Shown here: one piece after another, positions 1-64,000 of the stretch
How positions within the stretch are numbered: position 1 is the first letter of the stretch
How the letters are laid out: the number at the start of each line of letters is the position of its first letter
NCBI RefSeq assembly: GCF_965363235.1
Contig: NC_134847.1
Span: 58,560,439-58,624,438 of the forward strand
From: Mytilus galloprovincialis
Lineage: Eukaryota; Mollusca; Bivalvia; Mytilida; Mytilidae
DNA: 64,000 bases
Direction of reading: 5' to 3'
The notes under the pieces: generated by a model
What the model was told of the DNA's origin: nothing
Database searches by the model: none
What the model saw: only the letters and a program-made list of their open reading frames with translations
Made by a program: the position numbers and the translations under genes

Positions 1-1044
1 ATTCCTTATGAAAATCATATATTTCTTGAAAACTTAAAGACAAAAACAGTGTAAAACTTTTTGCTATCTTAAGCTAAATCAATAAAATCTTATATACTGG
101 CATAGACAATTTTCAATCTCAGGGTTTTATTAGATATTAAAATGTACATTTTGTGTATTCCACACACAAAAGTTGTAGACAGACTTACCATATAAACTTT
201 GATTTAATCCTTGAAAGAAGTATAGATTGCTAAAATAATTTATAAATTTATATTTTTTATATGTCCCAATACATTTAAATTCATTTAATTACCATCCTTT
301 TATGATTATTTGATTAAAATATTTATTCATTTATAGTCTTTTTACAATTAACATTTTTAAAAGCAAAATGACTTAAAACAGGATAAATCAAAGGGAAGTA
401 ACCAAATACACAAAGTTTTTATAACACAACGGCAGTTAGTTAGCCAGAGTAAACATCGTTGATTACCACCCAAGCTGTCAAGGGAAGCCATGTAATTATA
501 CTTCTTCTTTGATTTACAGGTAAAATTTAACACAGGTGTCAATTACACCTGTACGTAGTAAGAAATTATCAAATATGATGGCTGAAAATTTTCATTCATG
601 AAATATTTCATACACAGGAGTTTTTTCTGCTAAACGGGAGGACGGGAGGAGACCCCTGAAAACGGGATTATTGTACTCCCGTCGGGAGGTTCACATGTAT
701 GTGTATTCTACATGTATATCCAGGAAACCACAATCAATGGCTCATATATGCAATTGAAAATGAAAAAGCTCTTTTTAAATCAGTGCAGCAGTATTGACAC
801 ACTGAAAATATTAATATGTAAAGGTAGACAAAATTATCCCTTATCAGATATTTACATACTGTAAGTCATAATCCAAGATGCTTACAATATGAGTTCTTAC
901 AATAAATGCTACTTTTTCGTCTATTTGAAAGTGTTAACAGACTCCAGACTATTTTGTTTCTAATTATAACTGTATAATAAAATTTCCTGAACACAAGTGT
1001 TTTTCAAACAGTATATAAATAGAATAGAGATGTTTGTCACATAC
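1..1044. other. SMARCE1 intron (partial), no exon recognised
   Basis: The next SMARCE1 exon should start the HMG box (VWDQV...), and I find no match on the minus strand here, so it lies off the left edge. The stretch is AT-rich intron. A GGGAG-rich patch around 630-690 contains a CTCCCGTCGGGAG palindrome; no other structure was recognised. Confidence 0.6.
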
Positions 1045-3761
1045 TTTCCTGCTATATCTCATGTAAGGCATTAATGGCTTGTCTGGTGCCTTAGGTGCTT
1101 TTGGTGCTCGGCTGTCAGACTGTAAAATAAAATATGTGTTAAAAGTAATTAGAAAATTGAAATCAAATGATAACCAGATGCTCTGCAGGGCACAGCTTTA
1201 TACGACCGCAGAGTTCGAACTCTGAGCAGTTGGGGCAACTATGGACACAACATTCAAGCTGGATGCAGCTCTGAATTCGGACTGTGATTAAATAACTGAC
1301 ACAGCATAGGTTTCTGACACAGAATAAATGTGGTCTAATGAACTTCAAATTATTTTTTTTCTTTTGAGCAATTTACTATGCTGTTGAATATGAATCCTCT
1401 CAAAGAAAAAATATTTGAAGAAATTTTCTTTTTAAATTCTGAAATCTGAAATTAGAAACAAAATTGACCTCCACCCCAATTTTTTTTCTCACTTCCCCCT
1501 TTCCCTTATTCCAAAAATGATCTCAATTCAAGTTTCTAATGGAGTTTGCAACAAAAACTACTCATTTAAAGTCATATGAAACGAGTGAGTGGTGAAAAAT
1601 AATGTTTATCCAATTCTTGAAACAATGCATGTATATATCATAAACTTAGTCCTCTGTGCACGATTTTATCATTTTTAAGCAAGTATATCGTATAATAGTC
1701 AATTTATTTTTCTCTCTGTCTGTTATGATTTAACAAATATGGCTGCTCATTAAATGCCGTGTTTTGAAGCCGAAGTTTACCGATTGTCACCTTATTGTAA
1801 ACAAATAACAAAAAGCATGGGTATTGAGAACGTGTTTAACATGTACAATCAGATAATTGTTTATTTTAATGACAGATCCATGCGTATTGCGATCACCGGA
1901 TTTTTACGAGAAGAGTTACGCTCAGGTCACTATGCATACGGAAAATAGGTCGGCTAATTGCTTCCTGGAAGCAAGCAATTAAAAATAAGTAAACTTCTTC
2001 TAAATTTGGACAAATTAAAGAATGTTCCTCAGAAAAAAGTATATGTACATAAGTTTTATAATGAAAACTATCCATTTAGTTATAAAAAACACATGCACAA
2101 TTTTTTTTAATTTGAGGTTTCTTATGACTTTAAATACATGTACATCATAAAATATTAAAATATAAAATGTTATACAGTCATGATTAAAATTAATATTAAT
2201 TAATAGTAACTTGCAAAAAAATAAATGGGAAATGTGTCCAAAAGGACACAGATGAAGCCCTCGCTAGCATATAACGCTATAAATGACATAACTCAAGAAC
2301 TGTAAAAGTGAAGCTGCTAAAAGTTGAAGTACCTTAACTCTGAAATGACATGAGATAAAATCTTCACTCTACTGACACATCTACCTGAACAAATGCTGAA
2401 CATTGAAAAATAAAAACAAAACAAACAAGAATGTGACCATAGTACACGGATGCCCCAGTTGCACTCTCTTTTTCTTTGTTCAGTGGAGCATGAAATTGGG
2501 ATAAATTTATAATTTGGCATTAAAATTAGAAAGATCATATCATAGGGAACATGTTTACTAAGTTTCAAGTTGATTGGACTTCAACTTCCTCAAAAACTAT
2601 CTTGACCAAAAATTTTAACCTGCAGTGGAACAGACAGGCAAACGGAGGCACAGACCAGAAAACATAATGCCCCTCTACTTTCATAGGAAGGGCATAAAAA
2701 CACTTATTAATATGCATACTTACTCCTCCACCTCTAACTTTGGTTGGGTTAAAGTTTGGATTGCCATGAGGAGTTGTTATGAATGGACTACCTGCATTCT
2801 GCAAATGGAAAATAAGCAAAATATTAAATGATGTACATATATATATATATGTGTGTGTAGTGAAGAACAATCTGTTATATGAAAAATTAATATTTATTTT
2901 CGACTATTGAAAATCTAAATTATCATTTTATTCTTAGATTGGAGAATGATTGTTTGCATATCAAGTAATTCCAATGGATATATTACATGCATATTCATGA
3001 CTAACAAGATGAACTATTAGCTACATGTATTTAATCACTAATTCTAACCCCTCTATCAGGACATCAAACAGAAAAGCATTATCTTATGAAATTTGATTCC
3101 TAACTTTAGATATCTTTGATACATAAATATATTCATTAAACAGGAAGATGATGGGCAATGAATCAAAAAATGTGTCACACATGAACTTTGAATAATAAAT
3201 AATTTCATTTATGTAAAACTACAAGTACAAACTTACTGATCCAATAGATCTTCCTCTTTGAGCTGCAAGATAAAAATAAAATGCTCTAGTCTGGTATAAA
3301 ATACAAACTGATCAAACTTCAGCACAAAAACAAGGAGATTGAAAATTTATAATATAAAATAAATTCAAATGTTGTCATACTACTTGCACTAGTTAGCCTT
3401 TACATTTAACAAACATTATCAAGTTCAACAATGATAAATAACATCCCCTTTTCACTAAAACAATTAGAAGTTCAACAATGACAAATAACATCCCCTTTTC
3501 ACTAAAACAATTAGAAGTTCAACTATTGCAAAGCTTTGTCTAAACTCTAAGTTACACTTATAAAACATGGCAATATCAGTTTGATTCAAAATGTAAAAAA
3601 TGTTCAAAATGATATAAACATGATAAACATGATGAACATCAGTAGAATACTATTTCATGTATTTATAGAATATTATTCAAGTTGTTCAATGAATTACTTT
3701 TTATTGACTTACGTGTAACTGGTCGCTCTTGTGTGTGTGTTCGTATGAGAGGTAATGCCAT
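1045..3761 (-). CDS. SMARCE1: SMARCE1 (BAF57), 5' part; gene continues beyond left edge
   Basis: SWI/SNF (BAF) chromatin-remodelling subunit, nuclear, carrying an HMG box. Four coding exons read on the minus strand: 3713-3761 (ATG at 3761, MALPLIRT..., 49 nt), 3237-3262 (26 nt), 2724-2798 (75 nt) and 1045-1119 (75 nt). Each has AG/GT borders and phases join cleanly into 75 codons. The last visible exon encodes PKAPDKPLMPYMRYSRK, the nearly invariant stretch just before the SMARCE1 HMG box; the box itself and the coiled coil must lie left of position 1. The 49-nt exon has an acceptor at 3779-3780, so 3762-3778 is 5'UTR and an upstream non-coding exon exists. The N-terminus differs from the human one, which is normal for this poorly conserved region. 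Seen: motif, splice sites and phase. Known: family role. Certain apart from the unseen 3' part. Confidence 0.93.
1160..1350. repeat. dispersed bivalve repeat copy
   Basis: Lies in the intron upstream of the fourth SMARCE1 exon. GC content and wording (GACCGCAGAGTTCGAAC, TGGACACAACATTCAAGC) differ from the flanking intron and recall, from memory, a very common bivalve interspersed sequence. No terminal repeats were found, so the borders are approximate. A further possibly mobile segment follows at about 1565-1980 but could not be classified. Confidence 0.5.
2427..2696 (-). repeat. 'TATGCCCC...GGGGCAT' dispersed repeat, copy 1 (inverted)
   Basis: Reverse-complement copy of a family also present at 25821-25992, 26510-26955 and 43471-43724. 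Shared hallmarks are ATGCCCC at one end, GGGGCAT followed by a tail ending in ACACATTCTT at the other, and internal GTCCACTGAACATAGAAAA-type and AACTTGAAACTTAGTAC-type strings. It sits between SMARCE1 exons and reaches to 28 bp from the exon at 2724. Confidence 0.7.
3423..3522. repeat. 47-bp direct tandem duplication
   Basis: Two nearly identical 47-bp units (3423-3469, 3470-3516) beginning GTTCAACAATGA, followed by a partial third unit. They differ at about one base, so the duplication is recent. Lies in the SMARCE1 intron between exons 3237-3262 and 3713-3761. Confidence 0.85.
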
Positions 3762-3778
3762 CTCTATTTACACTAGTT

Positions 3779-4150
3779 CTGTAAGAGATAAATGCATGTA
3801 AATTATCAAAAAATCATTGCATAAAGTTTGCATACATGTATGTAAAGATAGATGGATGATGTAAACAGCTTCCACATGCATATGGAACCTTGTACAAACA
3901 CCTTCAGATAAACCATCAATACTGTATAACTGAACATACTGATCATGATTGATTATCAAAATATTCAACAGCAATAATACAATAAAATATTATAAAAGAA
4001 ATTGTCATGATTCATGATAGGCATCAGTCATGGGTATTCAACCAAATTACTCTTTTACCTTTTAAAGCAGTTTCTGACTAAAAATTTAAATAACAGAAAA
4101 TAGCAAAGACCTCCTTGTCCTTTTTTAAGATGGTGGTGCATCACACTTGT

Positions 4151-4191
<41 letters not shown>

Positions 4192-5034
4192 CCATTTGCT
4201 CCCAAAACACATAAGCCCACTGGGTTCTTTGAATTTGCACCCTATTTTTGTTCAAAGAACAAATGAAGAAAGGCTAAATTATATCCTAATATTTATATTT
4301 TCAGGAGAAAATAAATCTTAATTTTTTTATTTTTTTTTGTGATTAATAGATGTTTAATCCTTAAATGTTCATGACATTGATTATTCATAACTGATTATTT
4401 TGGTATTAAAAAGCTAATTTGATATTATTGTTATGTATTTTGACATTAATTTTTGTTGTTATAATGACCTTGAATTACAATTCCTATATATCGTCATTAT
4501 TATCCCTTATAAATATATTTTTTAATTGGGACCAGATTGACTTTAAATATGGGGCAGGTTCGACTCGGGATAGACAACATGGAAGCAAAACATGTAGATG
4601 GTTGTTATGCTGTACATGCTGTATTTACAGTATTTACCATGTTTTCACTTGGAAAAAAATATTTATATTACAAAATGTATATAAATGTGCTTTAGTTGTG
4701 GCATTCCCTTCACGTTCCTTCACCTCATCATATCATACGACTAACAATGTTTACTCTAGGTAGAAATGATATCTAACGGTAACCATATGGCTGGTTTCTT
4801 TAGTACGGCACCAATTGTTTCCAGAGAGCATGATTTTCATGGCAAAGCCACATTGTCTTCTCCAGGACTTAAGCTGGGGACATCTGAGACGCAGGGCAGG
4901 GCTTTAGATCAAAGAGTTAAGGTGCTGTAGTGTAGAATAACGCTCTATAGTTTGTTACACAATTCAAGTATGGCGAACGCAACCTATAAAAGTCATGGAA
5001 GTGGGCTGTCAATTCTATAAACCATCTTTAGAGC
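3779..5034. other. 5' flank of SMARCE1, non-coding
   Basis: Holds the AT microsatellite and AT-rich sequence. The SMARCE1 first non-coding exon and promoter should be here or a little further right, but I cannot place them. ORFs here are short and lack recognisable protein character. Confidence 0.6.
4153..4187. repeat. (AT)n microsatellite
   Basis: About 17 uninterrupted AT dinucleotides in the 5' flank of SMARCE1. Probably length-variable between individuals. Confidence 0.95.
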
Positions 5035-5038
5035 TTAA

Positions 5039-5342
5039 CCCTCTTGCTGCTGGAGGGACACATATGTCCACAACGACTGTGCTGGAGGGACACATACAAA
5101 TGTATGTCCATGTTTTGAATTATGCAAGCTTCTAATCATTGCTGTTCCTCTTTCAAAATGAAAGACCGAACATTAAAAAGTGTACTATGATTCTACAATG
5201 GTTCTCAAATGTAACGGTCATTACAACATGACGTCATATATTGATTGACGTCATTGTTTGGCATTTCTTGTCACACACATTGAGTGGTCGTATTTCCTGG
5301 CATATGAAATGCAACCCTGAAAAACAACTGGCAGCAAGAGGG
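5039..5342. mobile_element. piggyBac-like MITE with TTAA target duplication
   Basis: Starts CCCTCTTGCTGC and ends with the exact inverse GCAGCAAGAGGG. Both ends are flanked by TTAA (5035-5038 and 5343-5346). TTAA target sites plus CCCT termini are the piggyBac hallmark. At 304 bp with no ORF it is non-autonomous. The left half carries repeated CTGGAGGGACACATA strings. It lies 60 bp before the RNase H ORF. Confidence 0.9.
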
Positions 5343-5401
5343 TTAAGAGTGCAAAATTCATCTTTGCAGTCACTAAGATAAATACTTAACAATACACCTT
5401 A

Positions 5402-6424
5402 TTGCTATTTGTTCGCCATTACTGGAAATCACACAGGTTCCCGTGTAGATGGAAAATGGAAAAACTAAGTCATCTTCCTGCAAATTCATGTATAGCATTT
5501 ACTGATGGGTCCTGTCTTGGTAGTCCTGGCCCTGTAGGAGCAGGTGCTGTCATCTTTCCATCAAATAATCAACCACAAATTGAAATTAGTAAAGCTGTAT
5601 CCAAGAAAGGATCAATACTACTCGGAGAACTGATCGCCATTAAACTTGTTGTTGACCACTTTTTAATATCAGAAAACAGACAAAACACAGACTCAATTAC
5701 ACTTTTTTCAGATAGTCAGACCTCAATTGGAATTTTAACTTTAAACTGGAAATCAGAGAATTACATCAAAGTCATAAGAGAAATAAAGAAAAACATGAAA
5801 GTATTAAAGATGAATGGAATTCCATTAAATTTTGAATGGACACCTGGTCATGCTGATATCCAAGGAAATGACATTGCTGATTCACTGGCCAAAAAAGGAG
5901 CTAAAGAAGCTGAAAAAATAGAAGAACCATCAGAAGTAACCAGGCAGGATATAAAACGTGCAGCAAGAGAAAGTGTTTTAAGAAAATGGCAGAACCAATG
6001 GGAATCAAGTCAACGTGGCAGAAATTATTACAATTATCATCAAAATGTCTGTCAGAAAATACCAAAAGATTTACCGTCCAAATGGTCGTTTTCAATTACT
6101 ACTAGTTTGAGAACAGGTTATTGTGATCTAAATGATTATAAATCCAAAATTATACCATCATCAGACAAAAACTGTTCCTGTGGAGAGCCAGAAACTGTAG
6201 AACACTATCTTTTACATTGTTCTAACTATGAGGAGGCTAGAGAGAGAATGAGAACATCTATTTACTTTATTACAGGAAATATACACATGGATTTAGACAC
6301 ATTATTAGGAATCGATGAAGAAGACATTAATAGAGACAATCGAAATGAGATATTGTGCCATCTGGAAAATTATTTAACGGAGTCTGGTAGATTCAAAAAC
6401 ACTATACAGCAAAAAACACTATAA
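5402..6424 (+). CDS. RNase H plus C-terminal domain of a non-LTR retrotransposon ORF2 (340 aa, intact)
   Basis: Encodes a type I RNase H domain. Catalytic acids are all in place: FTDGS near residue 34, the Glu of GELIAI, the Asp of FSDSQTS, and the TPGHAD...GNDIADSLAKKG segment supplying His and the last Asp. After it comes a cysteine/histidine segment (CSCGEPETVEHYLLHC), the zinc-knuckle tail typical of LINE ORF2 proteins. No reverse transcriptase is visible upstream; a piggyBac-like MITE ends 60 bp before the start. Likely a 5'-truncated LINE copy that is still open, since truncation is usual for LINEs. A solo domesticated RNase H is the alternative. A second in-frame ATG (5453, MEKLSHLP) may be the more natural start, because residues before it look unlike protein. 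Not a host RNase H1: the hybrid-binding domain is absent. Confidence 0.85.
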   Translation: MLFVRHYWKSHRFPCRWKMEKLSHLPANSCIAFTDGSCLGSPGPVGAGAVIFPSNNQPQIEISKAVSKKGSILLGELIAIKLVVDHFLISENRQNTDSITLFSDSQTSIGILTLNWKSENYIKVIREIKKNMKVLKMNGIPLNFEWTPGHADIQGNDIADSLAKKGAKEAEKIEEPSEVTRQDIKRAARESVLRKWQNQWESSQRGRNYYNYHQNVCQKIPKDLPSKWSFSITTSLRTGYCDLNDYKSKIIPSSDKNCSCGEPETVEHYLLHCSNYEEARERMRTSIYFITGNIHMDLDTLLGIDEEDINRDNRNEILCHLENYLTESGRFKNTIQQKTL

Positions 6425-6927
6425 ATCTATATCAAAATTAAGTCAAAATTTTTTAAGCAGCAGCCACAATTTCAATTAAGTACATGAGTGAACATTACAT
6501 ATGTGAAGAAACTACAAAAGAGGAAACGTACACAAGTGTTTACAGTGTCATTTGGGACACTTACTAAAGACTAAATTTTGACTTCATAAAGCAAAATATC
6601 TGACGCCACAATGGAAAAGTGATTGTTGTGTGCGTCAAAAGTTCAAGCAGCCAGGTCAGCCGGGATTAACGATAAGGTGTATTTTATGAAGCATAAAGCA
6701 TAAAAGATTTATTTAAAGTTGGTTATACATATAACAATACAACATATAAGCTCTGTAGAGCTTTTATCAGACATATGAAATTACGTCTATTATTTCTTGC
6801 AAAGAATGCATTTGGAGCTAGACTGTCATTTACTTCTTGTCTATTGTTTAGTTCTAACCAAGTCATCATATTCGTTTCTAAGATCACCTGTCAGTGTGGG
6901 AATTGATATTGTCAGTAATAATTTCTT
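6425..6927. other. 3' flank of the RNase H ORF, probable LINE tail
   Basis: AT-rich, no coding potential recognised. Probably contains the LINE 3'UTR; the element end could not be fixed because no poly(A) tail or target duplication was identified. Confidence 0.4.
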
Positions 6928-7088
6928 CAGTGGCGGATCCAGGGGGGGGGGGTTCCGGGGGTGCGCACCCCCCCTTTATTTTTGCCGATCAATGCATTTG
7001 TATCGGGACATATGTTTTGCACCCCCCCTTTGCCCTGGGTGCCCTGGGTTAGCACCCCCCCTTTCGAAAATTCCTGCATCCGCCCCTG
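6928..7088. mobile_element. hAT-like MITE
   Basis: Begins CAGTGGCGGATCCAGG and ends with the near-inverse CATCCGCCCCTG, the classic hAT MITE termini. Flanked by the 7-bp direct repeat ATTTCTT (6921-6927, 7089-7095). Interior is C/G-homopolymer-rich (runs of 7-10). 161 bp, non-autonomous. Confidence 0.9.
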
Positions 7089-8203
7089 ATTTCTTGCTGA
7101 CCCGAATGATGCCTTGATGGATAAATAATTTATTCAATGCCAATTCCAATGGGCAAACAATATTTTTGATGAGTTTTCAGCGATTCGAGGTGATTAAAAT
7201 ATATAAAATAACACGTTGGATGGGTTTTGTCATTAATATATTTGCATACGATTTGATTTAAAGCATGTTTTTAGGGATATAACTACCTTATTACTTCTCA
7301 CTTTTCGGCATTGACAAAAGAAAATGAAATCTCGTAAATTCTCGTGACGCGATGTATACAAATTTTATAATATTTTTTTTTTAATTCCAATAATTACAAT
7401 CTGTGTGAAACTCTTTACATTTTGACCACGAAAATTGTTACTAAATTAAAATTAACCTAAGAAAATTATATATTATTTATCACGTTTTCGGCGGGATTTG
7501 CACGGCAGGCGGTTTTTCGGAAATCCCCGAAATTCCGAATTGCATTTATTTGTTTTGAAAGTTTTAGTTAACAAATGATTTAATGAAAACAAAGGTAAAA
7601 AATGAAACAGATGTCATAAAATTTCAATGAAGAAACAAACATAACCCTTTAACTGTGTCATATAGCCACTGAAAATAACAGTAGCATTTTCCCTAACTTT
7701 TGACAGTTTTAGTTTTACAAACAACATGCTGTCAGTGCATCATCTGTGAAAATCTCAGAACATAAAAGTTTGACATGAAATTGATTGATTAATGCAGTTT
7801 TTTTTTAGTTATTTTGTGATAGGATTTTTTTTTACGGAGTTTTTGCTCTGTCTACTGATTTAGTTGATTTGAAAAGAACAGTTCTCTGTCTATACTTTCA
7901 AGGAATCAAGACGTTTCAGCCACTACTTCTACTGCAGAAATTGCTATCCTACCGTATTCTAAAATCGGTCATCTTGATGGGAATCCGGGACCATTCGCCC
8001 TGATTAATGTTTGCCCTAGTACCTGTTCGCCATGATACATGTTTGCCCAGGGTCCATTCCCCCTGATTTTTATTTTTTCTAGTTTTTGTCTAGTCGCATT
8101 ATTTTAAGTATTTGAACAAAATGGCTATTTCAAACCTGACTTCGGAATGCCTATTGGCTCAAACATTTCAGAACTTCACAAAATCACACTTCTGGCCTCC
8201 ATA
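7089..8203. other. intergenic, unclassified
   Basis: No gene recognised. Around 7990-8070 a short phrase recurs imperfectly (CATTCGCCCTGAT, GTTTGCCCT, GTTCGCCATGAT, CATTCCCCCTGAT), suggesting an old low-copy tandem or transposon interior. Confidence 0.4.
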
Positions 8204-8547
8204 CACCTAATCACTGTTTATTCCATACCTGACAAGTTCTAAAATTACACAACTTTTTCATCCAGTTGAAGCTTTCTGGGATCCTGTTTAAACAATGCAC
8301 CGTGCATGATACTTTTTAATGAGACCTGTTTAAACTACCGTAAATACTTCAAACAAAATATTTTTTTACTTCAATTTTAATTTCGAAAAAGTGGATCATA
8401 CTCTATCAATGTTTCTTAATAATCGCTTTCTAAAGTTTTTCCTCCCTCGGCTCAATACTGGTGACCTCTATTTTCGGAGGCCTGACCCTAACAGGAAGTT
8501 GTATAAATGACTGTTTTTCCTGACTTAGACTAAATAGCGATTAGGTG
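8204..8547. mobile_element. TA-flanked MITE upstream of TOPBP1
   Basis: Terminal inverted repeats CACCTAATCACTGTTTA on the left and TAAATAGCGATTAGGTG on the right (two mismatches), each next to TA. 344 bp, no ORF. Its right end is about 105 bp before the E2F-type site. Confidence 0.75.
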
Positions 8548-8652
8548 TATTGCTTTGTGTAGCATCATCAATCTTAGTGGCAGATGAAGAAGGTCAAGCA
8601 AATCGTATGTTTATGAATTTCAAAATGACAAGCACCTTACGTCTTGCTTTAT

Positions 8653-8664
8653 TTTCCCGCGAAA
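8653..8664. promoter_or_regulatory. palindromic E2F-type site, candidate TOPBP1 promoter
   Basis: TTTCCCGCGAAA matches the E2F consensus TTTSSCGC and reads as a site on both strands. It is the only such site I found between SMARCE1 and TOPBP1, about 1 kb upstream of the TOPBP1 ATG. Because the ATG exon starts with a splice acceptor (9631-9632), a non-coding first exon must lie upstream, so a promoter here is plausible. TOPBP1 is a known E2F target in mammals. The transcription start is not shown by the sequence. Confidence 0.5.
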
Positions 8665-9662
8665 GAAACTCATCCAAAATGAAAGGAAAACTATAGAAAA
8701 TTAAATTATATTGACGATGATGTGTGAACAAAACAAACTGACATAATATGTAAAATGTCAAAAATAGTAGAAAAAGATTTATGCACCCAATGCAGAAAAC
8801 TGCAAAAGTTAAACAAAAAGTTAGTGATGTTGTGTTTATTAGTATTTTGATTTATTTATTTATTTTTGATTGATTTTCTTGCTGTCCCCATATTAAAAGT
8901 CATTGGTATATATATTTAAAACTCTTTTTCATTAACCACATGCTAATAATATGAAAAATAACCATTTTATGATTTTTTTTATTAAATTTTTTGATTGAGA
9001 TGCATTTTTATCAAGGAAAATAAATGTTTAATTGAAGTGTTTTTTTCAATTCTTTTCTTTTGAACATCTGTTTCTAGACAGTGACACTGATATTATTTTC
9101 CTCCCATTAAATGTATATCAATAAAAATTACAGTAGAAATAACTTTACAAAGTATGGCTGAAATGTCCCCTCATCAGTCAGCGATTATTGGACTGTTGTC
9201 ATCTGCAGATCACTTTTGCATGGTCATTATGGTGGCTGCAATTATTTTGTGACATCAAAAATTTTCACTCATTTTGTGATGTCCAGTAATAATGCTATAG
9301 ACTAGAAAATAGGTGTTTTATATAAATGTATGTTTTTATTTTAGATGATGCAATGCTTTTTGTTTTTGATAGTTATGTGTGTTAATCGATGCTTATTGAA
9401 TTTGCTTGTCTTCAATAAAATCCAAGAGTAACTCGACAGCTACCAGTCTTGTGAGTAGAAAAGAAATTCTATTGACTACAGGCTGTTTAAGTAAACAATT
9501 ATTTTAGATCCATTATAAAATTATGGCACCTGTCCCACAAGCAGTCCAGTGTGAGTGCTAGGCCTGTTAACAAGCATGGAAATAATTTGCATTCATTGTT
9601 CAACTTATTACAATAAAAATTATTTTTTTCAGTTTTAGATTGTTGTTTAAATAATATACAGA

Positions 9663-11593
9663 ATGTCTGAAGGGGACTTTAAAATGTTCTGCATCAGAAC
9701 AGATGGCAGCTCTGGTAGAAATGGTGCCACTAAAGCTATGTTTGATGCATATGCAGTAAGTAGATTTATATATAACATTTTCAGAAAATGGCTTCCAATT
9801 TTATTTTTTTGTGCATGCAGAATGGATTGTCAACATGCATGACATGTCCCCGGTCAAATAATTTTTTTTTTCATCAGAATGTTTGCAAAAAAGTTAATTA
9901 CCTAATATTTAGTTTATTTGGATTGAACTTAAAACTAAAACTGCTTTCCTACAGAGACTGTTTCTTATTTTGAATTGAGATTTCCTTGCATTAATGTTGT
10001 CTCAATAGTGAGTCAATTCACAGTGTAAGCTGTTTAATGTGATGAGTTTTCAATAAATGGTAAAATTCACATCATTTGTGTGAAAAGAAAAATCTACAAA
10101 CTTAAGCTAAAACACAATAATAATAGTACATTTTGTTTGAAGTTTTAATTTGTTTTCATTATATTTTGAAGAATCTTGAAAAACAAGGATTTAAACCACA
10201 GTGGATGTTTGAAAGTGATTGCTTAAAAGTTGAAAAGAAAGAAAAGAACACTGCTTACTTATTTGACCACTTTTTAGGAGAAGGTTTTAACCATGTACAG
10301 AGTCTCAAGTGCAGGTAAAAATTGTAATCTGATGAAATACACAGAAGGTGGTCACACCAAAAATTTATCAGGCTGTCAGGTGCTCATCAAATAAGACAAC
10401 AGTCATTGTTTGACTTGCATAAGGGCATCTAAAAATAACATTTACGAATTATTAAGATGTTTCCTTTGGTGAACTAACATATAAGGATGTTTATTTAAAG
10501 GGATCTGATCTTTGACAATTCAAAAGGATCTTGTTCATGTTAAGAGTTGAATTTGTTTCTTCAAACTGATCAACCGATGAAAAGTTCAACTAGTTGTTGC
10601 ATCTAAAGCAGGAACAGTATTATAAAAAATATTCAAACCATACAATTTCCAATGATGAACTTTCTTTTTTTGAGAAGTTTAGATAATTAAAACTCTTAAG
10701 TTATGATGCAATTTAGTATACAAAACGGTTCCCTCTAGATGATTATTGATAATCAAATTGTTCTAAACATTGTTCATAAAGTTATAAAATTTATGTTGTC
10801 TAAAAATTTCAGAGAGTTGAGTGGAAAAGTTATAAATATATGGTTTGAATTGGAGATAACTCATGCTTTACATCACTTCTAGTCTTTGGTTATGTTGAAA
10901 TATTATCTCCCTTTTAGTATTATGATATAGTTACAATTGCTGTACAAGTACACACTACACAATAACTTTTCAATTAGAAAAGAAAGACAGCACAAAGATA
11001 TTGGATTTATTATAAGTTAGAAGTTTTGCTACTCACAATGTGATAAACATGTCATTTTGGTCTTTTGTGGATAGTTGTCTCATTGGCAATCATACCACAT
11101 CTTCTTTTTTATATGTGTTTGTTTTGTATTTAATAACTCTTGCCACATCTTGTATTCCCTGTACTTCTTATGAAACAGAAGACATAAATATCATAAATAT
11201 CACAAATATTTCCAACTTTAAAATTGAGAAAGGAAATGGGGAATGTGTCAAAGCGACAACAACCCGACCATAGAGCAGACAACAGCCGAAGGCCACCAAT
11301 TGCCAATGGGTCTTCAATGTAGCGAGAAACTCCCGCACCCAGAGGCGTCCTTCAGCTGGCCCCTTAAAAAATATGTATACTAGTTCAGTGATAATGGATG
11401 TCACACTAAACTCTGAATTATACACAAGAAACTAAAATTAAAAACCATACAAAAATTCTTAGCGAGAACCCTAAGTTAAACATGATTATGAGATCTCAAC
11501 CCTCCCCCTATACCTCTAGTCAATGTAGAAAAGTAAACACATAACAATACGCACATTAAAATTCAGTTCAAGAGAAGGTTTCAGAGGAGTTGT

Positions 11594-11629
<36 letters not shown>

Positions 11630-14600
11630 TAAGGCCAGATAAGGGCTTTAATGGTTAGTCATAATATGATCGGTAATATTAGAAATACATAGTTTAAAGA
11701 TACATGTAGCTCAGTGTTCTCCCCAGGCCGTTTTAGCACAGCGCTTTTCAGCGCTATTGCAATTCCCCGCTGTCCTATTGCACTGACCGCAGCGCTATCC
11801 CACGCAAACGCGTCGCTATATTTTTTTCATATTTTTCTAATTTTTTTCAAATTTCCCGCTTATTTTTCACTTCGGATCACGTGATCGACTGGTTTACGAT
11901 TTTTGAAAGAATTATTTCCGTTGTATTAAAGTAACTCCGCTGGACCAGTCTAATAAATTTTACAAAATGGCGTTTTTTGAAAGATCAAAATAAACAAAGA
12001 TTTCAACATTGACATCTATTTTTTTAATTTAAAGAATATATAGAGGCATATATGAATGAAATGAGATGAAATGAATTGACCGCATTTCCCGACGTCACTC
12101 ACAAACTTGTTTTACGAACTTTGAACAAACGAGGATTTTAAAAACGATCAAACACAGGGGTCTGTTACAAATTATTTGCCGGGTTTACTATCCATACGAA
12201 CCCCGAAAATGAGCAAGTCTTTTAAGTATTCATTATCCCCTATTCGAACTTATAATTGTTTAGTCAGAAATTCTACCATTTGATAGCATATGATTAGAAA
12301 AACAAACCCAAGCTGATACGACTTGAGAAATTTTACTGTCTCGATGTCCAGCTTGGATGAGGCCATTTAAATATTATAAAACGTTAAGGTCATAAAAATG
12401 AGAAATCTTTATGCAAAAAAATGTTAATTCCTGTCAAACGTCGTAAGGTTAACAGTACACTGCTACAGTTGGTTACAAAACCAAACACTGAAACAGAAGC
12501 TGACAATGACTTTATTGTTGGTCCTTACATGTTCTGCAACATTACCTGATAGTGCTAAGAAATCTTCACACAGGCATGTCTGGTGTAGACCCATCATGGA
12601 AAATGACTTCTCCTCCAGTTTTATACATAGATAGTATGAGGATTTAATATATGAATTTACAATGGAGAAAAAAATACTCTTCTTCTATATCCAGACAATA
12701 ACATTAACAAACAAAGCATCATTAAGGGATACACTGTAACTTCCATGAGCATGACAAGGACATCATAACAAGAGGAAACATCAACAGCATGATACATGTA
12801 TAATAAAAACACATAACAAAGTAATTACAAACAAACCGCGCGCCGCGATAAAGTTACTGAGCATTGTTGAAAATTACGCGATTAGCACAGCGCTATCCAA
12901 AAATCCTGGGGAGAACACTGTAGCTAATGTAATTTATGTATTATTTGTAGAATATTTGGTCCCCAATGCATATTATCATCCTTAGAACATAAACTGGTAT
13001 GTATGAAATATTGAATTTATGAGGCATGGTAGATTTTATAAGGTTTACAAATATGCATGTCTGCAATACTGTTAACTCAGAAATTATTTCCATGTATTTA
13101 TTATTACGAATGTGACAGGTTTATAATCGCAATAATTTAAACTCGCATCTTGAATTTTTCATATGAATTAAACTCGATTTTTCTCTATATAGCAAAAAAT
13201 AAAATCACGTTTTAGTCTAAATTGACGAAATCGCAAATATAAATGCACACAATAATTTCTGAATTTAAAATTGAGAATGGAGGAATGTGTCAAAGAGACA
13301 ACAACCCTACCATAGAACAGACAACAGCAGAAGGTCACCAACAGGTCTTCAAGGCAGCGAGAAAATCACGCACCCAGAGGCATCTTTCAGTTGGCCCCTA
13401 AACAAATATATACTAGTTCAGTGATAATGAACACCATACTAAACTCCAAATTGTACACAAGAAACTAAAATTAAAAATAATACAAGACTAACAAAGGCTA
13501 GAGGCTCCTGACTTGGGACAGGTGCAAAAATGCGGCAGGGTTATTTTTACCCGTTAAATATGATTATGAGATCTCAACCCTCCCCCTATACCTCTAGCCA
13601 ATGTAGAAAAGTAAACGCATAACAATTAGCACATTAAAATTCAGTTCAAGAGAAGTCTGAGTCTGATGTCAGAAGATTACAGTATGTATGATGGCACGGG
13701 ACATCCATGTTTTGTTCACATTTAACCATTGTTAAATTGTTTGGATTTTAAAATGTCTGCATTTTTAATATTTCAACCTAGCTGATTGTTTGAATAACAT
13801 CAAATGCAAATGTATAATGGATTGATTAAGTGTCTAGTAGTATGTTTAATTTCATGATTTGATTTGCTTATAACTAAATATAGCAAACTTTATTTTCTGC
13901 AGAAATAGTAAATTTAGTGAACAAAAAGTATTCTTTAAAGTACAAAAAAAATGTACATGTGAAATGTTACATTGTTACTGTGTTTCAGACAAGTTTTTAG
14001 TTATCCTTAAACAATCTTAAGGGGGTTCGCTTCTCAGTTTCAAAATAATTAACTTTTCAAAACACTAGTTTATATTGATAGGGCATTGATAAAGGAATCA
14101 AAAGAGCAAAAAAATACATATTGGTTAATGTGCTTGTTTCCGAGATATTAGCCATTGAAATTTTGGCGGGAAAATATTCTCTCTTGACTTTTCTTACCTT
14201 TATCATTGACAAGTTTAAGCTCTCAAAAACTATCAAAAAATTATTAAAATTTTATAAGACTTTTACAGATGGCTTATTATTTATACATGTAAAAGATTGA
14301 TAAAAAGAAAAATGAGGGTCAATGGGCATATTTTTAAGGCATTCAAATGGATAAAACAAGAGATTTCCGAAAATCTGATATGAAGAAAGAATGAAAAAAA
14401 AAACTTTTCCTGATAACCCCTTTAAATGTCTGAAAAAAATATACAACAATTTCATCTATTGTTTGCTTTGAGTTTTATTAAAGCAAAGTGAACATACTTC
14501 ATTTGAAAAAAGTTGAAACAAAACATATATCTGATATGATTTATGGATTGCAAACAGTAAACATAGATTGTTTTCAAGTATGACTTTTTTTAGTTTCAAG

Positions 14601-17600
14601 TTTACCTTGAACATGTTAAATGGCATGTACGGTATGCTTAAAAAGACAATGTATAGAAACTATTTTTCTTTTCATTTTACAGGATATTCCAAGAAGATCT
14701 ACTCCAATTTTCAACTTAGCCTTGAAAGACCTGGTTGTTTGCTGCTCAAACTTAGATAAAGAGATTAGGGTAAAGTACTTTCAAATGTAATAAGTCAGCA
14801 GTTTAAGTTATATTTTTAAATTTAAAAATTGGGAGGTTATGTCTCTAGGATTGACTGAAAGAGAATTTGTTTATTTATGAAAAAATCTATATTAGAATAG
14901 TAGCAACACACATGAATAAGGCCAATGATAGGGAAATTACTACCAATACAGTATTTCCAAAAACTTTTTTAAAACATTTCAGTTACACATGTGTACTATG
15001 GTCAGGTTTATAATGAGAGTTTTAAAAGTAGATACAAGTTAATGCATGACCTTTAAGTCATAAAAATATTTTTTTTTGAAAGAAGATGTGGTATGATTGC
15101 CAATGAGCAACTCTCCACCAGAGGACAAATGACAATTATTTGTATTGGTTAGATTATATTTTAGATAGACAGATTGAGAATACCAAATCAACATTACATT
15201 TGTTTAGCTTGAAACTTGATATAATCTATTTATTATGAAGCATTGTTATCTGTATTGAGATATATATTTAGTGATTTTTTTTAACAAGAGTAAAGACCCA
15301 TTTATCTTAATGACGGGAATATGAATTTGTGACATATTATATTAACTTGATACAGACAAATGTTTTGAAATTTTGAAATTTGTTTGTCATATTTTAGGAA
15401 GAACTACATAAAAAAGTGGAAATGATGGGTGGCGAGGCCAGCAAAACGCTGACCGACCAAGTCACTCATCTTGTCACAGGAGAAGTTGGCAGTAAAAAGT
15501 ACCAGGTAATTTCCCCCTCTTCCAACAAAGTATTGGTGAGGATGGCACCTTCCTTCCATATATATTTTTTTGTTTTTTTCTGTTCCTTTTAAGGTCTGTA
15601 TTTAAATCTAAATGTAAACTACAATAAATCAAAGAGGAATGACCATTCATTTGTTGAAACTCCACACAAAAACGAGGAGACCTAGACTGTTGTGGGAGAT
15701 ATATGCTAATATTGTAGGAGAGATTTTATACATGAATGAGGAAGACCATGTTACTTGTATGGTTCATGAGGGTTCAAATGAATTATCAGGAATAGATAAA
15801 AATCATCATTGAATAAAGATGATAAAATATGTTACATGATTCAAGAACATATATTTTTAACTTCTTTGTGCATTTATAATTTACTCATTATATAATATCT
15901 AAAGTGATAACTCATTGAAAATTATTTCAGGTTTCTGGCGACCTTGGAAAACAGATTATGTTACCATTATGGGTGGAAAAGGTGTGGGAGAAATCAGCAG
16001 ATGGGTATGTATAATTACATGTGCTGTATATGTAATTTGATAAAAATAAAGTTAATAAACTCTTGTTTTTTTTTTTTCAGTTATACCCTAGGTAGAATTT
16101 CTTTCTTATTTGTTCAGAATTTAATTTCAAAAGTGTTGAAATTTTGAAAGGAGTCTTAAATTTTAAATTAAATTGTATGATATATGTGAATATGTAGTAC
16201 TGCTGGAACAATATGAGACTTATATTTACAGACACATCCATGGTGCGGATGCCCTGTTTCATGAATATTCATGTCCTGTGTTCTATGGATTGGTTATAAC
16301 AGTTTCTGGGTTTGATTCAACAGAACGAGGAGAAATGAAGACCATGATAGACGCTGAGGGTAACATTATATTATTATTGTTGTACATGAATTAGTATTTC
16401 TGATATTGTTTATGTTTCAATATTCAAAGTCTCATAAGTCAAGGGAGCCGTGGTGTAGTGGTTAGTGCATCGGACTACTAACACAAAGGTTCCTGGTTCG
16501 ATTCCCGTTTGGGATGAAAATTTCAGGAACTCAATTTTCGGCTCTCCCTTGACATCATCTGCGAGTATGGTCTTGAGGAAACGATGATAGTCTGTCGGAA
16601 GGGGACGATAAATGGCCGACCCGTGTTAAGAGAGAGTCATATCTCTTGCTCGTTAAAGACACCCTTGTAGATTTCGAAAAAGAGTAGGCTAATGCCGCTA
16701 CAAGGCAGCACTCGCACACGCAAAGTGGAAAGGGATTAATATAGTTGCAAAACTTGTTTCCCCAATCCACTATAAATAAATATGTTTAAACAATGTAGGT
16801 TAAACTGAAAACTTAATCATAGTCCAACTTTCATCCAATATTTCTGGTATCATACACTGGATAAAGATATTCACATCGCCATATCTTATTAAGTGAAAAT
16901 TTATTATATTTAAATAAGGACAACAATCAATCAATAATATTGTTTGAATTATATCTGCTAAAATTTCATACATCTGCTTTCTACAAAGGATGAAAAGATT
17001 GTCTATAAGAAAGATTTAGTATAAAAATGTGGATTGAGATATTGATTTTATTGTCTAACACAAACTTCAATATTAACTAAAACACATCTGCGAAAGCGCA
17101 GCATTTAGAGCTTGGTTTAAAGTATGTAAACTATTGTATGATGAATTTTGTAAAAGATTTTATGTCTGGAGATTTTCAGAAAAGGTATCAAAAGCTGTCT
17201 TCCTCATTTCTAAAGTGTGTTATGTGTTTCCTCTCCATTATTTTCACGTTTCTGGCCTCAGACCACAACTATTCTTCCCCTTTGCTACAATGCATTTTTT
17301 GTTTAAAGTCTAAGTAAATTTTAAAAATTTGAACCCCTTAACCCTTTCAACGCTACACAAAAAAATAGAACAATGGCTGCTGCTGCTGCATTTATTTTTG
17401 TGTTCATTCATTAGAACAGTATATTCCTTTTCAGACTGTTGTATCTTTTTTATTATAAGAGATACAGAGAAAGTTATTGCATGAAAAATGATCAGGAGAG
17501 TATGAACTGTAACGTTAGGCAGTTATTTCAGTAAAATTTTTATCAGGTTACCTGCATTTTCAGGTAATTAACAGGTAAAAGGTGTAATTTATTACATTTG

Positions 17601-19645
17601 TGTTGAATTTTGAATAAAAACTACTTTTAGTCTTCATCTATTTTGTTGTTTTATCTGCCATATAATAAAGAAAACACCAATTGCTTGATTCTGTAGTGTA
17701 TTGCACCATACACAACGTGTTATGTTAACGTGGCACAAATCAGTGGCTCCGTCCTAAAAATTTTCAGTCAACCTCCGTTTTCCCCCCTTTTTCAACGTCT
17801 CATAATGATTGATCAAATCATATTTCCCATACGAATTAAATGTAATAAACACATTGAGATAACAAGAAACCTTTTATCTAATCCTGGTTGTCAGTTTTGC
17901 CATAGAAATGCTGAAATATTTCCATATTTACAGCTTCGTTTCCGATTTCCGTCATTTGCATTTGTCAAAATATTTGTTTTTTATTTTCCTTCAATTTTCC
18001 TTCTACTACATGATTTTACAATAAAAATTTCCGGGATTTCAAGCACAAATGAGACCTTGTATATTCTTGATTCATACAAGGAAAAATTAGAGAGGACCCG
18101 AATGAAAACCGAATGGTTTAAGAGTCCTGATGAAAAATCCATTGTCATCGCGGCATATGCCGCGAATAGCAGTGGCGGACGGCGTATATCATCATGGCAT
18201 ATGCCGTGTATAGCGTTGAAAAGGTTAAAACCTGAAATAAATGTAACTGCTTATATATAGACCATTATTATTTAAAAAAAATAAGCTATTAGGACAATCA
18301 ATCTGCTTTTTCTTTTGAGAGCCCTATTAACATGCCAATGGTAGGATTTGAATCTTGAATAAATGACTCAGGCTAATTTCTACCCTGTCTACTTTCATTT
18401 TGACTAAATCACTACTTTCACTTTCAGCAATATATTTTTTCCACTTATTACAATATATATGCAACTGATATGACCCCTTCAAAAGTAAACATTTCTAAGA
18501 AAACAGTTAACAGAATATATAGGAAGCATTACTTACCCATATAATAATTGGGAACTATATTCCAAGACCACAAACAGAGAGAATAAATTGTGGTCTGAAG
18601 CCTTCTGTATACTATGAACATATGTATATTATAAATAAAGTGTATTTACTATTAACTATCAATTCCAAGTTTCTTCTCCATGGCGGTCACTGCAATAATC
18701 ATATAGAGAGTCTCTATATAGTATAGTAGTATAATCATAGTATACATGTGGATAAACACGAAAATAATTGTCCTCTCTCCGAGTACTTATGAAAATCATA
18801 CATGTCATATGCAAGTTTAAAACCAGAATTCTTATCTATGACTTAAAAGTCGGTCTAATGACAGAAACAATAACTGGACGCCTTTTTTTTTGTTTTTCTC
18901 CCAAGAAGAGAAGCGACACACAACATGAGGTCTTCTCGTTTAATAGTATAGATTTCTTTCAAATACTTTTGTCATATTTTCTTTCCGTCTTCAAATTCAT
19001 TGAATGCCTTGTAAAAATACTAAAAACTGTACAGTTCAGTTGACTAATATAGACCGGATAACTATAGAAAATTAGATTACCTAGTTGTCAAACACAATTT
19101 TGCATTAGGTTGCTTGTACTTTTTCAGGTGGCAAATATACTGGTGAGATGAAGGTCAAGGAGTGTACTCATCTCATCATCAATAAACCTAAAGGTAAAAT
19201 TATTTCACTACATAGCTTATAATTTGAATAAATACATTTTTAATTCAAATATTTTCATAAACCCACTACATGTATTAATTTGTTATACGATTTTGACTGT
19301 TAATGCTTCTATCCCTGGACTAACTTTATTTGGATATAAATTTAAACTCTGCATAAAATATCAATTGTCACTTGACTTTGCACAAACATTGAGCTTATTT
19401 TATGAATTATTATAGTTGATAAAAACTTTTCTCATTTAGATTTTTCTAAATTGATTATATTTTTATCTTTTTGCCTTCAGGTCAAAAGTATGAGTTTGCT
19501 AGGAAATGGAAGATGCACATTATCAAGTCTGAATGGTTGTATGATTCTGTAGAAAAAGGATACTGTCTTGATGAGAGTAAATATGGATTAGAAGGCAGAG
19601 ATTCAGGGGTCAAGACATCTACACCAGAGAAGGGTAAAGCAAAAA
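9663..19645 (+). CDS. TOPBP1: TOPBP1 exons 1-9: BRCT0-1-2 module
   Basis: Encodes about residues 1-303, the triple BRCT cluster that in vertebrates binds phosphorylated RAD9 and Treslin. BRCT1 carries [13 protein letters not shown] with lysines at 156-157, near human K155; BRCT2 carries [14 protein letters not shown] with lysine 251, near human K250. The phosphate-binding lysines thus appear kept. Exon 3 is only 46 nt ([16 protein letters not shown]) and completes BRCT0. Confidence 0.92.
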
Positions 19646-22600
19646 GTGAGTTATTTAGTATTGAATAAGTGGAAATTGTCTGTTAGAGAAAAAAAGATTG
19701 TGGAGTATTTAAAAAGTACAACCAATACCAATTACCATATAGTCAGCTATACCAATTACCATATAGTCCGCTATACCTATTACCATATAGTCAGCTATAC
19801 CAATTACCATATAGTCAGCTATACCAATTACCATATAGTAAGCTATACCAATTACCATATAGTCAGCTATACCAATTACCATATAGTCAGCTATACCAAA
19901 TGTCAAACAATTCAAACAATAAAACCATAGGCTTGATTTATGACACAAAATCAAACACAAGAGAAAGAAACCAACAAAGTGTTTCAAAGTCATAACATTT
20001 GGGCAAAGAACATGTACTAGTAAGAAACATTTAGACAATCAGGAAATTACTTAAATATTTAAGCTATGAAATAATAGGCATCAACAAAAGCATTTTGTAA
20101 CTTATCTCCCTTTGTCATATTACAGTGGAAAAAAAATAGTATTGTAATTAAAACTGCTTTTAAGATTTGCGAAGTGAATTTTAAGATTTGCATTTTTTTT
20201 CTTTTTTCATTTTTAATATACATGTATTATGCATGATACATGTGATATGAATACACTTTTTCTTGAAAATAATATGCAAGTTGGAAAACACATAATTTTC
20301 TATTTTCAGATAGAGTTTCCAGTATTGCCGACATCAGCAGCATTTCAAACATCTCCATGATAGGTAACTGCCAGGTAAATGAGACAGCTGCCATGACAAG
20401 AATGAATGATACAACTGCTACAACAAGATCTGACATGACTACTTTCAGTGAGACACAGGCTCAAAAGAATGATCATATTGAATCATCACTACAAACCATA
20501 GATCTATCTCGTCCACCTTCAGATCTATTCCTTGATGGTTGTAAGGTAGTTGATATATAAATTAAACTTCTTGTCAATTTTTTTTAAAAGAAAGCTTTAC
20601 CAAACATCACCATTTCTCTTCATATAAAATAAAATGAGTGTTCAATTTTCATGCATTAAGATTGGACACATGATTCATGGTTTTGACAAATTCTACATTC
20701 AAAAATATTGGAAACTTCCATTTTAACAAGCAACACAGTGAATCTTAGTACTGTACCATCTTATAAGAATAAATTCACAGAAAGTATTATCAGTACTTGA
20801 CATACCCTTTGCTATAAACCTACCAATGACAAAATGTAATTGTTAATTTCGTGAAAACAAATTCAATAGTAATCAAAGAATTGTCATTATATTTGATGGT
20901 GAACATATAGATAATATGTCATAACATGATATTCTGTTCTCTATTTTTAGATTTACTTGAGTGGTTTTTGTGGACAAGACCTTGAAAAAATGAAGAAAGT
21001 GATAAATGCTGGTGGTGCTACAAGGTGAGTATATAATACAGTTTGAGTTATGATACATAATCTCTATATTTTTATGACTTGTATGTAAATATGAATACAA
21101 TTTTGTTATATTTATTTCATGGACACCAAGGAAGATTTATCAAAAAAACTTGATACGACTGTCATACAAGTGAGAGGTTTAGCTAGCTATAAAACCAGGT
21201 TCAATCCACCATTTTCTACATTTGAAAATGCCTGTACCAAGGAAGATTTATCAAAAAAACTTGATACAACTGTCATACAAGTGAGAGGTTTAGCTAGCTA
21301 TAAAACCAGGTTCAATCCACCATTTTCTACATTTGAAAATGCCTGTACCAAGTCAGGAATATGACAGTTCTTGTGCATTCGTTTTTGATGCGTTTTGTTA
21401 TTTGATTTTGCCATGTGATAATGGACTTTCCGAATTGATTTTCCTCTGAGTTCAGTATTTTCGTGATTTTACTTTTTCCTTATACTGAACAGCTTTGATG
21501 GGCTACTCTACATTTTTTACACAAAAGTAAAATTTCATGCTTTTTATGCAGAAAATGAGTACAACAAGCTTTAAGCATAGAAAATGAATAAATGAAAAGC
21601 TTTTAACACTGAAAACCACAAACTTTATTGAGTGTGTTGTTTGACAAAAAATAGATTGAATGTTGAAAAGAATCTATATATCAATACACAGTAACACACT
21701 AGGAAATGGTTGTGTGCTTTGGTATAATATTTATATCAATACTTATCTTTAATGTTATCAGTCTTTTTTTAATCATTTACATCTGTTTCCATTTCATGTT
21801 TATTTCAGACTAAACCAGTTAAATGAAGCTGTCACTCATGTCATACTGGGAGTAAGAATTGACAGAGATATTGAATTACTAACTTCAAACACTTTCAGGT
21901 AAATGTCTAAAAAATAGATAAATGTAAAAATCTTATTTTTGAATGATTTGTTTCATAGAGTGTATATCTGATTTTATTGTGTATAATGAGACATATTACT
22001 GTTAGTTCAAGTTAATCAGTCCCACTTTGGGTAACAAATAATATATTGATATCCTTATCCATCCAGCCCTAAATTTTAGGTATAAACAACAAGATAATAT
22101 TCATTTCTCTATATTACATGTACTTTCAACTTCAATTTGCAAGAATTGGGCTTGGAACATGCTTTAGAAAAACAGTGGATCTCACATTTAAAATAAATTT
22201 CAGAGAAACTGAATTCAGGTGCAAAATTTATTGATCTTCACTTTGTATATTTATAGACCACAGGTTGTTTCCCCAGCCTGGCTAGCAGAATGTTACCGTA
22301 ATGGTAGAACAGTGGATGAAGCACCATTCTCATGTCTAGATATACCTCAACCTGAATCAGAATCTCCAAAGTTAACAGTGCAAGTATTGAAGTTACCCTG
22401 TGTCATCAAAATTGTGTACTTAGTTTCCAAATATATGAAGATTATTCACTTTAATATCTGGTAAACTTTTTTACAGAATGCTCAGACATGTAGGTATCTG
22501 TCTACTGTTTAGCAGAAGGTTTCATCACAAACAACTTTTGCATATGATATGAACCTTTATATATAATAGAAGTCATACACTTCTTAAATGAAATCTAGAA

Positions 22601-25600
22601 GTTTTACATCTTAGATTTAATCTATACATATTTGACTTAATCAGGCATGAAGCAGTGCCACACCTTCTAAGATGATGCTGTTGAACTTTAACAGTTAATA
22701 TTAGAATCAGGGGCTCTTTTTCCCAAAAAAAAACTCAAAAGTAAAAATACTAGCAAGTCATACTCATTTCAGTATTACTAACTATAAATTTAAGTCGGAA
22801 AATTTTTTTTGAAATTTTTTTTTTGTTAATAATGAGAAACTGGTGATGATATTTGTTTGTCGATCTGTAAAATCTGTCAGCAATTATAAATATTTGTTAT
22901 GATTTTTATATAATAATTTTTTAATCAGCAAACAGAAGAAACTTGAAAGAAAAGAAAGTATCCAAAACAAAACATTAGAACCAGAAAATATAAAACCTGA
23001 TGAGGATGATCATAAGGAAGAAGAAGAAATGGATATCATGTCACAGTATCTTATACAACCAAGGGAAGGTACGGTATAAATAAGCTCTTGATAAAATTAC
23101 ATATCATGGCTTTTTGACGTCAAATATGTTGATCTGGCCTTAATAGCTGTGACATGGACATATCACTGACATCATAATGAATAAACTGATGTTGATAATT
23201 TTGACCCTAATTTATAGATATCAGCAGTCGAATCGGTATGATTTTTATGAATATACAAGGGTTTCAGGTTAGGTTTGAATAAAGGCTGTAAGCATTGCTT
23301 CCCATCGTACACCATGATTTTATGTTGTGTTTTTTAATGTTCAAGATTAATTTTTAGATCTGACATTTTAGAAAATACACAAGATAAAACAATGAAAGAT
23401 GAAGACAAACCTGCAACAATAGAACAAAAACCCGAAGAAACAGAGGCGGATGAAATGACTCAAAATCCTGATGGTAAGTTAGTATTGTTTGTCGTGTCAT
23501 ATTACTTAAAGTCAGTTATTGTGAAGTAGAATTTTTGCAGTAAGTTGTATTCCAGGTGACCCTGTTTTTCACAAAAGGCTGCAATATTTATATCTTAACA
23601 GCATGATTGTTCTGATAACATCTTTTTATCAATTATGTATGCACAGTTAACAGATGCCAGCATAACCACAGTACAATTGACAAAGCATTGAAACCAAGAG
23701 TTTTTGTGAAAACTGAGCATGTGCGAAAGCATAAAAAAACAAACCATGGATTAATTCTCAAAAATTGGAATTTTCTGTAGAATAAAGATTGTTTCAAAGA
23801 CAAATTTTAAAAGGAAGTACAAAACACTACATTAATATGTCATATCACAAATATTTTCAACTCTGTATGGCTTCAGAGGGTTGCGGCTCAATGAAATCAG
23901 TCTCTTCCTTTAGAAGTATAGATGTAAATACTAATTAATGTACCTGATATACATGTATTCATTGGCACTCTTTCCTCATCTTCTTATTTCTAAGTTCTTA
24001 TGAAGGTTAGAAATATCTTTTTTTATCCCTTTTCTATGTGACTGAAAAGTGCATGTGTATAAAAGTATTAAAAAAAAACATGTAATCAATGATTTACAAA
24101 TATTTTTAATACATAATTTTAGGTGACAGCCAGATACAGAAAAAAGTGTTTACAGGGAAATCATTTATGTTTTTTGGATTTGAGGAAGAGCAGCATACTC
24201 CATTAACAGAATTTGTAAATGAAGAAGGAGGTTTGTCTTAATTTCGAATTCTTATACACTTTCTTATTTCAGAGGCAATTGTATGAGTGTTAAAAATTTT
24301 TTTTATATGAAACTATTATTATTGTTTTGGTCCTGTTTTTGATGTTATTTTACAGAAATTGTACATTTTGTTAATAATTAAGATAATTTCTTGCAGTAAC
24401 TATTTAAAAATTTGAAATTGCAAGAACAATGATCTTAAATTTTCAGGAAAAGTTTATCAGGGGAACACTAGACTGGTACCAGATTATGGAGTTGTTCCTG
24501 TTGATGGATTTCCTGTGGACAAAACAGTTGGAGAAATAGCAACCAGTACTTGGCTGGTTTGTATTCAATGTTATGACTTATTTTTTATAAAGTTATAGGA
24601 TTTTACAAAGGCAATGAAACAGATCTAAAGTGTGATAAGTGTTGGAAAGTAGGCAGTTGTTGAAGGAAAAAAGAAGTGATATGTCTGAGTTTTAGTTTTA
24701 ACATATTTATTTATTGTGGATAAGGGAACAAGTTATTGCAACTTACTTTAATCTACAAGGGTGTCTTTAATGTGAAAGAGATATGGCTCTCTCTTAACAC
24801 AGGTCAGCCTTTTATTGTCCCCTTCCAATGGACTATCATCGTTTCCTCAAGACCATACTGTCAAATGGTGTCAGAAATATTTATGCATATTTATGCATAT
24901 TGATTTTAAAAGTTCAGTTTTTAACTAAGGAGTTTTATGCCCCATTTATGGACATTATTATACCCCCGCTTTAAAAAAGGGGGGGTATACTGTTTTACCT
25001 CTGTCTGTCCGTCCATCCGTCAGTCCGTCCATCAGTCCGTCAGTCCGTCAGTCCGTCCGTCAGTCAGTCCGTCCCATGAAACTTTCGTCACATTTTTCTC
25101 AGGAACTACACATCCACCCTTTCTGTAATTTGGTATCAACATTTATATATGTCAGCCATACCGTGTGATGCGTTTTCAGATTCATCACTTGACAACTTCC
25201 TGTTTACCGAACACTTGTCTGATTTTACACATGATAGCCAAGTTGAAAATTTTCGTCACATTTTTCTCAGGAACTACAATACAAGGATTTCTGAAACTTG
25301 GTTTCAGGATTTATATAAGTCAGCTATACCGTGTGATGCGTTTTCAGATTCATCACTCGACAACTTCCTGTTTACCGAACACTTGTATGATTTTACACAT
25401 GATAGCCAAGTTGAAAATTTTCGTCACATTTTTCTCAGGAACTACAATACAAGGATTTCTGAAATTTGGTTTCAGGATTTATATAAGTCAGCTATACCGT
25501 GTGATGCGTTTTCAGATTCATCACTCGACAACTTCCTGTTTACCGAACACTTGTATGATTTTACACATGATAACCAAGTTAAAAATTTTCGTCACATTTT

Positions 25601-28600
25601 TCTCAGGAACTACAATACAAGGATTTCTGAAATTTGGTTTCAGGATTTTTATAAGTCAGCTATACCGTGTGATGCGTTTTCAGATTCATCACTCGACAAC
25701 TTCCTGTTTACCAAACACTTGCATATTTTTACACTATTAATATTATCCACTTGCGGCGGGGGTATCATCAGTGAGCAGTAGCTCGCAGTTTCACTTGTGT
25801 TTTCTGATCTGTGTGTCTGATTTTTGATGAAGTTGAAATCCAATTAACTTGAAACTTATTAAACATGCTCCCTATGAAATGATCTTTGTAATTTTAATGC
25901 CAAATAAGAGATTATATCCCCTTTTCACCGTCCACTGAACATAGAAAATGATAGTGCGGATGGGGCATCTGTGTACTAGGGACACATTCTTCTGTTTTCA
26001 TTCTTTTTGAAGTAAGGGGGAGACAACAACAAACATGACTGTATCTTTAATGTATATACTTATCACAGTCTTGTATATTTTATATACATGTTGTCTTGGT
26101 GTGAGAAATGTAGTTATGCTTGTGATATTTTAGACTGAATATTGAAAAATTATCACATCGAGAAATTGAATATTTATTTTGAAAAATATCAAAGAGATAA
26201 ATCTTGATACTCAACTGAGCTGATCAAGCTTTAAAGCTGGAATAGTAGATTATTTGAACCTGAATATAGTCTTCGATGTAAAATTTCCAAATAATGAGGA
26301 TTTATTTCAGAAAAATTTCTTCTTTAGACCATCTGTTTGTTTATTATAAGGTTGAGCCTGCATTATTAAAATTCTTGCTGTTTTGGCATTGCTCACTATC
26401 ATTTTCACTTAGTTTTTCTCTTAATTTCATGAGTTGCTAGTTAGTAGTTGATGTGGTCTGATATACTATTATATTATGCACTATATTTGGTTATTAGTGT
26501 ATCATTTTTATGCCCCACCTACGATAGTAGAGGGGCATTATGTTTTCTGGTCTGTGCCTCCGTTCGTCCGTCCGTCCGTCTGTGCCTCTGTTCGTCCGTC
26601 CGCTTCAGGTTAAAGTTTTTGAAGAAGTTGAAGTCCAATCAACTTGAAACTTAGTACACTTGTTCCCCATGATATGATCTTTCTAATTTTAATGCCAAAT
26701 TATAGTTTTGACCCCAATTTCATGGTCCACTGAACATAGAAAATGATAGTGCGAAGTTCAGGTTAAAGTTTTTGGTCAAGGTAGTTTTTGATGAAGTTAA
26801 AGTTACATCAACTTGAAACTTAGTACACATGTTCCCTATGATATGATCTTTCTAATTTTAATTCCAAATTAAAGTTTTGACCCCAATTTCACGGTCCACT
26901 GAACATAGAAAATGATAGTGCGAGTGGGGCATTCATGTACTATGGACTCATTCTTGTTAAAAATATGTATTTTCTCATTTGGTAAAAAAGTGCAAATTAA
27001 AGATTTGTAAAATTCTAGATATTTTAATTTTGACTTTTGCTTTTCTTAAGCATTGAACTAATTATCTGTACTTGAAATGTACACATGAGCATTTATTTAT
27101 TTATTTATTACAGCAAATGTGTGCAGAATCTGACACACTTTTAGCAGTTAGTAGTAATCCACTGTTTTCTCCAGTTGACATCAACATTGAAGACAATCCA
27201 CTGGTGGACTGTATCCTTTCATTCAGGTGAGTCAGTAGGGATTGGAAAGTGATAAGGAATTATGTTGATCATTGGTTTATAAATTGAAATACATAAACAA
27301 TCAACTTTCTATAGAAATATGAAGAGTTGCATAAAGTTTTTTACTGAATTTCAATGACCACTTTTCATGATGCTGTCAGGTTAAATTTTTATGTATTTTA
27401 TAAATGAATTAAAATTCATTATTTGTGTATCATACAATATTCATTAACTTGGTGTCAACTGGTTGTTTTAACCAGATACAATATGTAGGTACCTGCAAAA
27501 TGATTTTAAAAGTGTTTATACATTGGAGTCATGTGCAAAATGAATGGGTATTTATATATTATAACAAAACATGTATATGCTTTGTCTAAGAATTCCAGTC
27601 TTAGACAGAAGATATATACAACTGCAATAAATAGATATGTATATTGTGTTTCAGTGGTTGGTTTGGAACAGAAAAGGAATGTCTGATGCATATTGCCCAG
27701 TGTATAGGTGCTCAGTAAGTTATTATTATAGAGAAAACAAATTTTGCTTGAATGGGGTACTTAACACTACAGGAAGATCTCTATGTTAAAACAATCGCAA
27801 CATTTTAATCACATTCTATTGTTAAGGAAATATTAAGCATCTCAATGATCAAAATTAGTGTTTGTCAAACATTATAAATCCAATTAAAAAAAAATCTGAG
27901 AAAGTGTGTAGTTCAAGTTTAGGGTTCATTTTATTCAAGGCGTTTGATACCTCCTTAAACTAACAACCGAACTCAAAAAGAATTATTTATTATTAACTAG
28001 GATAAGTGAAAAGCCATAATTGTTTTTATTGGATACAAATAATAACTTTCATCTCTACTGCTACAAATGTTGGGTATTAGAGATTAAGGTTTATCTTTTC
28101 CTATTGTCGCTTTATCAAATATAATTGAGTTGTTGTGCTTTACACATTACACAATTTTACCACCACAAAATTCAATTATAATTTAGACTCTTTAAAGCAG
28201 ACAAGACCTTTCTGTGTGAATTCAAAATGTCTAGATAACACTAAGCTTGTTTTAAATTAATTCAATTTTTCTTTAAAAAAAAAATTATCTTCAGAACCAG
28301 CTGGTCAGTGTGTTGGTTTTGTTCAAAAGAAGGTTCATATTAACATCACATAAACATTTTCTTGTCCTTATATGCATATCATATTTCTAAGAGTATGTTA
28401 ACCATCCCATATCAGTCATCATCAATGTATATAAAATATATATACTGTTAAGTGTAGTATTATTTTTCTTACAGGACGCAGGAATATTTTGTGAGAAATG
28501 CCAAAAAAGGACTTTTGCCCACAACCCATTTGATAACCAAGGAGGCCTCTGGTCAGAAGTACACTGCTGCCAAAAACTGGGGGATTCCAGCATTATCTAA

Positions 28601-31600
28601 AACGTATGTTCAACTTGTAAAACAACATGTATATGATAATAAACATTTATATATATTGAAAAGTAGGGCTTTGTAAGAGATTTTAAAATAATTTTTTTAA
28701 GGGATCATTTAGATGTACTTTTATCAAAATGTGATGTATCTTACAGCTAGTGACTTTTGTCAAGTTATCAGAAACATTTTATATTATAACTCATTCATTT
28801 ATATTTGAGATATATTTCAATTATTTAATAGTTAACCTTTTGTAAATCTAGAAGCTTGTACTTATCTTCATTTGAATATTTCAGGTGGATTTTAGCATGT
28901 GCCAAATCTGGAAAACCAGAGCCTTTAGAAAAGTATCTCATTGATAACCAAGAAAATGTTATGGAAGAGAATGAATCACAACTTAGTAAAACTGCTACAA
29001 CTGCAGTTTTAAATGATAGAAATGAATCTCTTAAACAAAATATCTCAATGAAGGGAGATAACAAAGCCATAAAAGTTGACAATTATGAACAAAGGGACCA
29101 AGCAAATAGTTCAAAGCGTGATTCTACAGCAAATTCTAAGCATAAGGACATGTCAAAACATGGAAGTGGTAATCTTTCTGTTGGCATGGAAACAATGGAG
29201 GCCATGGAAGGTTTTAATTCTGAGATGACAATAGACAGTGCAGTGCCTGCCGATAAGAGCAAAGAGAATATTAGAGATGAAGAAAATTTAGATACCACCT
29301 CAACAAATAATCCTAAACCTTTTCAAGAAAGTCAGAAAGAAAATGTTCATCAGAAAAAAGAACCTATTCCTGTTCAACCAAAAGTTGTAAATCAAAGAGT
29401 AAAGGTATATATTATAGAATATTTAAAGATAATATACAATTAAATACAGTCAGAGATCACAAGAGTTTCACACTTTGAAAATTACACTATATATTTCCTA
29501 TAAAAATATTCTGAAGTGTTTGATTTAAAAGAAATTATCTATGCAGGTAAATATACTTTGTGATGCATTTCAGGTACTGTTTTTTATTTATGCTAATTTG
29601 ATATAAGAAGATGATGTCTTATTTCAAATAAAACAACTTTCCACGAGAGACCAAAAGACACAAAAGTTAGTTAATAACTAGAGGTCACTAAATGAGCTTA
29701 AACAATGAGCAAAACATGTACCATACACCAACCTATCAAAAAGTCCTGAAAGGACATAAGTGAAACAATCCAAATAAGAAAACTAAATGCCTGACAACAT
29801 CAATAAACTTAAAACTGACCAAGTTTGCCAAACACATGTTTTATTCTATTAGCAAACAAAAAAAATGTGAAAAAATAGGTATACTATATATATGTTTTCT
29901 TTATATTTCAGGCGTTACAAAATGATGATTTTGAGACAACTCCAAAGAACTCTTCCAAAAGAGCCAGCGTCAGTTCTCCCTCACCAGGAAGATTCCTGGA
30001 TCCCACAAAAGAATTCAGACCAAAATGGGATCTTACAGTAAATGCTTATATTTTTATCATTCCACATTTTTTCTGTCATTATACATCAATTTGTGTATTC
30101 AAGATGTTATAAATGGTATTGCAAAACACAGAAAAAGACATGGTTCTTGATGAAAAATGAGTGGAATTACTAATTCAAAAATTGTGATTACTATTAATAT
30201 GAAACTTGTGTGACTAAACAGCTTTGGCAATCAGTCATGTGTTTAATCCTTTTCTGAATTTGTATATTGTTCAGTCCCTTGTTGGACTTTTTTGACATTT
30301 AAATTTTGGATCAGTTATTCTATAGATCAGTTAAAAAATGCAATTAATGGAATTATTTCAGGATGTTATGAAGTGTTTAGAGACTCCACCAGCAGAAAAA
30401 GCCAGAAATGCCAAAAGAAGACAAAGTCAGGTAATTTAAAATGAGATGAAAGTTTTTGGTACAAAGTCATTTTAATACTGATAGTAATCAATTCACAAGA
30501 AAATAATAAAAAAAATTTGGACAGTCCAGAATATTTAGTTTTTTAGTATCCTAGCAAATAAGTAAGATACTTTATCTAGTTTCTTTTGTTATTAGATAAC
30601 TAAATCTGTGGATTCAATGATTGTTTTTATTTGATGTTTTTAATGTGCAGACAATGCTCAAACATAAAATTGCTGTTTTCTTAACCATTATAATAATTTT
30701 CAGCCATTAGAGGAACTGTTCACCACCAAGTTACAGAGAGCAGTAGAAATATCTGAGGGAGCTACAACAGCAACAAGGGGTTCAGATGAAGTAGATGGCT
30801 CTTGTATAGATGGACTTTCTGTAAGTTTCTATGCATGTTTCCTCAGTTGGTTAGTTCTGTTTCTGTTGATGGTAATCTGAACAGTGCCAGAGAACATGGT
30901 TTTGAAAATCTCAACTATTACGTTTTTGAGTACTGAAATGTTTTATCTTTTTCAAAAAAACATATTTCACTTTGAAGAAATAAATTTTATGTGTACATTA
31001 TCTAAGGGAAGTAGTAACATAAATGCAAATAATATACATCAGCATATGACATGGATATTTATCTATCAATGCACACCACATCTTGATATTTTTTTTTTTT
31101 TTTGGGGTTACTTGGTGTATTTGGGTTGCTGTTTCAATTAAATTATACCTAATATTCATAACATTGTGTTAAAATTGTATGTATCTAAGCAGTATTTGAT
31201 TGTACGCAGTGTTATCTTATTAAACTGACAGAACTGATCTTGATAATAAATTATTCAGTCTAAATCAAACTCATTTGGACAGCGTTCATTTAGTTGTTAT
31301 GACTTGTAATTTAAACCAATTGTTTTTTAAAAGAACGATCTATATATTCAAATGATCAGACTTAGTGTCAAAATTGGCTGTAATAAGAACTCTGTACTCA
31401 AAATGCATCAATTTTATATTCTATGTATGTTTTCTACAGCAACAAGAGGCAGGACCATTGAAAGATGTAGTTATAGCAGTGAGTAAGAAGCTGAGTTCTC
31501 ACCAGGCGGAGTACAACAATATGGTATCACTACTAGGAGGAGATTATAGATGGACGTATGATGAATCATGTACACATTTTATATTCCAGGTAAGATAAAC

Positions 31601-34600
31601 TGTCAGTGGTTTTGGTATTTTGTCGTAATGAAATATAAATTACTAAGATATTGAGAGCAACACTTAAAATGAAAATTGCTTAATTTATTAAAATGTTTGC
31701 CATTATGATGGTTGTTGCCAAAGTGCAGATCTCTAGAGAGACCTAAATATGTTTGAGGGGTAACTGTCATCTAGCCATTATATTGACTGTGAATAGGTAA
31801 AATAGTGGTCTTAAGCTTTTAAGGTTAAAAATGTATAAATGTGGTGAAAACACAAACAAGACTTCTCGAGAACAACTGGAAGCCAACATTGCCTAAGTAG
31901 TTTATTAAAAGTTGAATACATTTTTGTGATTCATTGGCAGAGTTAGACTTAACATAAAGAATTCCTTTTATATGGAAAATTTAATTCCTCTAAATTGAAA
32001 AAAAAAGGATTATTCTCTGTCTTTTAAAGCCATGTCAATTGATAGATGGTATAGCATCAAAATCAATGTATTTTATATCTGCTTACAGAGCACTAGGGCA
32101 AATGATACCACTAAAGAGTTCAGAATTGCAAGGGACCAAAAGAAGATTATTGTTTCATCTCATTGGCTGTTAATGGTAAGTTGATTAATAGAGTTCTTTC
32201 AGTCTGAAAACTGTATATTTACAGCTAACTTAGCTTGTAAAATAAGTGTATATCTGCATTCCAAATATTTTATTGACAATACAATAGCATCAAAACGGAT
32301 ATAAAGTGGATGAATATGATAAGAAAATCTCAAAAAATAACAAGCATATCAAAGGAACAGTGCTTTAATGGCTGTTCTTCATCTCGACAGCTACTGAAAG
32401 GTTGGTATGTTGAATAAAAGAGTTCACACCATCTAGTAAGAACAGAACACCATCTTGTCTTGATTATATAAGTTCTCGTATGCTATTCACTTAGAGCTGA
32501 TACATATGTTTATGAAGGAACACACAAGAGAGAAATCAATAAGTTTTCTTACAGATAGTATCCTTCATTGCCCAAACTAAAAAAAAAGTTGTTAAAAAAA
32601 ATAGAGAAAATTACAAAGAAAACTTATGGACTGTAAATTTAATTTAAAACAACAATTTTTGCTGAAGTAAAATGAAGGAATATAAGTTTTAGAAATTGTT
32701 TCGTTAGATATTTCATAATTGGAAAATACATGTTTAAATATAAAAACACCTCAAACATGTGGACAAATTCTACTGCATCCTAGGTAAAGAAGATAACTTG
32801 CAAGTTTATAATTCAAACTTTTAATATCTGAAAGAATACTGTAAAATTTACAACCCAAAGTTTAGATAGTTGATATTAGATCAAACTAGATGTTCACAGA
32901 GGATCATATTGTAAAAACTAAGAAATCTTTTTATTTCCAGTGTAAAGAACAGAATGCCTGGGTAGATGAGTCATTGTTTCCACACAACTACAATCCAAAT
33001 CTCACACTGGTAAGTTATTTTGTTTATTTTCATCTTAAAATTAATTTTATATTAGATGAAACAGTTGAAATTGCTGACAAATGAAGTCAGAAAGTTGTTC
33101 ACCAAGATCTGTGAGGTTTCAGTTTTATAGCCAACTGAAAATATTGTATTTTTCCTCCAATAAACTTTTATGCAACCAAAGATGTGCTATAATATATAAA
33201 TTGCTGCTATTTCATCATCAATATTTCTAATTTTGTCTTTCTAAATGAATTATCACTGTCAGACAAAAAGTTGTGATAAAGAAGTAGGCAATAAGAATGC
33301 TTTATTTTATATAAGCAGTATTTATAATATGTTTTGCTTGCTAATTTCAAGGTTTCTTTATAGCCCCTGATTTACAACCCTCAATATTTCTATTTTAGTC
33401 TGTGTCAAGAAAAAAGACTGGTACCCCAGCAAGAACACCAGCTAGAAGTAGCAGAAAAGCAACAAGAGCAACACGGTTAGAATCAGCAAATGACCTGAAA
33501 CCAGAAATATTGAACTTTGACAAGGAAGTAGAAAAAACATTGAAAAAGCCAGTACAAAAAGTAATGGAATCTGACAAGGAAACAGTTAGTGAAAGTGACA
33601 CAGATAATGAAATAAGGTCAAGGTTAGGTCAAGGACAAATGGACACTGATGCTGAAATAAGGTCAAGGCTAGGGAATGTAGTGGAGGTTGAGGATGAAAT
33701 ATCAAAGGGTGGAAGAAGGAATAGGAAAAGTAGTATAAATTCCATTGATGAAGATCGAGGGAAAGAGGTTAGTAACACATTTGTCAACCAGGCAACTATT
33801 GGACTCAACAATTTGCAATGTGTCCATTTTACTCAGGAATAACTTTTATTTAAAATTTAGATAAAATATCAGAAACAGTAGCAAACAATTTTCATAAGAA
33901 AGTTGTCTCAGTATTTTGACCTTTTGGTCTTTTTTCTTCCAAGTCATTCATTGCATTCATTTGTTGACCATAAAAAAAAACAACATTGATGAATAGTTTT
34001 GATTTAATTTGATTAATATTTAGTCACAGTTTTTTCATCAATTATTCATTACCTACATTTCACTTGAATTTTTATTTATTTTGTTTTGATTTTAGGAAGC
34101 TGTGCCAGCAGCAGGGTCAATGGAAATGAGGGAAGTTCTATCAAAGGAGATGGAAAGTATTATGGCAGCATCAAAGTAAGTAGTGAAAATAATCCAAAAC
34201 TAATTTATTTCCTAGCTGAGCTGGTTTTGTGTTAAAAGCTTGATTACAAAGGAAAATAACTTCAGTAAATAAACAATAAGACTCAAAATCATTGTTACTG
34301 TATCTTACCAACAGAAAGAAGATTATCTGACAAATATACTGACCGACTTTAGAAACGCAACACTAGATTAATCTTTGTAATTCCTATTTTCAAATATTCA
34401 TTTTTTTTTAAAACAAACTTATGAACAAAAAGTTCTTTCATTACTTCAATGTTTAAAAAAAAAATGCCATGTCGAAAGTTGAATTGATAACGTCATTTTC
34501 AACGTTCAAATATTGTGGTATACACTGAAACCTTGGTTTTCCACTTACAAATGAACTTGTAACCGTCAAAAGCAATGACTGCCTGTATCAAACGCCAAAA

Positions 34601-37600
34601 TGATTATCAGAAAGGTCAACCAATTCTGTTCGGCAGGTTATTTGTTCTGTTTTTCACCTTTTTACCATTGTTCCATTCATAACAACGGGATTTGGCAATT
34701 ATGCGGTTGAAACTTTAAGGCTTTAAATGTTTTTCTGCAGTTGATTCTTTGGCAGTTCAGTTAATGAGAAACATTCATGGCATAAATCTGTGCAAAATGG
34801 CATTCATCAATTTGATTAGCAGTTGACATTGCGGTCGTAGGTCCTTCTCTCAAATGATGTTGTCTAATCAAATTCTATTGACGTTGCATTATCACTACAT
34901 GTTGATCTGGTCATTGAAAGTCTTCAACAAATCTCTTCTACCGGTATCATTGTCAAAAGGGCAGTAAGACGAGTTTCTGACGTGAAATTGTCTGGTTGCA
35001 GCACGTTCACATTTTCCTGTTTGCATTATTATAATGGGTTGATTCAGTTTTTTATTCCTTAGTCTGGGCAATATGGAGATGCAAGATTTTTTTACTGATT
35101 TAAGCGTGGCCAAGGATTGAAAACTGTTTCACTAAGAAAGAAAAAAATTGAAAAATCTTTTATAAGTTCGAAATTTCGATTTCTGAAATTCGTGCGATCT
35201 CAATAACCGGTATGTTTAATAACCATAGGTAAGTCAGATGTTGATTTTTCCGAAAGAGAAGGAAGTATAGTAAGCATGAATAGTAGTTTTATGAGGATTA
35301 AACATGATTTGGTAAAAAAAATCTACAAAATGAGTGTTGCGTTTATAAAGCCAGTCAGTATATGACACAGGAGGGCTAGTTTATTTAGTGTACTAAAACA
35401 TGTTGGGTAAAACAAAATTTTCAGGCCAAATAGTACAAAACATTATAATTTACTGTATTAGGACACTGAATTTGAGAATCAAATCTGTTTTTTTGGGTTA
35501 CAATAAATAAAAAGGACCATATTTCATCAATTAATTTGTATATAGCGGAAATTAAAATGGTTGGAGTCAAAAAGAAAGGTTATACACCATGTGAGAGACT
35601 ACTAGCATTTCTATCACTTCTGATAAGATACCTTCTAAATATTTCATTTTATTATGGGAACACTTTTACGTAGCACAAGACAGGGGTGTCTTGCCATCTT
35701 GGAACAACAGCTTATTAAGAATGCATCCACATATTTTTATATGTGATGAAAGAAAAAAAATGAAACTTGATAGAATTGTCATAGTTTAAAAGCTCTCAAA
35801 TAAAAAACACTTCCAATTATAAAGATATTTATCTTGAGAGAAGTATCTTTTATTTTTATCAAGTATACCGTTTTATTGTTGTTTATTATTTCCAGAACTA
35901 AAAAGGCAATGAGGAGAAGGAGTAAGCGATTAAATTGTAAGTTTTTAGTATAACTGTGTGATCTATTAACTTAGAAAATGATGAATTTTAACTTGTGAAT
36001 ACTACTTTCAAAAATTTATTTGGTTTTAAATATTGCAAATTTTTTTACAATCTCACATATTTTTTTAATACTGAACAATTTTGCAATAATAAATGAATAC
36101 AGAAATGTTTGATTTTACAATATATGATTTAAATTACATGCAGACTTCCAAGGTACCTTATATTTCTGCTTATGTAATTTGTTTCCATACTCACAGCCAA
36201 ATTCATTTATTGAAAATACTAGAAATTGAAACTGATCTAAGATAGATAATTGCAATCAGCAATTGTTAATATGTAAATGAAAAATAATTGATTTCGATGA
36301 GTTTGTTATTTTGACAGGTAGTGGTAATTTGTCTGGTGATCTGTCCGGTAGTGCTGATAAAAATAGTTCTAGACAAAACAGATGGAGTTTAACTGGTAGG
36401 TGAAAGTAAATGATGGCTTAAATGTTCACAGAAGCCAGAATTGTCCTTATTCCCTGAATATTATATATATATATATAAGAAGCTGTGGTATGAGTGCCAA
36501 TGACACAACTCTCCATTCAAGTCACAATTTATGAATTAAAGTAAATCCCTATAGGTCAAAGTACGGTCTTCAACACAGAGCCTTGGCTCACTTCAAACAG
36601 CAAGCTTTAAAATGACTAATGTAAAACCATTCAAACAGAAAAACTAATGGTATAATCTACATAAAAAAGGAGAAAGGAGAAACACTTATGAACCACATCA
36701 ACAAACGACAACTACATGACATCAGATGAATAATAACATGAATTGTGCCATTAGGAAGTTAAACATGTTAAAATGTAGAAATCAAAATTACAAAATGTTT
36801 AAAATATATATCACAGACCATTACTTTCTACTTGATTTGAAACACTGATATGTTCAAATATATATTAAATAAGAATATTGAGTTTTTCAAATTTGAAACC
36901 TTACAAAGCCTTAAGACAATCAATTAAAAGAGCCAATTTCTTTATTATTTTTCTATGTAATTACTATCCATATTATTTACTCAATATTTCTTGAATTCTT
37001 GTTTGGGATGAAACTAAGCATACCTGCATCCACCAATTAGCAATTCATAATCTTGAAATCTATTGTTTAAACATGCATGAATATCCACATTTGACATCTC
37101 TATGAGCTTTTACAAAATGATGTTAGACATTTCAGTTGATTTAAAGGTGTCAAATGAAAAGTCTTTGTTAACATTTATTCTGATGTTTGATATCGAAATG
37201 TGATTTTAAATTGAAATCTCATTTGATCTTATTGTAGATGATAAAGTTGAAAAAAAGACTCCAACAAGCTCAGGTTTGGATCAGTTATATAAAAAAAAAC
37301 AATGTTCTTAAGTTTTTTCATCTACAATCTGTTGTGAGATATTAACTGTAATAGTTATATTCACTCCTTTCCATGGGTAGACATTTTTTCTGTTCATCTG
37401 TCTTTCACTAAAGTTTTGTTTTTGCAAAATCTGTAAATTTAATACTTGACAGAACATGACAATTTATCTATTTGCAGTTATACAAGATATATTAATTGAT
37501 ATGAGAACATTTGTGTGGACAAAAACTAAAACTTCTACCATTTAATATTGGAATACAAAACACTATAGTAAATGATATTGCTTTGGGGTTACCAATGGCA

Positions 37601-40600
37601 AAACATGAATATTGTCAAATCCGTGTACAGAACAAGTTGTGAACACTACATATGGATTTTACCCGTTTGACAGAATTTTGTATTGGTGCATTGGTTTCCC
37701 ATATCAAAGCAAGGATTCTGGTATATCTTTATACAAGAGAGTTTCTCAAGTCATAATCATAATTAATCAAACATTTGAATAGAATGAATCCCATGAATAG
37801 TTGTTTTTTCAATCATCTTCTCCCTTAAAAAAAATTATTTAGTAATGAAATCTTGTATATATTTAACAGGGAAAGCATTAGAAAATCACTCAGGGCCGGA
37901 GCCTTCACAGAGTGTGCAGGTCACATGGGATGATCATACAGGAAGGTTAGATGTATAATATTTACTCTGGTTTACAGATTTTTAGACTTTTTAACTAATA
38001 AGCTTCCATATTTACTTTAGATTTTGAGGTTTTGGATTTAGAAATTAATAAAAATGAAAAACCACTTTATTGTTACCAATCAGAAGCAAATGTATTCTAA
38101 TGAATTTAATGAATATATTTTCTAATAATAGGCAATATAGGAAAGGTGTACTGACATAAGTAGTCTCTAAACACATTAGCTCCAAATGGAGCTTTCGTTA
38201 GTAGAAGCCATATTAACTATGTGTATCAGTGAGAAAAATGTAAAAGCATAAAAATATAGTATAATTCTGCCTCTGATGAAGGTCCTTTTCGGACCGAAAC
38301 CGGTCAGGCTATAAAACATCACCAGGCGCTGTTAATTATGTGTATTGGTATATATACTATATTTTTATATTTTCTAATAATGTTTGAATCTGTCAAAGAT
38401 GGTTTATTTAGTGTTTAGAGAAAGTTATAATTTACTGAACTGATAAATATTTTTGGGCATACAAATTTAAACTTTTCTGAAAGTTATTGCAATATAATAT
38501 AGAGTTAGAAGGCATTTTAAATGAAAAATCAATAACATAAAAAATATCCCTTTCCTTCCATTTATATCAATGCCGCTGCTAAATGTTTTACAGACTTGAA
38601 CAAGAAAAATTAGCTCACAAACTAGAACGAGCATGTAGCCCTACCCAGGATGTAGCTGAGTTCCTGGATGGGGAGTTCTCCGAAGAGGAGGAGGATATAG
38701 ATTATGAGGAAGGGTTACATGAACCTGAAGCTGAAGTTCCTCAAGTAAGTATAGCATTTTATTTCCATTTCATAGTTATTCAGACTTGCTTTGCATGTTG
38801 CTATCTGTAAATTTGGGGCAAACAAAATGTTTCAATAACTTTATACATGATTCAATAGATAGGAAGTACACAATTACTAATAAACCCTATAACTATGTGA
38901 TAATAAGATAGAAAATACATCTCATATACAAGTAGGTACAGATAATTTTAAACAATATGTTGGCTGAATTAAATATTATACCCTTTCTCTAAGAGTAGTA
39001 GCTAAATTGCAATCACCTTCACCTGTTCAAATAACAAATATTTTCAACACACTTTTCTCTGAATATACACAACAGCATGACTCCATATTTGTTCAGAAGC
39101 TGAACAGTGATGAGTTGTAAAGTGTATAGACTTCAAATTAGTCACATACACCAGACACTTTGAAATATGAATTGGGTATGTTACCTTGTTTGTCATTTTC
39201 AGGATTTGTTTTGTAATTCATACATTTAGCAAAATGTAAGATGCATGTCGAACAATGAATATTAGAGGTAAAACTGTAAATCATCAACATCAAATCAGAA
39301 CAGAGTGACAGCTGCAACATTTTTTTTGTTATAATATGATAAATTGCTAACATTACATGAGTACTGTATGATTATATTTTCTACTTTATTTGACAATTTT
39401 AAAGGAAAAACCAAAAGAAGAAAGAGTTCCAACTCCTGAAGGTCCATCTCTAGGTATATACTTTACCTAAATATTTTATAAAAAGTGAAAGAAATAACAT
39501 GTCTGTTGACTTTTGACAAATTGTTACAAAAAAAATATCAAAATTTCATTCAAATATAGGAAAAGAAGCAATAGTTTTATAACCCGGACAGCCTTAATAG
39601 AACAAACATAATTTCACTCAAATAGCAGATATAAACAATGCAGCAGTTATTGTTGTACAAGTCAGATTATTAAAAATCCATTTAGATGAAATTCAAATTA
39701 TTATATCCATTCATACAATATTTTTTAAACTTTAAAAGAAATGAGTGAATACAAAAATTAACAAATGAATATTACATCTGACAGTTTAGATATTAATGTT
39801 ATTTCTTGACTTTCAAAGAAAAGATAGAAAAGTTACTTGTGACAAGTTGAAGGCAAAGAATATGTTGTTTGTTTTAGCATTCCACAAGTCAAGAAAGGAA
39901 GAGAATAGAATTCCTTCCCCAGAACCTATCAATGAAGAGGAACCAGTCCAGAAACCACCCCCTGTGTTCATTATGTCTGGCATGGAACCAGCTGTAAGAT
40001 TTTATAAATCCTCTTATTTTTTTTTGTGTTTTGGGTGATTTTTATATTTGCATGAAATTTTTTTGATAGAGACAAATCGCATACTAAATTCCCAAAATGT
40101 TTGTAATCTGAAGAAGTAGAACTATTAATGTCTATGTTTCTTTTCTTAACATTCAAGTATTGATTAATTACTTAGTATGTAAAATAGATTTAAACTATTT
40201 CCAGAGATCATCCATTTCAGTGACTATATCATTACATCTTCACACATTACTTAAAATATAACTATAATATACCTTACATTTGTTGTTTATATTCTAGGAA
40301 AAAGATAATTATGGTGCTTTAGTAGAACAGCTTGGAGGGAAGATATTAGAATCTCTACACTTTGATTGTTCCTGTACACATCTAGTCATAGGTTTGTGGC
40401 CAGTACTTACATGTAGATTGTGTATTAAACAGGATTACTTTTATCAGTGTGTCCCAATTTCATCATATAATTCTCGATTAAAAAATGGAAGCTGAGAAAG
40501 TTGATATAGGAAAATCCTGCTTTCAATCTAGAAAATGATTGAAGCTAACAATTAAAAATTCTCCATGGAGGATTCTATATGATCTTAAATCTAATGTAGC

Positions 40601-43600
40601 ATATAACCCATCAAACAATCTGGAGATGAACAATTTTAAACACAAGTAAGCAGTTATTATACAAACAAGAAACAAAAGAACTGTGTCAACCACACTGTGA
40701 ATTTGAAATGATTGTATCTGGCATTTAATGAAGATTGATGTAAATTTAAAATAAAGAGCGTTGACAAACTAATTTTATAATTTTATAGAGACAATGAATA
40801 TTTTCAGACGAGCTTTATTATTTTTAGGTAAACCTACAAGAAATGAGAAGTTTTTAGCAAGTGTAGCATCAGGGAAGTGGGTTTTACACAAATCTTATTT
40901 TGAAGCTTGTCGTCAAGAGAGACAATTTGTTCAGGTAATGACAGTTTTCATGAAAAGCCGCAGTAAGGTAATTTTATGTTACATAAATAGTTATAATAAG
41001 AAATTTAAATATTGCCTTCTCAAAAAGATTTACAAAGGAGGATATGTCTTTATCTACTGATAGATAAAATTATGTTTGGTACACCTAAATTATTCCAAAG
41101 GATAAACAACAGCAATCCTTCAAATACATGTATATTTATATTTATTACTGTTTCTATACATTAAGTATGATTTACAAACTTGAGCTTGTGTTTATATTTG
41201 TGACTTTTCAGTAAAGTTGTTTTCTTTTTGTATTATCATGCTCTAATATATATTAGACTGGAAATAAAAAACAAAAATTTTTTGTATAACTTTTTTTTTT
41301 ATATTTTTGCATATAATAAGTTATTTATTTCTGTTTTATTCATCCTTGATGCAAGTTTAACTTGATGATTGATCAAATGTGTGAGGGTAAATGTACAGTA
41401 TTTTGTAGTTAATATATCCTATTAATTAAAAGCAACAGTTTCTATAAGTGCTATATATACAGTAATAACTGTATTTGTAGGAAGATTTTTATGAATGGGG
41501 AGGTGATGGTACACAAAGTTTGCTCAATCAACAAACAGCTAAATTGGCAGCTGCTGCATACAGGTGGAGGATCAAAGTTCAAAATACTTTACAGGTCAGA
41601 ATTACATTTTATATTCAATTTTTTGGGTTGTTTGTTATACATTCTATCATTTATGTATTCTCCATTTATTGATTACTTAAATAGTTTAGTAAATTCAAGA
41701 TGTGAATTGTAAAAAATATGAAATAGTGATTTTTTTGATTTTTTTTAATAACACGTGGGTAGCTTTTTCAAGCTAGTTATGTGTATATTGTGGTAAATAT
41801 GAATTCTAAAAGAGCAGCAATTAATTATTTTTCACTGAAGACTGACTCTGTTGATACTGTTGGGTTTATACTTGACAACATGTTATCATAATTTGCACTA
41901 TGTATTTGTTGTGATGCAGATATGAGATAAGGTTAAGTTTTTGTTTATTTCTACAATCTACAACTTTTTTGGTAAAACAACACCAAATATACAATTGTTC
42001 CTCAATCCACAAGATTAGAAACCACAAAAATAAATGAATAATCAGTATGATAATGAGCTATTATTTTATATTTCATAGTCGACTAACCAATGTATAGGTG
42101 CATTTGATGGTTGGACAGTGCTACTGAATTGTGATAAGGTTAAAGATGACAATTTTAAAAGATTGCTAGAGGCAGGAGGTGCTACAGTACTACAAAATAA
42201 GTAAGTGTTTTAAAGTTTTGTGCAATATGACAACTAAGCATATGTTTCCTCCAGTCTCACACACATATTACAAATATTAAAGACCATTTTCAACGATAAG
42301 AAAATACAAAAACAAACCCAAGATACATGTAATTTATCTGATCATAATTATGATAATATATATCAAATCTGAACCAATATCAAATATTAATGAATTTACT
42401 TTGTGGATTTTTACTTTGATTTAAATTTAAATGAAGTTCAAAACTTTGAAAACCTTGAATGGTTAGTTTTTAAGCTTTGAAAGTTCAATATTTCCACTCA
42501 TGTTTGTCTCCCCATATACAACTCTTTATTAATGAAAGTCAAAAGACTTTGTTATCTGCAAAAGCGAAAAATCTAGACATCATCAATGAACATTTTAATT
42601 TTTTAGAAATAGTCTGCATTTCATGTTTAACGATTAATCAATTGTATTTCACTAATTGTAGACCCCCATATGAAGAAAATATATCTGCTTCACATGCATT
42701 CCTTGACCTCAGCAAAAAGCCTTTACAACCTGTAAGTATATCCTAGAGTTCATTAAAGCTATATTTTTAGAATTGCAGCTTGGATTCATCATAATTCAAT
42801 GGGTACAAAGTTTTTATTAAATTCATGGTGAAACTATAAATTTTCTGTAGATTACATTTTGGCCAAAGCACAAAATCAAACATCAAACAAAATCCAATTT
42901 TTCTATAATCCACATCCCCTAAAATTGGTACCCACTAACAAAAAATCCACAGTAATTTGGTGTAGTCGTTATTCAATTGACATTTTTTCATTTCGACTTA
43001 TTGAAAAACCTACACTGGCCATATATTTTATTTTCATTAGAATCCACTGATTTCAGTGACAAAAATAGTGTTACTTTTAGGCAAGTATTACCTAAATCGA
43101 TGTAATCTTCATGTATGAAGTCTTGACATTCCAATGACAGGTATACATAGAGTAACAAAGACCCATAATTATCTGTTATAAGTTATTTATGTGCTGTCCT
43201 GATGATAATGTTTGAACTTGGTTATAAATTGATATATAGACCTTAATCGTATGAATTGTATTTTGTTTTTTTAGTCTGACATACAGGTTCTATTGGGTAA
43301 CAATATACTTTGTCTGAAGCCAGAATTTATAGCAGCTCATCTAACAGACAATCCTCCACCCAATCCTCTGGATTACTGTCCTCCAGATATATCAGGCTTT
43401 GTTTCTTTGTAAGTATTCAACTGTGGTAAATCATTTTAGTAGAAGTTACATTATAAAAGCATTTGTTTATATGCCCCATTTATGGCATTATGTTTTCTGG
43501 TCTGTGCTTCCATTCGTTCGTTCCTCTGTCTGTCCCGCTTCAGGTTCAAGTTTTTGGTCGAGGTAGTTTTGATGAAGTTGAAGTCCAATCAACTTGAAAC

Positions 43601-44167
43601 TTAGTACACATGTTCCCTATGATATAATCTTTCCAAATTAGATTTTTATCTCACTTTCACAGTCAACTGAACATAGGAAATGGTAGTGAGGACGGGGCAT
43701 CCGTGTACTAGGGACACATTCTTGTTTATTTATAGACTATAGAACACAGCCCTCATCGACAAAGGAAATTTTTGAGAAAAGCAAAACACACTTATATTTC
43801 CTAATTGCTAATTTATCAGAGAGAATCAAATCAGAACGCAGTTGTACTACCTTAAAAAAGATATAATTTTCATCTTCCTTTAAATGTTGTTCTAATGCAG
43901 CATCAGCACAAGGCTGTTATTTGCTGCGAGTTGATTCATTAAAAACAGGAAATTATACATTTAATGGAGGTTTCATCATCTTCTAGTTCTAGTTGCCAAA
44001 ATCTTTACATTTATTAATGTATTAACGGCTGTTTGTAGTTTTTCCTAAAAACTTGATTTATTTTTACTTTCAGACCATCAGGTTCAGATAGGAACAAAAG
44101 AAAAGCATTATCTCTTTCATCAACATCAGACAGTGAAAATAAAAGCAAACGCACAAGGAAAAGATAG
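9663..44167 (+). CDS. TOPBP1: TOPBP1, DNA topoisomerase 2-binding protein 1, complete gene (43 coding exons)
   Basis: Nuclear BRCT scaffold for replication initiation and for activating the ATR checkpoint kinase. Exons: 9663-9755, 10172-10314, 12951-12996, 14683-14769, 15398-15505, 15931-16004, 16232-16359, 19128-19193, 19481-19645, 20310-20545, 20951-21024, 21809-21898, 22257-22370, 22929-23068, 23372-23473, 24123-24230, 24447-24556, 27114-27226, 27655-27714, 28475-28603, 28885-29404, 29912-30037, 30362-30430, 30704-30820, 31440-31589, 32089-32175, 32941-33009, 33399-33767, 34096-34175, 35896-35936, 36318-36395, 37238-37273, 37870-37945, 38594-38744, 39405-39453, 39878-39993, 40298-40391, 40828-40934, 41481-41594, 42079-42200, 42662-42731, 43275-43408, 44074-44167. 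They sum to 5055 nt, 1684 aa (human about 1522), with every phase matching. Identity rests on BRCT motifs such as [13 protein letters not shown] and [14 protein letters not shown]. Only the exon 13 donor (AAA/GTTAAC) is doubtful. Confidence 0.95.
11218..11640. repeat. dispersed mussel repeat, copy in TOPBP1 intron 2
   Basis: Shares long stretches with 13262-13675: AATGTGTCAAAG-GACAACAACCC, CTAGTTCAGTGATAATG, GATTATGAGATCTCAACCC and CCCCCTATACCTCTAG. Ends near a GGCTCAATGAAATC string that recurs around 23885. No terminal repeats identified. Confidence 0.8.
11712..12920. mobile_element. hAT-like DNA transposon, non-autonomous, 1.2 kb
   Basis: Begins CAGTGTTCTCCCCAGG and ends CCTGGGGAGAACACTG, an exact 16-bp inverted pair. 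Subterminal AGCACAGCGCT blocks are present near both ends. Flanked by TAGCT on both sides (11707-11711, 12921-12925), a 5-bp duplication shorter than the usual hAT 8 bp. No intact transposase. The right end is only 30 bp before TOPBP1 exon 3. Confidence 0.88.
13262..13675. repeat. dispersed mussel repeat, second copy, TOPBP1 intron 3
   Basis: Direct-orientation relative of 11218-11640, with an extra internal segment ending in the GGCTCCTGACTTGGGACAGG phrase that is also found, partly changed, around 46605. The two copies flank the hAT-like element and exon 3. Confidence 0.8.
16443..16785 (+). mobile_element. tRNA-derived SINE, full-length
   Basis: Pol III promoter in the head: box A TGGTGTAGTGG (16451-16461) and box B GGTTCGATTCC (16495-16505), about 34 bp apart as in tRNA. 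A conserved non-tRNA body follows. Inserted in TOPBP1 intron 7. A fragment of the same body lies inverted at 24735-24866. Confidence 0.88.
17342..18224. mobile_element. piggyBac-like non-autonomous element
   Basis: Starts CCCTTTCAACGCTA and ends TAGCGTTGAAAAGG, inverted with one mismatch, flanked by TTAA at 17338-17341 and 18225-18228. 883 bp in TOPBP1 intron 7. Contains the perfect palindrome CGCGGCATATGCCGCG near 18150. The long plus-strand ORF inside (from 17730) shows no transposase motif. Confidence 0.85.
19725..20035. repeat. dispersed repeat copy with internal 24-bp minisatellite (about 7 units)
   Basis: The 24-bp unit ACCAATTACCATATAGTCAGCTAT repeats about seven times from 19728 to 19898, followed by AATTCAAACAATAAAACCATAGGC-type sequence. 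Unit and tail match the order of a mussel dispersed repeat seen at 46345-46640 (ACCGCATAGTAAGG ... AATTCAAACGAG), so the minisatellite is an internal expansion of that repeat. Starts about 80 bp after TOPBP1 exon 9. The unit is open in both strands' frames by arithmetic, not because it is coding. Confidence 0.85.
20310..22370 (+). CDS. TOPBP1: TOPBP1 exons 10-13: Ser/Thr-rich linker and BRCT3
   Basis: Exon 10 is Ser/Thr-rich and ends in FLDGCK, which joins [16 protein letters not shown] in exon 11, the start of BRCT3. Exon 12 supplies AVTHVILG and exon 13 the tryptophan helix [11 protein letters not shown]. The exon 13 donor must end in phase 2; 22370 (AA/GTTAAC) is the best fit, since the alternatives add hydrophobic sequence unlike the family. 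Confidence 0.85.
21125..21480. repeat. 111-bp tandem duplication within a dispersed repeat tail
   Basis: Two almost identical 111-bp units (21125-21235, 21236-21346) beginning ACCAAGGAAGATTTATC. The downstream tail (AATATGACAGTTCTTG ... GAGTTCAGTATTTTCGTG) is shared with 56310-56475 and 61740-61875. Lies in TOPBP1 intron 11. Confidence 0.85.
22929..24556 (+). CDS. TOPBP1: TOPBP1 exons 14-17: acidic linker and BRCT4
   Basis: Exons 14-15 are charged linker ([11 protein letters not shown] then Glu/Asp-rich). Exons 16-17 encode BRCT4 ([17 protein letters not shown] ... [20 protein letters not shown] ... ATSTWL). Confidence 0.88.
24735..24866 (-). mobile_element. SINE fragment, inverted
   Basis: Reverse complement of the 3' body of the SINE at 16443-16785 (CTACAAGGGTGTCTTTAA and TTTCCTCAAGACCATACTG). 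No tRNA head. TOPBP1 intron 17. Confidence 0.85.
24958..25800 (+). repeat. GGGGGTATAC / 168-bp satellite element
   Basis: Starts with TACCCCCGCTTTAAAAAAG, then a TCCGTC/TCAGTCCG microsatellite (about 25005-25075), then four to five units of a 168-bp tandem repeat: CAGC(T/C)ATACCGTGTGATGCG occurs at 25153, 25321, 25489 and 25657. Ends near CAGTGAGCAGTAGCTCGCAG. A second, inverted and rearranged copy is at 62613-63780. Since 168 is a multiple of 3, long ORFs appear in two frames; they are arithmetic by-products. Confidence 0.88.
25821..25992 (+). repeat. 'GGGGCAT' dispersed repeat, truncated copy
   Basis: 3' part of the family at 26510-26955, abutting the 168-bp satellite element. Ends ACACATTCTT. 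Confidence 0.75.
26510..26955 (+). repeat. 'ATGCCCC...GGGGCAT' dispersed repeat, longest copy
   Basis: Starts ATGCCCCACCTACGATAG and has a CGTCCGTC microsatellite. Its core (CAACTTGAAACTTAGTACAC ... CACTGAACATAGAAAATG) is present twice in tandem, then it ends GGGGCATTCATG. TOPBP1 intron 17, 160 bp before exon 18. Confidence 0.8.
27114..28940 (+). CDS. TOPBP1: TOPBP1 exons 18 to early 21: BRCT5
   Basis: Exons 18-20 and the first part of exon 21 encode BRCT5, including [14 protein letters not shown] (lysine 714, near human K704) and [20 protein letters not shown]. In vertebrates BRCT4-5 binds BLM, MDC1 and 53BP1 phosphopeptides. About 2.5 kb of repeats separates exon 17 from exon 18. Confidence 0.88.
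28885..30820 (+). CDS. TOPBP1: TOPBP1 exons 21-24: disordered linker
   Basis: Exon 21 (520 nt) is mostly low-complexity, charged and Ser/Thr/Asn-rich and gives much of the extra length over the human protein. Exons 22-23 carry the more conserved [17 protein letters not shown] segment that precedes BRCT6 in the family. Confidence 0.85.
31440..33009 (+). CDS. TOPBP1: TOPBP1 exons 25-27: BRCT6
   Basis: Reads [18 protein letters not shown] ... [20 protein letters not shown] ... [30 protein letters not shown], a complete BRCT fold with the Gly-Gly turn and the Trp of the last helix. Flanking phases are all zero. Confidence 0.88.
33399..38744 (+). CDS. TOPBP1: TOPBP1 exons 28-34: basic/acidic linker and ATR-activating domain
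   Basis: Exon 28 (369 nt) is Arg/Ser/Lys-rich and then acidic; exons 29-32 are small (36-80 nt). Exons 33-34 encode [18 protein letters not shown], matching the core of the ATR-activating domain, whose tryptophan (human W1145, from memory) is essential for ATR stimulation; here it is residue 1329. An acidic [10 protein letters not shown] stretch follows. Confidence 0.85.
34337..35360 (-). mobile_element. Tc1/mariner-like transposon, decayed
   Basis: Terminal repeats TACTGACCGACTTTAGAAACG and its inverse CGTTTATAAAGCCAGTCAGTA, each flanked by TA, with about 1.0 kb between. A minus-strand remnant at 34895-35113 resembles the N-terminal helix-turn-helix of Tc1 transposases ([20 protein letters not shown]...). 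Stops elsewhere show it is dead. TOPBP1 intron 29. Confidence 0.85.
36460..36760. repeat. dispersed mussel repeat copy, TOPBP1 intron 31
   Basis: Contains GCTGTGGTATGAGTGCCAATG, CAACTCTCCA and CATTCAAACAGAAAAACTAA, the same order as 46345-46640. Short pieces of this family also occur at 15080-15130, 29640-29830 and, inverted, near 11045-11105. Confidence 0.7.
38269..38309 (+). ncRNA. hammerhead-ribozyme-like motif
   Basis: Stem I GCCT/AGGC (38269-38272, 38306-38309); core CTGATGA (38273-38279); one extra A; stem II GGTCC/GGACC (38281-38285, 38291-38295); core GAAA; short palindromic stem III ACCGGT, then C at the cleavage position (38305). Order and spacing fit a type I hammerhead with a minimal stem III, as described for Penelope-like elements and small metazoan retrozymes. 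The extra A before stem II departs from consensus. Lies in TOPBP1 intron 33 between perfect 16-nt inverted repeats (38248-38263, 38353-38368). Confidence 0.6.
39405..44167 (+). CDS. TOPBP1: TOPBP1 exons 35-43: BRCT7-8 and C-terminal basic tail
   Basis: BRCT7: [12 protein letters not shown] ... [32 protein letters not shown] ... [14 protein letters not shown] (lysine 1479, near human K1317). BRCT8: [15 protein letters not shown] ... [13 protein letters not shown] ... [11 protein letters not shown]. In vertebrates this pair binds BACH1/FANCJ and autophosphorylated ATR. The last exon ends in KRKALSLSS...SKRTRKR, a probable nuclear localisation signal, before TAG at 44165-44167. Confidence 0.93.
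43471..43724 (+). repeat. 'ATGCCCC...GGGGCAT' dispersed repeat, copy in TOPBP1 intron 42
   Basis: ATGCCCCATTTATGGC at the left, GGGGCATCCGTGTACTAGGG at the right, same core strings as 26510-26955. Confidence 0.8.
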
Positions 44168-44287
44168 CATTTATTTTCTTTGTTCTCTGTAAATTAAAAA
44201 CTTGTATTTAATGAATGATCTGTACTATTAAATTTTTATTGAATTCTTTATCTAAGTGCTATCAAAGAAAAAGCATTTTATAAAGTA

Positions 44288-44293
44288 AATAAA
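44288..44293 (+). terminator. candidate TOPBP1 polyadenylation signal
   Basis: AATAAA 121 nt after the TOPBP1 stop codon, followed by T-rich sequence. No other canonical hexamer closer to the stop was seen. Confidence 0.65.
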
Positions 44294-44522
44294 AAGTTGT
44301 TAAACTTCAAATGTTTTCTTTGTAATTATTCATTTGGTAATATGATATTTTCATGTTTCCATATTTCAACCTTTTAAATGGTTCTATTAAAATTGTTGAT
44401 CAACAAATTCAAGGGGAATGTGTATAGGAATCTGTCTGTTTGTTGTAAACTTTGTTCAACTTTATGAAAATCAAAGATACAAAACCGTGTCCTACTCAGA
44501 ACCTTGAAGAAGATTGTATATA

Positions 44523-44789
44523 CAGCAGATTTCAGTCAGTATGTAGCTAATGGTAATATCTTTGGTTAGCTTACTTGTTAGCTGAACCGTGAAGTCATTG
44601 TTAGGTAAGGTATACTACCCTCCTTTTAAAGTAGCTTAGTCCTACAGAGAGATAGATTTTTCATCTGTTGGGCTAGTCTACTATTAAAGGAGGTAAGTTT
44701 ACCTTACCTAACAATGACTTCACGGTTCAGCTAACAAGCAAGCTAACCAAAGATATTACCATTAGCTACATACTGACTGAAATCTGCTG
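44523..44789. mobile_element. long-hairpin TA-flanked MITE
   Basis: Arms of about 90-120 nt are nearly perfect inverted copies (CAGCAGATTTCAGTCAG at the left, CTGACTGAAATCTGCTG at the right; inner GTGAAGTCATTGTTAGG versus CCTAACAATGACTTCAC). Flanked by TA on both sides, so mariner-type MITE. Loop about 25 nt. Lies 0.36 kb downstream of TOPBP1. Confidence 0.88.
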
Positions 44790-45299
44790 TAAATCGATCA
44801 GTCTCAAGACAGTTTCATTGTGGTCTGATTGTAATGAATCTAATGGCTAAGTAAGGAAAACAATTAAAACTTTGTTAGAGCCTGTAAACACTTATGTATA
44901 TTTGTTTAAAGTCTGCAGTTTACGAATAAAAGGAGATGTTTGATATACATCATTTAGACAGTAACCAAACCACACAAAAACCCAAATGTCATCTAGGGGT
45001 CAACATTAGTTTTCAAGTACTTGTATTCAATGATGTCTATACAATTAGTTAATTTCTAATTATCTAGGTCAAAAATTTCTTTGTCCTTTATTACTAGGTT
45101 TGTCTTATTTAATGTGCATAAGCACATTCTGAAGGTTATCTGAATACTATTGGAAAGTTATTTTAAAAGTGGTTAAGATTTCTAGTAAATGGTTACAATG
45201 GATATAAAAAGCTGATAGTTTGAGAAGTTGGGTTTACAGTATTAATGTTTTGTTTATAAATGGACAACATTTTATTTTGTTTTATCAAAAAATTTATTT

Positions 45300-45960
45300 A
45301 TATATAAATAAGGAGATTGCCAATGAGTCGGCAATCCAATAAAGTTCAAATGAAGTGAATAAAGCAATAATAAGCAATCATACAGTCTTCAACTAATAGA
45401 AAAAAAACATACCGTATAGTTGAATATAGAAGGCACCAAATAAAAAAAATATATAATGATTCACTTTTTTTTTTTTGAGAAAACGAAATTATAAAAATTC
45501 ACAATTAAATAAACAATTTGCAAAAAACAAATATGTGGCAATCCTCCCATATCATGGGACAGTGATTCAATGGCACAACACAATAGCTAACTATATGAAA
45601 AACAAATGAGAGAAACAACAATAAACGAAAAAGACTCAATAAAGCTCCTGACTTAAGAAGTACATATAGAATGTGGCTGGATTAAACATGTTTGAAAGCG
45701 CCAACTCTTTACCTTATCTAAGGCTGGTGTAAAAGCCCCACATTTATAGAACAACTTTTGAAAATAAGCTGAAAAGGGCTCAAATCATTAGATCGATACA
45801 TAGCAGAAAAACATATAACAAAGAAACAGACCAGACATAGCAAGGAAATTGCACATCCATCCAAACAAACATGACAAAATAGACGCATAGCACATTTCTG
45901 AGAGGACTCACAGTTAATGACTGCTAGTTTAAAGACAATAACAAGTAATAGAAAAAAATC
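45300..45960. repeat. dispersed mussel repeat (TGTTTGAAAGCGCCAA family)
   Basis: Contains GATTGCCAATGAGTCGGC, GCTCCTGACTTAAGAAG, AAACATGTTTGAAAGCGCC and CTTATCTAAGGCTGGTG, phrases I recall as abundant in mussel DNA. It shares the GCTCCTGACTT block with 46345-46640. No coding capacity. Confidence 0.6.
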
Positions 45961-46344
45961 ATGTTTCTACTACAAAAATATCAATCAGTATGCATCCAAC
46001 ATCTAAGTGATTTAGGGTAAGGATGTCATTAAGAACCAACTTTGTAGAAGAACTGCCTGAGGTCAGAAGTTTTATCCCTGCCTGGTTATTTTTATGATTT
46101 GAAAATGCCATAAGACTGATGAAGTTCACACTTCTAAAATGAAATAAATTAATGCTGTGGTACACTGTTTCTTTGCTGTGACTTTGACATTATTTATGTA
46201 GTATATGATTTTTGAGTGCTAAATCAATAAATCATGTTCATTTTCCTCCATAACAATGACAAGTGTCTTTGTTTTGTGAAAGCTACAGAGCGTTGTTTTT
46301 CGATTGTGGTGTATGCTGTCAACTTTTTAATGTTCTGGCTTATA

Positions 46345-46640
46345 AAAAAAGAAAGATGTGCTATGATTGCAATTGAGACGACTATCCACAAGATACCAAA
46401 ATAATACATTAATTAACAACTATAGGTAACCTTACTGCCTTTAACAATGAGCAAAGCCAATACCGCATAGTAAGGTATAAAAGACCTCGAAATATTTACC
46501 ACATTATGACCATGAAAAACAATTCAAACGAGAAAACTAACGGCTTAATTTATGTACACCCTGAAATATGTTACACATTAACAAAAGCCAACCACTGAAT
46601 TACAGGCTCCTGACTTTGGACAGGCACATACATACATAAT
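46345..46640. repeat. dispersed mussel repeat copy
   Basis: AAGATGTGCTATGATTGC, ACCGCATAGTAAGG, AATTCAAACGAGAAAAC and GGCTCCTGACTTTGGACAG in order. This copy shows the ancestral arrangement from which the 24-bp minisatellite at 19728 can be derived. Confidence 0.7.
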
Positions 46641-47283
46641 ATTTTTTTGTCTGTCTTAAATGTGTCTTACAATTTTTTTTAACTGTTTACTTGTATGCAT
46701 TCCATTTATAGCTCATTGTTTTACTCTTTTCATATAATTTTCTGTCTAGTTAACGAAACGGTCATCTAGATGCTTGTAATGTTTCTGTATTTTGCAATGC
46801 CAAAATCATGCAAATTTACATGACAAAAAATAGTTAAAATTTCTATGTCCCTTATATAGTATTTAGAAGGTTAAAATTGTGTTTGTATAATGAAAATGTA
46901 GTATTATCGACATTTCATAAAAGATATTCACTAAAGCGACGCTAGTTGTAATACGAGATTTTCTCTGACCATAAGACGAATAATAGTAATGAAGAAACTG
47001 TCCTCTCATTTACTATATTATATTAAGTGTAGAAATGTTGTGCAATGTATTACTAGTAATACATTATATCTCAGGTCAGCTGAGAAAGTTTCCCTATATA
47101 GTGTCCGTCTTAGTCATCTTCCTCTTAAACTTTTAAAAAAGATCTTCTCTGAAACCATTTGAATAATTGTTAACCAAACTTAGGCTAAATCATCTAAAGG
47201 TTATCTAGTATAAAGTTGTTGTTTTTCTAGCCAATCAACAAACGGGCAGCCGTAACTATTTACACACTTTATTTTTATTAAAG
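46641..47283. other. intergenic, nothing recognised
   Basis: AT-rich sequence with a weak palindrome near 47058 (TATTACTAGTAATA). No exon, RNA gene or transposon border was seen. Confidence 0.5.
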
Positions 47284-47324
47284 CCTCACTAATGAGTCAT
47301 TAAAGACGAAATGCGCGTCTGGCG
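47284..47324 (+). ncRNA. degenerate hammerhead-like motif
   Basis: CTAATGA (one change from CTGANGA, at the invariant G) at 47289-47295, stem II GTC/GAC (47296-47298, 47305-47307), GAAA, stem III region ATGCGCGT, C at 47319, then TGGCG. It looks like a mutated copy of the same type as 55108-55147, and the G-to-A change should abolish cleavage. Confidence 0.45.
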
Positions 47325-47734
47325 TTCACATTTTTTAATCCTGTTCTCTATGATGAATTTATGAGGCCAAAAGAGTGATAGTATTTCTTATCATTTATGG
47401 TCAGGAAAAGCAAAGAAATTACATCAAAACTTGGTATTGTTTATTTTATTATTTGAACAATTAGAAATACACATTTTCGGCATTTACATAGGTCATTCAG
47501 AAACTATATATCATGACTATGTCCAGCTTTGATACAGATAAAGCTATATGAACTGTAACAATTTATGATATTTGTTTTTAATCAAATGCCTTTTTTTGCT
47601 TATTAGATATTTCAAAGGTTCGAGTTTGTACTATAATACATAGTTTTTCCTTTGTTTTAATGTCTTTAAACGCTATTTTAAGCATTTACTAAGTTCATGA
47701 ATTTGTTCTTCAATGACACTAACATGGAAATCCT

Positions 47735-50700
47735 TTAGAAGTAACCACCATGCTCTTTAGTGAGATGAGCATAACATTCGCTTGAAGTGGGATAATGGTC
47801 CAAACAAATCCAACAAATATTAGTTTTACATGCACTGCATGTCATACGATTACACCCTGAAATTTTCTCTATTAGTGTTGAACAATTTGGACATTTCTTA
47901 ATGTCTAGTCTACATTCCTGAAGCAATAGCCTTAGATTTTTATCATCAGCCTCCTTTGTTTCTGCTAATTTTACTTGTTCACATGATAAACCATCATGAA
48001 ATTGTTTTCGGCATCCTGTGCATATACGACTCTCACACTGTGGGCATGTGAATAAATTTTCCTTTTCTGTTGCCCGATAAATTATAAGACAATCGGGCGT
48101 TGTGCAGTATTTATATGCTATCTGATTTTTTGCAGCGAAAGAGCTGGTAGCTTTCTCTACTAATAGGTCAACTGGATTGTTTGTTTTATCTGCTATTTTT
48201 GTAATATCTTTCAACACCCACTTTTCTTCGCAACCTTCACTGCTGCAACACACAGGAAGAGAGTTGAGATCAGATTGGAACTGAAACTCAACGCATTCTT
48301 TACAATAGGAATGGCCACAAGCTTCTAATCTATACATTTTACCGTCCTCTATTTCACAAAAGCAAACAACACATTCTCTAGTTGTACTAGGTTGCAGAAC
48401 TTTTCCCTTCATTTTTAGTCCGGTTTCTTCAATAACCATTTGTATTTTCTCAATGACTATATGAACTGCCTTTTCCTCACCAGTAACTGTCAAAATATGT
48501 CCCCGACGATCAAGTTCAACATATTTTAAACCATATTCATTAACAAGCGTATTTAAATCATAACCATATCGCATCATGAGTTCTTTCATCACTCCAACTG
48601 GCTTGTCTGGTCCCTTCAATGTTATTTGTTGTGATATGCCGCTGCTAAGATCTCTTAAATACTTTGTTAACATTTCTGCACTTTTTTCTTGAGCTTCTGT
48701 TGGCCCATGGATTATTATAGAGAAATCCCGAGCATCAGTATGGATGATCGTGTTTGTCTCATTTTTCACTCTTTCAAACAATCTTTTGCCGCCCTGAGTA
48801 AACAATTTTTCCAATTGACCAGGCTGCTCTGTGTCATATCTCTTTCCTTCGATAACCTTTTCCACAACCGTTTTTGCTTTTATAGCGTTATCTCTGGACT
48901 CGCATTGCAACTCCACTAGCACGTTCCCATTTTTCAGTGTCTTTTTGCGATATTTAACATCCAAATTTTTGTCAAGCGTTTCAGAAAGATTGCTTAACGT
49001 TTCTTCGTGCATCGGAAAGAGATTTTTTCGAACAACAACTGAGGTCTTGAATTCTACTGTCATGGATACTGTTTCATAGTTAATCTTGAAACTGTTATGT
49101 ATGCCAGCATAAGCTGCCATCCCCTCTTCGGGTATGGAAAACGACACGAAGGCCAAGAAGGTAACGTGATTGTCTCTTGGAGGTTTTAAATCTAGATAAT
49201 ACGTTCCTGCTATGACATACTCATTCAATTTCGACTCAATGGTTTGCTTCAGAGATTTAAGTTCACTTTCATTTGTTTTTACATTCTTCTTTCTGACAGC
49301 TATATTCTCAATTGTACCTAATTCAAGTGATAATGTAGTAAGAAAAGCTGTGCGCAACTCATCTTCCGTAGTATTATTGCAAAGATTTGTAACATGGATT
49401 TCAGAGGCGTTTCCTTTGCCTTTTCTTATTCTTGCTGACGTACCCCTGATGGAAATCGATGCCTTGCATGCTCTTTGAACAATTGAAGAATCTGTAAATC
49501 GAATAAATGCAAACGTTGGACGTCTACACCATTCGATCTTTGCTCTCATAGTGCAAAGGCTCACTATGTCTTTTGTAGGCTGATAACCTATGTCTGGAAA
49601 TGCACTTATACTCTTATCCTTTGTCGATTGAACGGACGACTCAGCGTCTTCTTTTCGTTGATATGTTATTTTTCCCCATTTGGTCTTATCTTTGCTGTTT
49701 TTGAATTTATATGCATTGACAACGTTACCAAATTTTTCAAAGTATTCACGAATGTCCTTCTCCGATACAGAATTATCTGTAACGTTCACAACAACGGTCT
49801 TGTATTCATTTGGCATCAGAACATCAACAATTTCCATCCCTGCTCCAACCACTACTTTAACGCCTTTCTTTAAAGGTGAAAGGTAAAATTCATTTGTCTC
49901 GCCTTTCATTGTACCTTTTAATAAGTTCAAACGATCGTTTATCATAGCTTTAACTGTTTCCTTATTCTTGTCTGTCGCAAATGCTGTTATTTCACCGTAT
50001 TCCTTAGATGCCTCTATTGTAACAAAAGTTCCATCAAGTACTTGTCGCAATGTGTTTTCCAAATTTCGCAGTTCAGAATATCTTAAACCCACAAAATTCG
50101 AGAACATTTTTTCTCCAACTGCACAAAATACAGCTTGCTCAACCCTTTGACTTTGAATGGCATTGAAGTCGAATTTTAGCATATTATCTGCTAATGCTTT
50201 CTGTAACCACGAATCTTTCACTGGAGTAATGTTGGTTGCAAAATCCCGTGATGTTTTTAACACTCGCTCTATTACAATCCAGTCTGGTTGAAGTCCAAGT
50301 GTTTTTAAAGATGATGCTGGAAAGATTTGCACGATTTGGTCTTTCTGTACAACTAAATATCCGGCCTTGTCATGTCCTAGATAATGGCAAATGTTTTGTC
50401 TAAATATCTTGAACAACATCTCTTGAAGTTTTTCGTCAACATCTTTTGGTGTTTTGAGTTGAAACGGCATATGTATTCCTTGTTCTTTTTTCAGGACATT
50501 CAAAATCTCATTGACTGTCTCTCTTATTCCACGTAATACTTTATTATTAATTGAATTCTGACTACACCAATAACTTTTAGATTTTTCTTGTTGGCTGTGC
50601 CATTCACGGAATACTGCTAACATGGTCATGAAATCTCCTCCTTCGTGACAAAAACGGACTTTCCGTTTGTCAGCTTCGTTTTTTTGACTTTCTGATCCTG

Positions 50701-52009
50701 ATCTGTAAAACATGCTATTCGTTCCACAGCAAGCTGACAAAACAATCCCCTCAATCCCAACTCCTTCTTCTATAGCTTCATACACAAACGCACCGAATTT
50801 AGGATCGATCGGAAGCTTTGCTATCCATTTTCCTCGCTCGGTTATCTTATTGTCAGAAACAGCCCCAACAAGCTCCAAAGTTTCCATCGCTGTGTCTATT
50901 AAATGTTGTGATGGCTTTTGCACAAAGTCAAATTGTAGTGGATTAACCCCTAGCTCATATAGCTTAAGGAGAGCTTGTCCTAAGTGAATTCTTAAGATTT
51001 CTGGCTTTGAGTTTGTTTCCATATTGTTATAAGTGTTTTCTGTATATAGCCGATAACATTTACCTGGTTCAGTTCTTCCAGCCCGACCTTTCCTTTGTTC
51101 TGCTGAACTTCTGGTTATATTGGTTACGTTTAACGCGTTTATGTTCTTTTGTGGATCATATAACATTTCTTTTGCAACTCCAGTATCGATGACATATTTA
51201 ATACCAGGTATGGTGATGGAAGTTTCAGCGCTATTAGTAGCAAAAACTATTTTGCGTTTTCCTACGGGGCTTGGTTCAAATACTTTTTGTTGTTCTTGTG
51301 GTTGTAAACGTCCATGAAGAGGCAGACATATAAAGTTGTTCGTATCCTTGAAAGTCTTTTCAAAGTTATTGCAACATTTCTCGATTTCTAACGGCGATGT
51401 TAAGAATGTCAGGATATCTCCACTCTGCTCTTTTTCGTGGACATATACTGTTTTCTTTAATGCTGCGCTTTCATAATCTTCATCAACCTCCTTTTCAGTC
51501 GGCCAAATGACGTTTACCGGAAACATTCTTCCAGCAATTTTTAAAACAGGGCATGTACCAAAGAAATTTACAAATATTTCCGGTTCGATTGTTGCTGATG
51601 TGATTACAACTTTTAAGTCAGGTCTTTTAGTTAAACTTGTTTTGATCATTCCTAGAAGCAAATCAGTGTATATGCTTCTTTCGTGAGCCTCATCAATTAT
51701 AATGCATGCGTATTTAGAAAAGTTTTCATCTTTTAGGCAAAGATTTAAAAGCATTTGATCAGTCATGTAAATAATTTTTGTTGCATGTGACGTTTTCATC
51801 TGCATACCAACGTGATATCCAACTAGGTTGCCAACGGATGTGTTTAGCTCATGGGCAACTCGTGTAGCCAAGCTGGTTGCAGCAATTTTTCGTGGTTGTG
51901 TGCAAACAATCAATCCCGAATCTGCCAGTCCAGCTTGATATAAATATTGGGTAACTTGGGTGCTCCAACATAACTTAACACTAATCTGTATAATATGATA
52001 ACAGTACAT
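47735..52009 (-). CDS. DEAH-box helicase / RRM / RING-IBR-RING E3 ligase fusion, 5' end missing or in another exon
   Basis: Single open frame of 1424 codons. Helicase core: TQPRK (37-41, motif Ia), IIIDEAHERS (DEAH 106-109), SAT (138-140), TNSAETSITIPG (257-268, motif V), QRKGRAGR (305-312, motif VI), then helicase-associated and OB-type regions. RRM-like segments lie near 735-805 and 865-940. C-terminal RBR: RING1 from CVVCFCEIED (1213), IBR with CPQCESRICTGC, RING2 CPNCSTLIEKISGCNRMTC with the predicted catalytic Cys 1386. Plant DEAH11/12 share the helicase-plus-RBR plan. Family homology starts at S16-T-Q, exactly after where GSGK (Walker A) should stand, so residues 1-15 are not the true N-terminus. 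An acceptor lies at 51986-51987 (phase 0), another possible one at 51963-51964. The exon with Walker A was not found. Role inferred: RNA remodelling with ubiquitin transfer. Confidence 0.88.
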   Translation of the reverse strand: MYCYHIIQISVKLCWSTQVTQYLYQAGLADSGLIVCTQPRKIAATSLATRVAHELNTSVGNLVGYHVGMQMKTSHATKIIYMTDQMLLNLCLKDENFSKYACIIIDEAHERSIYTDLLLGMIKTSLTKRPDLKVVITSATIEPEIFVNFFGTCPVLKIAGRMFPVNVIWPTEKEVDEDYESAALKKTVYVHEKEQSGDILTFLTSPLEIEKCCNNFEKTFKDTNNFICLPLHGRLQPQEQQKVFEPSPVGKRKIVFATNSAETSITIPGIKYVIDTGVAKEMLYDPQKNINALNVTNITRSSAEQRKGRAGRTEPGKCYRLYTENTYNNMETNSKPEILRIHLGQALLKLYELGVNPLQFDFVQKPSQHLIDTAMETLELVGAVSDNKITERGKWIAKLPIDPKFGAFVYEAIEEGVGIEGIVLSACCGTNSMFYRSGSESQKNEADKRKVRFCHEGGDFMTMLAVFREWHSQQEKSKSYWCSQNSINNKVLRGIRETVNEILNVLKKEQGIHMPFQLKTPKDVDEKLQEMLFKIFRQNICHYLGHDKAGYLVVQKDQIVQIFPASSLKTLGLQPDWIVIERVLKTSRDFATNITPVKDSWLQKALADNMLKFDFNAIQSQRVEQAVFCAVGEKMFSNFVGLRYSELRNLENTLRQVLDGTFVTIEASKEYGEITAFATDKNKETVKAMINDRLNLLKGTMKGETNEFYLSPLKKGVKVVVGAGMEIVDVLMPNEYKTVVVNVTDNSVSEKDIREYFEKFGNVVNAYKFKNSKDKTKWGKITYQRKEDAESSVQSTKDKSISAFPDIGYQPTKDIVSLCTMRAKIEWCRRPTFAFIRFTDSSIVQRACKASISIRGTSARIRKGKGNASEIHVTNLCNNTTEDELRTAFLTTLSLELGTIENIAVRKKNVKTNESELKSLKQTIESKLNEYVIAGTYYLDLKPPRDNHVTFLAFVSFSIPEEGMAAYAGIHNSFKINYETVSMTVEFKTSVVVRKNLFPMHEETLSNLSETLDKNLDVKYRKKTLKNGNVLVELQCESRDNAIKAKTVVEKVIEGKRYDTEQPGQLEKLFTQGGKRLFERVKNETNTIIHTDARDFSIIIHGPTEAQEKSAEMLTKYLRDLSSGISQQITLKGPDKPVGVMKELMMRYGYDLNTLVNEYGLKYVELDRRGHILTVTGEEKAVHIVIEKIQMVIEETGLKMKGKVLQPSTTRECVVCFCEIEDGKMYRLEACGHSYCKECVEFQFQSDLNSLPVCCSSEGCEEKWVLKDITKIADKTNNPVDLLVEKATSSFAAKNQIAYKYCTTPDCLIIYRATEKENLFTCPQCESRICTGCRKQFHDGLSCEQVKLAETKEADDKNLRLLLQECRLDIKKCPNCSTLIEKISGCNRMTCSACKTNICWICLDHYPTSSECYAHLTKEHGGYF

Positions 52010-52520
52010 TAAATGTAACCTATGCGATTGTGGTGTTCATTGATTTTGATTAAAATACAGCTCACATTATTTACACGTAATATTTATATGTTTACTCTAG
52101 ATATGGTGGTAAAAGTAGGTGAAAATGATATCTTTTATCTGGATTATATTCACATTTGATTGTGACCACTTAGTTAACTATTACTATTTAATCATGTATT
52201 TTATACTATGATTATAGACTTTAAAGAAAAGTCTATTATCATTGCTGACGTTAATCTTTGGGGTTGTTTTTGTTGAAAACCTAACTGTTCTATGGGAACG
52301 AAAAAGCAGTCATAAACTAATGTATAAGAAAACAACAAACTGGTTATTTACATGCTTTAGCCATTGATTTATTGTGATTTAAAAAAAATAACAGAAACAT
52401 ACGACATTGGAGTATTTGGAACGACCAAAACAAATTATGATGTTACGGACCAACAAACATACAATATATGTATTCGTGTGTAGTAAATGCGTTTGGAGGG
52501 AGTCATTTATTTATTTAAAG
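52010..52520. other. 5' flank or intron of helicase-RBR gene
   Basis: AT-rich. I searched the minus strand for a GETGSGK-type Walker A exon ending in a donor and found none. Confidence 0.5.
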
Positions 52521-52760
52521 GGGCCTCGGTGACCGAGAGGTCTTAGTAGTCGAACAACTGTATCACTAGTATGTCAACACTGAGGTTCGAATCACGCACC
52601 TGGCAGGTTCACTCGACTCCAATCTTAATTGACTATATAGGATTGTCGGTTTTCCTACCAAAGGTCGGACATCGGCTTCCTCTACCATAATGTTTACTGA
52701 CGGCCACGAAATAGTTCAATGCTGTTGAAAGTGGCGATTAATACCAATCAATCAATCAAC
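52521..52760 (+). mobile_element. second tRNA-derived SINE family, near full-length
   Basis: Head with box A-like GGTGACCGAGAGG (52528-52540) and box B GGTTCGAATCA (52584-52594). Body with GGATTGTCGGTTTTCCTACC and GGACATCGGCTTCCTC, and a CAATCAATCAATCAA tail. The body differs from the SINE at 16443. Confidence 0.8.
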
Positions 52761-53550
52761 CAATTGAGGACTTTTAAACGTAGATTTTTTTTTACTTTGA
52801 TGGATGTTCCAACAGACGAGAACCGTTTTCGTGGATACTCAATGCAAGATGACTTGTTCTTGTGCTCATATGAAGTAAAAATTATAAAAATAAATTATCT
52901 AGGAGAAAAAAATATCAACCTTTTACTTTCACTTTCATTCATACATTTATATAATTTGTGATACTTCACTCTGGACTAGTAACCCTTGGTTTAATCTCAT
53001 ATACACTTATAATTAACAGAAACATAATAATAATTAAATATAGAAAACAAATTACAGAAACTCAATTATTTTCAGAATAATTTAGGCTGAACGTTGTTTA
53101 AAAAAATTAAACAACACGTTATAAATGTTATGATTCAGGAAAGCGCTTTTCTGGATTTACCATCATCAGGAACGCGCAAAGCCAAACAATTGAAAGCTAA
53201 GAATGTACAAGGACCAAAACTGTTGAACAGCTATATTACTCATTAAGGACCTTAAATATTCGCAACATCCATCCAAGGTCATATTTCGCTGAGGGAGTTA
53301 AAACCTTAATTTTCAATAATTTCGAAATTAATTAGCGGACAATTTAAGAATCATGTCTGTACCGAAAAGATAGTCAAAACTGGCGCTGTAGCTAAAATGA
53401 GATGTAATCATTTTTTTCTTTGATCATTTGAATTAAATAAAACAATTTCAATGAACAAAGTATTTTGAATAATATTTTTACAAGTGCATTTACTGATAAC
53501 TATACATAATATAAACATCTCTAAATAATATATCTAACACTGAAACTTAC

Positions 53551-54785
53551 GGTTTTAGATTTCAATAGATCTAGCTCTACTGCCTGACTGGTTAACAATG
53601 GGATGTAGCGTATGGTGTTTGTCAAATGATAAAGTTTATCAAATGGGTTCAAATGTCATGTATTGTTCGGGTTTTTTTAAAGTTTATAGTTTTCGTGTAG
53701 AAAAGGATTTTCCGTAAACTCCATATCTCATGGAACTTATAATATTTTGTATACAGGAGAAATATAACATGTTGAAACTTTTAGAAACACTGTAATAAGA
53801 GATAAGGAAATGCAAAAGGGTAATCAAAACTCATTTGTCTATGAAAGACAACACCTAGGACAAAACAAAAAACAGACAATTTGGCTAGCAATAAAATTTT
53901 AACAAGTATTGTCAAGGTAAACACAAGTTAGATCTTCATAAAAAATATCTTGCAACGTTCAAACTGTTTTAGATTTTTCAAGATCGAACTCCAATTCCAG
54001 ACTGGTTATTAAATAAAGTGGCTGGTGTTTAATAAGATAAAGCTTTATCAAATGGGTGTTCAGATATTATGTTTTTGTTTAAGTTTCATTTTTGTGTGTA
54101 ACATGATATTCCGTAATCGCCATATTTATTTGAACTTCTATTCTGTATACGATGGAAAGTATAAGATATTGAAACTTTAAAAAATGAAATAAGAGGCGAG
54201 GAGAAGCCAAGGGTTTTTCAAACACCATATGTCGATAAAAGACAACACCTAGAGAGAGAAACAAGGACATACATTGTCTTGCATAATATTTTTTATTAAC
54301 AAGTATTTACACTAATAACGTTCAATTGTCAAGGCTTAATCTTTAAATAACAAACTTGCAACGTTTAAACTTACGGTTTTAGTATTCTGAAGATCCAACT
54401 CCAATGCCTGGCCAATTAATCGTGAATTAGTGTGAACTAGATGGTTTATTGAAAAGTAAGCTCTATCAATTGTGTCAATATTTCAAATATTCGGGAAGTT
54501 TATTAGTTTCATTTTCGGTTCTGAAATTATTTTCCGTAAATTATATTTGTATAATTTCTTTCGTACAGAACTTGCATTCCTTATAACGTGGATAATGTTT
54601 GAATACTTAAAACATTTTTTATATCAGATGATTAGTTTACACATCTTTTCAAACTGCTTTGTCTCTATTAATCTTTTTTAACAAGATTTTCATAATTAGA
54701 AGAGATTTTCGAGTTTTTATAAATCAGTTAATTCTAGGGAAAAAATCCCCTATAAGATGCATGAATAAAGTAAACAAATAGATAC
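53551..54785 (-). repeat. tandem array of three approximately 412-bp exon-like units
   Basis: The donor-side end of the unit recurs at 53551, 53965 and 54375 (spacings 414 and 410). On the minus strand each unit has a short open frame ending in a similar peptide (AVELDLLKSKT, ELEFDLEKSKT, ALELDLQNTKT), followed by a consensus donor ACC/GTAAGT in units 1 and 3 and a weak ACA/GTTTGA in unit 2. All end in phase 0, matching the phase-0 acceptor of the helicase ORF at 51986-51987. Each has an in-frame stop about 33 codons upstream. Shared non-coding blocks include GACAACACCTAG and CTTGCAACGTT. Either duplicated exons or a local repeat that happens to look so. Confidence 0.55.
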
Positions 54786-54807
54786 TAAACGATCATGGTT
54801 GAACAAA

Positions 54808-54937
54808 TTGTCTAGGATTGTCAGTTTTTCTATCGAAGTTCGGTGGTATTCTCCGGGGACTTCGGCTTCCTCCACCAATGAAAACTTACCCAAATGTGGC
54901 GCTTAAAAGTGGCAGTAAACACCAACAATCAATCAAA
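54808..54937 (+). mobile_element. SINE 3' fragment (family of 52521)
   Basis: AGGATTGTCAGTTTTTCTA, GACTTCGGCTTCCTCCACC and a CAATCAATCAA tail match the body of 52521-52760; the head is missing. It interrupts the end of the 412-bp array. Confidence 0.8.
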
Positions 54938-56243
54938 TAATCATGGTTGAACAGGACATATGTGTAATATCTAAGCTACACTATCTCAGCATGCTCAGGA
55001 ATGTATGATGGGATAACATCAGTGGGTTTTTAAGGCCAAAGATATAATGTACCGTATACAGAATACTGTATTCTGTTTATAGCTCCTCAACTTTTCAATA
55101 ATCTAGCATCACTGAAGAGATATTATACGTCGAAATGCGCATCTGGTTGGGACACATTGTTATCGTTTGTGTTATTGTTAAAACAAACAGGACATTCAAA
55201 ATTCAAAACTTAAACAATACGACTAAAGGGCCGAAAAGGACGCAATGACAGTCTACAAAATACAACATAGAAAATTTATCATAAGTAAGGATAGTAACAC
55301 CTTTATTGGTAAAGTCAACAAAACTTCGAGTTTTTTTTTCTAAATGGATTAAAAACAAACCATGCAATGTTATGTTTTGTCGTACAAGACGTACTGGAGT
55401 ATTTTTCAGCAACTACATTCAACATTTAGTTTGTATTAGCAAGTATTGTGTAATAAATGAAGTTTCGAAATTTTTTGAATGTTTCGAAATATCTTTACTG
55501 AATTAAAAGGTACCAGCTATTTGCCATTAATTCATTTAACACCAAAATCATTGGAAAATAAGGAGTCACTGTATAACTGGACCAAAAAAATCATATGTCC
55601 AAGAAAGACGTAACTTCGGCCAAAAGAAAAGAGATGAAGAACATCACCATAATATTTTGGAATTTTGCATATCTAGATGATAATCTTGCACATTTCGTCA
55701 AACTGTGTTTCCAACTTTTGTGTTAATATTAATTTTTTTAAACAAGATTTTCAGAAAATCTATTATTCTCGGTTTTCATAAAATCCATTTAATTTTTGAA
55801 AAAAAAACTTCCTAAAAGATAAACTAACTTGTACAGGACAATTACCTACTACATGTCATGGTTGAACGGGAAATATGTGTTACTTTATATGAGATACATT
55901 ATCTCAGGAATGTATGATCAGATATCATAAGAGCTTTTAAAAAAGAAGCGAACGATATCAATGTGACAATCAAAAAAAAAGTCGAGTAATAATTGACAAA
56001 AAAACATGACTAAAAACGACTGAAAGACAAATTATTTCTTTTCTTTAAAATTCTAAACTTCGATTTGATGTGTTTTTACTGGTCACAATATAATTTTTTT
56101 TAACTTGATAGCAGCATCATGCAAAAGACATTTCTGTATCTATATTGCTTGTTCTACTTATGTACTATTATATTATTTATTTAAGCGTTTCTCTGTTCTT
56201 GGTGTTCTTAAGTTTGTTTTTACTGTATTCCTGTAACGCAGTG
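54938..56243. other. intergenic between helicase-RBR and B-box genes
   Basis: Apart from the hammerhead-like motif, contains decayed relatives of the 412-bp unit (for example GACGTAACTTCGG and CTTGCACATTTCGTC near 55600-55710). No gene seen. Confidence 0.5.
55108..55147 (+). ncRNA. hammerhead-ribozyme-like motif with consensus core
   Basis: Stem I ATCA/TGGT (55108-55111, 55144-55147; includes a G-U pair); core CTGAAGA (fits CUGANGA); weak stem II GAT/GTC; GAAA; stem III as the perfect palindrome ATGCGCAT (55135-55142); C at the cleavage position 55143. A self-complementary stem III suits cleavage as a dimer, as proposed for small-stem-III hammerheads. All invariant core bases are present. 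Related wording at 47284-47324 shows it is a repeat family. Confidence 0.6.
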
Positions 56244-56475
56244 TTGTCATATTAGCGATATTTCTTTAACATTGTCATATTAGCGATATTTCTTTAACAT
56301 TGCCATATAAGCGGGAGGTTTGTCTAGCCTCAAAACCATGTTAAACCTACCATTTTTTCTTAAATGTAAGGAATATGACAGTTGTTATCAAATAATCCAT
56401 TTTTTTGTATGTTGGCGTTGGTTTTATTGCACTTCAGTATTTCTGTTGTTCCATTGTTTTCCTTTTATAGATGTG
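56244..56475. repeat. 29-bp tandem pair plus dispersed repeat tail
   Basis: TGTCATATTAGCGATATTT occurs at 56244 and 56273, with a degenerate third copy. Then comes a copy of the AATATGACAGTTGTTAT dispersed tail also present at 21346-21480 and 61740-61875. Confidence 0.7.
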
Positions 56476-56733
56476 TTTCGGTTTTATTTTCTAACCCGGA
56501 TTTGTTTTCTGTCAATCTATTTATGACTTTTGAACAGCGATGTACTACTGATGCTATTATTTCCCAAGAATGCATTAGAATCATTTCAGACTTGGTGAAC
56601 ACTGGGAATACAAGCGAGGAGAAGCCAATCAAATCCATATCATGGAAAGAAAACACATAGAATAAAACAAAAAAAGAATAACATCATCTTTGTTAATGTT
56701 TTGGACTTTTTTTTATATCTAAATGTCATTTAA

Positions 56734-57326
56734 GGTGGTATGGGTGTCTTCCTCCATCTTGGATTGTAAAAAACAGAGAATCAAAGGTTCAGATTTTCCA
56801 TCAAGTTAGCAAAATTTGATGCAGGAATGCAGATGTTTAATGTACATTTTCATTTAAAAGTACCAATTTATAAGAATATTACTTCTAAATATTGATATTT
56901 TTGCAAATAGTAATTATTCTTGGTTGTTTTTATCTTTTTTTAAAATTGGCATTTTAAGGGGAGGTAACTCTAAAAAAGTGCATTTTCTGAAGGATTCTGT
57001 ATGGAATTTTCCTATTTTGTATTTTAACCGGAAAAAACGTACGGTGACCCTATCTTTTCTTTTTATATTCTCAAAGCAGTGTCTAAAAGCTATCTTTTCC
57101 TGAAGTATTTAACAATTCTATCATTTTGTTTAGTTTCTAATCACAAAATGGTGTTTTTTCCTGTATAATCCATACAAAATGTGTCATTTTTTCCCGTCCT
57201 GTAGCTTGAGAAAATGCGCGGTGACCTATCATTTTTATTATATTTTTCAACATGTATCAATAGATACAACGTTTTGGCAAAGTATGAACAAATTCTATCA
57301 TTTTTATTTTAGACTCCCATACCACC
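56734..57326. mobile_element. TTAA-flanked MITE
   Basis: Inverted ends GGTGGTATGGG / CCCATACCACC with TTAA on both sides (56730-56733, 57327-57330). 593 bp; the interior has two related segments, each with a CGGTGACC string. Non-coding. Confidence 0.8.
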
Positions 57327-57330
57327 TTAA

Positions 57331-58565
57331 CCGTTTCGTCAAACCGCTTTTTTCAACAAGATTTTAGAAAATCGAATAAGTTTCTCGTACATTTTTAATC
57401 AAACGCAAATCCGTTAAATTTTAGTCAGAGAAAAAGAGTTTCGAAAAAGATGTATTCATATTATGTTTAATATGTTAGATACAATATCTCCGGAATGTTT
57501 GACGGGATAACATCAGTTATAAGAAATTGTACCGTAAAGAAACGGAAAACGGTTCGTCTATGAATCTTTCTATCAAATGGTCCATCAGAGAACTCGTGCT
57601 GGCATAACAAGATGATACATATTGAGCAAATAAACTAAAATATGTAAAAGGTAAAATCACAAAAATATCAACTTCGACGAAAACTCAAAACGGAGAGTTC
57701 CTAATCAAATAGCAAAATCAAAAGCTTAAACACATCAAACGAATGGAGAACAACTGTCACACTTTCCACTTGGCACAGGCATTTTGTAACTGTACTAAAA
57801 CTCTAGGTACAACTACCTGAGACGAAGGTTATTCCAGATTAACACTGTGGGTACTTAAGTAGTTCAAAAATATATATTTCATGAAAAATTTAATGATATA
57901 AATCTATAAAGTAATTACTATTATTTACAAAGTGAACATTTAAATCCTGTTTTGTCTAACTTTAAGTTCCATTCTTACATGATAGTTTTAACAATAAACA
58001 ATATTTTCGCATGAATTGATTTACAAAGGTGCATGAAATATACACTAACTTTTTGTAACGTCACATATATCACCTGAATTGTTTGTAACAAAGGAAAAAG
58101 TAAAGTTTTATGATTTTCAACATACAAAATATATGACTTTTTGGAATATCCCTTGACATTTTGGTATCATTCAGTTGATAGAAATTCTGAAGTGAGTATT
58201 ATCAGGCAATTTTATTTTAACTTAAAAAATGAACTTTGTGTATGTCTTTTTATAGTACTGGGTAAAAACGTCCCTATTTTCAAGGTGATAATGAAGATAA
58301 AGAAACGCTAAGAGCAAGGTGACCTAAAAAGTCAAGATTCTAATCAATTTTCAATTCAAAAAGGCAATCTTCTGATGGCAATTGGTAGGACAATCTGTTC
58401 TTATGTTGTTGACTTGGCACATGCTGTGAAAAGGAATTTTGCAATTTATTAAAATCATATTTACATAAAATTGTGACTTCATTCACTGTCGTCAATTACT
58501 TCTTAAATTAAACTTATATAACATTTCTAATAAAATCTCATTTTATTCCTTTGTTTAAATTTCAG
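57331..58565. other. 5' flank of the B-box gene
   Basis: AT-rich with no recognised exon. The B-box coding exon opens with an acceptor (58564-58565), so its first non-coding exon and promoter should be here or further left. Confidence 0.5.
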
Positions 58566-58573
58566 CACCAGTC

Positions 58574-60055
58574 ATGGACTTCAGTTGCCGTATACATCGT
58601 GAACAAGTTTATTTATTCTACTGTACTGATCATGATGTTCCTTGTTGTTCTGAATGCAAGAGGGTTTCACACAAGCCTACATGTAACATGGAAGTTATGG
58701 ACCCTTACACAAACGAAAAAGATATCGGCATAAAAATGGCTGATATCATAAAACGTATGAATAAAACTAACACTCTATTAGATGAATTGTACAAAGAATT
58801 CTATAAAAGTAGAAAATATCTGTTGAAGCAAAAGGACAAATTTGAAAAGGATTTACAGCAGTTTAGAAAACAAATAGATGCATACATTGACGAAGCTGAA
58901 AATAAAATTAGGGAGCATTTTCATGACCTGTACAATCAGGAAACAGAGGTACTAAAACAAAGAGAAGTTGGTGTAATGAGTAAAAAGAATAGTTTGCATG
59001 AATGGGTAAACAATGTCGAGGAAATGGCCAGAAAAGAATTAAGTTTACAGTCGTACGTTTACATGTCTAAGATTAATAATTCCTTCTCAGTTATTGAAAA
59101 ACATGCTTCTAAGATAGAAAGAAAGTTTGAAAATGTAACTTTGACATTCACCATATCCAACGATTTTCAAGAATTTTTGAAAGGACTAAAACTTGCCTAC
59201 ACTCAAGTGAAACGTACAGCTACTGCACATGATCCAGAACCAAGTACCGCTTTCCCCAAAACAGTCAAGACAAACCATGTCCAGGAGAAAGACCGAAGTC
59301 TTCAAAAGGTTGGCGAATTTAGAATTTCCAACGATACAGATTTTCAGTCCTCCTCAGACATTAAACTTTTGCATAATGGAGATATCGTTGTAACTAATTT
59401 AAACAATCGTAAATTAGTAGTTTACGATCAAAACGGTTTAGAAAAACTAGAAATGGAACTTTCCCATAATCCTTTATGTCTTGCTACGATGCCAGATGAT
59501 TTGGTTGCCATGACATTGGCCAATGAAAGAAAAGTAGTAATTCTAGATTTAAAAACCCGAATGGTTCATAGACAAATAAAGCTAGAAGATGAATGTCATG
59601 GGATCGCACAAACAGGTCAAAGTCTTATTCTAAACGGTAAAGTCAAAGGTTTATTTGTTTTGAATTCAGATTTTGAGGTCGAAAATTTGATTCCCGATAT
59701 AACCGGAAAACATATCCTCTGTGGAAGATCAGACGGAACAATTATAGGGGGGACCTTGCACTGTAACAATATTTACTGTATGGACATACACGGAGTAAAA
59801 CTGTTTGAAATATCTCCCCCAGGCTTAGAATATCTGAATGGAATATCTGTTTCCAATGACGGGAACATTCATATCACTGGTTTCCTGTCAAATACGTTAC
59901 ACAGAATTGGCAGTGACGGAGATAATAGTTGCGTTGTATTGAATAAAGACGATGGAATAAATCTCCCGCGCTCTATCTGTTCCTGTTATTCTACCAAGTC
60001 TATAATGGTTGTGAACAATGATGGACGATTAATAGTTACTTACAATTTGAAGTAA
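58574..60055 (+). CDS. B-box / coiled-coil / beta-propeller protein (TRIM-like, RING-less), 493 aa
   Basis: Starts with a B-box type 2 zinc finger (residues 5-33: C-x2-H, C-x2-H, C-x2-C, H-x3-C pattern in CRIHREQ...CTDHDVPCCSEC...SHKPTC). A long charged coiled coil follows (about 50-215), then a linker and a C-terminal region (about 240-493) with repeating beta-blade phrases such as LLHNGDIVVTNLNNRKLVVYD and ISVSNDGNIHITG, typical of NHL-like six-bladed propellers in TRIM2/3/56/71-related proteins. No RING precedes the B-box, so ligase activity is unlikely without a partner. The start ATG lies 8 nt inside an exon opened by an acceptor TTTCAG (58564-58565). The whole coding region is one exon, as usual in the large bivalve expansion of this family. 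Orthology to a named TRIM cannot be assigned. Head to head with the helicase-RBR gene. Confidence 0.85.
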   Translation: MDFSCRIHREQVYLFYCTDHDVPCCSECKRVSHKPTCNMEVMDPYTNEKDIGIKMADIIKRMNKTNTLLDELYKEFYKSRKYLLKQKDKFEKDLQQFRKQIDAYIDEAENKIREHFHDLYNQETEVLKQREVGVMSKKNSLHEWVNNVEEMARKELSLQSYVYMSKINNSFSVIEKHASKIERKFENVTLTFTISNDFQEFLKGLKLAYTQVKRTATAHDPEPSTAFPKTVKTNHVQEKDRSLQKVGEFRISNDTDFQSSSDIKLLHNGDIVVTNLNNRKLVVYDQNGLEKLEMELSHNPLCLATMPDDLVAMTLANERKVVILDLKTRMVHRQIKLEDECHGIAQTGQSLILNGKVKGLFVLNSDFEVENLIPDITGKHILCGRSDGTIIGGTLHCNNIYCMDIHGVKLFEISPPGLEYLNGISVSNDGNIHITGFLSNTLHRIGSDGDNSCVVLNKDDGINLPRSICSCYSTKSIMVVNNDGRLIVTYNLK

Positions 60056-60239
60056 CGTAAACGTGTCTGTGTCTACTTATTAATCATTCTTGAAATCAAC
60101 TCGGAGTTTTTGTGTTAATGGTTTGCATATGAAATATTATACTTCATATACAGAAATGAGTTGAGACAAGTCCACGGCGGCTGTTCTTTGAGCTTTCGTA
60201 ATAGAAAAATCATCAAAAATACCAGTCTACAAGTGTGCA

Positions 60240-60249
60240 AATAAATAAA
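60240..60249 (+). terminator. candidate polyadenylation signal of B-box gene
   Basis: Two overlapping AATAAA hexamers 185 nt after the stop codon. Confidence 0.55.
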
Positions 60250-60299
60250 AAATTAGAAAATAAGTCATGAATTTGTTCATTTATTGTAGTTTATAAGTT

Positions 60300-61555
60300 T
60301 GTTTTGAGTGTTGCAAGTTTTTTTTTTAATTTGTCTTTATCAATGATTTCTCGATGAAAAAGTAACATTTTTATTAAAAACAAAGTCGTGAGAGCCAGCA
60401 AGTAGATTTATTTTATCTATTGTCGTTTCTAGCTTATATAGTTTGTATGGAAAAGAAAGCATACATGTATGAACCAAGAAAACAGCAGTTATGGTTAAAG
60501 GTTGTTTGAAACATTGGTGTGCAAGAAATTAGCTATAAAATTTATTGTTGTACTGGCTAGAAATATGTGTTATGAGATGCACTTGCTGCGCACAAAAAGG
60601 ATAAAAAAACTTGATCACAAGTACAGTATAAGCAAACTTTTTAAAATAAAACAGTTCATTACTAATAGTATATCATCTTACTATTTTATGAATTATAAGT
60701 ACATGTATTTAAAATAAATCTTCTCTTTTTAAAATTGTAAGATATCAGTTATAATTTAAATAATGACAAGATCCCCATATAGTAAATTAAACTGTGAAGA
60801 AAATTTATGTATATATATTAGCTTATATTTTTCCAAACCCCAACCATTTTACATAAGTCTTATAAAATATAATTTTCATTATAGTTCCTGATGTATTTAT
60901 AGCACTCTTAACTAATAATTATAAGTAATTCTAATTTGAGACCATTTTAATTCTTATTTGTAAATATATGCAGTTGTCTCTAAAAATTTTCTTACAACCC
61001 AGCACATATGAATTATTATATATATCTTTTAAAACTTTATGATGACAATCCTATGAATTAATTATGATATTTATCATTTAGTGATTATTATAACCAAATT
61101 CAGTCATCTGTATATAATTATTTGTTTCCTTATGTTTTAAGGTGTACATAGTTGCTAAAACTATACCCTTTGGGTAGTGCTCCACAATTAATGGAGGAAT
61201 ATACAAGAAACTGAACTGAACTGTATTGATTGTTTGACAGGTCAACGTTTCTATAACCTGTTTTTCAACAAACAATCAGCATTCTAATTGGAAGAAACTG
61301 TGCTCCTTTTATGAACTTTCCATTACCATGTAGCGAAATTACAGCTGCACCTACATACATAGTATACATCTCTCTGTTGATACGATATTCAGGGCTTGCA
61401 TGTCCAAACAAGATTTCCTTGAGAGAGGGTTGCTCAAAAGTTCCCAGTGGTTTAGTTGAAATCATCCCTTCGTAAGTTTTACAGATACCATCACGAGTTG
61501 ATTGACGATTATAGAATATCCATTTCACTGATGATACCAGATATTCTAATGTCAT
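60300..61555. other. intergenic, no gene supported
   Basis: AT-rich. A 96-codon minus-strand ORF at 61265-61555 has normal amino-acid composition but matches nothing I recognise; it may be a transposon fragment. Confidence 0.45.
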
Positions 61556-62560
61556 AACTACAATCCCGGCCCCTGTTCCCTAAACGAGACTGATTACCGG
61601 GTTTGTACTAACTTGAGCAACAAGAGAGGTACTACGTGTGGAGCAGGATCTGCTTACCTTTCCTGAGCAACTTGTTTTTTGGTTGGGACTTTGTTGCTCA
61701 GACTTTAGTTTTCTATGTTTTGTTTTTTATACTGTGGTTTGCATTCACCAAGTCCGGCATATGACAGTTGTTATCCATTCATTTGATGTGTTTGAGCTTT
61801 TGATTTTGCCATTTAATTAGAGACTGTCTGTTTTGAATATTCCTAGGAGTTCAGTTTTTTTGTGATTTTACTTATTGTTTGTTTTTTTAATTCTTAGAAT
61901 GAAATTCAAAACAGTGTGGCTGTGGCCATTGATTGACACATTAAATTCATCCATTGACTGGGACAATTTACGTGAACGTTTGTCTGTAACGACCACTGTT
62001 CACGACGTACCTACGATAGACATTTAAACTGTGGGGTCACCAAAGGTTTCTTAACGCCTTTAATTATACAATAATTCGAAAAATTAATCAGGAATAACCT
62101 TTATGTTTTGATTTATATAATTGATATAAATCAAAACATCGTGTTATTTCTGATTATTTTTCGAATTACTTTATTAAGGTGTTGAGAACCTTTGGTGACC
62201 CTATAGTTTAAGTGTCTTTAAAAAGTACATAGTGAGCAGTGGTCGTTACATACAGTGTCTCGTAAGTCTTTATAGGCTGGGTATTGATCCTTTTTTTTAT
62301 GATGTTAACGTTTTTATGTATTTTAATGTAGATCAATATGTGACACTTTAATAAACTATTATTTATCTTATCTTATCGTCATACAAACGTTCACCTAAAT
62401 TGTCCCAGTCAATGGATGAATTTAATGTGTCAATCAATGGCCACAGCCACACTGTTTTGAATTTCATTCTATTTAGCCATGGAGTTGTCAGTTTATTTTT
62501 GACTTATGAGTTTGAATCATCGGCCTCTCTTTGAATCATATATTGAAGATTTGAGGGAAT
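61556..62560. repeat. dispersed mussel repeat, split by a hairpin MITE
   Basis: Left part carries GTGGAGCAGGATCTGCTTACC and TTGTTGCTCAGACTTTAG. The right part resumes at 62470 with TTTAGCCATGGAGTTGTCAG. In the abundant mussel repeat I recall, these blocks are contiguous, so the element 61897-62469 was inserted between them. Confidence 0.7.
61897..62469. mobile_element. TA-flanked foldback MITE, 573 bp
   Basis: Outer arms of about 85 nt are nearly perfect inverted copies (GAATGAAATTCAAAACAGTG ... CACTGTTTTGAATTTCATTC). TA lies on both sides (61895-61896, 62470-62471). A second inner palindrome centres near 62115 (GGTCACCAAAGG ... CCTTTGGTGACC). Non-coding. Confidence 0.88.
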
Positions 62561-62612
62561 GAGAACAAATTGAAGCCAGCTATACACTCTGAGGAACCAT
62601 TTGATAATGCAA

Positions 62613-63780
62613 ATAAGTGAAACTGCAAGCTACTGCTCACTGATGATACCCTGGCCAAAATATTTCATTAAACAAGAAGTTGCTGCATGATGAATCTGAA
62701 AACATATTTTATCAACCCTGAAACCAAATTTCAAAAATCCTAATTATAGTTCCTGATAAAAAAAAAAGTGATGTAAACAAGAAGTTGTTGAGTGATGAAT
62801 CTGAAAACACATCACCTAGTATTGCTGACTTATATAAACCTTGAAACCAAATTTCAACAAGAGGCTGTCACAACGACAGCAAACCGGATTTATTAATATT
62901 TATTTGTGTCCTGGCAATATCACAAGAACCATTACTGATGAATGGTGAAAGTGAAAATCGTCAATATCAAATTTGACCTCCATTTTGTCATCAGTATCAA
63001 CATATCAAAATTTGAAAAGCTTAGATTGAATGGTTCATGAGTAAATGCAACAACGTGAATGGAAACACCATTTTACAATCTTTCAAGAACCATAACGCCT
63101 GAACGGTAAAAGTCAAAATCGTCATTATTTTACTTGACCTCTATTTTGTCATCAGTTACAACATATTAAAATTTGGGAAGCTGTGGTAGAACAGTTCATG
63201 CGTAAATGCACGGACACAGCTGGAAACTCCATTTTTCAATCTTTCAAGAACCATTACTCCTGAACAGTAAAGGTCAAAATCGTCATTATTGAACTTGACC
63301 TCCATTTTGTCATCAGTAACAACATATTAAAATTTGGGAAGCTTTGGTAGAACAGTTCATGCGTAAATGCACGGACACGACTGAAAACTTCTTTTTTTTC
63401 CATCTTTCAAGAACCATAACTCCTGAACGGTAAAAGTCAAAATCGCCATTATTGAACTTGACCTTCATTTAGTTGTCAGTAACAACATATTAAAATTTTT
63501 AAAGCTTTGACTGAACGGTTCATGAGTTAATGCACGGACAACTTTTGATTGCCGCCCGCCCGACTGCCCGACCGCCCGCCGTACATCCCCAAATCAATAA
63601 CCGACATTTTTGTCACAAAAATCCGGTTAAAAATCCTTGTGATGTAGTTCCTGAGAAAGATGCAACAAGAAATATTTATGGGACAGACAGACAGACTGGC
63701 AGATGGATGTGCAGACGGTGGACACTTTTTAAAGCAGGGGTATACACTTTTTTAAAGCGGGGGTATACAAAGACATATTT
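62613..63780 (-). repeat. GGGGGTATAC satellite element, inverted copy with a second satellite inside
   Basis: Reverse-complement landmarks of 24958-25800: GTGAAACTGCAAGCTACTGC at 62617, GAAGTTGTTGAGTGATGAATC units near 62680 and 62785, and AAAGCGGGGGTATAC near 63753. Between them lies a different tandem repeat of about 160 bp, each unit starting CAAGAACCAT(A/T)AC (62921, 63084, 63244, 63407), followed by a CCGCCCG-rich run (63550-63581). Confidence 0.82.
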
Positions 63781-64000
63781 CTTGAAAAAGTCACATGAAG
63801 GAAAATTTTAAGGTCTGTTGACACCAATTGTAATTTCATTTTTGGCCTGGTCGGTCAGAATTCAGGAAGGAAAGAAACGAACATTTTGGAAAGGCCCAGT
63901 CATGAACCATTCAGCCAGCGAGATATTTTTTGCTTATAGAGGTCGATTGTTGGTTCACACCTTTCATTTTTTTGGACATTTGCAAAATATATTTTTGGCA
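63781..64000. other. right edge, unclassified
   Basis: No gene or repeat border recognised; the feature, if any, runs off the window. Confidence 0.4.

What the first reader, a model, noticed from the sequence alone, without database searches (positions are those of the whole stretch)
38248..38368. Hammerhead-ribozyme-like fold inside a TOPBP1 intron, framed by a perfect 16-nt inverted repeat
Seen: stem I GCCT/AGGC, core CTGATGA, stem II GGTCC/GGACC, GAAA, short palindromic stem III ACCGGT and a cleavable C, in the right order. Perfect inverted repeats at 38248-38263 and 38353-38368 enclose it. Known: minimal-stem-III hammerheads occur in Penelope-like elements and in small retrozyme-like repeats of animals that make circular RNAs. 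Inference: an insertion of such an element in TOPBP1, transcribed in sense with the pre-mRNA. Caveat: an extra A before stem II.
Basis: partly seen in the sequence, partly recalled or inferred. Interest (0 to 1): 0.75.

Follow-up and report, generated by a model that had tools for sequence, protein, structure and literature searches.

The report
Twin-primed Penelope-type insert with hammerhead
An intron of the TOPBP1 gene in this animal genome holds a 236-base jumping-gene copy that carries a small hammerhead-ribozyme motif, and the copy's back-to-front layout suggests that such elements are copied into DNA from two ends at once.

Summary
The motif is real: 38269-38309 has every hammerhead part in order, with cleavage predicted at C38305|A38306. 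It is the only hit of a strict descriptor in the 64-kb window. An exact-core pattern matches 121 times in the host genome, 0 in the reversed control.

The true unit is a 236-bp insertion, 38130-38365, flanked by a perfect 16-bp target-site duplication. Genome copies share Penelope-like features: TATA box plus hammerhead, fixed 3' tail, 5' truncation, tandem arrays, head-to-head arms. GIY-YIG loci here, taken as Penelope-like elements, carry the same minimal hammerhead with palindromic stem III (3 of 14). The family itself showed no long ORF, so I call it non-autonomous and Penelope-type, not a retrozyme.

Best mechanism: both cut target ends primed reverse transcription on RNA with an intact hammerhead, at two sites. 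One arm ends at position 223; the other starts at 98-113 in 15 of 16 inserts. Self-cleavage is untested. The strand-specific second start site is the part worth following.

The parts
38114..38129 (.). target-site duplication, left copy (TATATTTTCTAATAAT)
   Evidence: perfect 16-bp direct repeat flush with both element ends
38366..38381 (.). target-site duplication, right copy; its first 3 bases also match the element (microhomology)
38130..38263 (-). direct arm: canonical positions 223 down to 90; holds the fixed 3' tail (ends ...TATATTGCCT at 38130)
   Evidence: 98-100% identical 134-bp stretches in most listed relatives; blast coordinates
38264..38365 (+). inverted arm: canonical 1 to about 102; starts at the inferred RNA start ATTCTG and carries the hammerhead
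38269..38309 (+). minimal hammerhead ribozyme motif, type I topology, cleavage predicted at 38305|38306
   Evidence: 121 genome copies of the core; cross-family compensatory pairs
38280..38280 (+). extra A between A9 and G10.1
   Evidence: present in the aligned copies that cover it; L081 has C there
38299..38304 (+). palindromic stem III ACCGGT (one A-U pair plus self-complementary CCGG)
   Evidence: palindromic CATG/GCGC counterparts in GIY-YIG loci
38248..38263 (.). left copy of the 16-nt inverted repeat = overlap of the two arms
38353..38368 (.). right copy of the 16-nt inverted repeat; last 3 bases belong to the target-site duplication
38209..38211 (-). ATG that may be an ancestral ORF start; closed after 11 codons in most aligned relatives
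   Evidence: sequence of relatives; open 82-118 aa in copies that match the whole 59-aa peptide
38594..38743 (+). downstream exon of the gene (AG..GT), coding [26 protein letters not shown]...
   Evidence: TopBP1 identity from other exons

Best explanation
The stretch is a short, non-autonomous Penelope-type retroelement insertion in a TOPBP1 intron. Inferred steps: (1) Transcription starts about 31 bp downstream of a TATA box in a 1.15-1.3-kb source unit, giving an RNA that begins AUUCUG and folds into a minimal hammerhead followed by stem-loops. (2) An endonuclease/RT supplied in trans, probably from one of the genome's GIY-YIG elements, cuts both strands of an A/T-rich target. (3) One cut end primes at position 223, in the loop region of a second stem-loop, and copies 223 to about 90. 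The other cut end primes at about 102, in the 36-nt loop of a 20-bp stem, and copies back to the RNA's 5' end, straight through the hammerhead cleavage site. (4) The two cDNAs are joined head to head and the staggered cut becomes a 16-bp duplication. So the hammerhead was intact in the RNA that made this copy, and it is now a passenger in sense orientation in the TOPBP1 pre-mRNA. Its own cleavage as a monomer is probably slow or absent. Shown: anatomy, duplication, relatives, end positions. Inferred: promoter use, trans enzyme, order of priming, weak activity.
For: Perfect 16-bp duplication. Over 44 inserts, 19 have a duplication score of 11 or more versus 0 of 865 mismatched flank pairs. Of 16 inserts with an inverted arm, the first base after the duplication lies at canonical 98-113 in 15 (exception L057, 26). 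Six further loci show inverted arms ending at 103-113 by BLAST, and L015 has one starting at the same stretch behind a 17-bp duplication. Inner ends of both arms vary from insert to insert, so each inversion looks like a separate event. The first flank base after position 223 is A in 35 of 42 (background 0.348), and the RNA's next base is also A. TATA box at -31 to -21. Five arms stop at +1/+2 by eye: window, L004, L014, L016, L017. Fold of the 245-nt RNA: z -3.88, 0 of 200 shuffles as stable; site 98-113 unpaired in the 36-nt loop. The same minimal hammerhead with palindromic stem III occurs in 3 of 14 GIY-YIG loci. L081 has a GIY-YIG domain, a YIDD motif by eye and head-to-head arms. Published PLE biology matches: TATA-bearing pLTR, tail, shorter inverted pLTR, TSD (PMC3846280, passages); both strands cut and extended, internal RT start in a stem-loop, unprocessed RNA as dominant template in vitro (PMC11167929, parts 1-2 of 4).
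Against: No copy of this family was found with a long ORF: longest open frame over the tail is 126 aa among the 150 matches scored of 194 candidates. The enzyme that mobilises it is unknown and a LINE cannot be formally excluded. L048 has three junctions at 40-41, only 2-3 nt from the predicted cleavage bond (42|43), with short tandem pieces. None lies exactly at 43, but a part for cleavage in some copies is not excluded. Position 223 is in a small 3-bp hairpin in the minimum-energy fold and unpaired only in the centroid. Within the family, pair counts give almost no covariation (1 pair changed on both sides). In 25 of 44 inserts no strong duplication was found, perhaps from age. The in vitro PLE study saw no difference in start site between strands (PMC11167929), unlike here. 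L081's ORF matches GIY-YIG but no RT model in Pfam at E<=10 and no solved structure. Copies were collected with tail-containing queries, so the 223 end is partly a selection effect; the 98-113 start of the other arm is not.
Confidence: 0.84

Rival explanations
1. Non-LTR retrozyme: a 150-450-bp circular-RNA element whose monomer is bounded by hammerheads, inserted in the intron.
For: Small size, hammerhead, duplications longer than 4 bp; retrozyme-type hammerheads exist in this genome; L048 has junctions close to the cleavage bond.
Against: Units are about 1.15-1.3 kb in arrays (one of 959 bp in L071) or a single ~223-bp copy, not 150-450-bp head-to-tail repeats. The window arm runs through the cleavage site. 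The retrozyme-type hammerhead here has a different core family in 361-364-bp arrays and is seen by Rfam Hammerhead_1, which this one is not.
Confidence: 0.05
2. Self-priming on an antisense or read-through RNA (proposed for A. vaga Penelope, PMC3846280), rather than priming by the two target ends, made the head-to-head arms.
For: Some inserts turn around near the RNA 5' end (L014, L046, L065), and head-to-head order is the one that paper explains this way.
Against: The window junction is a plain join without a long palindrome, and the direct arm stops about where the inverted arm starts (overlap about 13-16 nt; also L002, L069, L074), as expected if two cDNAs share one template. The outer end is fixed while the inner ends vary.
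Confidence: 0.15
3. A LINE (not a PLE) mobilises the family, as for SINEs, with ordinary twin priming.
For: Duplications of about 12-18 bp, 5' truncation and inversion also fit LINE insertions (general knowledge).
Against: No A-rich or microsatellite 3' end; fixed internal 3' end continuing as ATTGATTTTTC in arrays; the hammerhead/tandem/head-to-head set is that of PLEs; 15 of 16 inversions start at one place, unlike the scattered L1 inversions (recalled).
Confidence: 0.1
4. Chance resemblance to a hammerhead in A/T-rich intron sequence.
For: No Rfam hammerhead match.
Against: 121 exact-core copies versus 0 control; 1 versus 0 by strict descriptor; four pairs changed on both sides against L081, reached by 0 of 500 shuffles.
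Confidence: 0.01

Closest known systems
Penelope-like elements (EN+ PLEs; Pen2a_Av of Adineta vaga, PMC3846280; Poseidon PAc of Anolis, PMC11167929)
   Same: TATA box in the repeated unit (Pen2a_Av), hammerhead (PAc), short tail at a fixed 3' end, tandem and head-to-head arms, inverted arm shorter than the direct one, target-site duplications, RT start inside the RNA, RNA with intact hammerhead as template.
   Different: No RT/GIY-YIG ORF found in this family. The inverted arm starts 110-125 nt upstream of the tail end (37 bp in Pen2a_Av; 30-40-bp tail in the D. virilis report). Here the two start sites are strand-specific. Hammerhead has an extra A after A9 and lies about 100 nt before the possible ORF start.
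Minimal type I hammerheads of PLEs (Cervera and de la Pena 2014; Lunse et al. 2017; seen only as cited in PMC7761336 and PMC6155905 passages)
   Same: Minimal helix III; palindromic stem III suited to dimers (the last recalled).
   Different: One extra nucleotide between A9 and G10.1; neither paper is held, so I could not see whether that is listed.
Metazoan non-LTR retrozymes (PMC7229834, sections 13, 14, 17)
   Same: Type I hammerhead, non-coding, low GC, duplications longer than 4 bp.
   Different: Unit size, arrangement and hammerhead class differ.
CChMVd plus-strand hammerhead (PMC3705267, passages)
   Same: Extra A at the same core position.
   Different: Viroid, with loop-loop contacts (passages).

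Membership tests
Hammerhead ribozyme | conserved core CUGANGA...GAAA...UH between three helices | tested here: met
   one extra A after A9
Hammerhead ribozyme | scores above Rfam gathering threshold | tested here: not met
   L081's hammerhead also missed, so uninformative for this minimal type
Hammerhead ribozyme | compensatory changes in stems I and II among relatives | tested here: met
   4 of 10 pairs changed on both sides, all against the single relative L081; none within the family's HHR helices
Hammerhead ribozyme | self-cleavage | not testable with these tools
   needs transcription assay
Penelope-like element | ORF with telomerase-like RT and (in EN+ PLEs) GIY-YIG endonuclease | tested here: not met
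   longest open frame over the tail 126 aa among 150 matches scored of 194 candidates; hence filed only as non-autonomous, Penelope-type
Penelope-like element | pLTR-like unit with TATA box and minimal hammerhead, continuing into the ORF start | tested here: inconclusive
   TATA box and hammerhead present in relatives; the ORF start is only a possible one
Penelope-like element | fixed internal 3' end (tail), 5' truncation, target-site duplication | tested here: met
   3' end partly selected by the queries
Penelope-like element | tandem and head-to-head inverted arms | tested here: met
Metazoan retrozyme | 150-450-bp tandem repeats, monomer bounded by hammerhead cleavage sites | tested here: not met
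   L048 has short pieces joined near the cleavage bond
Metazoan retrozyme | accumulates as circular RNA | not testable with these tools
   no RNA data

The most novel reading that the evidence does not exclude
In this family the two target ends prime reverse transcription at two fixed, strand-specific places on the RNA, each in the loop region of its own stem-loop: 223 for one strand, 98-113 for the other. The head-to-head arms of Penelope-type elements would then be a programmed, dual-primed integration product that reads past an intact hammerhead, rather than an accident or self-priming.
Probability: 0.55. Interest if true: 0.6.

Novelty: new member of a known kind. Interest (0 to 1): 0.42.

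Why it matters
How Penelope-like elements finish integration is open, and their inverted arms have been explained by self-priming. A family with dozens of young inserts, clear duplications and two sharply placed start sites turns that into a testable model: mutate either loop and one arm should disappear. The window copy was also made from RNA whose hammerhead was still intact, which bears on what the hammerhead does in these elements. For TOPBP1 itself there is probably little effect.

Tried and rejected
Rejected: chance fold; retrozyme; flippable cassette or inheritance of one ready-made inverted source (inner junctions differ among the inserts); element bounded by the 16-nt inverted repeat (relatives end elsewhere). 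Searches of the paper library on Penelope with twin priming, inverted arms/second strand and non-autonomous PLEs in molluscs listed no title that names this family; listings only, so weak evidence of absence.

Full report
Observation. The motif runs from G38269 to C38309 with a type I layout: stem I 4 bp, core CTGATGA, one extra A, stem II 5 bp, GAAA, ACCGGT and C38305 as the cleavable base. A strict descriptor finds it as the only hit in the window on both strands, with 0 in the reversed window and 0 in 292,825 reversed bases of loci. Rfam models do not see it. They also miss the equivalent motif in the GIY-YIG locus L081, while they give sub-threshold hits to classical type I hammerheads of the same genome.

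What the unit is. The flanks carry a perfect 16-bp direct repeat, 38114-38129 and 38366-38381. The own genome (1.385 Gb; contigs C1-C14 appear in the listings) holds many relatives: 78 matches from 40 scored of 355 candidates, 150 tail-peptide matches scored of 194 candidates, and 121 exact hammerhead cores against 0 in the control. In most relatives listed the two halves of the window copy lie on one strand as one ~223-bp sequence that starts ATTCTG, holds the hammerhead, and ends TATATTGCCT; only L002 shares the window's arrangement there. Upstream are CCGCCGGTT-type repeats and a TATA box at -31 to -21; arrays have units of about 1.15-1.3 kb in which the 3' end continues ATTGATTTTTC. In the window the hammerhead half is inverted relative to the tail half. 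The 16-nt inverted repeat is the stretch (canonical 90-105) present in both arms, its last 3 bases being shared with the duplication.

How it inserted. One search lists 57 insert ends; 13 (L003, L012, L015, L016, L020, L026, L029, L030, L031, L045, L048, L054, L069) were dropped from the duplication test because an array, locus edge or incomplete chain hid the left end. Of the remaining 44, 19 have a duplication score of 11 or more against 0 of 865 mismatched pairs. Sixteen of the 44 have an inverted arm; its first base after the duplication is at 98-113 in 15 and at 26 in one, L057 (for L059, L065 and L068 no duplication was scored there and the BLAST edge was used). Six more loci, L045, L047, L048, L051, L069 and L079, have inverted arms ending at 103-113 by BLAST; L015 fits too. 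A 25-nt TA-rich inverted match in L054 (69-93) was not counted. Inner ends vary freely. This is what two separately primed cDNAs would give. In the window, L002, L069 and L074 the direct arm stops about where the inverted arm starts, as if one RNA served both primers; in arrays such as L071 both arms exceed one unit and two RNAs, or displacement, are needed. The base after position 223 is A in 35 of 42 flanks (2 of 44 unmatched), background 0.348, and the RNA's base 224 is A too. Caveat: queries contained the tail and asked for ends at or beyond 215, so ends at 223 are partly selected; given one arm at 223, no second arm in these 22 loci also ended there.

RNA. The 245-nt RNA folds better than all of 200 shuffles (z -3.88), with a 20-bp stem whose 36-nt loop holds 98-113. 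Site 223 lies inside the region closed by an 11-bp stem: unpaired in the centroid, in a small 3-bp hairpin in the minimum-energy fold. Pair counts over 31 copies show 97.1% pairing but almost no covariation, so the stems rest on energy and conservation. Five arms stop at +1/+2 by eye (window, L004, L014, L016, L017) and none that I saw lies exactly at 43, so those templates still had an intact hammerhead. Against a simple reading, L048 has three junctions at 40-41, 2-3 nt from the cleavage bond, in short tandem pieces.

Kinship. The genome has many GIY-YIG domains (147 matches among 150 scored of 1001 candidates). In L081 the GIY-YIG ORF has a YIDD motif by eye but no RT match in Pfam at E<=10. 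It is followed by a minimal hammerhead with its own stem letters and palindromic CATG, repeated head to head. L091 and L094, taken downstream of long GIY-YIG frames, carry minimal hammerheads with palindromic GCGC; 3 of 14 such loci in all. I take these loci as PLEs from GIY-YIG, hammerhead and layout. L089/L090 and L092/L093 have look-alikes with altered cores by eye, not counted. Aligning L081 with this family, 4 of 10 pairs change on both sides (0 of 500 shuffles reach that), but all four come from one relative. No match of the window's family opens beyond 126 aa, so I do not file it as a PLE but as a non-autonomous element that inserts like one.

Literature. PMC3846280 (passages) describes TATA-bearing pLTRs, a tail, a 37-bp shorter inverted pLTR and TSDs in rotifer Penelope, and suggests self-priming. 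PMC11167929 (text parts 1-2 of 4) shows a PLE that cuts and extends both strands, starts inside a stem-loop, and uses unprocessed RNA, with no strand difference in start site. PMC7229834 (abstract, sections 13, 14, 17), PMC7761336, PMC6155905 and PMC3705267 (passages) supplied the hammerhead and retrozyme comparisons. The strand-specific second start site is the one point here that goes beyond what I saw in these.

Gene context. Neighbouring exons match TopBP1 structures, and an AG/GT-bounded exon follows at about 38594-38743. The hammerhead is in sense with the gene only through the inversion. A mussel-like bivalve is my guess for the host, from the retrozyme arrays of 361-364 bp against ~350-390 bp in Mytilus (PMC7229834) and 14 large contigs; the species was not tested.

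Noticed in passing
G000, e.g. C3:90225225-90225976 and C9:87678690-87679445; also L042 (1492-1535) and L075 (2575-2618): Classical type I hammerheads (CTGATGAGTC...GAAACGCGTC): 111 pattern matches, 1 in the control, most of those listed of this type, some in 361-364-bp tandem arrays: a retrozyme family like that of Mytilus.
   Followed up: partly
G000, e.g. C11:69430588-69434135; L081: A second minimal hammerhead family (CTGATGACGGTGCCCTAGGCACCGAAACATGTC): the pattern gives 108 matches, 0 control; most listed are this sequence, one (C2:107473507) is a variant of the window's family. About 1.07-kb arrays with head-to-head ends; L081 couples it to a GIY-YIG ORF.
   Followed up: partly
window 47735-52036 (-): Single 1433-codon open frame with helicase, RRM, KH_DEAH11 and IBR domains: a DEAH11-like RNA helicase/RBR protein next to TOPBP1.
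   Followed up: partly
L048 1880-2110: Short tandem pieces (canonical 40 to about 91) joined within 2-3 nt of the hammerhead cleavage bond; could record template jumps or a cleaved or circular RNA.
   Followed up: partly
L042, L043, L049 (5' ends at canonical 60-61): Three truncated inserts stop just upstream of the 20-bp stem; possibly RT stalling at its base.
   Followed up: no
window 25079-25734, 26614-26923, 62923-63540: Tandem repeats with 161-169-bp units, not examined.
   Followed up: no
L093 about 590-690 (reverse strand reading): tRNA-like stretch (GGTTCGAATCCC) near a GIY-YIG element's end, possibly a SINE.
   Followed up: no
L026 (family body): Long C-run/G-run hairpin flanking a short palindrome inside the 1.17-kb unit.
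   Followed up: no
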